Source: Candidatus Gemmiger stercorigallinarum | GTDB lineage: Bacteria > Bacillota > Clostridia > Oscillospirales > Ruminococcaceae | Assembly: GCA_019119495.1 (NCBI GenBank) | Contig: DWWX01000040.1 | Span: 1 to 37,408 of the forward strand | Reading direction: 5' to 3' | DNA length: 37,408 nucleotides | Shown here: piece by piece, positions 1 to 37,408 of the stretch | How positions within the stretch are numbered: the stretch's first letter is position 1 | Layout: each line of letters opens with the position of its first letter | Translations under genes and position numbers: made by a program | The notes under the pieces: model-generated | The model's input: the letters and a program-made list of their open reading frames with translations, nothing else | Told to the model about the DNA's origin: nothing | Database searches by the model: none

Positions 1-3
1 TAT

Positions 4-79
4 CGGGGTGTAGCGCAGTTGGTAGCGCGCTTGGTTCGGGACCAAGAGGCCGTGGGTTCGAATCCCGTCACTCCGACCA
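4..79 (+). tRNA. tRNA-Pro (anticodon CGG)
   Basis: A full cloverleaf can be drawn. The acceptor arm CGGGGTG (4-10) pairs with CACTCCG (69-75). The anticodon stem CTTGG/CCAAG encloses the loop TTCGGGA, so the anticodon is CGG at 37-39, which reads the proline codon CCG. The T loop is TTCGAAT, and CCA is encoded at 77-79. Several G-U pairs occur in the acceptor and T stems. Confidence 0.95.
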
Positions 80-80
80 A

Positions 81-129
81 AAAAAGTCCACGATGATTCG
101 CAGAGATCGCGTTTCATCGTGGACTTTTT
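81..129 (+). terminator. Rho-independent terminator of tRNA-Pro
   Basis: A 16-bp perfect inverted repeat (81-96 with 114-129; core GTCCACGATGA/TCATCGTGGAC) starts two bases after the tRNA CCA end. Its A-run and T-run flanks make it usable on either strand. Confidence 0.85.
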
Positions 130-351
130 CGTTTTATCGTTGGCGATTGCTGCCGATTGTTTGGTCGGTTTTGCGCTGAATTGTTCAGACTAAAGTTCAG
201 ACCAAATCGGTGCGGTGCCCCCCGCCGGGGCAATACCGCCGGTCGTTCATTTTTTGAATGCCCCCGCCCTGGTCGGCGCACCGTCGCCGGGCCGGCGCGG
301 CAGGTGCCGCCGCAGCGTCTGCCCGCAACGCCTGCCGGCAAGGGACGGGGC
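130..351. other. Non-coding stretch with a short direct repeat
   Basis: No convincing gene lies between the tRNA terminator and the GNAT gene. The first part is AT-richer than its surroundings and holds the 8-bp direct repeat GTTCAGAC at 183-190 and 195-202 (12-bp period). The rest is very GC-rich. Open frames here are short or GC artefacts without a ribosome binding site. Confidence 0.5.
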
Positions 352-380
352 TTTCCCGCCGGGGCGCGCCGTGGTATACT
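352..380 (+). promoter_or_regulatory. Possible promoter of the GNAT gene
   Basis: A good -10 hexamer TATACT (375-380) is preceded, 17 bp upstream, by a poor -35 (TTTCCC, 352-357). The gene starts about 75 bp downstream. Confidence 0.35.
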
Positions 381-456
381 GGAAAAAACACGCAGGCCTA
401 TCCCGCGGCCGGCCCGCCGCCGTGCCGCCGGGTGCCCCCGGAAAGGAAGAAACACC

Positions 457-921
457 ATGCAGCTGCGCCCCTACCGCACCGCCGACTGTGCCGAACTGGC
501 CGCCCTGTTTTTCAACACCGTCCACACCGTCAACGCCAAGGACTACACCCCCGCCCAGCTGGACGCCTGGGCGGACGGGCAGGTGGACCTGGCCGCCTGG
601 GACAAAAGCTTTCTGGCCCACCGGACGCTGGTGGCCGAGGACGCCGGCCGCATCGTCGGCTTTGCCGACATGGACGCCTCCGGCTATCTGGACCGGCTGT
701 ACGTGCACCGGGATTTCCAGCGCCGGGGCGCGGCCGCCGCGCTGTGCGGCGCGCTGGAAGCCGCCGTGCCCGGCCCCTGGGCTACCCATGCGTCCATCAC
801 CGCCCGGCCTTTTTTCGAGGCGCGGGGCTACCGGGTGGTGCGCGCGCAGCAGGTGGAGCGGCACGGCGTGCTGCTGACCAACTTTGTGATGGAAAAGCCC
901 GCCCCGCCCGCCGCAGACTGA
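457..921 (+). CDS. GNAT-family N-acetyltransferase
   Basis: This 154-residue protein is the size of a single GNAT domain. Such enzymes move an acetyl group from acetyl-CoA to an amine on a small molecule or protein. The N-terminus begins with the usual beta-strand LRPYRTADC. The acetyl-CoA binding region follows LDRLYVHRDFQRRGAAAAL, where the typical R/Q-x-x-G-x-G/A loop appears as RRGAAA. The C-terminal half has the common FFEARGYRVV motif seen in YafP-like members. The ATG at 457 was chosen because GAAAGGAAG lies just upstream; longer frames have no such site. It stands alone between tRNA-Pro and the two-component operon. The substrate cannot be read from sequence. Confidence 0.85.
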   Translation: MQLRPYRTADCAELAALFFNTVHTVNAKDYTPAQLDAWADGQVDLAAWDKSFLAHRTLVAEDAGRIVGFADMDASGYLDRLYVHRDFQRRGAAAALCGALEAAVPGPWATHASITARPFFEARGYRVVRAQQVERHGVLLTNFVMEKPAPPAAD

Positions 922-947
922 TCTGCCGCGCCGGCAGGACACCTATT

Positions 948-967
948 ATATAGAGATCATATAGAGA
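948..967 (+). promoter_or_regulatory. Tandem direct repeats upstream of the response regulator
   Basis: ATATAGAGA occurs twice, at 948-956 and 959-967, with an 11-bp period. One helical turn is the spacing expected for AraC-type DNA-binding domains. The AT-rich block also contains TATTAT (945-950) as a possible -10, so the repeats may overlap the operon promoter. A short hairpin CTGCCG/CGGCAG (923-937) precedes it, just after the GNAT stop. Confidence 0.45.
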
Positions 968-1009
968 ATATCACAGACACGGGGCCATCCCCCGGAGAAA
1001 GGAGCCGAC

Positions 1010-2290
1010 ATGGCTGCCAAAACCATTTACACCGTCGTTGTGGCCGACGACGAGGACGTGCTGCGCGAGGCCGTATGCACCATGGTGCCCTGGGAGGAGC
1101 TGGGGTTCCGCCTGGCGGGCAGCGCCAGCAACGGGCTGGACGCCCTGCAGCTGGTGGAAAAGCTGGAGCCGGACCTGCTGCTGACCGACATCCGCATGCC
1201 GTTCATCTCCGGCATCGAGCTGGCCCGGCAGGTGCGGGAGGTCCGCCCTTCCATGAACATTGCCTTTTTGAGCGGCTTTGACGATTTCGAGTACGCCAAG
1301 CAGGCCATCCAGTACAATATCATCAGCTATATGCTCAAGCCGCTGACCATTGACGGCATTGCGGCCGAGCTGAAAATCATCCACCAGAAAATCGACGCGC
1401 AGTTTGCCATGTTCCGCCAGGCGGCCGACGCTGACCGCCCCCGGCAGGACGCCATGGCCGCTTTTTTGATGCCGCTGGTGCTGGACGAATATGCCGAGGC
1501 CGACCCCGGCACCCGGCAGTACGCCCTGGACTGCGGCCTGCTGCGCGACGCCGACGACCACCCCAACTACGTGGTGATGGTCTCCACCCTGCAAAGCGAG
1601 GACGGCGCCGGCTGCACCACCCCCACCTTTGTGAGCACGGTGGACACGCTGGCCGTCAAGTATCTGCGCGGGGCCAGCTTTTTCTCCGGCGGCCGGGTGG
1701 TGACGGTGCTGCTGGGCAACCGGTCGGATTTTGACGAGTACCTGCACATCCTGGCCGAGGAGATCGCCCAGATCGCCGCCAGGGTGCTGGGCCGGCGGTG
1801 CCGCATCGGGGTAAGCCGTGCCGCGGCCGAGCTGGACGTGCTGCACACCGCCTACCGCGAGGCGATGGACGCCCTGCGCCAGGCCGACCCCGCCGAGGGC
1901 GGCATCCAGTTTGTGGGCGATTTGATGCCTGCCGTAAAGGGCGGCAGCGGGCTGTGCCAGCGGGCGCTGGAAGCCATCGACCAGCATTATATGGAGGCCG
2001 ACCTTTCGCTGGTGTCGCTCAGCGGCATGCTGGACGTAAGCCCCAACCACCTGAGCGCCTGCATCAAAAAGTATGCGGGCGAGACCTTTATCAACATCCT
2101 GATCGGCAAGCGGATGGAAGCCGCCCGCAGCCTGCTGGAGACCACCGACCTGCGCATCCAGGAGGTGGCCGGCCGCTGCGGCTATACCGACCAGCACTAT
2201 TTCAGCTACTGCTTCAAAAAATACAGCGGCGAGTCCCCCAACGCACTGCGCCGCCGTCTCCGTGCCCGGCCGGCGGAGGAAGCGCAATGA
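1010..2290 (+). CDS. YesN-type response regulator, AraC-family output domain
   Basis: This 426-residue protein has an N-terminal receiver domain (residues 1-125). It shows the acidic pair D13/D14, phospho-acceptor D60 in LLLTDIRMP and the lysine in MLKPLT. A middle region of unknown fold follows, then two AraC-type helix-turn-helix motifs at the C-terminus (about 320-420, LSGMLDVSPNHLSACIKKY and IQEVAGRCGYTDQHYFSYCF). Such proteins are activated by their YesM-type kinase and usually switch on nearby sugar transport genes. GAAAGGAG lies before the ATG. The stop overlaps the start of the kinase gene (ATGA), so the two are translationally coupled. Its likely target is the mgl operon beginning at 5241; this is inference. 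Confidence 0.93.
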   Translation: MAAKTIYTVVVADDEDVLREAVCTMVPWEELGFRLAGSASNGLDALQLVEKLEPDLLLTDIRMPFISGIELARQVREVRPSMNIAFLSGFDDFEYAKQAIQYNIISYMLKPLTIDGIAAELKIIHQKIDAQFAMFRQAADADRPRQDAMAAFLMPLVLDEYAEADPGTRQYALDCGLLRDADDHPNYVVMVSTLQSEDGAGCTTPTFVSTVDTLAVKYLRGASFFSGGRVVTVLLGNRSDFDEYLHILAEEIAQIAARVLGRRCRIGVSRAAAELDVLHTAYREAMDALRQADPAEGGIQFVGDLMPAVKGGSGLCQRALEAIDQHYMEADLSLVSLSGMLDVSPNHLSACIKKYAGETFINILIGKRMEAARSLLETTDLRIQEVAGRCGYTDQHYFSYCFKKYSGESPNALRRRLRARPAEEAQ

Positions 2291-4005
2291 GCCGCCCGAC
2301 CCGCACCGGGCTGCGCATCACCACCATTCTGGTGTCGATGGTGGTGGGCGTGGTGGCGGTGATCCTGGTGGTGTGCATCGCGCTGTTTCTGGACCGGTAC
2401 CGCAGCGCCATCGTGCAGAACGCCCGCACCAGCAGCGCCCAGGCGGTGTCGCAGGTATCCAACACCGTGTCGAACTACCTGCAAGACATGAGCCAGGCCA
2501 TGCAGCTGGTCATCGGTTCTCTGGGCGAAAGCCCGGACAGCCGCGACGAACTGCTGGACGCCTTTTTGAATTTCCGCCCCGACGTGGTGGCGGTGACCAG
2601 CTACGACGAGTCCGGCGCTCTGCTGGACTGCTGGGCGCTGGACCGCCAGCCCAAGGAGAATATCGTCCAGAACCTGTCCTTTGACGCCGAAAAGGCCCAA
2701 AGCGGCGTCCGCTTTTTTGTCAGCGCCCCCCATGTGGAGACCATCTTTGAGAGCTACTACCCCTGGGTGGTGACCATGACCGCCCGGCCGGACAGCGGCA
2801 GCGGTGCGGCCTGGGTATCGCTGGACCTGAGCTTTTCCAACCTGTCCAGCTACATCAACAACGTGGGCATCGGCACGCGGGGCTACTGCTTCCTTATGGA
2901 TGACGAGGGCAACATCATCTACCACCCCCAGCAGCAGCTGATCTACTCCGGCCTGAAGGAGGAGGACACCGCCGCGCTGGCCGGGCTGTCCGACGGCGTG
3001 TACGACGACGACACCGTCATCACCTGCGTCAACAGCGTGGGCGACAGCGGCTGGCGCGTGGTGGGCGTCAGCTATGTGGACGAGCTGGTGGACCGCAATG
3101 TGACCGAGATGGTCCGCCTGTCCGCCCTGCTGGGCGTGGTGGTGCTGGCGGCGGCAGTGCTGACCAGCTGGCTGCTCAGCCGGCTGCTGGGCCGGCCGCT
3201 GCGCGGCCTGGCCGACGCCATGGAGAGCTTTGAGCAGGACGCCGACCGCTTTGCCTACCGGCCGGTGGGCGGCACGCGGGAGGTGCAGGAGCTTTCGGCC
3301 TCCTTCGGCCACATGGTGGTGCGCATCCAGCAGCTGATGACCACCGTGCGGCAGGAGGAGATCAACCTGCGCAAGACCGAGCTGAAAGCCCTGCAGGCCC
3401 AGATCAACCCCCACTTTTTGTACAACACCCTGGACTCCATCGCCTGGATGTGCGAGCAGGGCAAGACCGCCGACGCGGTCAAGATGGTCCATGCGCTGGC
3501 AAGGCTGTTCCGCATCAGCATCAGCAAAGGGCACGAGCTGATCCCCATCCGCAAGGAGATCGAACACGCCGAAAGCTACCTGCAGATCCAGGAGTACCGC
3601 TACAAAAATCAGTTCACCTACCACTTTGACGTGGACCCCGGCTGCCTGGACTACCTGTGCAACAAAATCACGCTGCAGCCCATCATCGAGAACGCCATCA
3701 ACCACGGCCTGGATTTGATGGTGGAGGACGGGCACATTGAGGTGCAGGTCTGCCCCGACGGCGGGGACATCCTGTTCCGCGTTACCGACAACGGCGTGGG
3801 CATGAGCGCCGAACAGGTGGACGCCATCCTGCAGAACAATTCCGGCAACCGCACCGGCATCGGCATCAAAAACGTCAACGACCGGCTGCAGATCTATTTT
3901 GGCAAAGAGTACGGCCTGCGCATCCACAGCGTCCCCGACGAGGGCACCTGCGTGGAGATCCGCATGCCCAAGGTGACCAAGGAGGCAGATTATGAAGCGA
4001 AGTAA
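2287..4005 (+). CDS. YesM/LytS-type sensor histidine kinase
   Basis: This 572-residue membrane kinase has a first transmembrane helix at about 10-34, an extracellular Cache-like sensor region to about 275, a second helix at about 278-300 and then a HAMP linker. The His_kinase domain follows, with phospho-acceptor His376 in QINPHFLYNT, and then a HATPase domain (N box LQPIIENAINHG, G boxes DNGVGM and GIGIKNVNDRL). It phosphorylates the regulator encoded immediately upstream. The gene overlaps that regulator by 4 bp and the downstream binding-protein gene by 14 bp, so the three products are probably made in step. The sensor domain may receive its signal from the neighbouring sugar-binding lipoprotein. 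Confidence 0.93.
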   Translation: MSRPTRTGLRITTILVSMVVGVVAVILVVCIALFLDRYRSAIVQNARTSSAQAVSQVSNTVSNYLQDMSQAMQLVIGSLGESPDSRDELLDAFLNFRPDVVAVTSYDESGALLDCWALDRQPKENIVQNLSFDAEKAQSGVRFFVSAPHVETIFESYYPWVVTMTARPDSGSGAAWVSLDLSFSNLSSYINNVGIGTRGYCFLMDDEGNIIYHPQQQLIYSGLKEEDTAALAGLSDGVYDDDTVITCVNSVGDSGWRVVGVSYVDELVDRNVTEMVRLSALLGVVVLAAAVLTSWLLSRLLGRPLRGLADAMESFEQDADRFAYRPVGGTREVQELSASFGHMVVRIQQLMTTVRQEEINLRKTELKALQAQINPHFLYNTLDSIAWMCEQGKTADAVKMVHALARLFRISISKGHELIPIRKEIEHAESYLQIQEYRYKNQFTYHFDVDPGCLDYLCNKITLQPIIENAINHGLDLMVEDGHIEVQVCPDGGDILFRVTDNGVGMSAEQVDAILQNNSGNRTGIGIKNVNDRLQIYFGKEYGLRIHSVPDEGTCVEIRMPKVTKEADYEAK

Positions 4006-4951
4006 AGCCCTGGTCTGCGCCCTGCTGGCCGCCTGCCTGTGCGCCTGCACCGCCGCCGCGCCGGCCGGCGCCCGCCACCGGGTGGCCATTGTGGCCAAGT
4101 CCACCCGCACCGAGTTCTGGCTTTCGGTGTTTGCGGGGGCGGAGGCCGCCGCCACCGAGTACAACATCGAGCTTTCCATCACCGGCCCGGAGACCGAGGA
4201 GGACTACGAGACCCAGAACCGGATGGTGGCCGACGCGGTGGCCGACGGCGCCGAGGCGCTGGTCTTTTCGGCCATCGATTACGAGAACAACGCCGCCGCC
4301 ATCGACGCCGCGGCCGAGAGCGGCGTGCGCATCGTCGCCATTGACAGCAACGTGGATTCCAGCGCGGTGCAGACCTACATCGGCACCGACAACTACGCCG
4401 CCGGCCAGATGGCCGCCCAGGCCGCGCTGGACGGCGTGGAGGAGCAGCTGACGGTGGGCATCGTCAACTACGACGTCAGCAGCGCCAACGGCCAGGAGCG
4501 GGAGCGGGGCGCGGTGGACGCCTTTGAGCAAAGCGGCCGCGCCCGGGTGGCAGCGGTCATCAATACGCTGGCCGAGGCGGCCCGGGCGCAGGCGGACACC
4601 GCCGCCATGCTGGCGGAGCATCCGGAGATCAACGTGCTGCTGGCCTTCAACGAGCCCACCAGCGTGGGCGCAGCCGACGCCGTAGAGGGCATGGGCCTGG
4701 CGGAGGAGGTGTTCCTGGTGGGGTTCGACTCCAATGTAGCCACCATCGACGGGCTGCAGGACGGCACGGTGGACGCGCTGATCGTGCAGAACCCCTACGC
4801 CATGGGCTACCTGGGCGTTGAGAGCGCCTACCGGCTGCTGTCCGGCCAGGGCGGCAGCCCGGAGGCAACGGTGGATACCTCGACCCGGATCGTAAATCGT
4901 GACAATATGTTTACAATGGACAGTCAAAAAGCCCTTTTTGCCTTTGAATAG
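3992..4951 (+). CDS. Sugar-binding lipoprotein, probable accessory sensor
   Basis: This 319-residue periplasmic-binding-protein-like lipoprotein has a signal peptide and lipobox LCAC with the lipidated cysteine at residue 19. The mature part has the two-lobe fold of the ribose/galactose-binding family (Peripla_BP_4): RVAIVAKSTRTEFW, then DGAEALVFSAID, YIGTDNYAAGQMAA and LVGFDSN. It overlaps the kinase gene by 14 bp and has no ATPase or permease partner of its own. The nearby ABC transporter already has a binding protein. A role as ligand detector for the kinase is therefore more likely than import, as in the described XylFII-LytS-YesN arrangement of Clostridium. The ligand is probably a monosaccharide but is not determined here. 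Confidence 0.87.
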   Translation: MKRSKALVCALLAACLCACTAAAPAGARHRVAIVAKSTRTEFWLSVFAGAEAAATEYNIELSITGPETEEDYETQNRMVADAVADGAEALVFSAIDYENNAAAIDAAAESGVRIVAIDSNVDSSAVQTYIGTDNYAAGQMAAQAALDGVEEQLTVGIVNYDVSSANGQERERGAVDAFEQSGRARVAAVINTLAEAARAQADTAAMLAEHPEINVLLAFNEPTSVGAADAVEGMGLAEEVFLVGFDSNVATIDGLQDGTVDALIVQNPYAMGYLGVESAYRLLSGQGGSPEATVDTSTRIVNRDNMFTMDSQKALFAFE

Positions 4952-5035
4952 CCGTTTTTTTGTGTGTTTTGTACAAATTGTTCCCCGTTGATTTCGTCAT
5001 ATTGTCATGTTTGGATAAAATTTTGCCCATCTTTC

Positions 5036-5049
5036 GGTGAAATTTCACC
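5036..5049. promoter_or_regulatory. Perfect 14-bp palindrome beside the mglB promoter
   Basis: GGTGAAATTTCACC is a perfect palindrome ending five bases upstream of the predicted -35. It lies in an AT-rich stretch (4952-5090) that otherwise holds no gene. The position fits an activator or repressor site. Palindromes are more typical of LacI-type regulators than of AraC-type ones, so the binding protein is unknown. Confidence 0.5.
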
Positions 5050-5054
5050 TTGTT

Positions 5055-5083
5055 TTTACACGAGTTTTCCGGTAGCATAATAT
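5055..5083 (+). promoter_or_regulatory. Promoter of the mgl operon
   Basis: -35 TTTACA (5055-5060), 17-bp spacer, -10 TAATAT (5078-5083). Transcription would start near 5090, leaving a structured leader of about 150 nt before the mglB start at 5241. Confidence 0.7.
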
Positions 5084-5102
5084 ATGACGAGGGACAGCGG
5101 GC

Positions 5103-5118
5103 GCTGCCGGCCGGCAGC
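5103..5118 (+). repeat. Leader palindrome
   Basis: GCTGCCGGCCGGCAGC is a perfect 16-bp palindrome at the very start of the predicted mglB leader, about 13 bases after the expected transcription start. Confidence 0.5.
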
Positions 5119-5154
5119 CGCCGTGCTGCTGTCCCGACCATACTTCATCATTGT

Positions 5155-5201
5155 GCGCAGCAGGCGCGCCTGCTGCGCCGAAGGGAACTTCCCTTCGGCG
5201 C
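5155..5201 (+). repeat. Two overlapping perfect inverted repeats in the mglB leader
   Basis: The first is a perfect 24-bp palindrome at 5155-5178 (half site GCGCAGCAGGCG). The second is a 27-bp inverted repeat at 5175-5201, with arms GCGCCGAAGGGAA and TTCCCTTCGGCGC around one central C. They share GCGC at 5175-5178, so in RNA these four bases can pair leftward or rightward but not both. A smaller stem AGGAC/GTCCT follows at 5203-5214, close to the ribosome binding site. It could be a dispersed palindromic element or a genuine leader structure; only one copy was seen in the window. Confidence 0.6.
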
Positions 5202-5240
5202 GAGGACGGGTCCTGCCGCCGCACACAGGAGGGAACACAT

Positions 5241-6419
5241 ATGAGAAAAGCACTTGCACTGACCCTGGCAGCCGCCATGGCCCTGAGCCTGGCCGCCTGC
5301 ACCGGCAGCACCACCTCGGAGAGCAGCTCCGCCGCGGCGGACAGCTCCAGCTCTGCCGACACCTCGGAGACCGGCGACGGCAGCGAAGCCGCCTCCACCT
5401 CTTCCGGTGATTTTGATGTCACGGTCCTGTACTATGCGTATTCGGACACCTACATTTCCAGCGTGCGTACCGCCTTGGACGCTGACCTGACCGCAGCCGG
5501 CATCACCTACACCGACTACGACTCCAACAACAGCCAGACCACCCAGAACGAGTACATCGACACCGCCATCGCCAACGGTACCGACCTGCTGATCGTCAAC
5601 ATGGTCACCTCCGGCTCCTCCGACACCGCAAACTCTATCTGCGACAAGGCCGAGGCCGCCGGCATCCCCGTCATCTTCTTCAACCGCGCCGTTGAGGAGG
5701 ACGACAATGCAGGCGCCGTGCTGGGCACCCGCTCCAACATCGCCTTTGTCGGCACCGACGCCCCTGAGGCCGGCCACATGCAGGGCGAGATGATCGGCAA
5801 CTACCTGATCGAGAATTACGATGCGGTTGACCTGAACGGCGACGGCGAGATCTCCTACGCCATGTTCATGGGCGACGCTTCCAACGTCGAGGCCATCTAC
5901 CGCACCCAGTACTCCGTCGAAGATGCCAACGCTATCCTGACCGAGAACGGTTACCCCGAACTGGTCTACTTTGACTCCACCAACGAGAACAAGTACCAGC
6001 TGGATATGACCGGTGCATGGAGCGCCCAGGCCGCTATGGAGTATATGCAGACCAACCTGGCTTCTTACAGCGAGGCCAATGGCAACATGATCGAGCTCAT
6101 CATCTGCAACAACGATAACATGGCCGAGGGCTGCATCACTGCCCTGCAGGCTGCCGGCTACAACAACGGCGAAGGCACCACCACCATCCCCGTGTTCGGC
6201 GTTGACGCCACCGATTCCGCCCAGCAGCTGATTGCCAACGGCACGATGACCGGCACGATCAAGCAGGATGCCGAAGGCATGGCCGAGTGCATTGCCCTGC
6301 TGGCCACCAACGTGATGAACGGCGAGGATCTGCTGGCCAACACCGATTCCTACACCAAGGATACCGCCAACAGCCTGGACAACAAGATCTTCATTCCTTA
6401 CCAGGAGTACACCGGCTGA
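5241..6419 (+). CDS. mglB: Galactose/glucose-binding lipoprotein of an ABC importer
   Basis: This 392-residue protein has a signal peptide and lipobox LAAC (Cys20), then a Ser/Ala-rich linker to about residue 55 that tethers the binding domain to the membrane. The domain matches MglB-type proteins. DLNGDGEIS (197-205) is the EF-hand-like calcium loop characteristic of the galactose/glucose-binding protein, and NNDNMAEGCITAL and PVFGVDATDSA line the expected sugar-binding lobes. CAGGAGGG precedes the ATG by 8 bases. It is the first gene of the operon and is followed by a terminator before mglA, a usual way to make more binding protein than transporter. The calcium loop supports galactose or glucose, but the exact sugar is an inference. 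Confidence 0.88.
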   Translation: MRKALALTLAAAMALSLAACTGSTTSESSSAAADSSSSADTSETGDGSEAASTSSGDFDVTVLYYAYSDTYISSVRTALDADLTAAGITYTDYDSNNSQTTQNEYIDTAIANGTDLLIVNMVTSGSSDTANSICDKAEAAGIPVIFFNRAVEEDDNAGAVLGTRSNIAFVGTDAPEAGHMQGEMIGNYLIENYDAVDLNGDGEISYAMFMGDASNVEAIYRTQYSVEDANAILTENGYPELVYFDSTNENKYQLDMTGAWSAQAAMEYMQTNLASYSEANGNMIELIICNNDNMAEGCITALQAAGYNNGEGTTTIPVFGVDATDSAQQLIANGTMTGTIKQDAEGMAECIALLATNVMNGEDLLANTDSYTKDTANSLDNKIFIPYQEYTG

Positions 6420-6459
6420 TCAAAACCAAATAACTCCGCACGCTGAAACAATGTAACCG

Positions 6460-6495
6460 GGGCGGCTGCTGTGTAGCGCAGCAGCCGCCCTTTTT
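6460..6495 (+). terminator. Intra-operon terminator between mglB and mglA
   Basis: A perfect 12-bp stem GGGCGGCTGCTG/CAGCAGCCGCCC with a 7-base loop is followed directly by TTTTT (6491-6495). No promoter is obvious between it and mglA, so it probably lets through only part of the transcription. Confidence 0.85.
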
Positions 6496-6574
6496 GGTAA
6501 AGGCGGTGCAGTCCTGCCCCGGTCCGCGGCGGCAGGACCTTCCGCTTCAAATCTGAGAAAAAGGAGGGCTATGC

Positions 6575-8074
6575 ATGGGCGAAGAGGTTTTGCTGCAAAT
6601 GAAAAACATCTCCAAATCCTTCCCCGGCGTCAAGGCACTGGACCGGGTCTCGCTGACCGTCCGCAAGGGCACCGTCCATGCCCTGATGGGCGAGAACGGC
6701 GCTGGCAAGTCCACACTGATGAAATGCCTTTTTGGCATTTATTCCAAGGATGAAGGCAGCATCCTGCTGGAAGGCCGCGAGGTCAACTTCAAAAACAGCA
6801 AGGAGGCGCTGGAAAACGGCGTTGCCATGGTGCACCAGGAGCTGAACCAGGCGCTGAAACGCAGTGTTATGGACAACCTTTGGCTGGGCCGCTACCCGCT
6901 GATCGGCGGCGTCATGGTCAACGAGCGCAAAATGTACGAGGACACCGTCCGCATCTTCAAAGAGCTGGAGATTGACGTTGACCCCCGCCGCATCATGAGC
7001 ACCCTGCCGGTATCCCAGCGGCAGATGGTGGAAATTGCCAAGGCAGTTTCGTACAATTCCAAGATCATCGTCTTTGACGAGCCCACCTCCTCGCTGACAG
7101 AGGAGGAAGTTGAGCATCTGTTCCGCATCATCAACATGCTGCGCGACCGCGGCGTGGGCATCATTTACATCAGCCACAAGATGGCCGAGATTCTGCGCAT
7201 CAGCGACGATGTCACCGTCATGCGCGACGGCACCTGGGTGGCCACCCGCCCTGCCAGGGAGCTGGACACCCCGACGATTATCAAGCTGATGGTGGGCCGC
7301 GAGCTGAGCAACCAGTTCCCGCCCAAAACCAACAAGCCCGGCGACGTCTACCTGGAGGTCGAGCATTTGACCGCCAAGTATTCGATGTTAAAGGATGTCT
7401 CCTTTACCGCACGCCGCGGCGAGATTGTCGGCCTGGCCGGCCTGGATGGTTCCGGCCGCACCGAAACTTTGGAGAACATTTTCGGCGTCGCCACCCGGAA
7501 GTCCGGCACGGTCAAGCTGGACGGCAAGGTCTGCCGCAACCGCAATTCCCGCGAGAGCATCAAAAACGGATTTGCCATGCTGACCGAGGAACGCCGTGCC
7601 ACAGGTATCTTTGGCATTTTGAACATCCGTGAAAATACCGTTATTTCCAGCCTGAAAAAACACCTGCGCGGCGGCATTATGCTGAGCAACGCCAGCATGA
7701 GGAAGGATACCCAGTGGTCCATTGACACCATGCGGATCAAGACCCCCAGCCAGGAAACCAAGATCCGCAGCCTGTCCGGCGGCAACCAGCAAAAGGTCAT
7801 CCTGGGCCGCTGGCTGTTGACCGACCCCAACGTGCTGCTGCTGGATGAACCCACGCGCGGTATCGACGTCGGCGCCAAGTACGAGATCTACCAGCTGATC
7901 ATCGACCTGGCCAATCGCGGCAAAACCGTGCTGATGGTCTCTTCCGAAATGCCCGAACTGTTGGGCGTGTGCGACCGCATCCTGGTCATGTCGGGCGGAC
8001 GCCTGGCCGGCGAGGTGGATGCCCGCAGCACCACCCAGGAAGAGATTATGACACTGGCTGCAAAATACGTATAA
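6575..8074 (+). CDS. mglA: Sugar ABC importer ATPase with two nucleotide-binding domains
   Basis: This 499-residue protein has the two fused ATPase domains typical of the MglA/RbsA (CUT2) family. Domain one has Walker [10 protein letters not shown] (39-47), a weakened signature [11 protein letters not shown] and Walker [12 protein letters not shown]. Domain two has a degenerate Walker A (GLDGSGRTE, without GKT), which is normal for this family, an intact signature LSGGNQQK and Walker [12 protein letters not shown]. It would power uptake of the sugar delivered by the upstream binding protein through the permease encoded 16 bp downstream. AAGGAGG sits 7 bases before the ATG at 6575; the ATG at 6571 is out of frame. 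Confidence 0.93.
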
Positions 8075-8090
8075 CAGGGAGGAACCATCC

Positions 8091-9176
8091 ATGAAGGCAA
8101 TCGCCAATTTGAAACAGGGCATGGCAGAATTCAAAGCGATGGACGCCAGGGACAAGCGCAGCAAGGTCGTTGATACCCTGCTGAACAACGCCATCTACAT
8201 TCTGCTGATCATCTTTGTCGTCTTTACTGCCGTACAAAATCCCAACTTTCTGATGCCCAGCTCGCTGGTCAACATCGTCAGCCTGGCGGCTTCCTCGCTG
8301 CCTACTGCGCTGGGCATCGCCGGCTGTATCGTCCTGACCGGCACCGACCTTTCGGCCGGCCGCGTCGTCGGCCTGACCGCCGCCATCTCGGCCGCACTGC
8401 TTCAGGCGTCCGACTGGGCCAACAAAATGTTTGACACCTTGCCCGAAATTCCCATTCCCGTGGTGCTGCTGGCTGTCATTCTGGTGGGCGGCATCATCGG
8501 CCTGGTCAACGGCTTCTTTGTTGCCAAGTTCAGCCTGCATCCCTTTATCGTCACGCTGGCCACGCAGCTGATCGTCTACGGCCTGTTGCTGGAATTCTAT
8601 ATGCTCAACGGCAACAACGGCCAGCCGCTTTCCGGCCTGAGCGATACCTACCGCAACTTTATCACCGGCACCATGTTCCGCATTCCCACCGGCAACGGCC
8701 AGAGCGTTGCCGTACCCTGGTATGTATTGTACGCCGTGATTCTGGTGGCGATCATGTGGTTTGTGTGGAACAAGACCACCTTTGGCAAAAACATGTTTGC
8801 CGTCGGCTCCAACCCGGAAGCCGCCAACGTCTCCGGCGTCAATGTTTTTATGACCACCATGCTGGTGCACACGCTGGCCGGCTGCATGTACGGCATCGAA
8901 GGTTTTATCGAGTCTGCCCGTATCGCATCCAACACCGCCAACACCGGCCTGAACTACGAGTCTGATGCCATCGCGGCCTGCGTCATCGGCGGCGTTTCGT
9001 TCGTCGGCGGCACCGGCAAAATCAGCGGCATCGTGCTGGGCGTCTTTATCCTGCGCATCATTTTTGCCGCGCTGACCATGCTGTCCATCAGCGGCAACAC
9101 CCAGTACATCATCAAGGGCCTGATCATCCTGATCGCCTGCTCCATCGATATGCGCAAGTACCTGGTCAAGAAGTAA
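8091..9176 (+). CDS. mglC: Sugar ABC importer permease
   Basis: This 361-residue polytopic membrane protein of the BPD_transp_2 family (MglC/RbsC type) has about ten hydrophobic segments. Recognisable stretches include GIAGCIVLTGTDLSAGRVVG near the first third and ACVIGGVSFVGGTGKI near the end, both conserved in ribose/galactose permeases. It forms the channel for the MglA ATPase. AGGGAGG lies before the ATG, and the gap to mglA is 16 bp. A soluble stretch of about 40 residues precedes the first membrane helix. Confidence 0.92.
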   Translation: MKAIANLKQGMAEFKAMDARDKRSKVVDTLLNNAIYILLIIFVVFTAVQNPNFLMPSSLVNIVSLAASSLPTALGIAGCIVLTGTDLSAGRVVGLTAAISAALLQASDWANKMFDTLPEIPIPVVLLAVILVGGIIGLVNGFFVAKFSLHPFIVTLATQLIVYGLLLEFYMLNGNNGQPLSGLSDTYRNFITGTMFRIPTGNGQSVAVPWYVLYAVILVAIMWFVWNKTTFGKNMFAVGSNPEAANVSGVNVFMTTMLVHTLAGCMYGIEGFIESARIASNTANTGLNYESDAIAACVIGGVSFVGGTGKISGIVLGVFILRIIFAALTMLSISGNTQYIIKGLIILIACSIDMRKYLVKK

Positions 9177-9200
9177 TCCCTCAAACACCCAAAGGACATT

Positions 9201-9935
9201 ATGAACGATACACCCGAAAAGAACAACGACCTTGCCCCCGCCCCCGCCGCCCCGGCGGAAAGCGCCCCGTCCCGCGGGGACTTCCCGGACGGTGCTGCAG
9301 CGCCGTCCGCAGCGGAGGGAAGCTCCCCGGCCAGCCAGGATGAAGCGCCTCCGGCCGAGAACCCCATGATCAAAAAGCGGTGGTTCGGCCGCGGCATTTA
9401 CGGCAGCAAGGATGTACCCATCCGGATTTTGGACGGCATCATCGCCGCCATGATTGTTGCCGCCGTGGTGCTGACCATCTGGGGCGCCGCCCACAATGGT
9501 TTCAGCATCACCTTTAATACCGGTGTGGATGACATTACCGTGCCGGCGCAGACCGTGCTGCACGGCGAGCTGGTCACCGAGCCGGAAGCGCCGCTGCGTC
9601 CCGGTTACAACCTGGTGGGCTGGAGCACGACCCCTGACCCGGAGGTCAACCTGTGGGATTTTGATTCCTACGAGGTGGAGGGCGATTTCACGCTGTATGC
9701 CGTGTGGGAACCCGCCTCCTTCCCGGTCCGGTTCGACCTGGATGGCGGCACAGTAGACGGCTGGAGCGAGGTTGACCCCATCACCGTGACCTACGGCCAG
9801 GCCTATGGCGCGCTGCCCGTCCCGGAAAAAGAAGGCGCTGTCTTTGCCGGCTGGATGTACAGCGGCCAGATCATTACAGCAGACTCCACCGTCACCATGA
9901 CCGGCGAGCATGTGCTGACCGCCTTGTGGGAGTAA
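9201..9935 (+). CDS. Membrane-anchored protein with InlB-type repeats
   Basis: This 244-residue protein has three parts. A Pro/Ala/Ser/Glu-rich cytoplasmic tail covers residues 1-58. One transmembrane helix lies at about 76-96, preceded by basic KKRWFGRG, so the C-terminus should face outward. Two tandem repeats of the Listeria-Bacteroides (InlB B-repeat) type follow. Repeat one (about 101-170) contains RPGYNLVGWST and FTLYAVWE. Repeat two (about 172-244) contains VRFDLDGGTVDGW, GAVFAGWMYSG and HVLTALWE. These repeats normally sit on cell-surface proteins. It begins 24 bp after mglC and precedes the operon terminator, so it is very likely co-transcribed with the sugar importer. No enzymatic motif is visible and its role is unknown. 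Confidence 0.85.
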   Translation: MNDTPEKNNDLAPAPAAPAESAPSRGDFPDGAAAPSAAEGSSPASQDEAPPAENPMIKKRWFGRGIYGSKDVPIRILDGIIAAMIVAAVVLTIWGAAHNGFSITFNTGVDDITVPAQTVLHGELVTEPEAPLRPGYNLVGWSTTPDPEVNLWDFDSYEVEGDFTLYAVWEPASFPVRFDLDGGTVDGWSEVDPITVTYGQAYGALPVPEKEGAVFAGWMYSGQIITADSTVTMTGEHVLTALWE

Positions 9936-9968
9936 CGACCCCGGCCGGACAAAAAGCCTCACACAAAT

Positions 9969-10020
9969 CTGCCCCCGCGGCCTGCAGAATGCAGCAGCCG
10001 CGGGGGCAGTTCGTCTGTTT
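9969..10020. terminator. Terminator between the mgl operon and the convergent activator gene
   Basis: A perfect 13-bp stem CTGCCCCCGCGGC/GCCGCGGGGGCAG (9969-9981 with 9997-10009) is followed on the plus strand by the mildly T-rich TTCGTCTGTTT. It lies between convergent genes and may serve both, though neither side has a strong T-run. Confidence 0.65.
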
Positions 10021-10066
10021 GGATGTTATCGGGCATTCCAGTGACGGCAGGCCGTCCTATTCCGCC

Positions 10067-11020
10067 TTATTTCACCTTGATGGCGCCGCGCTCGCAGCGG
10101 TTGCCCCAGGCGTCGATCAGCCTGCCGTCCCGGTAGACCAGGATACGCTCGCAGTTGTTGGCGCACTGGCCGCAGTTGCTGGCGCGGGTGACGAACTCCA
10201 TGTCCGCCACGTCGGCGTCGAAGGGCGCCTCCTGCCCGCTGCGGCGCGCCAGGATCGCCACGCCGAACGCGCCCATCAGGTGGCCGTTGGGGTCCACGGT
10301 GACCGGCAGGCCGGTCTCCTTCTCAAAGGCGGCGCGGACGCCGGCGTTTTTGGACACGCCGCCCTGGAACACGATGGGCCCCACGATCTTTTTGCCCTTG
10401 CCCACGTTGTTCAGGTAATTGACGACGACGGCGCGGCACAGCCCCGCGATGATGTCGGTCTTGGAATAGCCGATCTGCGCCTTGTGGACCAGGTCGCTCT
10501 CGGCAAAGACGGTGCAGCGGGCGGCGATGGCGGCGGGGTTCTTGCTTTGCAGCGCGATCTCGCCAAATTCCTCCACCTCCACGCCCAGGCGGCGGGCCTG
10601 GCTGGACAAAAAGCTGCCGGTGCCGGCGGCGCACAGCGTGTTCATGGCGTAGTCCACCACCACGCCGTTCTCGATCAGGATGATCTTGGAGTCCTGGCCG
10701 CCGATCTCAAAGATGGTGCGCACGTCGGGGTACAGCGTGGTGGTGCCCACCGCATGGGCGGTGATCTCGTTTTTGACCACCACGGCGCCCAGCATGGTGC
10801 CCACCAGCTTGCGGGCGCTGCCGGTAGTGCCGGCGGCCACGATCTGGTATCTGCCGGCGTCCAGCTGGCTTTCCAGCGATTTTGCCAGCCGCTTGGTGGC
10901 GCCGATGGGGTCGCCCTCGGTCCACAGGTAGTCGCTGGCCAGAATGTTGTTGTCTGCGTCGAGCACCACGCCCTTGGTCGAGATGGAGCCGATGTCAACG
11001 CCCAGATATGCTTTCTCCAT
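10067..11020 (-). CDS. HgdC-like ATP-dependent activator (2-hydroxyacyl-CoA dehydratase activase family)
   Basis: This 317-residue member of the BcrAD/BadFG ATPase family (COG1924) has the phosphate-binding motif DIGSISTK (9-16) of the actin/hexokinase fold. Cys130 (LCAAGTGSFL) and Cys169 (AARCTVF) are 39 residues apart, exactly the spacing of the two cysteines that hold the subunit-bridging [4Fe-4S] cluster in Acidaminococcus HgdC. Such proteins push an electron into a partner iron-sulfur protein at the cost of ATP. The core ends near residue 260. An extra tail of about 50 residues carries four more cysteines (CGQCANNC at 283-290 and C309), suggesting a second metal site. It is the last gene of a three-gene minus-strand operon, 49 bp after the preceding gene. 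Confidence 0.88.
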   Translation of the reverse strand: MEKAYLGVDIGSISTKGVVLDADNNILASDYLWTEGDPIGATKRLAKSLESQLDAGRYQIVAAGTTGSARKLVGTMLGAVVVKNEITAHAVGTTTLYPDVRTIFEIGGQDSKIILIENGVVVDYAMNTLCAAGTGSFLSSQARRLGVEVEEFGEIALQSKNPAAIAARCTVFAESDLVHKAQIGYSKTDIIAGLCRAVVVNYLNNVGKGKKIVGPIVFQGGVSKNAGVRAAFEKETGLPVTVDPNGHLMGAFGVAILARRSGQEAPFDADVADMEFVTRASNCGQCANNCERILVYRDGRLIDAWGNRCERGAIKVK

Positions 11021-11069
11021 GGTTTGCAGTTCCCTCTTTTTGCGTGTCTTTTGGTGATGTCGTCCTCTT

Positions 11070-12167
11070 TTACCTGCGCTGCTGCTTGCGCATCGAGATC
11101 ATGTCGTAAAAGGCCTCCAGCCGGGTGTTCAGGCCGGTCTCGCTGGTCTGCGTGTCAAAGCTCAGGTACAGGATGGGGATATGGTAGTCGGCGCTGATAT
11201 TCTGCAGCGCCGGGATGGCGTCGATCTCCGGCGTGCAGCCGGACGACTTGACGTGGATGATGCCGTCAAAGCCGGATCTTGCATAGCGCAGCGCCGCGTC
11301 GATGGTGCCCATGGCGGTGGCGCCCATGTCGTAGTGGGCGTAGTCCTTGATGCGGGGCAGCATCTTGCGGCTGCGGTAGTGGTACAGGCAGTTGGAAATG
11401 TCCATCCACCGGTCCACCAGCACCCCCATGCGGGCCAGCTCGCGCTCGATGTCGTGGTTGGAAAAGGGGTCCATGACGGTAAAGAACTCCCCCACCACGC
11501 CCACGCGGATGGGGTGCTTGGGCATGTCGATCTGCTGCGCCTCGATGGCTTTGATGGTGGCCTTGCGCAGGCGGCCGATATCCCGGATGGTGTCGGCCTT
11601 GCGCAGCTGCTCCAGCCAGGAGGTGCGGATGTTTTCCAGCAGGCGCGGGTCGCCGGCAAAGCCGATGCGGCGGCGCACCATCGCGTCGATCTCGTCGATG
11701 GCGTTGACCATGCGCACCGTTTCCAGCGCCGCGGTGGTAAAGCGTTTCATGTCCAGGTCGGGCTTGAGCTGGCGGAACTCGTCCACAAAGGTTTTTGGAT
11801 CGCTGAAATCGCAGGCGGCAAAGTTGATAAAGCGGATGTCCTTGCCCAGGTCCCGCAGCAGCTGCTCGTGCAGCTCGCCGTAATAGCCCAGGCGGCAGGT
11901 GCCGCCGGTCTGGATCAGCGTGTCGGCCCCCAGCTCGATGCACTCAAGAAAGCACCCCAGGTTCAGCTTGAAGGGCGCGCAGACCGAGTCGGGCGAGTAG
12001 CGGGCGCCCACCTCCAGCGTGCGGCGGGTCATCCGCGGCGGCATGACAAAGGTCATGCCCAGGCCCTTTTGGATCAGGTGCTCCATGGCGATGCCGTAGC
12101 TGGCAAACTGCGGGAAGGTGATCTTTGCATCGCGGGGCAGCGGCGCTTGTACATTGGTCACAGGCAT
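11070..12167 (-). CDS. Dehydratase-like subunit related to HgdB/BcrC (COG3580-like)
   Basis: This 365-residue protein resembles the uncharacterised COG3580 relatives of 2-hydroxyglutaryl-CoA dehydratase subunits. A cysteine-rich segment includes SVCAPFKLNLGCFLECIELG and TGGTCRLGYYGE (Cys63, 72, 76, 91). A C-terminal SSGCTPEIDAI plus FDTQTSETGLNTRLEAF stretch matches the end of the HgdB fold. These features suggest it binds an iron-sulfur cluster reduced by the neighbouring activator. The ATG at 12167 overlaps the end of the upstream gene by 10 bp, indicating coupled translation. In many Firmicutes similar segments are fused with an activator in one very long protein; here they are separate. 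Substrate and reaction are unknown. Confidence 0.75.
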   Translation of the reverse strand: MPVTNVQAPLPRDAKITFPQFASYGIAMEHLIQKGLGMTFVMPPRMTRRTLEVGARYSPDSVCAPFKLNLGCFLECIELGADTLIQTGGTCRLGYYGELHEQLLRDLGKDIRFINFAACDFSDPKTFVDEFRQLKPDLDMKRFTTAALETVRMVNAIDEIDAMVRRRIGFAGDPRLLENIRTSWLEQLRKADTIRDIGRLRKATIKAIEAQQIDMPKHPIRVGVVGEFFTVMDPFSNHDIERELARMGVLVDRWMDISNCLYHYRSRKMLPRIKDYAHYDMGATAMGTIDAALRYARSGFDGIIHVKSSGCTPEIDAIPALQNISADYHIPILYLSFDTQTSETGLNTRLEAFYDMISMRKQQRR

Positions 12168-13081
12168 ACCGTACCGTCCTTTCTCAGATGCAGGATGTCG
12201 ATAAAGCTCTCGATGCGGGTCTCCATGCCGGCGGTGGCGTCCTGCCCGTCCAGCGTCATGGACAGGATGGGGATGTTTTTCAGCCGCCGGGTCAGGATCT
12301 CGTCGGTCATCGAGTCCGGCCCGCAGGAAAAACTGGACAGCAGCACGATGCCGTCCACCTTGTCGTGCAGCTGCACGGCGGCGCCGGCCAGCTCCCGGTT
12401 GACCATCCAGGGCATGGTGTCGGTCAGCTCGCAGCCGGCCTGCCAGGCGGCGTCCCGGTCCACCCAGTCGGCGGGGATGGCAATGGCATGGTTTGCCTCG
12501 ATGGCGTCCACCACCGGCCTGCCGATGTAGCGGTCGTAGATGTTGTAGGCGTGGCCGCAGACCAGCACCTTCAATTCCGGCCGGGCCAGCGCGGCGTCCA
12601 GCTTGCGGGCGTTTTCGGCCGCCGCCTGCTGTTCGGCCTGCTTGGCCAGCAGATAGGCGTTGAAGGTCTGCTGCTTTTTGAACCCCAGCTTTTTGCCCAG
12701 CTTGGCAAAGGCTTCCATCTCGCTGTCGCCGCGGCGCACCGCGATGTCGCAGGTCACCAGGCGCACGCCCTCGCTGCGGAAGGTGTTGTACACCACGTCG
12801 GGCAGGGCGCGGAATTTCAGGCAGAACTCTTTGTCGCGGCCCATGTCGGCCATGCGGGGCACAAACACAAAATCGCACTTGTCCAGCAGCCAGGCCACAT
12901 GCCCCAGGTAGATCTTGGCCGAAAGGCAGCTCTCGTCGATGGCGTAGTGGGTGCCCTGGTTCAGGATGGCGCGGTCGGTCCGGGGGCTGACGACGACCTC
13001 GCAGCCCAGCGAGGAGAAGAAGGTTTTCCAAAGCGCGCCGTAGCGGTAATAGTACAGCGCGCGGGGGATGCCGATCCTCAC
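12158..13081 (-). CDS. Dehydratase-like subunit related to HgdB/BcrB (COG3581-like)
   Basis: This 307-residue protein is the first gene of the operon. It starts with RIGIPRALYYYRYGALWKTF and continues DESCLSAKIYLGHVAWLL, both typical of the COG3581/DUF2229 group. It ends with SSFSCGPDSMTDEIL and DGQDATAGMETRIESF, the C-terminal signature shared with 2-hydroxyacyl-CoA dehydratase subunits. Cys52, Cys69 and the CGPDS cysteine are candidate cluster ligands. The GTG at 13081 is preferred because AAAGGGAGG stands 6 bases upstream; an in-frame ATG at 13105 would place that site inside the coding region. It probably pairs with the next product, and together they would be the electron acceptor of the HgdC-like activator. 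Confidence 0.75.
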   Translation of the reverse strand: MRIGIPRALYYYRYGALWKTFFSSLGCEVVVSPRTDRAILNQGTHYAIDESCLSAKIYLGHVAWLLDKCDFVFVPRMADMGRDKEFCLKFRALPDVVYNTFRSEGVRLVTCDIAVRRGDSEMEAFAKLGKKLGFKKQQTFNAYLLAKQAEQQAAAENARKLDAALARPELKVLVCGHAYNIYDRYIGRPVVDAIEANHAIAIPADWVDRDAAWQAGCELTDTMPWMVNRELAGAAVQLHDKVDGIVLLSSFSCGPDSMTDEILTRRLKNIPILSMTLDGQDATAGMETRIESFIDILHLRKDGTVCL

Positions 13082-13177
13082 GGTATGCCTCCCTTTCTGT
13101 ATCAATTCATGCGGTTTGAAAAAGCTCTGTTCCGCTCAAAGAGAAAGGCTCCTGCCTTCTCTCAAAGCTAAATTGGT

Positions 13178-13206
13178 ATTATATCATGCTGTTTTCTGCT
13201 TGTCTT
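13178..13206 (-). promoter_or_regulatory. Promoter of the dehydratase/activator-like operon
   Basis: On the minus strand a perfect -10 TATAAT (13178-13183) lies 17 bp from AAGACA (13201-13206). A leader of about 90 nt follows, with an imperfect hairpin built from two GAGAAAGGC/GCCTTCTC-like arms (13134-13169). Confidence 0.65.
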
Positions 13207-13240
13207 TACCCAAAACGTGACATTTGTGGACATTTTGTGC

Positions 13241-13277
13241 AAAAATGACCCTGCCGGAGCTGCTGTCCGGCAGGGTC
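13241..13277 (-). terminator. Terminator of the MATE gene
   Basis: On the minus strand a perfect 12-bp stem GACCCTGCCGGA/TCCGGCAGGGTC with a 7-base loop is followed by ATTTTTG. It begins just after the MATE stop codon. Confidence 0.85.
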
Positions 13278-13285
13278 TGTGCTTA

Positions 13286-14671
13286 TCATTTCGGATCGGC
13301 CGGGGCCTGTTTCAGCCGGCGCAGGAAACCGGCCAGCGGCACACAGCCCACCAGGTCGGCGATGGCCCAGCCGATGGGGATGGACGCCCAGATACCCGCC
13401 ACGCCCAGCGCCGGGATGGCCGACAGCCCGTAGGCCAGCATCACCCGCAGCCCCAGCGAGATGACGGTAAGCACCACCGACATACCGGGGCGCTCGATGG
13501 CGCGGTAGAAGCCGTACAGCAGGAACAAAAGGCCGATCAGGCAGTAGAAAGCGCCCTCGATGCGCAGGTACTGCACGCCGATGGCCAGGACCTCGGTCTC
13601 GGTGGGCTGCACAAAGATCAGCATCAGCGGCCGGGCCAGCACAAACACCGCCGCGCTGATGGCCGCGCCGAACAGCATGCTGGTCAGGATGGCGCTGCGG
13701 GTGCCGCGGCGGATGCGGCCGCCCTGCCCAGCGCCGTAGTTCTGGGCGATAAAAGTGGAGTAGGCGTTGCCGAAATCCTGCACCGGCATATAAGCAAAGC
13801 TGTCGATCTTGACCGCCGCCGCAAAGGCCGCCATGACCGCCGGGCCAAAGCTGTTGACCCGCCCCTGCACCATCAAAATGCCAAAGTTCATAATGGACTG
13901 CTGCGCCCCGGTGATAAAGGCCAGCCTGAACACATGGCCCGCCCGCGCGCCGTCCCAGCGCAGGTCCTGCCGGCGCAGACGCAGGTCGGGGCGGGTGGCC
14001 AGGGCGTAGACGCACAGGCCGATGCCGGACAGCCACTGGGAGATGACGGTGGCCCAGGCCGCACCCGCCACGCCGGCGTTCAGCCCCAGCACAAAGGCCA
14101 GGTCCAGCACGACGTTGAGCACCGCCGCAAAGCCCAAAAAGAACAGCGGCCGCACCGAGTCCCCCACTGCCCGCAGCATCGAGGCATAGTAATTGTACAA
14201 AAAGGTACCGCCAATGCCAAAAAAGATGGCCCACAGGTATTCCCGCATCAGGTCCCACACTTCCGGCGGCACCTGCAGCAGCGAGAGGATGGGGTCAATG
14301 CCCGCAAACACCCCGATGTTGATGACGGCCGCCACGGCGGCGATCATGACAAAGGACAAAAACACCTCGCTGCGCATGCGGTCGGCGTCGTGCCTGCCGA
14401 AGGAGATGGACACCGCCACCCCTGCGCCCATCGACAGGCCCAGCAGGATGGAGGTGAGAAAGGTCATCAGCGTGTAGGCCGACCCCACCGCCGCCAGCGC
14501 GTCGGCGCCCACAAACTGGCCGACGATCAGGGTGTCGGCCACATTGTACATCTGCTGCAGCAGGTCGCCCAGGATCATCGGCACCGCAAACCGCAAAAGC
14601 GTACCGGTGATGGGGCCTGCGGTCAGGCTGCGGGCTGCGGCGCCCTGCCCTGCTTTGTTTTGCTGTTCCAC
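13286..14671 (-). CDS. MATE-family multidrug/metabolite exporter
   Basis: This 461-residue protein has about twelve hydrophobic segments. The N-terminal signature FAVPMILGDLLQQMYNVADTLIVGQFVG is that of the MATE family (NorM/DinF-like). A second similar half begins after residue 230 (VFRLAFITGAQQSIMNFGILMVQGRVN). MATE proteins expel organic cations or metabolites using a Na+ or H+ gradient. The gene begins with GTG, preceded by GGAGGG, has its own promoter and ends at a clear terminator, so it is a single-gene unit. The substrate cannot be predicted. Confidence 0.92.
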   Translation of the reverse strand: MEQQNKAGQGAAARSLTAGPITGTLLRFAVPMILGDLLQQMYNVADTLIVGQFVGADALAAVGSAYTLMTFLTSILLGLSMGAGVAVSISFGRHDADRMRSEVFLSFVMIAAVAAVINIGVFAGIDPILSLLQVPPEVWDLMREYLWAIFFGIGGTFLYNYYASMLRAVGDSVRPLFFLGFAAVLNVVLDLAFVLGLNAGVAGAAWATVISQWLSGIGLCVYALATRPDLRLRRQDLRWDGARAGHVFRLAFITGAQQSIMNFGILMVQGRVNSFGPAVMAAFAAAVKIDSFAYMPVQDFGNAYSTFIAQNYGAGQGGRIRRGTRSAILTSMLFGAAISAAVFVLARPLMLIFVQPTETEVLAIGVQYLRIEGAFYCLIGLLFLLYGFYRAIERPGMSVVLTVISLGLRVMLAYGLSAIPALGVAGIWASIPIGWAIADLVGCVPLAGFLRRLKQAPADPK

Positions 14672-14703
14672 AGCGTTCCCTCCGTCTTTTCGATCTTCTC
14701 TTT

Positions 14704-14732
14704 ATCATAGCGGGAAAGCCGCCCCCGCGCAA
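14704..14732 (-). promoter_or_regulatory. Promoter of the MATE gene
   Basis: On the minus strand: -35 TTGCGC (14727-14732), 17-bp spacer, -10 TATGAT (14704-14709). The GTG start is about 33 bp from the -10. Confidence 0.6.
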
Positions 14733-14761
14733 GAGGGGGGCGCCCCTGCCGCCCCGGGCGC

Positions 14762-14802
14762 AAAAAAGCCCCGCCAGCGGTGCATGGCCGGCCCGGCGGG
14801 GC
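14762..14802 (-). terminator. Terminator of the YczE-like gene
   Basis: On the minus strand the 8-bp stem GCCCCGCC/GGCGGGGC, with a long GC-rich loop that can pair further, is followed directly by TTTTTTG. Confidence 0.8.
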
Positions 14803-14845
14803 GGATGGGGTCGTTTTGGTCGGCCGGCGGCAAACGGCCCCGGCG

Positions 14846-15502
14846 TCAGGCGGGTTCCAGCCCGGCCAGGCGCTGCATCGGGCGGCGGAACCAGTGGTTG
14901 AACACCGCGATCACCCGGCCGACGCCCACCATCGAGATCACGGTGCCCAGCCCCACGCCGGTCAGCAGGTCGCCGAAGCAGGCCCCCAGCACCAGCGACA
15001 CCGCTAGGCACCCCAAATCGAACAGATTTTTGCACAGCCCCAGCTCCCGCCCCGACCGCCGGGCAATGCTGCTGACAATGCCGTCGCCGGGGTTGGGGAT
15101 CAGCGCCATATCCACCGTCATGGCGGCGCCCACGCCGGTCAGCACAATGGCCAGCATCAGCATGGCCAGGTCGGCGGGCAGGCTGCCGCTTTGGTAAGGG
15201 ATGAACGCCTGGATCAGGTTCATGATACGGGTAAAAACGATGCTGAGGGGGATCTGCAGCAGAAACGTCCAGCTGCGGGCTTTGCCCATAATGACGAACT
15301 GCGCCGCCACAAACAGCACATAGACCAGCAGCGTCAAATCGCCGAAGTTCAGCCCGGTGCCCTGGCTGATGGTAAACGGCACCGACACGATGGCCGAAGC
15401 CCCCAGCCCCGTCATGGAGTTGAGGGTGATCCCCATGGCAAGCACCAGCATCCCCAGCAGATAAAAGAACCAGCGCGGACCGCTGCGCAGACTTCCCTTC
15501 AC
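14846..15502 (-). CDS. YczE/YitT-like integral membrane protein
   Basis: This 218-residue protein has about five or six hydrophobic helices. The opening RWFFYLLGMLVLAMGITLN and the loop AALIPNPGDGIVS-like segment (DMALIPNPGDGIVSSIAR) are typical of the YczE/YyaS/YitT family (COG2364), whose transport role is unproven. Some members sit next to biosynthesis clusters, but none is visible here. A GTG start at 15502 is supported by AAAAGGAG about 8 bases upstream. The gene has its own promoter, overlapping the end of the metal-chaperone gene, and its own terminator. Confidence 0.8.
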   Translation of the reverse strand: MKGSLRSGPRWFFYLLGMLVLAMGITLNSMTGLGASAIVSVPFTISQGTGLNFGDLTLLVYVLFVAAQFVIMGKARSWTFLLQIPLSIVFTRIMNLIQAFIPYQSGSLPADLAMLMLAIVLTGVGAAMTVDMALIPNPGDGIVSSIARRSGRELGLCKNLFDLGCLAVSLVLGACFGDLLTGVGLGTVISMVGVGRVIAVFNHWFRRPMQRLAGLEPA

Positions 15503-15682
15503 ACCAAACGCTCCTTTTTCTTTTCTGCAGGCGACGGCCCGTTTCCGCCCCTTGGGCAGGCTGCCCTGCCCCGTTCCGGAAAAGCCGGCAAGCGCGCCCC
15601 GTCAAAGCCGCTGCCGGCTGTGCGGCAGCCCTTTTGGGGATACGTTCTGTCACGGCGTGGGCGGGGTGGATATTTCTTATTT

Positions 15683-15712
15683 AGTTTAATCTATTTACAA
15701 AGTCGCTGTCAA
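15683..15712 (-). promoter_or_regulatory. Promoter of the YczE-like gene
   Basis: On the minus strand: perfect -35 TTGACA (15707-15712), 18-bp spacer, -10 TAAACT (15683-15688). It begins about 20 bp after the chaperone stop and leaves a leader of about 175 nt in which no recognised riboswitch was seen. The leader includes the stem GCTGCC/GGCAGC near 15610-15630. Confidence 0.55.
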
Positions 15713-15731
15713 TCCCCACCCCGGGCGGCGG

Positions 15732-15986
15732 TCAGCCAAACAGGCCGAAAAACCCCTTTTTGCGGCAGGGTCCGCTCTCGATGCCCAGCACCCGGTAGCC
15801 GGTCGGTTCGATGGCGGCGCGGATCGCCTGCTCGTCCAGCGGCTGCTCCGCCAGGATGACCGTCTGCCCCTTGCTGTGGGAGGATGTGACCTTTTTGACC
15901 GGCAGCGCCCTGCGCACCGCCTCGTTGACGTGGGCCTCGCACATACTGCACTGCATGCCGTCCACTTTGACTGTGATCTGTACCAT
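15732..15986 (-). CDS. Small heavy-metal-associated (CopZ-like) chaperone
   Basis: This 84-residue protein is a single HMA domain with the metal-binding motif GMQCSMC (Cys13 and Cys16) and the ferredoxin-like fold pattern of copper chaperones. It ends with an extra tail, CRKKGFFGLFG. CopZ-type proteins carry Cu(I) to ATPases or repressors in the cytoplasm, but no copper ATPase gene is in the window. The ATG at 15986 is chosen because GGAGG lies 9 bases upstream; a TTG two codons earlier would be too close to that site. The promoter overlaps an inverted repeat that looks like a metal-repressor site, so iron or another metal is also possible. Confidence 0.85.
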   Translation of the reverse strand: MVQITVKVDGMQCSMCEAHVNEAVRRALPVKKVTSSHSKGQTVILAEQPLDEQAIRAAIEPTGYRVLGIESGPCRKKGFFGLFG

Positions 15987-16045
15987 ATCCAAGTGCCTCC
16001 TTTTCTGCGGCCCGGACTTTTTCCGCTGCGTGCGGGCCGCAGTTG

Positions 16046-16059
16046 TTAGCTGCCGCTAA
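16046..16059. promoter_or_regulatory. Possible metal-repressor operator
   Basis: TTAGC-N4-GCTAA is a perfect interrupted inverted repeat placed about +6 to +19 relative to the predicted start of the chaperone transcript, a position where a bound repressor would block transcription. TTAG...CTAA half sites resemble those of DtxR-family (IdeR/MntR-like) regulators. The assignment is inference. Confidence 0.45.
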
Positions 16060-16070
16060 TCAGCAATTTC

Positions 16071-16099
16071 AGTATAGCACGCCCTGCCCCGGCGCGCAA
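16071..16099 (-). promoter_or_regulatory. Promoter of the HMA chaperone gene
   Basis: On the minus strand: -35 TTGCGC (16094-16099), 17-bp spacer, -10 TATACT (16071-16076). The divergent intergenic space to the flavodoxin gene (15987-16344) holds this promoter, the operator and the opposing promoter at 16245. The GC-rich middle (16100-16240) shows nothing recognisable. Confidence 0.6.
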
Positions 16100-16244
16100 G
16101 GGGGCTTCACGCTGCGGGCTGCCCCCGGTGCCGCCGGCCGATACCCAAGGGCCCGTATTCAGACCGCAGGACCGGGCCCCGCCAAAACGGCCGCATTTGC
16201 CCATCGGGCCTGTGCTTTCCGCCTGCGCCCGGCTCGCCGCAGGT

Positions 16245-16273
16245 TTGACAAAGCCGGCCGCCGGGTGTACCCT
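16245..16273 (+). promoter_or_regulatory. Promoter of the flavodoxin gene
   Basis: -35 TTGACA (16245-16250), 17-bp spacer, -10 TACCCT (16268-16273). The small symmetric sequence TACC-A-GGTA (16273-16281) overlaps the presumed start region. Confidence 0.55.
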
Positions 16274-16344
16274 ACCAGGTAAGGCCCGGCTTTTCCGCCC
16301 GCACAGGGCGGCCATACCGCCGCCGGGCAAAGGGAGGTTTTGCC

Positions 16345-16830
16345 ATGAACTATGCCATCGTCACCAGCAGCCGGACCGGCAACACCGCGTTTTTGGCGCA
16401 GAAGCTGGCCGAGGCTCTGCCCGCGCAGGACTGTGTGTTTGCCGGCGCACCCGGCCAGACGCTGCCCGACGCCGACCTGATCTTTGTGGGTTTCTGGACC
16501 GACAAGGGCGACTGCCCGCCCGACGCCGCAGCGTTTTTGGCACGGCTGCGGGGCAAGCGGGTGTTTTTGTTCGGCACCGCCGGCTTTGGCGGCAGCCAGC
16601 AGTATTTTGCCGAGATCCTGGGCCGGGTGCGCGCCCACCTGGACGCCTCCAACACCGTGGCGGGGCAGTTCATGTGCCAGGGCCGCATGCCCCAGGCCGT
16701 CCGCCGCCGGTTCGAGGCCATGCCGCTGGAGCAGGCCGCGCCGATGCTGCAAAACTTTGACCGGGCGCTGTCGCATCCCGATGACGCCGACGCCGCGGCG
16801 CTGGCGGCTGCCGCCAAAGCCTGCCTGTAA
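16345..16830 (+). CDS. Flavodoxin-family protein, possibly BilS-like
   Basis: This 161-residue protein has the flavodoxin fold. The FMN phosphate loop SSRTGNT (8-14) is near the N-terminus, VGFWTDKGDC (48-57) is at the place of the first isoalloxazine loop, and GTAGFGGS (77-84) is at the second. Flavodoxins pass electrons between redox partners in the cytoplasm. The VGFWTDKG motif resembles the flavodoxin family that accompanies bilirubin reductase in gut Firmicutes (BilS), but no bilR gene is in the window, so this is only a suggestion. GGGAGG lies before the ATG. The gene stands alone, with its own promoter and a shared terminator. Confidence 0.82.
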   Translation: MNYAIVTSSRTGNTAFLAQKLAEALPAQDCVFAGAPGQTLPDADLIFVGFWTDKGDCPPDAAAFLARLRGKRVFLFGTAGFGGSQQYFAEILGRVRAHLDASNTVAGQFMCQGRMPQAVRRRFEAMPLEQAAPMLQNFDRALSHPDDADAAALAAAAKACL

Positions 16831-16850
16831 CGCTGCCGCAACGCAAAAAA

Positions 16851-16905
16851 ATCCCACCGTTCGCCCGCCCTGCCGGTTTCCGGTCCGGCGTGCGCCCGGT
16901 GGGAT
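16851..16905. terminator. Bidirectional terminator between flavodoxin and acetyltransferase genes
   Basis: ATCCCACCG/CGGTGGGAT (16851-16859 with 16897-16905) forms the base of a larger GC-rich hairpin. On the minus strand it is followed by a run of seven T (complement of 16845-16851). On the plus strand ACGTTGTTTTTGG follows. Confidence 0.75.
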
Positions 16906-16931
16906 ACGTTGTTTTTGGCCTTCCGGCGGGG

Positions 16932-17582
16932 TCACCCGTCCAGCTCGGCCGGGTCCCAGCCGGTCCTGCGGCAGACGTCGGCCCAGGCTTCGGGGTCAAA
17001 CTTCCGGTCGCGGTAATAAAAGACACGGTCGGCGTCGGTGATGGCGCGGATCACCCGGCAGGGGTTGCCGGCGGCCACCGACCGGGCGGGGATGTCGCGG
17101 GTGACCACGCTGCCCGCCCCGATGACGCTGCCCTCGCCGATGTGCACGCCAGGCATCACCACGCAGTTGCCGCCGATCCACACATTGTCCCCGATGGTCA
17201 CGCCGACGCCGTACTCGTACATGGTGGCGCGGGCCTCCGGGTGGAGGGGATGGCCGGCCGTATAAACGGCCACGTTGGGCCCGAACAGCACATTGTCGCC
17301 AATGGTGACCTTGGCCACGTCCAGGATGGTGCAGTTGTAGTTGGCAAAAAAGTTTTTGCCAACCTCGATGTGGCTGCCGTAGTCGCAGTAAAAGGGCGGG
17401 TTGACCATGGCCCCCTCCGACCGGCCGAACAGCTCCTTCACGATGGCGGCGATGCCGGCAAAATCGGAGCGGTCGGCAAAATTCAGCCGCTGCAGGATCT
17501 CGCGGCAGACCCGCTGCTGCTGCATGACGGCCTCGTCCGAGATGTAGGGCAGTTCGGCGTCGCGGCGCTGGATGTGGTTCAT
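16932..17582 (-). CDS. Maltose/galactoside O-acetyltransferase-like enzyme (LacA/Maa family)
   Basis: This 216-residue hexapeptide-repeat acetyltransferase has an N-terminal Mac domain (about 5-60). A left-handed beta-helix follows, built from repeats such as VTIGDNVLFGPNV and VTIGDNVWIGGNCVVMPGVHIGEGSVIGAGSVV. His111 in YTAGHPLHPEAR aligns with the catalytic histidine of galactoside acetyltransferase. It ends with VAAGNPCRVIRAI, usual for the family. These enzymes acetylate sugars from acetyl-CoA and work as trimers. Members of this type may be annotated as maltose, galactoside or nodulation (NodL) acetyltransferases. The ATG at 17582 follows AAAGGAG. Confidence 0.9.
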   Translation of the reverse strand: MNHIQRRDAELPYISDEAVMQQQRVCREILQRLNFADRSDFAGIAAIVKELFGRSEGAMVNPPFYCDYGSHIEVGKNFFANYNCTILDVAKVTIGDNVLFGPNVAVYTAGHPLHPEARATMYEYGVGVTIGDNVWIGGNCVVMPGVHIGEGSVIGAGSVVTRDIPARSVAAGNPCRVIRAITDADRVFYYRDRKFDPEAWADVCRRTGWDPAELDG

Positions 17583-17645
17583 ACAAAATTCTCCTTTCAC
17601 CGGCGTGCCGGAGCCGGTCTGGCGGCCCCGGCCGGTTTTGCCCCC

Positions 17646-17674
17646 ATTATACCCTGCCGCCGCCTGTTTTTGTA
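17646..17674 (-). promoter_or_regulatory. Probable promoter of the acetyltransferase gene
   Basis: A perfect -10 TATAAT on the minus strand (17646-17651) has only a weak -35 (TACAAA, 17669-17674) 17 bp away. The leader contains a GC-rich stem-prone stretch. Confidence 0.45.
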
Positions 17675-17778
17675 GCACTTTTTCCACAAAGTACGGCAGA
17701 TCTTCCATCGCCCGGCGCGCAGACCGCCTTCCGCAAAGGCAAAGCCCCGCACAAGCGGGGCATCCGCCCGAAAAGGGC

Positions 17779-17807
17779 TTGCGCACAGGCATCCCCTTTG
17801 CTATAAT
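17779..17807 (+). promoter_or_regulatory. Promoter of the preQ1 riboswitch-queT unit
   Basis: -35 TTGCGC (17779-17784), 17-bp spacer, perfect -10 TATAAT (17802-17807). Transcription would start a few bases before the riboswitch. Confidence 0.75.
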
Positions 17808-17818
17808 ACAAAATCGTT

Positions 17819-17928
17819 GAGCAACTTAGGATTTTAGGCTCCATCCCCTCCCCTTTTCTGGAAAGGACGGGATGCAAACCGGCGCAAGGCTGGCGGTCTT
17901 GCGTGCGGTCAAAATCTATCCGCCGGAG
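17819..17928 (+). promoter_or_regulatory. PreQ1-III riboswitch
   Basis: The sequence opens with GAGCAACTTAGGATTTTAGG followed by CTCC, and later has GGCTGGCGGT, GTGCGGTCAAAAT and CATCCGCCGGAG-like ATCCGCCGGAG. These blocks and their order match, from memory, the preQ1-III class found in Faecalibacterium and relatives. GAG...CTC forms the first helix. The variable middle (17843-17876) can form its own hairpin. The final CCGCCGGAG holds the Shine-Dalgarno GGAG of queT and can pair with the upstream GCGG/GGCGG, so ligand binding would control translation. The following gene encodes a queuosine-precursor transporter, which fits the ligand. It was not folded computationally. Confidence 0.88.
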
Positions 17929-17935
17929 TGTAACC

Positions 17936-18478
17936 ATGAACCAGAATCATTCGTCCGCTTTCAACACCCGCCGTGTGGCGCGCTGCGCCCTGGTGGCCGC
18001 TGTGTACGTCGCTCTCTGCCTGGGTCTGGCGCCGTTTTCCTTTGGCGCCGTCCAGATCCGCGTGGCCGAGATCCTGACGCTGATGCCCATTTTCGGGCCG
18101 GAGTACATCGCGGCTGTCTCGGTGGGTTGTTTTCTTTCCAACCTGCTGGGCGTGTCCATGGGCATGACCGCCGCACCGGACATCCTGTTCGGCACGCTGG
18201 CCACAGTGCTGGCCTGCCTGGTCACCTACCGGCTGCGCGGCATCCGCTGGAAGGGCCTGGCCATCCCGGCCGCCATCCCGCCGGTGGCGTTCAACGCGCT
18301 GATCGTCGGGCCGGAGATCGCCTTTTTCTTCTCGGACTCGCCGGCCACGGTGCCGCTGGTGGCGTGGAACGCCTTCACCGTGGGTGTGGGCGAGGTGATC
18401 AGCTGCATGGTGCTGGGCGTGCTGTTTGTCAAGCTGATCGAGTCCACCCCGGCGCTGAACAAGCTGGTGCGGGCCTGA
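17936..18478 (+). CDS. queT: Queuosine precursor transporter QueT
   Basis: This 180-residue membrane protein of the QueT family (COG4708) has about five helices. It includes LGLAPFSFGAVQIRVAEIL and LMPIFGPEYIAAVSVGCFLSN, conserved in the S-components of ECF-type vitamin transporters that bind preQ1/preQ0 or queuine. It would bring in precursor for the modified wobble base queuosine, using a shared energising module encoded elsewhere. The ATG at 17936 lies 7 bases after the GGAG inside the preQ1-III riboswitch; an upstream ATG at 17903 falls within the riboswitch itself and is rejected. Confidence 0.93.
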   Translation: MNQNHSSAFNTRRVARCALVAAVYVALCLGLAPFSFGAVQIRVAEILTLMPIFGPEYIAAVSVGCFLSNLLGVSMGMTAAPDILFGTLATVLACLVTYRLRGIRWKGLAIPAAIPPVAFNALIVGPEIAFFFSDSPATVPLVAWNAFTVGVGEVISCMVLGVLFVKLIESTPALNKLVRA

Positions 18479-18507
18479 ACCGGACCGCCGGCCCCCTATT
18501 TTTTATT
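18471..18507 (+). terminator. Terminator of queT
   Basis: GGGCC (18471-18475, overlapping the stop codon) pairs with GGCCC (18490-18494), with CCGG/CCGG pairing inside as an alternative. TATTTTTTATT follows. Confidence 0.6.
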
Positions 18508-18595
18508 CTGTTATTTATTATTATCGAGGATCGTTTTATCGGCATAACGCCACCACACAAAACTACCGGCTGAGACGGAAAGGACGGTGACCCGG

Positions 18596-19246
18596 ATGAA
18601 ACTGCAGCTGGTCCTTTGGGACTGGAACGGCACCCTGCTGGACGACGTGACGCTGTGCGTGGACGCGCTCAACCGTCTGCTGGCGCGCTACGGCTATGAC
18701 CGGCAGTATGACCTGGACGGCTACCGGAAGATCTTCGGCTTCCCCATCCGGGACTATTACCTGCGGGCGGGCTTCGATTTTGACCGCCACAGCTTTGACG
18801 CGCTGGCCCAAAGCTACATGCAGGACTACGTCCCCGCCTCCGCGGCCTGCCCGCTGATGCCGGGCGCGGAGCAGACGCTTTCCCGCCTGCAGGCCGCCGG
18901 GAAAAAGCAGGTCATCCTGTCGGCGTCGCCCATCGGCACCCTGCGGCAGCAGGCCGGCCAGCGCGGGCTGCTGCCCTACTTTGACCGGCTTTTGGGCCTG
19001 GGCGACATCTACGCCAAAAGCAAGGTGGAGCTGGGGCTTAGCTACCTGGCCGAGGAACGCTTTGACCCGGACGCCGCCGTGATGGTGGGCGATTCGGTCC
19101 ACGATTTCGAGGTCAGCCGGGCGCTGGGGGTGCGCTGCGTCCTGTATTCGGGCGGGCACCAGCCGCCTGAGGCATTGGCGGCCACCGGCGCGCCGGTGGT
19201 GCAAAGCCTTTCCGCCGCGGCGGACTGGATCTTGCGGCAGGACTGA
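18596..19246 (+). CDS. HAD-superfamily hydrolase with a DxN active-site motif
   Basis: This 216-residue HAD-like protein has motif I as DWNGTLLDD (9-17), motif II ILSASP and motif IV VGDSVHDFEVSRALG. A helical cap lies between motifs I and II, as in phosphoglycolate phosphatase and beta-phosphoglucomutase relatives. The nucleophile Asp9 is kept, but the second acid, normally Asp, is Asn11, as in a known clostridial subgroup. It probably dephosphorylates a small metabolite, though the change could lower or alter activity. The ATG at 18596 is chosen because AAAGGA lies 11 bases upstream; the in-frame GTG at 18587 is only 2 bases from it. Confidence 0.85.
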   Translation: MKLQLVLWDWNGTLLDDVTLCVDALNRLLARYGYDRQYDLDGYRKIFGFPIRDYYLRAGFDFDRHSFDALAQSYMQDYVPASAACPLMPGAEQTLSRLQAAGKKQVILSASPIGTLRQQAGQRGLLPYFDRLLGLGDIYAKSKVELGLSYLAEERFDPDAAVMVGDSVHDFEVSRALGVRCVLYSGGHQPPEALAATGAPVVQSLSAAADWILRQD

Positions 19247-19260
19247 TTTCTGCGCAGTGC

Positions 19261-19284
19261 GGCGCGGCGGAATTTCGCCGCGCC
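19261..19284 (+). terminator. Hairpin after the HAD gene, possible terminator
   Basis: A perfect 9-bp stem GGCGCGGCG/CGCCGCGCC with the loop GAATTT lies 15 bp after the stop. Only ATTTGT follows, so termination may be weak. Confidence 0.45.
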
Positions 19285-19331
19285 ATTTGTGCGGGCCCGC
19301 GCCCGGATAAACATTGAGGGGGTTCCAAACG

Positions 19332-20267
19332 ATGAACGACCGTGTAAAAGGTTCCATCCTGGCCATGGGCGGGGCCGCCTGCTGGGGCATTTCAGGCTGT
19401 ATGGGGCAGTACCTGTTCACCACCGAGGGCATGAGCCCCACCTGGCTGACGCCCATCCGGCTGTTTTTGGCGGGGCTGATTCTGTGCGCATACTACGCCA
19501 TCCGCAGCCCCAGGCTTCTGATCGCACCCTGGAAAAGCCCGCGGGACGCCGTGGACCTGCTGATTTACGGCATCGCCGGCGTCAGCTGCTGCCAGTTCCT
19601 CTATTTTCTGACCATCGACCTGTCCTCGGCGGGCATTGCCACCATTTTGCAGGACGTTTCCCCCGCCATGATCCTGGTCGTCACCTGCGTGGTGGGACGG
19701 CGGGCGCCAAGGGCGTTCGAGGTCGTTTCCATCCTGATGGCGATGATCGGCGTGTTCCTGCTGACCACCCACGGCAGCCTGACCGACCTGGCGGTGTCGC
19801 CGGCGGCGCTGGCCGCCGGGCTGCTGTGCGCGGTGTGCGTGGTGATCTACACCATGTGGCCCAAGCGGCTGCAAAGCAAGTACCCCACCCCCATGCTGCA
19901 GGGCTGGGCGTTTTTGATGGGCGGCGTGCTGTTCTGCCTGCTGTTCCGCCCCTGGGAGCAGGGGTATGTGCCCGGCCCCATGGGCTATGTGGGCATCGCC
20001 ACGGTGGTGTGCGTGGGCAACCTGCTGGCGTTCTGCTGCTACATGCAGGGCGTCAAGCTGATCGGCCCCCAGAAAAGCAGCCTGTACAGCTTTGCCGAAC
20101 CTGCCTCCGCCGCCCTGATCTCAACGCTGGTGCTGGGGTCCCCCTTTACGCTGTGGGACGCGCTGGGCTTTGGCTGCATCTTTGTCATGCTGGCGCTGCT
20201 CTCCCGCGGGGGCGGCAGGGCCGACGCTCCCGCCGCCGGGCGGCCGGCGGCCCGGGCGCACAGCTGA
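19332..20267 (+). CDS. DMT-superfamily (EamA) transporter
   Basis: This 311-residue protein has ten predicted membrane segments in two EamA repeats. The first begins VKGSILAMGGAACWGISGCMGQY and the second near LAAGLLCAVCVVIYTMWPKRL. The stretch FAEPASAALISTLVLGSPFTLWDALGFGCIFVML is the classic end of repeat two. These carriers export or exchange small metabolites such as amino acids. The ATG at 19332 follows GAGGGGG by 9 bases. A Pro/Ala/Arg-rich tail ends the protein. The substrate is unknown. Confidence 0.9.
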   Translation: MNDRVKGSILAMGGAACWGISGCMGQYLFTTEGMSPTWLTPIRLFLAGLILCAYYAIRSPRLLIAPWKSPRDAVDLLIYGIAGVSCCQFLYFLTIDLSSAGIATILQDVSPAMILVVTCVVGRRAPRAFEVVSILMAMIGVFLLTTHGSLTDLAVSPAALAAGLLCAVCVVIYTMWPKRLQSKYPTPMLQGWAFLMGGVLFCLLFRPWEQGYVPGPMGYVGIATVVCVGNLLAFCCYMQGVKLIGPQKSSLYSFAEPASAALISTLVLGSPFTLWDALGFGCIFVMLALLSRGGGRADAPAAGRPAARAHS

Positions 20268-20316
20268 CCGCCCCCCGCACAACGCGCCGCGGCGCAGATC
20301 AAAAAGATTTTCAAAT

Positions 20317-20355
20317 ACACCCGCGCAGGTTTGACAGCAAACCCTGCGCGGGTGT
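20317..20355. repeat. Large inverted repeat overlapping the secA promoter
   Basis: Arms at 20317-20332 and 20339-20355 (ACACCCGCGCAGG and CCTGCGCGGGTGT cores, one extra C in the right arm) enclose GACAGC. The left arm and loop contain the -35 of the secA promoter. As RNA from the upstream EamA gene this would be a strong hairpin without a T-run, and as DNA it could be an operator. Confidence 0.65.
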
Positions 20356-20360
20356 ATTAT
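20331..20360 (+). promoter_or_regulatory. Promoter of secA
   Basis: Perfect -35 TTGACA (20331-20336), 18-bp spacer, -10 TATTAT (20355-20360). The -35 is formed by the end of the left arm and the loop of the inverted repeat. The leader to the secA start is about 105 nt. Confidence 0.6.
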
Positions 20361-20470
20361 ATTAAAGTGTGTATCCTGCGCTGATTTTCAGCGTTTCGCG
20401 CGGCGTTTGGCCGCCTTTGCGATAGACAACCGCAAGACCGACCCAAAATCCAAACCACAGGGGTGTGCTT

Positions 20471-23347
20471 ATGTCTCTGATCGAAAAGCTGTTCGGGAAT
20501 TTCTCGGACAAGGAACTCAAACGCATCCGGCCCCTCGCCAAAAAGGTCGAGGACCTGGAACCCCAGATGCAGAAACTGTCCGACGAGGAGCTGCGCGGCA
20601 AGACCGCGGAATTCCGCGAGCGCCTGAAAAACGGCGAGAGCCTGGACGACCTGCTGCCCGAAGCCTTTGCCGTCTGCCGCGAGGCCGACTGGCGCGTGCT
20701 GGGCCTGAAGCCCTACCCGGTGCAGATCATCGGCGGCATCGTGCTGCACCGTGCCTGCATCGCCGAGATGCAGACCGGTGAAGGCAAGACCCTGGTGGCC
20801 ACCATGCCTGTCTACTTAAACGCCCTGACCGGCGAGGGCGTGCACGTGGTCACTGTCAACGACTACCTGGCCAAGCGCGACAGCGAGTGGATGGGCAAGG
20901 TCTACCGCTACCTGGGCCTGACCGTCGGCCTGGTCATCCACGACGTGCCCGCCGCCGAGCGCAAGGCCGCCTACGCCGCCGACGTGACCTACGGCACCAA
21001 CAACGAGTTCGGCTTTGACTACCTGCGCGACAACATGGTGGTCTACAAACAGAACATGGTCCAGCGCGGCCACGCCTACGCCATCGTGGACGAGGTTGAC
21101 TCCATTTTGATCGACGAGGCCCGCACCCCGCTGATCATCTCCGGCAAGGGCGAGGATTCCAGCGTGATGTACAAGCGCGCCGACGACTTTGCCAAGACGC
21201 TGAAAAAGAGCGTGATCGTCGAGCTGGAGGACAAGGTCCAGGCCGAGGAGCAGGTGGACGGCGACTACGTGGTGGACGAAAAGCGCAAGACCGCCACCCT
21301 GACCGAGAGCGGCATCCAGAAGGCGGAAGCCTGGTTCCAGGTGGACAACCTTTCCGACGCTGACAACATGAGCCTGCGCCACTACATCGACCAGGCCATC
21401 AAGGCCCGCGGCGTCATGCACCGCGACACCGACTACATCGTCAAGGACGGCGAGGTCATCATCGTCGACGAGTTCACCGGCCGTTTGATGTACGGCCGCC
21501 GCTACAACGACGGCCTGCACCAGGCCATCGAGGCCAAGGAAGGCGTCAACGTGGCCGCCGAGAGCAAGACGCTGGCCACCATCACCTTCCAGAACTATTT
21601 CCGCATGTACAAAAAGCTGGCCGGCATGACCGGTACTGCCTCCACCGAGTCGGACGAGTTCAACGAGATCTACGGCCTGCAGATCGTCAGCATCCCCACC
21701 AACAAGCCCCGCGCCCGCCAGGACCTGCCCGACTGCGTGTACAAGAGCGTCAACGGCAAGCTGCGCGCCGTGGTGGCCCAGGTGGAGGAATGCCACGCCA
21801 AGGGCCAGCCGGTGCTGGTGGGCACCATCAGCGTTGAAAAGAGCGAAGCCCTTTCCCGCATGCTGAAGGCCAAGGGCATCCCCCATAACGTATTGAACGC
21901 CAAGCAGCACGAGCGCGAGGCCGAGATCGTGGCCCAGGCCGGCCGCAAGGGCGCCGTGACCATCGCCACCAACATGGCCGGCCGCGGCACCGACATCACG
22001 CTGGGCGGCAACGTGCCCTACATGGCCAAAGCCACGCTGCGCAAGGAGCTGCAGAAAAAGCTGGCCGCTGCCAAAGACGCCGAGGAGGCCGCCCGCAAGG
22101 CAGCCAAAGCCGCCGCCAAGGCGGCCGGCCAGCCCGCCCCGGAACTGCCGCCGGAGCTGGACACCGAGGCACGGCTGGACTTTTTGATGACCGAGTCGGA
22201 CGGCCACGCCGACACCGACGACGCCGAAGTGCTGGAGGCCCGCCGCCGCTTTGACGAGCTGTGCGCCGAGTACGAGCCCGGCGTCAAGGAGGAGGCCGAG
22301 GCGGTGCGCGCCGCCGGCGGCCTGTTCATCGTGGGCACCGAGCGCCACGAGTCCCGCCGGATCGACAACCAGCTGCGCGGCCGTGCCGGCCGCCAGGGCG
22401 ACCCCGGCTGCTCCCGGTTCTTCCTCTCGCTGGAGGACGATCTGATGCGCATTTTCGGCGGCGAGCGGGTGCAGAAGCTGATGACCACCATGGGCCTGGA
22501 CGAGGATACCCCCATCGAAACCAAGCTGATCACCTCCACCATCGAGAGCGCCCAGAAAAAGCTGGAAGCCAGCAACTTTGCCATCCGCAAGCAGGTGCTG
22601 CAGTACGACGATGTGATGAACCAGCAGCGCGAGATCATTTACAAGGAGCGCCGCCAGGTGCTGGACGGCGAGGATATGTCCGGCACGCTGCACAGCATGC
22701 TGAAAGAGAGCATCGACGAGTCCTGCAAGAGCTTTTTGAACGGCGAGAGTGTGGACGACTGGGATTTCTCTGCCCTGCGCCGCCATTACATGAACTGGCT
22801 GTGCCTGCCCACCGATTTCCAGTACACTGCCGAGGAGAAAAACAGCCTCAAGGTCGAGGACGTCAGCAAGATGCTGTACGACCGCGGCATGAGCGTGCTG
22901 GAAGCCAAGGAGAAAAAGTACGGCAGCAAGATCATGCGCGAGCTGGAGCGCATCTGCCTGCTGAAAAACGTCGACGCCAAGTGGATGGACCACATCGACA
23001 ACATGGACCAGCTGAAACAGGGCATGAGCCTGCGCAGCTACGGCCAGCACGACCCCATCGTCGAGTACCGCATCGAGGGCTTCAACATGTTTGACGAGAT
23101 GGTGGCTTCCATCCGGGAGGACACCGTCCACATGCTGCTGACCATCGAGGTGCGCCAGCCGGGCGTCCAGCCCCAGCGGCAGCAGGTCGCCCAGCCCACC
23201 GGCGAGGGCGCCCCCGCCCGCGCCGGGGCCAAGGGCAGCGCGCCCATCCGGGTGACCAAGATCGGCCGCAACGATCCCTGCCCCTGCGGCAGCGGCCTGA
23301 AATGGAAAAAGTGCACCTGCAAGGAGTATCACCCCGACCTGAAGTAA
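20471..23347 (+). CDS. secA: Preprotein translocase ATPase SecA
   Basis: This 958-residue SecA drives export of signal-peptide proteins through SecYEG with ATP. Walker A is MQTGEGKT (100-107) and Walker B is [20 protein letters not shown]-like ([11 protein letters not shown]). The second nucleotide-binding part shows [10 protein letters not shown] and [11 protein letters not shown]. The scaffold and wing domains are followed by a linker and the C-terminal zinc-binding motif [15 protein letters not shown], which contacts SecB or lipids in other bacteria. An Ala/Lys-rich insertion (about residues 525-580) lies in NBD2 between [10 protein letters not shown] and the [12 protein letters not shown] motif. 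The ATG at 20471 is preferred over a GTG two codons earlier. The gene has its own promoter and terminator. Confidence 0.97.
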
Positions 23348-23366
23348 GGGCCTGACAAACACACGA

Positions 23367-23417
23367 ACAGCGGCGCAGTCAGTGGCTTTGGAGCCGCGGC
23401 TGCGCCGCTGTGTTTTG
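23367..23417 (+). terminator. Terminator of secA
   Basis: The 11-bp stem CAGCGGCGCAG/CTGCGCCGCTG (23368-23378 with 23400-23410), with a pairable loop, is followed by TGTTTTGG. Confidence 0.75.
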
Positions 23418-23495
23418 GCGGCATATCGGGGCAGGTGCAAAATGCCGGGGATCTTTCAGACTCGCCCGGAAAGAAAAGAGGGAACGGGAAGGAAT

Positions 23496-24236
23496 ATGGC
23501 GGAATTTCGCTTTGCGCTGCGGCAGACGGCGCCGGTTTTGTGCGGCTACCTGTTTTTGGGGCTGGCCTTCGGGCTGCTGCTGCAGCAGGCCGGCTACGGC
23601 TGGCCCTGGGCGCTTTTGATCAGCGGCATCGTCTACGCCGGGTCGATGCAGTTTGTGCTGGTGGGGCTTTTGGGCGGCGGGTTTGCGTCGCTGGCCTCGG
23701 TGGCGCTGACCACCCTTTCGGTCAACAGCCGGCATCTGTTTTACGGGCTGTCCTTTCTGGACACCTTCCGGCAGATGGGCCGGGCCAAGCCCTACATGAT
23801 CTTTTCGCTTTCGGACGAGACCTACTCGCTCCAGTGCAGCGTGCAGATCCCGGAGCAGCTCAACGCCAACCGGACGCGGCTGTGGATCTCGGCGCTGGAC
23901 CAGGGCTACTGGGTGGCGGGCAGCGTGGCCGGCGCGGCGCTGGGCAGCGTGCTGCCCTTTGATCTGACCGGCATCGACTTTGCCATGACCGCGCTGTTCG
24001 TGGTCATTTTTGTGGACCAGTGGCGGGCCGCCAAAAGCCATCTGCCGGCGGTGGCGGGGCTTGTGTTCGGGCTGGTCTGGCTGCTGGTGCTGGGGCCGGA
24101 CCGCTTTTTGCTTCCGGCGCTGGTCTGCACCGTGCTGGCGCTGGCCGCCTGCCGCGGCTGGCTGGACGCCGCTGCGCCGCCGGCGCCGCAAGCCGCCGAC
24201 GCCGATACCGCCGGCCGAAAGGAGGTGCGCCGCTGA
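23496..24236 (+). CDS. azlC: AzlC-family branched-chain amino acid exporter, large subunit
   Basis: This 246-residue membrane protein of the AzlC family has LCGYLFLGLAFGLLLQQAGYG near the start, then SGIVYAGSMQFVLVGLL and LSVNSRHLFYGLSFL, all hallmark segments. AzlC and AzlD together export branched-chain amino acids. The gene ends by overlapping azlD by one base (TGATG), a usual arrangement. GGGAAGGA precedes the ATG at 23496; longer frames into the secA terminator are rejected. The tail after the last helix is Ala/Pro-rich. Confidence 0.9.
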   Translation: MAEFRFALRQTAPVLCGYLFLGLAFGLLLQQAGYGWPWALLISGIVYAGSMQFVLVGLLGGGFASLASVALTTLSVNSRHLFYGLSFLDTFRQMGRAKPYMIFSLSDETYSLQCSVQIPEQLNANRTRLWISALDQGYWVAGSVAGAALGSVLPFDLTGIDFAMTALFVVIFVDQWRAAKSHLPAVAGLVFGLVWLLVLGPDRFLLPALVCTVLALAACRGWLDAAAPPAPQAADADTAGRKEVRR

Positions 24237-24577
24237 TGGGGACGATTTTCAACGAGGCATTCCTCTCGGACCTGGTCATCGTGCTGGTGGCCTGCGCCTG
24301 CACCGTGCTGACGCGGGCGCTGCCCTTTGTGCTGTTTGGCCGCAGCGGCAGCCCCGGCCGGGGCGTGCTGTACCTGGGCAGGGTGCTGCCCCCGGCGGTG
24401 ATGGCCATTCTGGTGGTCTACTGCCTGCGCTCCACCGGCTTTGCCGCGGCGGCGGACTTTGCGCCCCAGCTGGCGGCGGTGGCGGTGGTGGTGCTTTTGC
24501 ACCTGTGGCGGCGCAGCACGCTTTTGAGCATCGCCGGCGGCACCGCCGTGTACATGATCCTGCTGCGGCTGCTGTGA
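24236..24577 (+). CDS. azlD: AzlD-family branched-chain amino acid exporter, small subunit
   Basis: This 113-residue protein has four hydrophobic segments and the AzlD pattern: CTVLTRALPFVLFGR followed by YLGRVLPPAVMAILVVYCL. It is the obligate partner of AzlC. The ATG overlaps the azlC stop codon, with GGAGGTG nine bases upstream inside azlC. Confidence 0.9.
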   Translation: MGTIFNEAFLSDLVIVLVACACTVLTRALPFVLFGRSGSPGRGVLYLGRVLPPAVMAILVVYCLRSTGFAAAADFAPQLAAVAVVVLLHLWRRSTLLSIAGGTAVYMILLRLL

Positions 24578-24621
24578 CGGCGCGGCCATACTTCAACAAC
24601 ATCCAAACGGAGGATTTTCCC

Positions 24622-25032
24622 ATGAAAGCTCACATCCGTACCCAGCCCCGCGCGCTGCTTTTGTGGCGCTTTGGCCCGCAGAGCGCCGGCTATGACGCGC
24701 TGATGCGGCAGGCGGCGGCTTTCCGGCTGGACCCCGTCTTTGTGGACGAGGCCCACCTGGGCTGCCGCATCGGCGACCTGTGCGCCGGCAGGGCGGCTCC
24801 CGCGCCCGCCCCCGCCGACGCCGCCCAATGGCAGACCCCCGCCATGGTGGTCAGCGGCCTGCGGCACGACAACGGCGACCTGAACGCCTTTTTGGACGCC
24901 GTGAAAAAAGGCGGGGCGGACTTTCCCATCCGGGCGGCCGTGACCCCCACCAGCGAGGGCTGGACGCTGGCCAGGCTGCTGGAGGAACTTTCGGCCGAGC
25001 ACCGCGCCCTGGGCGGCGGGCAGCCGCAATGA
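24622..25032 (+). CDS. DUF3783-like protein
   Basis: This 136-residue soluble protein has no signal peptide or membrane segment. The C-terminal half (AMVVSGLRHDNGDLNAFLDAVKKGG, then PIRAAVTPTSEGWTLARLLEELSAEHRAL) resembles the DUF3783 family. The N-terminal half has a small-domain start, PRALLLWRFG. No catalytic motif is visible. It starts 44 bp after azlD behind GGAGG and its stop overlaps the apbE start (ATGA), so it is translated together with the lipoprotein flavin transferase. Its function is unknown. Confidence 0.75.
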   Translation: MKAHIRTQPRALLLWRFGPQSAGYDALMRQAAAFRLDPVFVDEAHLGCRIGDLCAGRAAPAPAPADAAQWQTPAMVVSGLRHDNGDLNAFLDAVKKGGADFPIRAAVTPTSEGWTLARLLEELSAEHRALGGGQPQ

Positions 25033-26051
25033 GGGCGGCCCGCCTGCCCCGCCGCGCCTGCCTGCTGGCCGCGGCCCTGCTGCTGGCCGCGCTGCTGCCC
25101 AGCTGTTCCCGGCAGCAGCGGTACCAGGCCACCTGGTTCGACGTGTTCGACTCGGTCATCCGGGTGACCGCCTACTGCGACAGCGACGAGGAGTGGCAGC
25201 AACAGTCGGAGGCGCTGCACGCCGACCTGCTGCGCTACCACCAGCTGTTTGACATCTACAACCACTACGACGGCGTGACCAACCTGGCCGACGTGAACGA
25301 CGCGGCGGGCGGCGCGCCGGTGGCGGTGGACGACGCCCTGCTGGACCTGCTTGCGCTGGGCAAAACGATGTATGCCGAGACCGGCGGCCGCTGCAACATC
25401 GCCGCCGGGGCGGTGCTTTCGCTGTGGCACGACGCACGGGAGACCGAAACGCTGCCCGGCGACGCGGCCCTGCAGGCCGCCGCCGGGCACTGCGGCATCG
25501 ACGGCCTGGTGCTGGACGAGGCCGCCGGCACCGTGCAGCTGACCGACCCGGAACTGCGCATCGACGCGGGCAGCATCGCCAAGGGCTGGGCCATCGAGGC
25601 CGCCGCCCAGGCCGCCGAAGCCCGCGGGCTGGACAGCGCGCTGATCGACGCGGGCAGCAACATCCGGGCCATCGGCGCCCACGCCGACGGCAGCCCCTGG
25701 GTGGCGGGCGTCACCGCCCCCTGGGACGAGGACGGCAGCACGCTGATCGAGGTGGAACTGGCCGACGGCCAGTCTCTGGTGACCAGCGCCGACACCCAGC
25801 GGCATTTTGAGGTGGACGGCGTGCACTATGCCCACCTGATCGATCTGGAAACGCTGTACCCGGCCCGGTATTTCCGCCAGGTATCGGTGCTTTGCAATGA
25901 CAGTGGGGTGGGCGATGCGCTTTCCACCGGGCTGTACTGTATGCCGCTGGACGAGGGCCTGGCCCTGGTGGACAGCCTGGACGGCGTGGAGGCCGTCTGG
26001 TACGGCGCCGACGGCGAGACGGTGACCCGGACGGACGGCTTCCCGCAGTAG
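25029..26051 (+). CDS. apbE: ApbE-like FAD:protein FMN transferase lipoprotein
   Basis: This 340-residue protein has a signal peptide and the lipobox-like LLPSC (Cys26), so it should sit on the outer face of the membrane. The ApbE fold follows: FDSVIRVTAYC near the start, DAGSIAKGWAIEAA (179-192) where the family has DLGGIAKGYA, LIDAGSNIRAIG for FAD binding, AHLIDLETL where most members have HIIDPxTG, and GVGDALSTG (293-301) near the metal site. ApbE attaches FMN to Ser/Thr of exported redox proteins such as RnfG/NqrC subunits. The gene overlaps the preceding DUF3783-like gene by four bases. No RNF or NQR gene is in the window, so its target lies elsewhere. The altered HxxDP motif is a mild oddity. 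Confidence 0.87.
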   Translation: MRAARLPRRACLLAAALLLAALLPSCSRQQRYQATWFDVFDSVIRVTAYCDSDEEWQQQSEALHADLLRYHQLFDIYNHYDGVTNLADVNDAAGGAPVAVDDALLDLLALGKTMYAETGGRCNIAAGAVLSLWHDARETETLPGDAALQAAAGHCGIDGLVLDEAAGTVQLTDPELRIDAGSIAKGWAIEAAAQAAEARGLDSALIDAGSNIRAIGAHADGSPWVAGVTAPWDEDGSTLIEVELADGQSLVTSADTQRHFEVDGVHYAHLIDLETLYPARYFRQVSVLCNDSGVGDALSTGLYCMPLDEGLALVDSLDGVEAVWYGADGETVTRTDGFPQ

Positions 26052-26175
26052 TTTGCCGCGCCGGGCCGCGCACCGGCATCCCGCCCCTGACCCAGCGGTC
26101 CGCGCACCGGGGAACGCCGCCTGCGCGGCGGCCCCAAAGCGCCGCACCGCACACCTGGAAGGAAGGTCGTTTGTT

Positions 26176-27054
26176 ATGGCAGCTTTGACCATCGCCCTGC
26201 TCCAGCTGCTGCCCGGCCCCACGGCGGACACCGCGCTGGAGCGCGGGCTTGCCGCCTGCCGGCAAGCCAAAGCCCGCGGTGCGGACATTGCGCTGTTCCC
26301 GGAACTGTGGAACACCGGGTATACCATTCCGCAGGACCCCGCCGCCCTGCGGGCGCTGGCCCTGCCGGCGGACGGCAATTTTGCCGGGGCGTTCGCCCGG
26401 CTGGCCGCCGAGCTGGACATGGCCATCGGCGTGACGCTGCTGGAACAGTACGCCCCCGCGCCGCGCAACACGCTGCTGCTGTTTGACCGCCGCGGCCGGC
26501 TGGCGCTGACCTACGCCAAGGTGCACACCTGTGATTTTGGCGACGAGCGGGTGCTGACCCGCGGCGAAAGTTTCCCGGTGGCCGCGCTGGACACCGCCGC
26601 AGGCCCGGTGCAGGTGGGCGCCATGATCTGCTATGACCGGGAGTTCCCCGAAAGTGCCCGCCTGCTGATGCTGAACGGCGCCGAGCTGATCCTGGTGCCC
26701 AACGCCTGCCCCATGGAGCAGAACCGGCTGGCCCAGCTGCGCGCCCGCGCTTTTGAGAACATGACGGCCATCGCCACCTGCAACTACCCCGCCGGCCGGC
26801 CCGGCTGCAACGGGCACTCCACCCTGTTTGACGGCGTGGCCTACCTGCCCGATCTGGAAGGCTCCCGCGATTTCTGCCTGCTGGAGACCGGCGAGGGACC
26901 GGGCGTCTATCTGGCCCGGCTGGACCTGGACCAGCTGCGCGCCTACCGCGCCGGGGAGGTCCACGGCAACGCCTACCGCCGGCCGGAACTGTACGGCGCG
27001 CTGACCGACGCCGTCATCCGCCCGCCCTTTGTACGGGACGACCGCCGGCCGTGA
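26176..27054 (+). CDS. Nitrilase-superfamily carbon-nitrogen hydrolase
   Basis: This 292-residue single-domain amidohydrolase has the complete Glu-Lys-Cys triad: Glu43 (LFPELWNTGY), Lys115 (YAKVHTCDFG) and Cys152 (GAMICYDREFPESAR). Enzymes of this superfamily cleave amide bonds of small molecules such as N-carbamoylputrescine or omega-amides. The sequence HTCDFGDE after Lys is common in bacterial members of unknown substrate. GGAAGG lies 11 bases before the ATG. It is 124 bp downstream of apbE and may be read from the same transcript. A strong terminator follows. Confidence 0.9.
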   Translation: MAALTIALLQLLPGPTADTALERGLAACRQAKARGADIALFPELWNTGYTIPQDPAALRALALPADGNFAGAFARLAAELDMAIGVTLLEQYAPAPRNTLLLFDRRGRLALTYAKVHTCDFGDERVLTRGESFPVAALDTAAGPVQVGAMICYDREFPESARLLMLNGAELILVPNACPMEQNRLAQLRARAFENMTAIATCNYPAGRPGCNGHSTLFDGVAYLPDLEGSRDFCLLETGEGPGVYLARLDLDQLRAYRAGEVHGNAYRRPELYGALTDAVIRPPFVRDDRRP

Positions 27055-27102
27055 CCCCGGCCTGCCCACGCCCCTTTCCGGCCGCGGCGGACGCCTGTAT
27101 AT

Positions 27103-27146
27103 GCAAAACGCGCCCCATCCCGTGTAGAGATGGGGCGCGTTTTTGC
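27103..27146. terminator. Bidirectional terminator between nitrilase-like and trpZ-like genes
   Basis: A near-perfect stem AAAACGCGCCCCATC/GATGGGGCGCGTTTT (27105-27119 with 27129-27143) has T-runs on both strands and lies between convergent genes. Confidence 0.88.
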
Positions 27147-27187
27147 CGGAACTTCCGGGCGCGGCAGGGCGGCCGCGGCCAGGCTGC

Positions 27188-28009
27188 TCAGTCTGCCGCG
27201 CTCTGCTCTTTGCTCAGCAGGATGCGGTCGTTGTCCAGCATGTGGCCGGCGCCCTTGGCAAAGCGGTCCAGCAGGTCGTCCACCGTCATGCCGGCACGCT
27301 CGGCGCCGCCCACGTCCAGCACGATGCGGCCGCCGTCCATCATCAGGGTGCGGTTGCCCAGTTCCAGCGCAGCGTGCATGTTGTGGGTGATCATCAGGCA
27401 GGTGATGTTGTTTTCCGCCACGATCTTTTTGGTCAGCTCCAGCACCTTGTCGGCGGTGGCGGGGTCCAGGGCGGCGGTGTGCTCGTCCAGCAGCAGCAGT
27501 TTGGGGGTGACCAGCGTGGCCATCAGCAGCGTCAGCGCCTGGCGCTGGCCGCCGGAAAGCAGCCCCACCGGGTGTTTCATCCGGTCCTCCAGCCCCAGGT
27601 CCAGGTCGGCCAGCCGCTGGCGGAACAGCGCCCGCTCGGCTTTGGTGATGCGGGAAAAGGGCGAGGTATGCCCCGACGCCCGCAGGTAGGCCAGCGCCAA
27701 ATTTTCCTCGATGGTCATGCTGGGGGCGGTGCCCTTGAGAGGGTCCTGGAACAGCCGGCCGATGGTCTTGGAACGGCGGTAGTCGGGCTGGAAGGTGATG
27801 TCCTGCCCGTCCAGCACGATGGAGCCTTCGTCCGGGACAAAGCTGCCCGCAATGGCGTTGAACAGCGTGGACTTGCCCGCGCCGTTGGAGCCGACGATGG
27901 TGACAAAGTCCCCCTGCTCCAGCGCAAGGTCAATGCCGGTCAGCGCCTTTTTATCGTTGACGGTGCCGGGGTTGAAGGTCTTTTGCACCCCGTGGAGTTC
28001 AAGCATCAT
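27188..28009 (-). CDS. trpZ: ABC importer ATPase, TrpZ-like (tryptophan uptake)
   Basis: This 273-residue single ATPase has Walker A GSNGAGKST (40-48), Q-loop LFQDP, signature LSGGQRQ and Walker B LLLLDEHTAALDP. His replaces the usual Pro after DE, which is common in this transporter group. It powers the permease encoded just upstream, whose gene it overlaps by 11 bp. The unit is controlled by a tryptophan T-box leader, which is the main support for tryptophan as substrate. Two consecutive ATG codons (28009 and 28006) are possible starts. Confidence 0.88.
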   Translation of the reverse strand: MMLELHGVQKTFNPGTVNDKKALTGIDLALEQGDFVTIVGSNGAGKSTLFNAIAGSFVPDEGSIVLDGQDITFQPDYRRSKTIGRLFQDPLKGTAPSMTIEENLALAYLRASGHTSPFSRITKAERALFRQRLADLDLGLEDRMKHPVGLLSGGQRQALTLLMATLVTPKLLLLDEHTAALDPATADKVLELTKKIVAENNITCLMITHNMHAALELGNRTLMMDGGRIVLDVGGAERAGMTVDDLLDRFAKGAGHMLDNDRILLSKEQSAAD

Positions 28010-28925
28010 GGCGGGCGCCTCCCTTCCGGTGCATGGCGGCGTGGCGGCGGCGCTGGAAGGCGACGCCTTTCTTGATGGCGGGTGCCGAGATGGCCAGCAC
28101 CACGATGATGGCCGAGATCAGCTTGAGCGCCTCCGACGGCAGGTTGGCCCGCATGGCCAGCGCAATGATAAAGCGGTAGATGATGCTGCCCGCCACCGCG
28201 GCCACCGCCCTGGTCCACAGGCCGCCCCGGCCAAACAGCGTCTCGCCGATGATCAGCGACGCCAGGCCGATGACCACCATGCCGGTGCCCAGGTTGATGT
28301 CCGCCGAACGCTGGTACTGGGCCAGCACCGCGCCGGACAGGGCGGTAAGGGCGTTGGCGATGCACAGCCCCACCGTGATGGTGAAGGCGGTGTTGATGGA
28401 GCTGGCCCGCACCATGTCCGGGTTGTCGCCGGTGGCGCGGATGGACAGGCCCAGCCGGGTGCCCAAAAACAGGATCAGCAGCGCGCAGACGATGGCCGCA
28501 ATCAGCGCCGCCAGCAGCAGCTTGGTGGGGAGCTCCTCGCCCAAAGCGTCCTCCAGCATGGTAAAGATGGTGTTGGTCTTGAGCATGGGCACGTTGGAGG
28601 AAAAGCCCATCACCGCCAGGTTGACGGTGTACAGCCCCGTGTTGGTGATGATGCCCGCCAGGATGGAGGGCACCCCCAGCCGGGTCTGCAGCAGCGAGGT
28701 GACAAATCCGGCGGCTGACCCCGCCAGCATGGCGGCAAACAGCCCCAGGACGGGGTGCCCCGCCACGGCCATGGTGGCTGACACGGCGCAGCCCAGGGTA
28801 AAGGCTCCGTCGGTGGTCATGTCCGCGATGTTCAGCACCCGGAAGCTCAAAAACAGCGCCATGGCGACCAGGGCGTAGATGCAGCCCAGCTCCAGCGCGC
28901 TCAGCACGATTGCGGTGGTTATCAA
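27999..28925 (-). CDS. trpY: ABC importer permease, TrpY-like
   Basis: This 308-residue membrane protein of the BPD_transp_2 family has eight to nine helices. It starts TAIVLSALELGCIYALVAMALFLSFRVL and has NIADMTTDGAFTLG, typical of permeases paired with ABC_sub_bind (TrpX) proteins. It forms the channel between the TrpX-like lipoprotein and the TrpZ-like ATPase. The start codon appears to be TTG at 28925, preceded by AAAGGAG 9 bases upstream; no better ATG lies nearby. The basic C-terminal tail extends over the ATPase start. Confidence 0.88.
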   Translation of the reverse strand: MITTAIVLSALELGCIYALVAMALFLSFRVLNIADMTTDGAFTLGCAVSATMAVAGHPVLGLFAAMLAGSAAGFVTSLLQTRLGVPSILAGIITNTGLYTVNLAVMGFSSNVPMLKTNTIFTMLEDALGEELPTKLLLAALIAAIVCALLILFLGTRLGLSIRATGDNPDMVRASSINTAFTITVGLCIANALTALSGAVLAQYQRSADINLGTGMVVIGLASLIIGETLFGRGGLWTRAVAAVAGSIIYRFIIALAMRANLPSEALKLISAIIVVLAISAPAIKKGVAFQRRRHAAMHRKGGARHDA

Positions 28926-28966
28926 TGCGGTTCAGCTCCTTTACAGGATCGGGGATCGCGCGGCGG

Positions 28967-28992
28967 GCGGGGCAGGGTCTCCCCTGCCCCGC
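28967..28992 (-). terminator. Strong hairpin between trpX-like and trpY-like genes
   Basis: A perfect 11-bp stem (28967-28977 with 28982-28992; GCGGGGCAGGG/CCCTGCCCCGC) has a 4-base loop and no T-run. It may protect the upstream trpX message or cause partial termination, giving more binding protein than transporter. Confidence 0.5.
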
Positions 28993-29031
28993 GGCGCGGC
29001 TTGCTTTTTGTGTGTTATGGGGGGGTATGGG

Positions 29032-30075
29032 TCACTCAGCGGCGGTGGTGACTTCGACCACGTTGTCCACCATGTTGGTGAAGGCGTTGTAGGACAGGTC
29101 CAGCGCCGCGGCGGTCTCGGTGTTGACGGTGATGATGCCGCCGTCCATCACATGGTAGTCGGCGGGGACTTCGCCGCTGAGCAGGGCGTCCACGGCCATA
29201 TCGGCGGTGTAGCTGCCCAGGTCGGTGTAGTTGACGCCGCAGGTGGCAAACGCGCCGGAGGTGACGAAGGAATCGGCGCCGGCGTAGAAGGGGATGCCCG
29301 CGTCGGTCAGCGTTTCGGCCACTGCGCCGGCCGCGCCCATGATGACGTTATCGGTGGGGGTAAAGACGGCGTCCACCCGGTCGGTCAGGGTGGAAACGGC
29401 GGTCAGCACCTCGTCGGTGGTGTTGCCGGTGGCTTCCACGTAGGCGATGCCCTTCTCCTCCAGGTAGGCTTTGGCATCGGCGATGGGGGTCTCGGAGTTG
29501 GGCTCGGAGTTGGAGTAGAGCAGGCCGACGGTCTGGATGTCCGGGTCAATGGCGAACATCATGTCCATGATAAAGGCGGTGTTCAAAGCGTCGGAGGTGC
29601 CGGTGACGTTGGGCAGGTCGGTAAGGCCGGCGGTCGCCGGGTCCGAGATGGCGGCGTAGACGACGGGGATATCGCCGTCGGCGGCGGTGACCATGCACTG
29701 GGCCGCCAGCGATGCGATGGGGATGATGGCGTCGTAGCCGTCCGAGACCACCTGGGTGCCGATCTGGTTGAGCATGGTGGCGTCGTTCTGGCCGTTGAAC
29801 TCCTGGTATTCAATGGTGATGCCGTCGGCGGCGGCACGGGCGTCCAGCTCGGCCTCAATGGCGGCGCGGATCTCGTCCAGGCTGGAATGGTCCATCTGCT
29901 GGACGATGGCGATGCGGTAGGACGCGCCCTCGGCGGAGGCCGAATTCGAGGCGGCCTCCGACTGGCTGGCGGACCCGGACGCGGCGGCGGAGCTGCCGGA
30001 GGAAGCTGCGCCGGAGCAGGCGGCCAGGGACAGGGCAAGGGCGGAAGCGGTCAGAACAGCAAGCAGTTTTTTCAT
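29032..30075 (-). CDS. trpX: ABC importer substrate-binding lipoprotein, TrpX-like
   Basis: This 347-residue protein has a signal peptide with lipobox LAAC (Cys20) and a Ser/Ala-rich linker. The ABC_sub_bind fold follows: YRIAIVQQMDHSSLDEI, then EFNGQNDATMLNQIGTQVV, PVVYAAISDPATAGL, VGLLYSNSEPNS and FTPTDNVIMG. These segments are typical of the TrpX family, predicted to bind tryptophan or tyrosine at the outer face of the membrane. It is the first gene of the trpXYZ-like unit, under a T-box leader with specifier UGG, which favours tryptophan. The ATG at 30075 follows AAAAGGAG. Confidence 0.9.
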   Translation of the reverse strand: MKKLLAVLTASALALSLAACSGAASSGSSAAASGSASQSEAASNSASAEGASYRIAIVQQMDHSSLDEIRAAIEAELDARAAADGITIEYQEFNGQNDATMLNQIGTQVVSDGYDAIIPIASLAAQCMVTAADGDIPVVYAAISDPATAGLTDLPNVTGTSDALNTAFIMDMMFAIDPDIQTVGLLYSNSEPNSETPIADAKAYLEEKGIAYVEATGNTTDEVLTAVSTLTDRVDAVFTPTDNVIMGAAGAVAETLTDAGIPFYAGADSFVTSGAFATCGVNYTDLGSYTADMAVDALLSGEVPADYHVMDGGIITVNTETAAALDLSYNAFTNMVDNVVEVTTAAE

Positions 30076-30230
30076 GGAAATTCTCCTTTTCTTGGCGTTT
30101 GTTTGGGGATGGCTCACGGTACGGCGGGGATCAAAACCGGGCTGCCGTCCGCCATCGCCGGCCGGGGAGATTTTTGTTTGGTTTCATGGGTGTGCTCCTT
30201 TCGGGTCCAACAGGGCCGGGGTGCGGGTAC

Positions 30231-30278
30231 AAAAAAACTGCCCCTGCACAACCCCGGACGGGTGTTGTGCAAGGACAG
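30231..30278 (-). terminator. T-box-controlled terminator
   Basis: On the minus strand CTGTCCTTGCACAAC pairs with GTTGTGCAGGGGCAG, with small bulges, around ACCCGTCCGGG. A run of seven T follows (complement of 30231-30237). It lies downstream of the T-box core and upstream of trpX, where antitermination would occur. Confidence 0.85.
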
Positions 30279-30524
30279 GACAAAATCTTGAAAAGATCCA
30301 GTGACCTGCGGTGCCACCTTGCTTGCTGCGTTTTAGCGCAGCCCCTTTGCGGGGAACCAGCATTCCCCTGCCCTGTAACGGAGGCTTCCGTCAGCAGATA
30401 CTCGGCCTTCGGCCTTTCCCTGTGCCCTCAGCGAACCATTTGTCTGCCCCGCTTCCGGCCCCACTCTCAGCAACGGGGGCTCTCTTTGCGTGCGCCTGCA
30501 GTTTTACTTTCGCTTCATTGGTTT
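30231..30524 (-). promoter_or_regulatory. T-box leader, tryptophan specifier
   Basis: Read on the minus strand, the T-box core AGGTGGCACCGCAGG (30305-30319) contains the TGGN bulge that pairs with the tRNA acceptor end. Upstream lies stem I with AGAGAG followed by CCCC-GTTGCTGAGAGT-GGGG. The specifier region ACAAATGGTTCGCTGAG puts codon TGG at 30436-30438, just before the conserved CTGAG. Thus uncharged tRNA-Trp should open the leader. The terminator is listed separately. Folding was done by eye, so stems II and III are not assigned. Confidence 0.85.
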
Positions 30525-30530
30525 AAAGTC

Positions 30531-30559
30531 ATTTAAGCACATTCCGGCAGATTTGTCAA
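30531..30559 (-). promoter_or_regulatory. Promoter of the T-box-trpXYZ unit
   Basis: On the minus strand: perfect -35 TTGACA (30554-30559), 17-bp spacer, -10 TTAAAT (30531-30536). Transcription would start near 30524. Confidence 0.7.
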
Positions 30560-30623
30560 CACTTTTTGGGCATTTTTTTGCGGCGGCTTGCGGCGGGCGG
30601 TTCCCTGCCCGCTGCCGGCGGCT

Positions 30624-32249
30624 TTACTCCGCGGCGGGTACGGGCAGCGGCAGGGCCTTCCCGGCCGGCGGCTCCGCCGGTGCTTCGGTCAGGTCCACCT
30701 CCAGGAAACCGGCCTTGAGCTCGTTCAAAATCGCCGACTCCATGCAGAACGCGCGGACGCCGTCCCGCAGATAGGTCTCCATGGCAGGCAGCACGTTGGC
30801 CTTTACGCCGCACATATACACCGGCACCTGCCGGTCGGCCGCCATGCGGCAGACCATGTTGACCAGGCGGCGCACAGCGGGGGTGTCGGCATGCTCGTAC
30901 CGCTTGGCGTCCTCTTTGGTGCCGGCGGCCAGAGTGTAGCGGGTCAGGTCGTCGATGTCAATGGCCAAAAACCGCGCCCCGTGGTCCATGATCTGGTCGG
31001 CGGCCAGCGCGGCGCCGGGAATCTCGATCAGGCAGCCAAAGGGCAGGTCCCGGTCGTACTCCACACCGCGGCCGTCCAGCCGCTGCTTGCAGCGTTCCAC
31101 CTCCTGCATCACGTCGTCCCATTCCTCCGGGCCGGTGATCATGGGCAGTAGCACCCGCAGGTCGCCGCGGGTGCCCGCCCGCAGCAGCGCCGTGATCTGG
31201 GTGCGCAGCAGGCGGCGGTTCTCGGTGGCGCGGCGCACGTCCTCCACCCAGGGGGCGGCATCGTCGGCGCCCACGTCGCCGGTACGCACCACAACGGCAC
31301 TGCCGGCGGCCGCCGCCAGGCAGCTGATATAGCGGAAATACTGCTGCTGCTCGGTGGCGTGGTCCAAAAGCAGCTGCTCGGTACGCACCAGGCCGATGTC
31401 GTCGGCGCCGGCATGCATGGCATTCTCGATATCCTCCGGTGTGGAGGCGCTGGCCCCCAGCCGGACCCGGGTGCCGTCCCGCGTAACGCAGGGCCTGCCG
31501 GCCAGCTCGTGCTGTTTGCGGCTTTTGCGCTGGTGCAGCGCCAGCTTGTGGTTGGCCGCCACGATGTCGTCGGGGGTGGGGTCGGGCGTCACCGCGCCGG
31601 CCAAACCGTCCAGCAGCACCTCGCGGCCTTCCAGCGCGGCGGCCGCGCCCTTGCCCAGCCCGAACACCGCCGGGATGCCCATGGTCCGGGCCATGATGGC
31701 GGCGTGGCTGGTGTCGCTGTCGCCGTCGGCGGCCAGGCCCAGGATCATGCCGCGGTCGATGGAAAAGATATCGCTGGGGAAAAACAGGTCCGCCGCCAGG
31801 ATGGAAGGCCGGGTCAGGTGCAGCTTCTGCCGCGGGCGGCCGTCCAGGATATCCACCACCCGGCGGCAGGCGTCCCGCACATCCACGCTGCGCTGGCGGA
31901 TGTAGTCGTTGTCCACATTGTTCAGCCGCGCGGCAAAAATCTGCTCGGCCCGCTCCACCGCGGCGGCGCTGCCGGCGCCGGCGGCTATGTAATCGCCGAT
32001 CTCGTTGGTGAAGGACTCGTCCTCCAGCAGCGCGATCTGGAACATCAAAATATCGGCGTCGGCCCCCTGGGCGTGCTGCTGCAGGCGGCGCAGCTCGTCC
32101 TTGGCCAGCACGATGGCCGCCTCGTACAGCGCGCGCTCCCGGAAGGGGTCGCTGACGATGCGGTGCAGACCCACGATGCCGCGGTCCAGCCGCACCACCG
32201 GGCCGGACGCGACGCCGGGCGAAACCTTGGTTCCCTTCAGTACAGGCAT
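30624..32249 (-). CDS. Divergent PTS enzyme I-like protein
   Basis: This 541-residue protein has the full layout of enzyme I (normally about 570 residues): an N-terminal HPr-binding/swivel part and a C-terminal PEP-binding barrel. The phospho-acceptor His182 is kept in SDTSHAAIMA, and Arg290 (LVRTE), Arg322 (VRTGD), Glu409 (EIPGA) and Cys480 are in place. Other catalytic blocks are changed. DIGGDK is DVGADD, GTNDL is DIDDL (Asn to Asp) and CGE is CGV. It may no longer accept phosphate from PEP in the normal way, or may use other partners. No HPr or enzyme II gene is near. It lies 32 bp after the patatin gene and probably shares its transcript. Confidence 0.8.
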   Translation of the reverse strand: MPVLKGTKVSPGVASGPVVRLDRGIVGLHRIVSDPFRERALYEAAIVLAKDELRRLQQHAQGADADILMFQIALLEDESFTNEIGDYIAAGAGSAAAVERAEQIFAARLNNVDNDYIRQRSVDVRDACRRVVDILDGRPRQKLHLTRPSILAADLFFPSDIFSIDRGMILGLAADGDSDTSHAAIMARTMGIPAVFGLGKGAAAALEGREVLLDGLAGAVTPDPTPDDIVAANHKLALHQRKSRKQHELAGRPCVTRDGTRVRLGASASTPEDIENAMHAGADDIGLVRTEQLLLDHATEQQQYFRYISCLAAAAGSAVVVRTGDVGADDAAPWVEDVRRATENRRLLRTQITALLRAGTRGDLRVLLPMITGPEEWDDVMQEVERCKQRLDGRGVEYDRDLPFGCLIEIPGAALAADQIMDHGARFLAIDIDDLTRYTLAAGTKEDAKRYEHADTPAVRRLVNMVCRMAADRQVPVYMCGVKANVLPAMETYLRDGVRAFCMESAILNELKAGFLEVDLTEAPAEPPAGKALPLPVPAAE

Positions 32250-32281
32250 TGGGGTCCCTCCTTTGTTGTTTGCTTCTCCGC

Positions 32282-33472
32282 TCACCAAAAGATCTCGGTG
32301 CCCATGTTGGCCAGCGTGCGGGCCACCAGCGCGGTGACAAATTCCTCCGGGTGGGCGGCGGCCAAGGCGGCCTCCCCCACCACGCTGCCCTCCTGCCGCC
32401 CCAGCAGCACCGGGTAGCGTTCGCCGGGGTCCCGGTCAAAGCTGCCCAAAAAGGTCAGCGCCAGCATTTTGGCGGTCATGGGGGTCTCCGGCGGCACCTG
32501 CATCCGCTCGGCGGCCAGCTCCAGCGGGGCGATGCCGGCAGCGGTGGGCGCGGCGGGGTCCTTCTCGTACACGGCCGGGTAGCCTGCCACCTGGCGGGCC
32601 ATGCTCTCGGTCAGCCAGAGGGTGGGCGCGCGGCCGGCGGCATCCGCCAGGGCGGCGCGGTAGGTGGCGGCAAAATCGGCGGCAAAGCCGTCGTCCGCGG
32701 GCAGGATGGCATAGGCGGTGCCCCCCACCCGGCCAAACAGCCGCAGCGTGTCCAGATATCCCAGCTGCATGTTGCGGGCGGCCCGCTCGCCGTCAAAGTC
32801 GAACAGGGGGCCCAGGTCCCAGTGGCTGTGCAGCGTGCGGGCGGGCAGGCCGGTGGTGTTGGGGCGGTTGATGCCCACCCCGTCGATATCCACCGCCAGC
32901 AGCTCGCTGGCGCCCATGCGGGCGGCCAGCGCCATGGGGATATTGTCGCTCCAGCCGCCGTCAATGTACTTGACGCCGTCGATCTCCTGGGGACGCAGCG
33001 CCGGGAAGCAGGCGCTGGAGGCCATCATGTACTCTTTCAGGCGGCCGCGGGGGATCTCCTCCAGCGTATACTGGTGGCTTTTCAGGGTGTTCATCTCGGT
33101 CATGACAAGGCCGTAGCGGGTGGGCGCGGCGCGCATCCGCTCCTCGTCCAGGTACTCGTCGATGGTGCCGCCCAGCGGGTCGATGTTCAGCCCGCCGCTC
33201 CGCAGAACTTTCAGCAGGAAGGCCCGCAGCTCCTCCGGCTTGCTGCTTTTGGGGGTCTCCAGCACACCGTGGATGTCCAGCGTCAGCCAAAGCTGTTCGG
33301 CTTCCTCCAGGCGGTCCATCACCAGCAGGGCGCCGTTCAGGCTGCCCACGCTGGTCCCGGTCACGATGCCCGGCCGCCAGCCCACTTCCCGCAGGCCGCG
33401 GAACACCCCCACCTGATAGCTGCCCTTGGCGCCGCCGCCGGCCAGCACCAGCGCCTTTGTGTTGGTGTGCAT
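32282..33472 (-). CDS. Patatin-like phospholipase/esterase
   Basis: This 396-residue protein has an N-terminal patatin domain. The oxyanion loop is AGGGAKGSYQVG (11-22), nucleophile Ser41 is in GTSVG and catalytic Asp171 is in DGGWSDN. All three are intact, so it should hydrolyse ester bonds of lipids or related molecules. The C-terminal half (about 200-396) has no recognised domain. No signal peptide is seen, so it probably acts in the cytoplasm. GGAGGGA precedes the ATG at 33472. It is the first gene of a two-gene unit with the enzyme I-like gene, an unusual partnership. Confidence 0.9.
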   Translation of the reverse strand: MHTNTKALVLAGGGAKGSYQVGVFRGLREVGWRPGIVTGTSVGSLNGALLVMDRLEEAEQLWLTLDIHGVLETPKSSKPEELRAFLLKVLRSGGLNIDPLGGTIDEYLDEERMRAAPTRYGLVMTEMNTLKSHQYTLEEIPRGRLKEYMMASSACFPALRPQEIDGVKYIDGGWSDNIPMALAARMGASELLAVDIDGVGINRPNTTGLPARTLHSHWDLGPLFDFDGERAARNMQLGYLDTLRLFGRVGGTAYAILPADDGFAADFAATYRAALADAAGRAPTLWLTESMARQVAGYPAVYEKDPAAPTAAGIAPLELAAERMQVPPETPMTAKMLALTFLGSFDRDPGERYPVLLGRQEGSVVGEAALAAAHPEEFVTALVARTLANMGTEIFW

Positions 33473-33519
33473 CCTGTTCTCCCTCCTTATGCCGTGCAGG
33501 AACACGGCGGATCGGCTCT

Positions 33520-33548
33520 ATTATAGCATACCGCAGCGCGAAAATTGT
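33520..33548 (-). promoter_or_regulatory. Possible promoter of the patatin/enzyme I unit
   Basis: A perfect -10 TATAAT on the minus strand (33520-33525) lies about 50 bp before the start codon; the -35 (ACAATT) is weak. A second minus-strand TATAAT lies at 33646-33651. The 364-bp gap between the divergent genes (33473-33836) is AT-rich at 33540-33585, and a GC-rich hairpin-prone block lies at 33587-33630. Confidence 0.4.
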
Positions 33549-33767
33549 ACATTTTTAGAAAATTTGTTTATTTTATTATTTTCAAACCCCGCAGCAGCCC
33601 CGCCGGCCTGTGCCGGCTGCGGCAGCGGGGACTTCCGGATAGTATATTATAGCATTTTGCCGCAATCACTTCCAGTATCCGTCGGCACATTTTATGCAAA
33701 ATGCAGATTATTGATGCAGATCAACAGGCGCGCCCCCGGTTTTGCCCCGCTTTGCGTTTGGCCGCCC

Positions 33768-33796
33768 TTGCCAGGGCCCGCCGGAATGTGTATGAT
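33768..33796 (+). promoter_or_regulatory. Promoter of the nucleotidyltransferase gene
   Basis: -35 TTGCCA (33768-33773), 17-bp spacer, -10 TATGAT (33791-33796). Confidence 0.6.
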
Positions 33797-33836
33797 AGAG
33801 ACAGAAAGCTTTTTGCAGCGAAGGAGCGTTTGCCAT

Positions 33837-34760
33837 ATGAAAAAACCGATTCTTGTTGTGATGGCTGCCGGCATGGGCAGCCGCTACGGCGGGCTGAAGC
33901 AGATCGACCCGGTGGGCCCCTGCGGCGAGGCCATCCTGGATTACAGCCTGTACGACGCCCGCCGGGCGGGATTTTCCACCGTGGTGTTCATCATCAAGCA
34001 CGAGATCGAGGCCGAGTTCAAGCGGACGGTGGGCGCCCGCGCCGGGAAGGCCGGCCTGGAGGTGCGCTACGCCTTCCAGCAGCTGGACATGCTGCCGGAG
34101 GGCTTTGCGGTGCCGGAAGGCCGCGTCAAACCCTGGGGCACCGCCCACGCGGTGCTGTCCGCCGCCGGGTGCATCGACGCGCCCTTTGCGGTCATCAATG
34201 CCGACGACTACTACGGCCCGGCCTGCTTCCGGCTGATCTTCGACTACCTGTCCACCCATGCCGACGGCGATAAGCTGGCCTGGGCAATGGCGGGCTTCCA
34301 CCTGAAAAACACCGTCAGCGAGAACGGCTCGGTCAGCCGGGGCGTCTGCGTCACCGACCAGGCGGGCAACCTGGTGTCCGTGACCGAGCGCACCCGCATC
34401 GAGCCGCGGGGCGGCGCCATCGCCTACACCGAGGACGACGGAAAAACCTGGGTGGAACTGCCGGGGGACGCCATTGTCAGCATGAACCTGTGGGGCTTTA
34501 CCCCCAGCTTTGTGGAGCAGGCCCGGCAGGGCTTTGCCGAGTTTTTGGCGGCCAGCCTGCCGGTCGACCCGCTGAAGTGCGAGTATTACCTGCCAAGCGT
34601 GGTCACCGCCGCGCTGGAGGCCGGCAAAGCCGAGGTCAAGGTGCTGACCAGCCCCGACAAATGGTACGGCATCACCTACCGGGAGGACAAGCCCGCCCTG
34701 ACCGCCGCGCTGGAGGCCATGACCCAGGCGGGCACCTACCCGCGGGGGCTGTGGGGGTAA
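33837..34760 (+). CDS. Sugar-phosphate nucleotidyltransferase-like protein
   Basis: This 307-residue protein has the nucleotidyltransferase fold. VVMAAGMGSRYGGLKQIDPVG (7-27) is the nucleotide-binding loop, with Lys in GGLKQ. PFAVINADDYYG carries the metal-binding aspartates and SMNLWGFTP lies near the acceptor site. Such enzymes join a nucleoside triphosphate to a sugar phosphate or similar alcohol phosphate; which one is not clear from sequence. The ATG at 33837 follows AAGGAG by 9 bases; a longer frame starting in the AT-rich gap lacks one. It is a single gene with its own promoter and terminator. Confidence 0.88.
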   Translation: MKKPILVVMAAGMGSRYGGLKQIDPVGPCGEAILDYSLYDARRAGFSTVVFIIKHEIEAEFKRTVGARAGKAGLEVRYAFQQLDMLPEGFAVPEGRVKPWGTAHAVLSAAGCIDAPFAVINADDYYGPACFRLIFDYLSTHADGDKLAWAMAGFHLKNTVSENGSVSRGVCVTDQAGNLVSVTERTRIEPRGGAIAYTEDDGKTWVELPGDAIVSMNLWGFTPSFVEQARQGFAEFLAASLPVDPLKCEYYLPSVVTAALEAGKAEVKVLTSPDKWYGITYREDKPALTAALEAMTQAGTYPRGLWG

Positions 34761-34795
34761 CGCGGATCTCCCTTTCCCTTATATAAAATCGAAGC

Positions 34796-34847
34796 AAAAA
34801 AGCAGCCTGCTTCCCGGCATGACGCCGCGGGAGGCAGGCTGCTTTCT
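34796..34847. terminator. Bidirectional terminator between the nucleotidyltransferase and dnaJ genes
   Basis: Arms AAAGCAGCCTGC and GCAGGCTGCTTT, extended inward by TCCCG/CGGGA, have A/T-rich flanks giving T-runs on both strands. The right arm touches the dnaJ stop codon. Confidence 0.85.
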
Positions 34848-34848
34848 G

Positions 34849-36021
34849 TTACAGGAACCGGTCCTTCAAATTTTTGAAGAAGCCCTTGCGTTTTTCGTAG
34901 TTGTCGTCCTTGAGGGTATCCTCAAAGGCTTTCAGCGCATCGCGCTGGGCCTTGGTCAGCTTTTTGGGGATCTCCACATCGACCACCACATACTGGTCGC
35001 CGCGGCCGCGGCCGTTCAGGTACTGGATGCCCTTGCCGCGCAGGCGGAACCTGGTGCCGCTCTGGGTGCCTTCGGGGATGGTGTAGGCCACCTTGCCGTC
35101 CACGGTGGGCACCGTGATCTCGGCCCCCAGCACCGCCTGGCTGAAGGTGATGGGCTCATGTACCCACACGTCAAAGCCATCGCGCTCAAACACCGGGTCG
35201 GGCTTGACGGTGACATGGACGATCACGTCGCCGGCGGGGCCGCCGTTGCTTCCGGCGTCGCCCTGGCCGCGCAGCGCGATGTTCTGGTCGTCGTCAATGC
35301 CGGCGGGGATACGCACCTCCAGCGTTTTGCGGGCGCCGGTCTTGCCGGTGCCGCGGCAGGTGCGGCAGGGATTTTTGATGATGGTGCCCCGGCCGCCGCA
35401 GTAGCTGCAGGGCTGCTGGCTCTGCATCACGCCAAAGGGGGTGCGCTGCTGGGTGACCACGTAGCCCCGGCCGCCGCAGTGGGGGCAGGTTTCGGGGCTG
35501 GTGCCGTGCTCTGCGCCGGAACCGCCGCAGTCACGGCAGGTCTCCTGCCGGTTGATGGTGACGGTCTTGCTGCAGCCGTGGGCGGCTTCCTCAAAGGTCA
35601 GGATCACGCTGGCCTGGATGTCGTGACCCTTGCGCGGCGCATTGGGGTTGGCCCGGCTGGAACCGCCGAACCCGCCAAAGCCGCCAAAACCGCCGCTGCC
35701 AAAGATATCGCCGAAAAGATCCCCCAGGTCCACACCGCCGAACCCGCCGCCAAAGCCGCCGGCCCCGCCGCCCTGCTGGGCTGCGTAGTTGGGGTCTACG
35801 CCGGCAAAGCCGAACTGGTCGTACCGCTTGCGCTTTTCGGGGTCGGACAATACGTCGTTGGCCTCGTTGACCTCCTTGAACTTTTCCTCGGCCTCTTTGT
35901 CGCCGGGGTTCAGGTCAGGGTGGTATTTTTTGGCAAGCTTGCGGTATGCGCTTTTGATCTCGTTGTCGCTGGCATTTTTGCCAACGCCCAGGACCTCGTA
36001 GTAATCACGTTTTTCTGCCAT
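34849..36021 (-). CDS. dnaJ: Chaperone DnaJ
   Basis: This 390-residue type I DnaJ has an N-terminal J domain with HPD at 34-36. A Gly/Phe-rich region (about 85-130) contains repeated GGFGG units. The zinc domain has four CxxCxGxG motifs ([32 protein letters not shown]), and the substrate-binding C-terminal domains end with KNLKDRFL. It delivers unfolded proteins to DnaK and stimulates its ATPase. It lies 247 bp downstream of dnaK on the same strand. The ribosome site before the ATG (GGAAAGGTG) is modest. Confidence 0.96.
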
Positions 36022-36154
36022 AGTATCACACCTTTCCATTCGCTGTTCCCACCGGCGCGCTGCCGCGCCCCACAAAGCAGGCCCAGTGACTGGCTGGGGC
36101 GCGCCCGGATGGCCGCAGCGGCCGCCCCGCGCCCTCTCTATATAACCCCACAAC

Positions 36155-36186
36155 GGCCGCCGTCGGGAAAGATTCCGGCGGCGGCC
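36155..36186 (-). terminator. GC-rich hairpin between dnaK and dnaJ
   Basis: GGCCGCCG (36155-36162) pairs with CGGCGGCC (36179-36186), loop of 16 bases, no real T-run. Downstream on the minus strand is TATATAG (36136-36143), a possible -10 for dnaJ, so the hairpin may mark a break between the two genes. The rest of the 247-bp gap shows nothing else. Confidence 0.4.
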
Positions 36187-36268
36187 AGTGGGTCGTTTTG
36201 CTTATGGGTCAGGCTGCAGGCCCGCCCGTATCCTCAAGTGCTGCGCGCCGCCATGATGGGGCCGTGCA

Positions 36269-37408
<1,140 letters not shown>

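Follow-up and report, generated by a model that had tools for sequence, protein, structure and literature searches.

A split three-gene relative of fused PlsA-type proteins, possibly an ATP-driven reductase of lipid fatty-acyl groups

The window examined here is a stretch of 37,408 nucleotides from Candidatus Gemmiger stercorigallinarum (contig DWWX01000040.1). Its minus strand carries, at 10067-13081 and transcribed in the order D-R-A, three genes that quite possibly encode an ATP-driven reductase with two [4Fe-4S] clusters; the most likely substrate would be a lipid fatty-acyl carbonyl, with an ester being converted to a product of the vinyl- or alkyl-ether type. This proposal draws on the gene set, the folds of its products, their conserved cysteines and their kinship to fused PlsA-type proteins, all of them computed, and on fatty-acid-handling genes that accompany the set in some lineages. 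The original prediction had placed two dehydratase-type subunits and an HgdC-like activator at this position, and both the location and the composition of the set are borne out. The features are the following.

12158-13081, minus strand: D, a DUF2229 (PF09989) subunit, Red1-like; 307 aa, with a GTG start at 13081
11070-12167, minus strand: R, an HGD-D-like subunit, Red2/PlsR-like; 365 aa
10067-11020, minus strand: A, an HgdC-type ATPase activase; 317 aa
13088-13093, minus strand: GGGAGG, a ribosome-binding-type sequence 5' of D's GTG start, read directly from the sequence
10094-10174, minus strand: four-Cys tail of A (residues 283-309), also found in fused PlsA-type proteins
9971-10007: G+C-rich, terminator-like inverted repeat in the gap that separates A from the convergent gene (9201-9935), read by eye only

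The reading frames of R and D overlap by 10 nt, and the split form does, as foreseen, let three parts be assigned to three genes. D matches DUF2229 in Pfam (9.7e-46), with HGD-D slightly below the cut-off; R passes both models (DUF2229, 31.8 bits with a cut-off of 29.4; HGD-D, 29.8 bits with a cut-off of 28.4). Neither D nor R matched an NCBIfam model at E 0.001, and single-sequence PDB searches with the two gave nothing useful but one weak HadC match for R. A matches BcrAD_BadFG (2.4e-46), lies above the cut-off of TIGR00241 (acyl-CoA dehydratase activase) and finds the 2-hydroxyglutaryl-CoA dehydratase activator 1hux in the PDB (5.9e-41). This last match stops short of the four-Cys tail, which lies beyond the region aligning to crystallised activators. 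A D-R fusion, hinted at by a 694-aa frame, is not claimed; it was absent from the re-derived frames.

The AlphaFold models of D and R have pLDDT values of 87.3 and 86.4. The best Foldseek matches were HadC (3o3n_B), DCCP (6eno and 7yyl) and MbdON (9g87_B) for D, and BzdNO (8s02_B), HadC (3o3m_B) and DCCP (7yyl) for R; with TM-scores of 0.5-0.6 and an rmsd of ~6-9 Å on whole chains, the likeness is therefore one of fold level only. Three cysteines are invariant in each subunit. Those of D (52, 87 and 253) are kept in 112/112 split and 30/30 fused sequences, and those of R (63, 91 and 311) in 106/106 split sequences, with counterparts in 17/17, 17/17 and 6/17 fused rows (the remaining 11 are gapped at the third). 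Split rows were counted at 90% profile coverage and >150 bits, fused R rows at 50% coverage. In both subunits, the third Cys falls on a Cys of HadC and DCCP in the alignments, and the counterpart cluster of BzdO has exactly three Cys ligands (PMC11971306). In A, Cys130 and Cys169, of the cluster-ligand type, occur in all 89 split sequences with 90% coverage; the 31 fused A rows of this cysteine count take in L133, where A lies within a long open frame. The four-Cys tail is present in 91 of 92 split A proteins, the exception (L131) lying close to a contig end; in fused forms it follows the second activase domain and precedes Red1, and was found by pattern in 24 of 31 rows and by eye in 6 more, the last row being without that region. 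An ASKHA-type activase with two cluster-ligand Cys and, by predicted structures and alignments, two subunits of HadBC/BzdNO fold with three cluster-type Cys each are features of the BCR/HAD superfamily (benzoyl-CoA reductase / 2-hydroxyacyl-CoA dehydratase); the expectation of an ATP-driven reductase-type system thus stands.

Two characterised systems are closest. PlsA/PlsR, assigned to the BCR/HAD family in PMC12838417, is represented by CPE1194/1195 of Clostridium perfringens and by single-gene forms in facultative anaerobes. Ger, represented in Thermotoga maritima (Tmari_0479) and Desulfatibacillum alkenivorans, is a PlsA homologue converting esters to alkyl ethers (PMC11150832, PMC13274423, PMC8788747). 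These enzymes convert glycerolipid esters to vinyl or alkyl ethers, and their expression in E. coli yielded ether lipids (PMC12838417, PMC13274423, PMC11150832). The giant Firmicutes fusion to which the set had been likened matches this type by domain order; the comparison was apt but incomplete, since the fusion is the PlsA/PlsR and Ger architecture. The PlsA label of fused genes is used here by architecture, and the named PlsA and Ger are known here from descriptions rather than from sequence comparison.

The split set shares with PlsA/PlsR the activase, DUF2229 (Red1) and HGD-type (Red2) modules, and with fused proteins of this type the six reductase cysteines (the third of R in those 6 of 17 rows) and the four-Cys stretch after the activase. 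The arrangement differs. PlsA has two activase domains fused to Red1 (~980 aa, PlsR being separate) or carries everything in ~1400 aa, whereas the split set comprises three genes with one activase and has no fused Act1-Act2-Red1 polypeptide; Ger, compared by description only, is a single protein with two activation domains. Profiles of split D and split A match the fused proteins over nearly their full length in 30/30 fused loci (median 106 and 195 bits, respectively), and that of R matches them more weakly (46 bits, 26/30). The likeness of R to PlsR is weak. Against solved HAD/DCCP chains, D and R align over the last ~60 residues only (19-28 bits). In a D/Red1 tree (built rapidly with IQ-TREE, SH-aLRT being the sole support measure, including 14 of 31 fused rows and leaving out short loci repeated by longer ones), the 14 fused rows are set off by a branch with SH-aLRT 100 and length 1.9, and another branch with SH-aLRT 100 sets off a group of 93 split rows in which the window lies. 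Split D does not group within the fused rows; as judged from their sequences, the two forms are homologous but separate clades. Since the fused rows stand apart on a long branch, the substrate may differ.

Because the fused kin give ether lipids, the closest characterised reaction is lipid-ester reduction. To call the substrate of the set wholly unknown was too wide in view of the lipid-ester chemistry of PlsA and Ger. A should form a homodimer bridged by a single [4Fe-4S] cluster; it would hydrolyse ATP and hand single electrons to a heterodimer of D and R, each of which would bind one [4Fe-4S] cluster through three cysteines and leave an iron site open. The nature of the clusters, the oligomeric state, the route of the electrons, the substrate and the product are all inferred here. 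The set would then stand beside plasmalogen synthase (PlsA/PlsR) and glycerol ester reductase (Ger) as a sister system with separate subunits, and would add a second ether-lipid-type activity next to PlsA.

Of 104 loci, made up of the window's own and 103 retrieved ones (two genomes are present twice), 92 have D, R and A in the same order and spacing, with carriers among Clostridia, Bacilli MAGs and Coriobacteriia. The split set is thus widespread among related anaerobes and not peculiar to the window's genome; since order and spacing are kept and the cysteines are invariant, it is more than a chance assembly. Many carriers are gut MAGs by title, and Eubacterium ramulus is among them. The window's genome also has a fused gene, with two activase stretches and DUF2229. 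Such a gene is present in 43/53 genomes known to carry the split type; in the class sample, 40/71 genomes without a known split set have one (Fisher p 0.004, ignoring kinship and sampling). Of the 80 named genomes, 40, picked by hand and not at random, were searched for co-occurrence. The counts refer to strong matches among those listed; two of the split genomes (G159, G189) enter them through partial copies, and G383 and G517, whose match places coincide, are taken as a single genome. In 10/53 genomes the split set occurs with no fused gene found, although many of these are MAGs and may be incomplete.

The set had been called stand-alone, which mostly holds. A co-directional gene of at least 110 aa within 150 nt is missing upstream in 69 of 102 loci, but 33 have one, and 22 of 102 have one downstream (L032 and L069, duplicates of L087 and L146, are omitted; genes in relatives were called with a simple script). 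Pfam scans covered 31 of the 33 upstream genes (without L085 and L138) and 21 of the 22 downstream genes (without L085); downstream, no family recurred in more than 2 of the 21. Among adjacent upstream co-directional genes, DegV/FakB-type fatty-acid-binding proteins account for 8/35, compared with 2/1340 other genes of the same loci, and AMP-forming acyl-activating ligases for 5/35, compared with 3/1340. Four of these five ligases belong to ligase-carrier-reductase sets; the fatty-acid specificity of the ligases is putative, their DIP2/FAAL-like domain scoring slightly below the Pfam cut-off. A full-length ligase-carrier-reductase protein was found in 1/293 class-level genomes (E ≤1e-60; two candidates scored per genome). 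On the tree, two changes suffice to explain the DegV context and two the ligase context, so that each represents only two independent associations. In a Desulfotomaculaceae MAG (L088), the split set is immediately preceded by a fused PlsA-type gene (1427 aa) and the gene of a MarR regulator, which favours the lipid reading. Links to RNase Y/YmdB or fructose-bisphosphate aldolase were dropped, each being limited to 3-4 related loci. In the window, the set has a MATE transporter gene on its upstream side and faces a convergent operon of the mgl type for sugar transport, neighbours that are silent on lipids; a MATE link was also dropped, as the gene lies directly upstream only here and in L032/L087, one congener present twice.

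The upstream partners raise an unlikely but serious alternative, namely a fatty-acyl reductase that takes its acyl group from a FakB-like protein (as fatty acid or acyl phosphate) or from an acyl carrier protein instead of a glycerolipid ester, and yields an aldehyde, an alcohol or another product. The recurrent partners, DegV, a 573-aa AMP-forming ligase and the ligase-carrier-reductase proteins, are of protein types that bind or activate free acids; however, they are missing from most loci, and the closest characterised kin, PlsA and Ger, use a glycerolipid ester. An ATP-driven radical reductase would also be more than thioester reduction calls for, which counts against this route.

A DCCP-like reductase or detoxifier of a small molecule, such as an aromatic or dietary compound, is improbable. 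DCCP is among the nearest folds and likewise has an ATP-driven activase (DCCP-R), the gut carriers and E. ramulus would suit such a role, and the ligase partners could activate non-lipid acids. DCCP, however, is a homodimer with an [8Fe-9S] cluster, and such a double-cubane cluster takes six Cys ligands from one subunit (PMC11971306), while D and R are two different subunits with three invariant Cys each; membership was dropped on the cysteine count.

About as improbable, if not slightly more so, is a genuine 2-hydroxyacyl-CoA dehydratase of the HgdABC/HadIBC kind, or a reductase of CoA esters, that is encoded apart from its CoA-transferase genes. Known 2-hydroxyacyl-CoA dehydratases act on CoA esters in a CoA-transferase context. 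The set resembles HadBC/HadI ((R)-2-hydroxyisocaproyl-CoA dehydratase) and 2-hydroxyglutaryl-CoA dehydratase in superfamily fold, cluster Cys position and HgdC-type activase. Yet the sequence similarity of D and R, including that to HadC, is confined to the C-terminal ~60 residues; a clear grouping with a characterised dehydratase, which would have told against the original prediction, is not seen. That prediction had noted no CoA-transferase, acyl-CoA dehydrogenase or fermentation gene nearby, and none was found among the 26 other window proteins scanned; nor does a CoA-pathway family recur among the neighbour families listed for relatives. For A, the class I benzoyl-CoA reductase equivalogs stay far below cut-off (BcrA 123, BcrD 70 and BzdQ 75 bits; cut-offs 578, 313 and 380). 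Membership was dropped on the lack of CoA genes among those scanned and the merely C-terminal sequence similarity.

A redundant or decaying paralogue is very improbable: A was not found in 6/104 loci despite downstream room (L096, L099, L110, L127, L149, L162) and gene spacing is wider in L111, but the cysteines are invariant in 112 (D), 106 (R) and 89 (A) sequences, order is kept in 92/104 loci across several classes, and 10/53 split-set genomes have no fused gene found.

Returning to lipid-ester reduction as the preferred reading, Bacillota genomes have several PlsA-like genes, and a 2026 paper (PMC13274423) leaves unclear the role of extra homologues "lacking the activation domain". These are probably the same kind of gene as split D/R; with an activase as the third gene in 92/104 loci, the domain has been split off and is not missing. 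The PlsA-like copy thereby becomes part of a conserved unit of three genes, one of them for an activase, which, together with fatty-acid-type partners in some lineages, makes its function directly testable. Three separate proteins also lend themselves to individual purification and stepwise reconstitution, which a 1400-residue fusion does not permit. If the set does make an ether or reduced lipid, this would add a so far unassigned step to the membrane chemistry of common gut anaerobes. A wider and rather doubtful extension is that Firmicutes and Coriobacteriia have, in the split set, a second and biochemically distinct fatty-acyl reductase driven by ATP, which would convert acyl groups from a FakB-type or ligase-carrier-reductase partner to an undescribed reduced or ether lipid, coexisting with PlsA in many gut anaerobes and replacing it in some genomes.

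The original prediction described a stand-alone, three-gene ATP-driven reductase-like system. Gene calls and domain matches bear out its coordinates (10067-13081) and gene roles, and the three-gene set itself is confirmed. All three genes (D, R and A; the 'split set') lie on the minus strand:

12158-13081, minus strand: D, 307 aa, GTG start; DUF2229 (PF09989) protein
11070-12167, minus strand: R, 365 aa; weak DUF2229/HGD-D protein
10067-11020, minus strand: A, 317 aa; HgdC-type activase

The accompanying interpretation, which held an undescribed reduction possible, is supported in part: an ATP-driven reductase is favoured, and the split set, which is widespread and testable, is a variant of a kind already known. 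The giant Firmicutes protein shows the architecture that is reported for plasmalogen synthase, namely two activation domains followed by reduction domains, either fused or as a plsA-plsR pair (excerpts of PMC12838417 and PMC9702350). Alkyl ethers are made from esters by the PlsA homologue Ger, glycerol ester reductase (excerpts of PMC11150832, PMC13274423 and PMC8788747). Expression of PlsA/PlsR and of Ger in E. coli yielded ether lipids (PMC12838417, PMC13274423 and PMC11150832). The fused proteins are matched almost end to end by the split-set profiles of D and A, in 30 of 30 cases each (medians of 106 and 195 bits, respectively); the match of R is weaker (46 bits, 26 of 30). The fused form retains the four-cysteine tail of A, placed after its second activase domain and ahead of Red1; the alignment of A to crystallised activators stops before this tail. 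A quick tree of 125 D domains puts the 14 fused rows on one side of a branch (support 100, length 1.9), and the window and 92 other split rows on one side of another (support 100). The genome of the window also has a fused-type pair on contig 20 (L175:3705-7992, minus strand), in which a 972-aa gene with two activase stretches and DUF2229 is followed by an adjacent 443-aa PlsR-like gene. For the fused genes the PlsA label is putative and follows from architecture rather than from a comparison with named PlsA or Ger proteins.

The AlphaFold models (pLDDT 87 for D, 86 for R) find HadC, BzdNO/MbdON and DCCP as top PDB matches; the resemblance is one of fold, with a whole-chain TM of about 0.5-0.6 and rmsd of about 6-9 Å. 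Sequence profiles match HadC and DCCP only within the last ~60 residues, where the third invariant cysteine of D and that of R align with a cysteine of HadC and DCCP. Counting rows that reach 90% profile coverage and exceed 150 bits, cysteines 52, 87 and 253 of D are invariant in 112 of 112 split sequences and cysteines 63, 91 and 311 of R in 106 of 106; A has two cluster-type cysteines plus the four-cysteine tail in 89 of 89. The [4Fe-4S] cluster of BzdO is held by three cysteines and water or hydroxide, and the [8Fe-9S] cluster of BzdN by six cysteines (excerpt of PMC11971306). Since D and R have three invariant cysteines each, the prediction is a pair of [4Fe-4S] clusters that have an open site, rather than a double cubane.

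A scan of named genomes gave at least 554 relatives; the 80 best of these come from Clostridia, Bacilli MAGs and Coriobacteriia, and the nearest named ones are Gemmiger and Subdoligranulum MAGs (83-88% in D). DUF2229 occurs in 124 of 148 genomes of the window's family, for the most part within long frames of the fused type; at least four genomes have the split form (that of the window, a congener and two more). A class sample of 74 genomes, which counts that of the window, contains 43 with the fused form and 31 with some type of split form (both 18, fused only 25, split only 13, neither 18). A fused gene is present in 43/53 genomes known for this split type versus 40/71 class-sample genomes not known for it (Fisher p 0.004, uncorrected for relatedness or sampling). 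DUF2229 also scored above cut-off in control genomes from aerobic genera, those of Thermus composti and Deinobacterium chartae.

Across 104 loci (the window and fetched loci of relatives), D, R and A are all present in 93; in 92 they keep this order and span no more than a few kilobases, L111 being the exception. Of the 11 loci without A (or R), five end at a contig edge; in six, A was not found despite room (L096, L099, L110, L127, L149, L162). At least one more distant split D-R-A class (L075-L084 and others, about 30-36% identity in D) was also seen, with two copies in several genomes. In L073, L074 and L076 (three genomes, one family), D-R-A has RNase Y and YmdB genes close by; a search of these genomes for a fused PlsA-type gene found none.

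A co-directional gene (at least 110 aa, within 150 nt) lies upstream in 33 of 102 loci and downstream in 22. A Pfam scan of 31 and 21 of these, respectively, gave DegV in eight upstream genes and AMP-binding, PP-binding and NAD_binding_4 in four each; other upstream families that do not overlap these domains reach at most two each among the matches listed, and no downstream family exceeds 2 of 21. DegV occurs in 8/35 upstream genes versus 2/1340 other genes of the same loci, and AMP-forming ligases in 5/35 versus 3/1340, one of these three being the other half of the L097 ligase. The DegV domain of FakB binds fatty acids for phosphorylation and lipid synthesis (excerpt of PMC12288450). The DegV (FakB-type) gene is directly upstream of D in L065, L068, L105, L107, L115, L123, L129 and L132; it is preceded in L065, L115, L123, L129 and L132 by a gene that belongs to a single cluster and is MarR-like in both members scanned (L065, L115). 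Four ligase partners, directly upstream of the split set, combine AMP-ligase, carrier-protein and NAD-binding reductase domains, L097 in two frames; in L091 the partner is a free-standing AMP-forming ligase of 573 aa.

L094:6797-9997, three-domain ligase protein
L095:6614-9982, three-domain ligase protein
L103:6744-9965, three-domain ligase protein
L097:6494-9982, three-domain ligase protein

Of 293 class-level genomes, one was found to have a full-length copy of this protein (E ≤1e-60; the scan scored two candidates in each genome), and the 20 kb around that copy contain no D, R or A. The adjacency of the protein to the split set is therefore not the background rate. The Myxococcus ether-lipid protein ElbD has similar domains in a different order (excerpt of PMC9131029). 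DegV and ligase contexts require two changes each on the D tree and thus count as two independent associations for each, rather than thirteen in all. In L088:4870-12946 (a Desulfotomaculaceae MAG), split D-R-A comes directly after a fused PlsA-type gene and then a MarR regulator.

The favoured reading is an ATP-driven reductase with two clusters and a fatty-acyl or lipid substrate. Ester-to-ether chemistry, the reaction type of the closest characterised kin, would be the most economical guess. Additional PlsA homologues of unclear role that lack an activation domain are described in Bacillota (excerpt of PMC13274423); if these are of the split type, the present result suggests that their activase is encoded on its own, two genes further downstream. 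Among the matches listed from the open-licence literature, no title concerns the three-gene split set, which leaves absence unproven.

The neighbourhood in the window gives no information on substrate. None of the other window proteins scanned belongs to a CoA-ester pathway; among them are those of a two-component system and of an mgl-type sugar ABC operon, as well as MATE, QueT, SecA, AzlC, ApbE, carbon-nitrogen hydrolase, ABC importer, PEP-utilising, patatin and DnaJ proteins. A protein with two Listeria-Bacteroides repeat (Flg_new) stretches (9201-9935) is convergent to A. The genes at 1010-9176 resemble a sensed sugar importer: a two-component system comes first, then two sugar-binding proteins and mglA/mglC-like genes.
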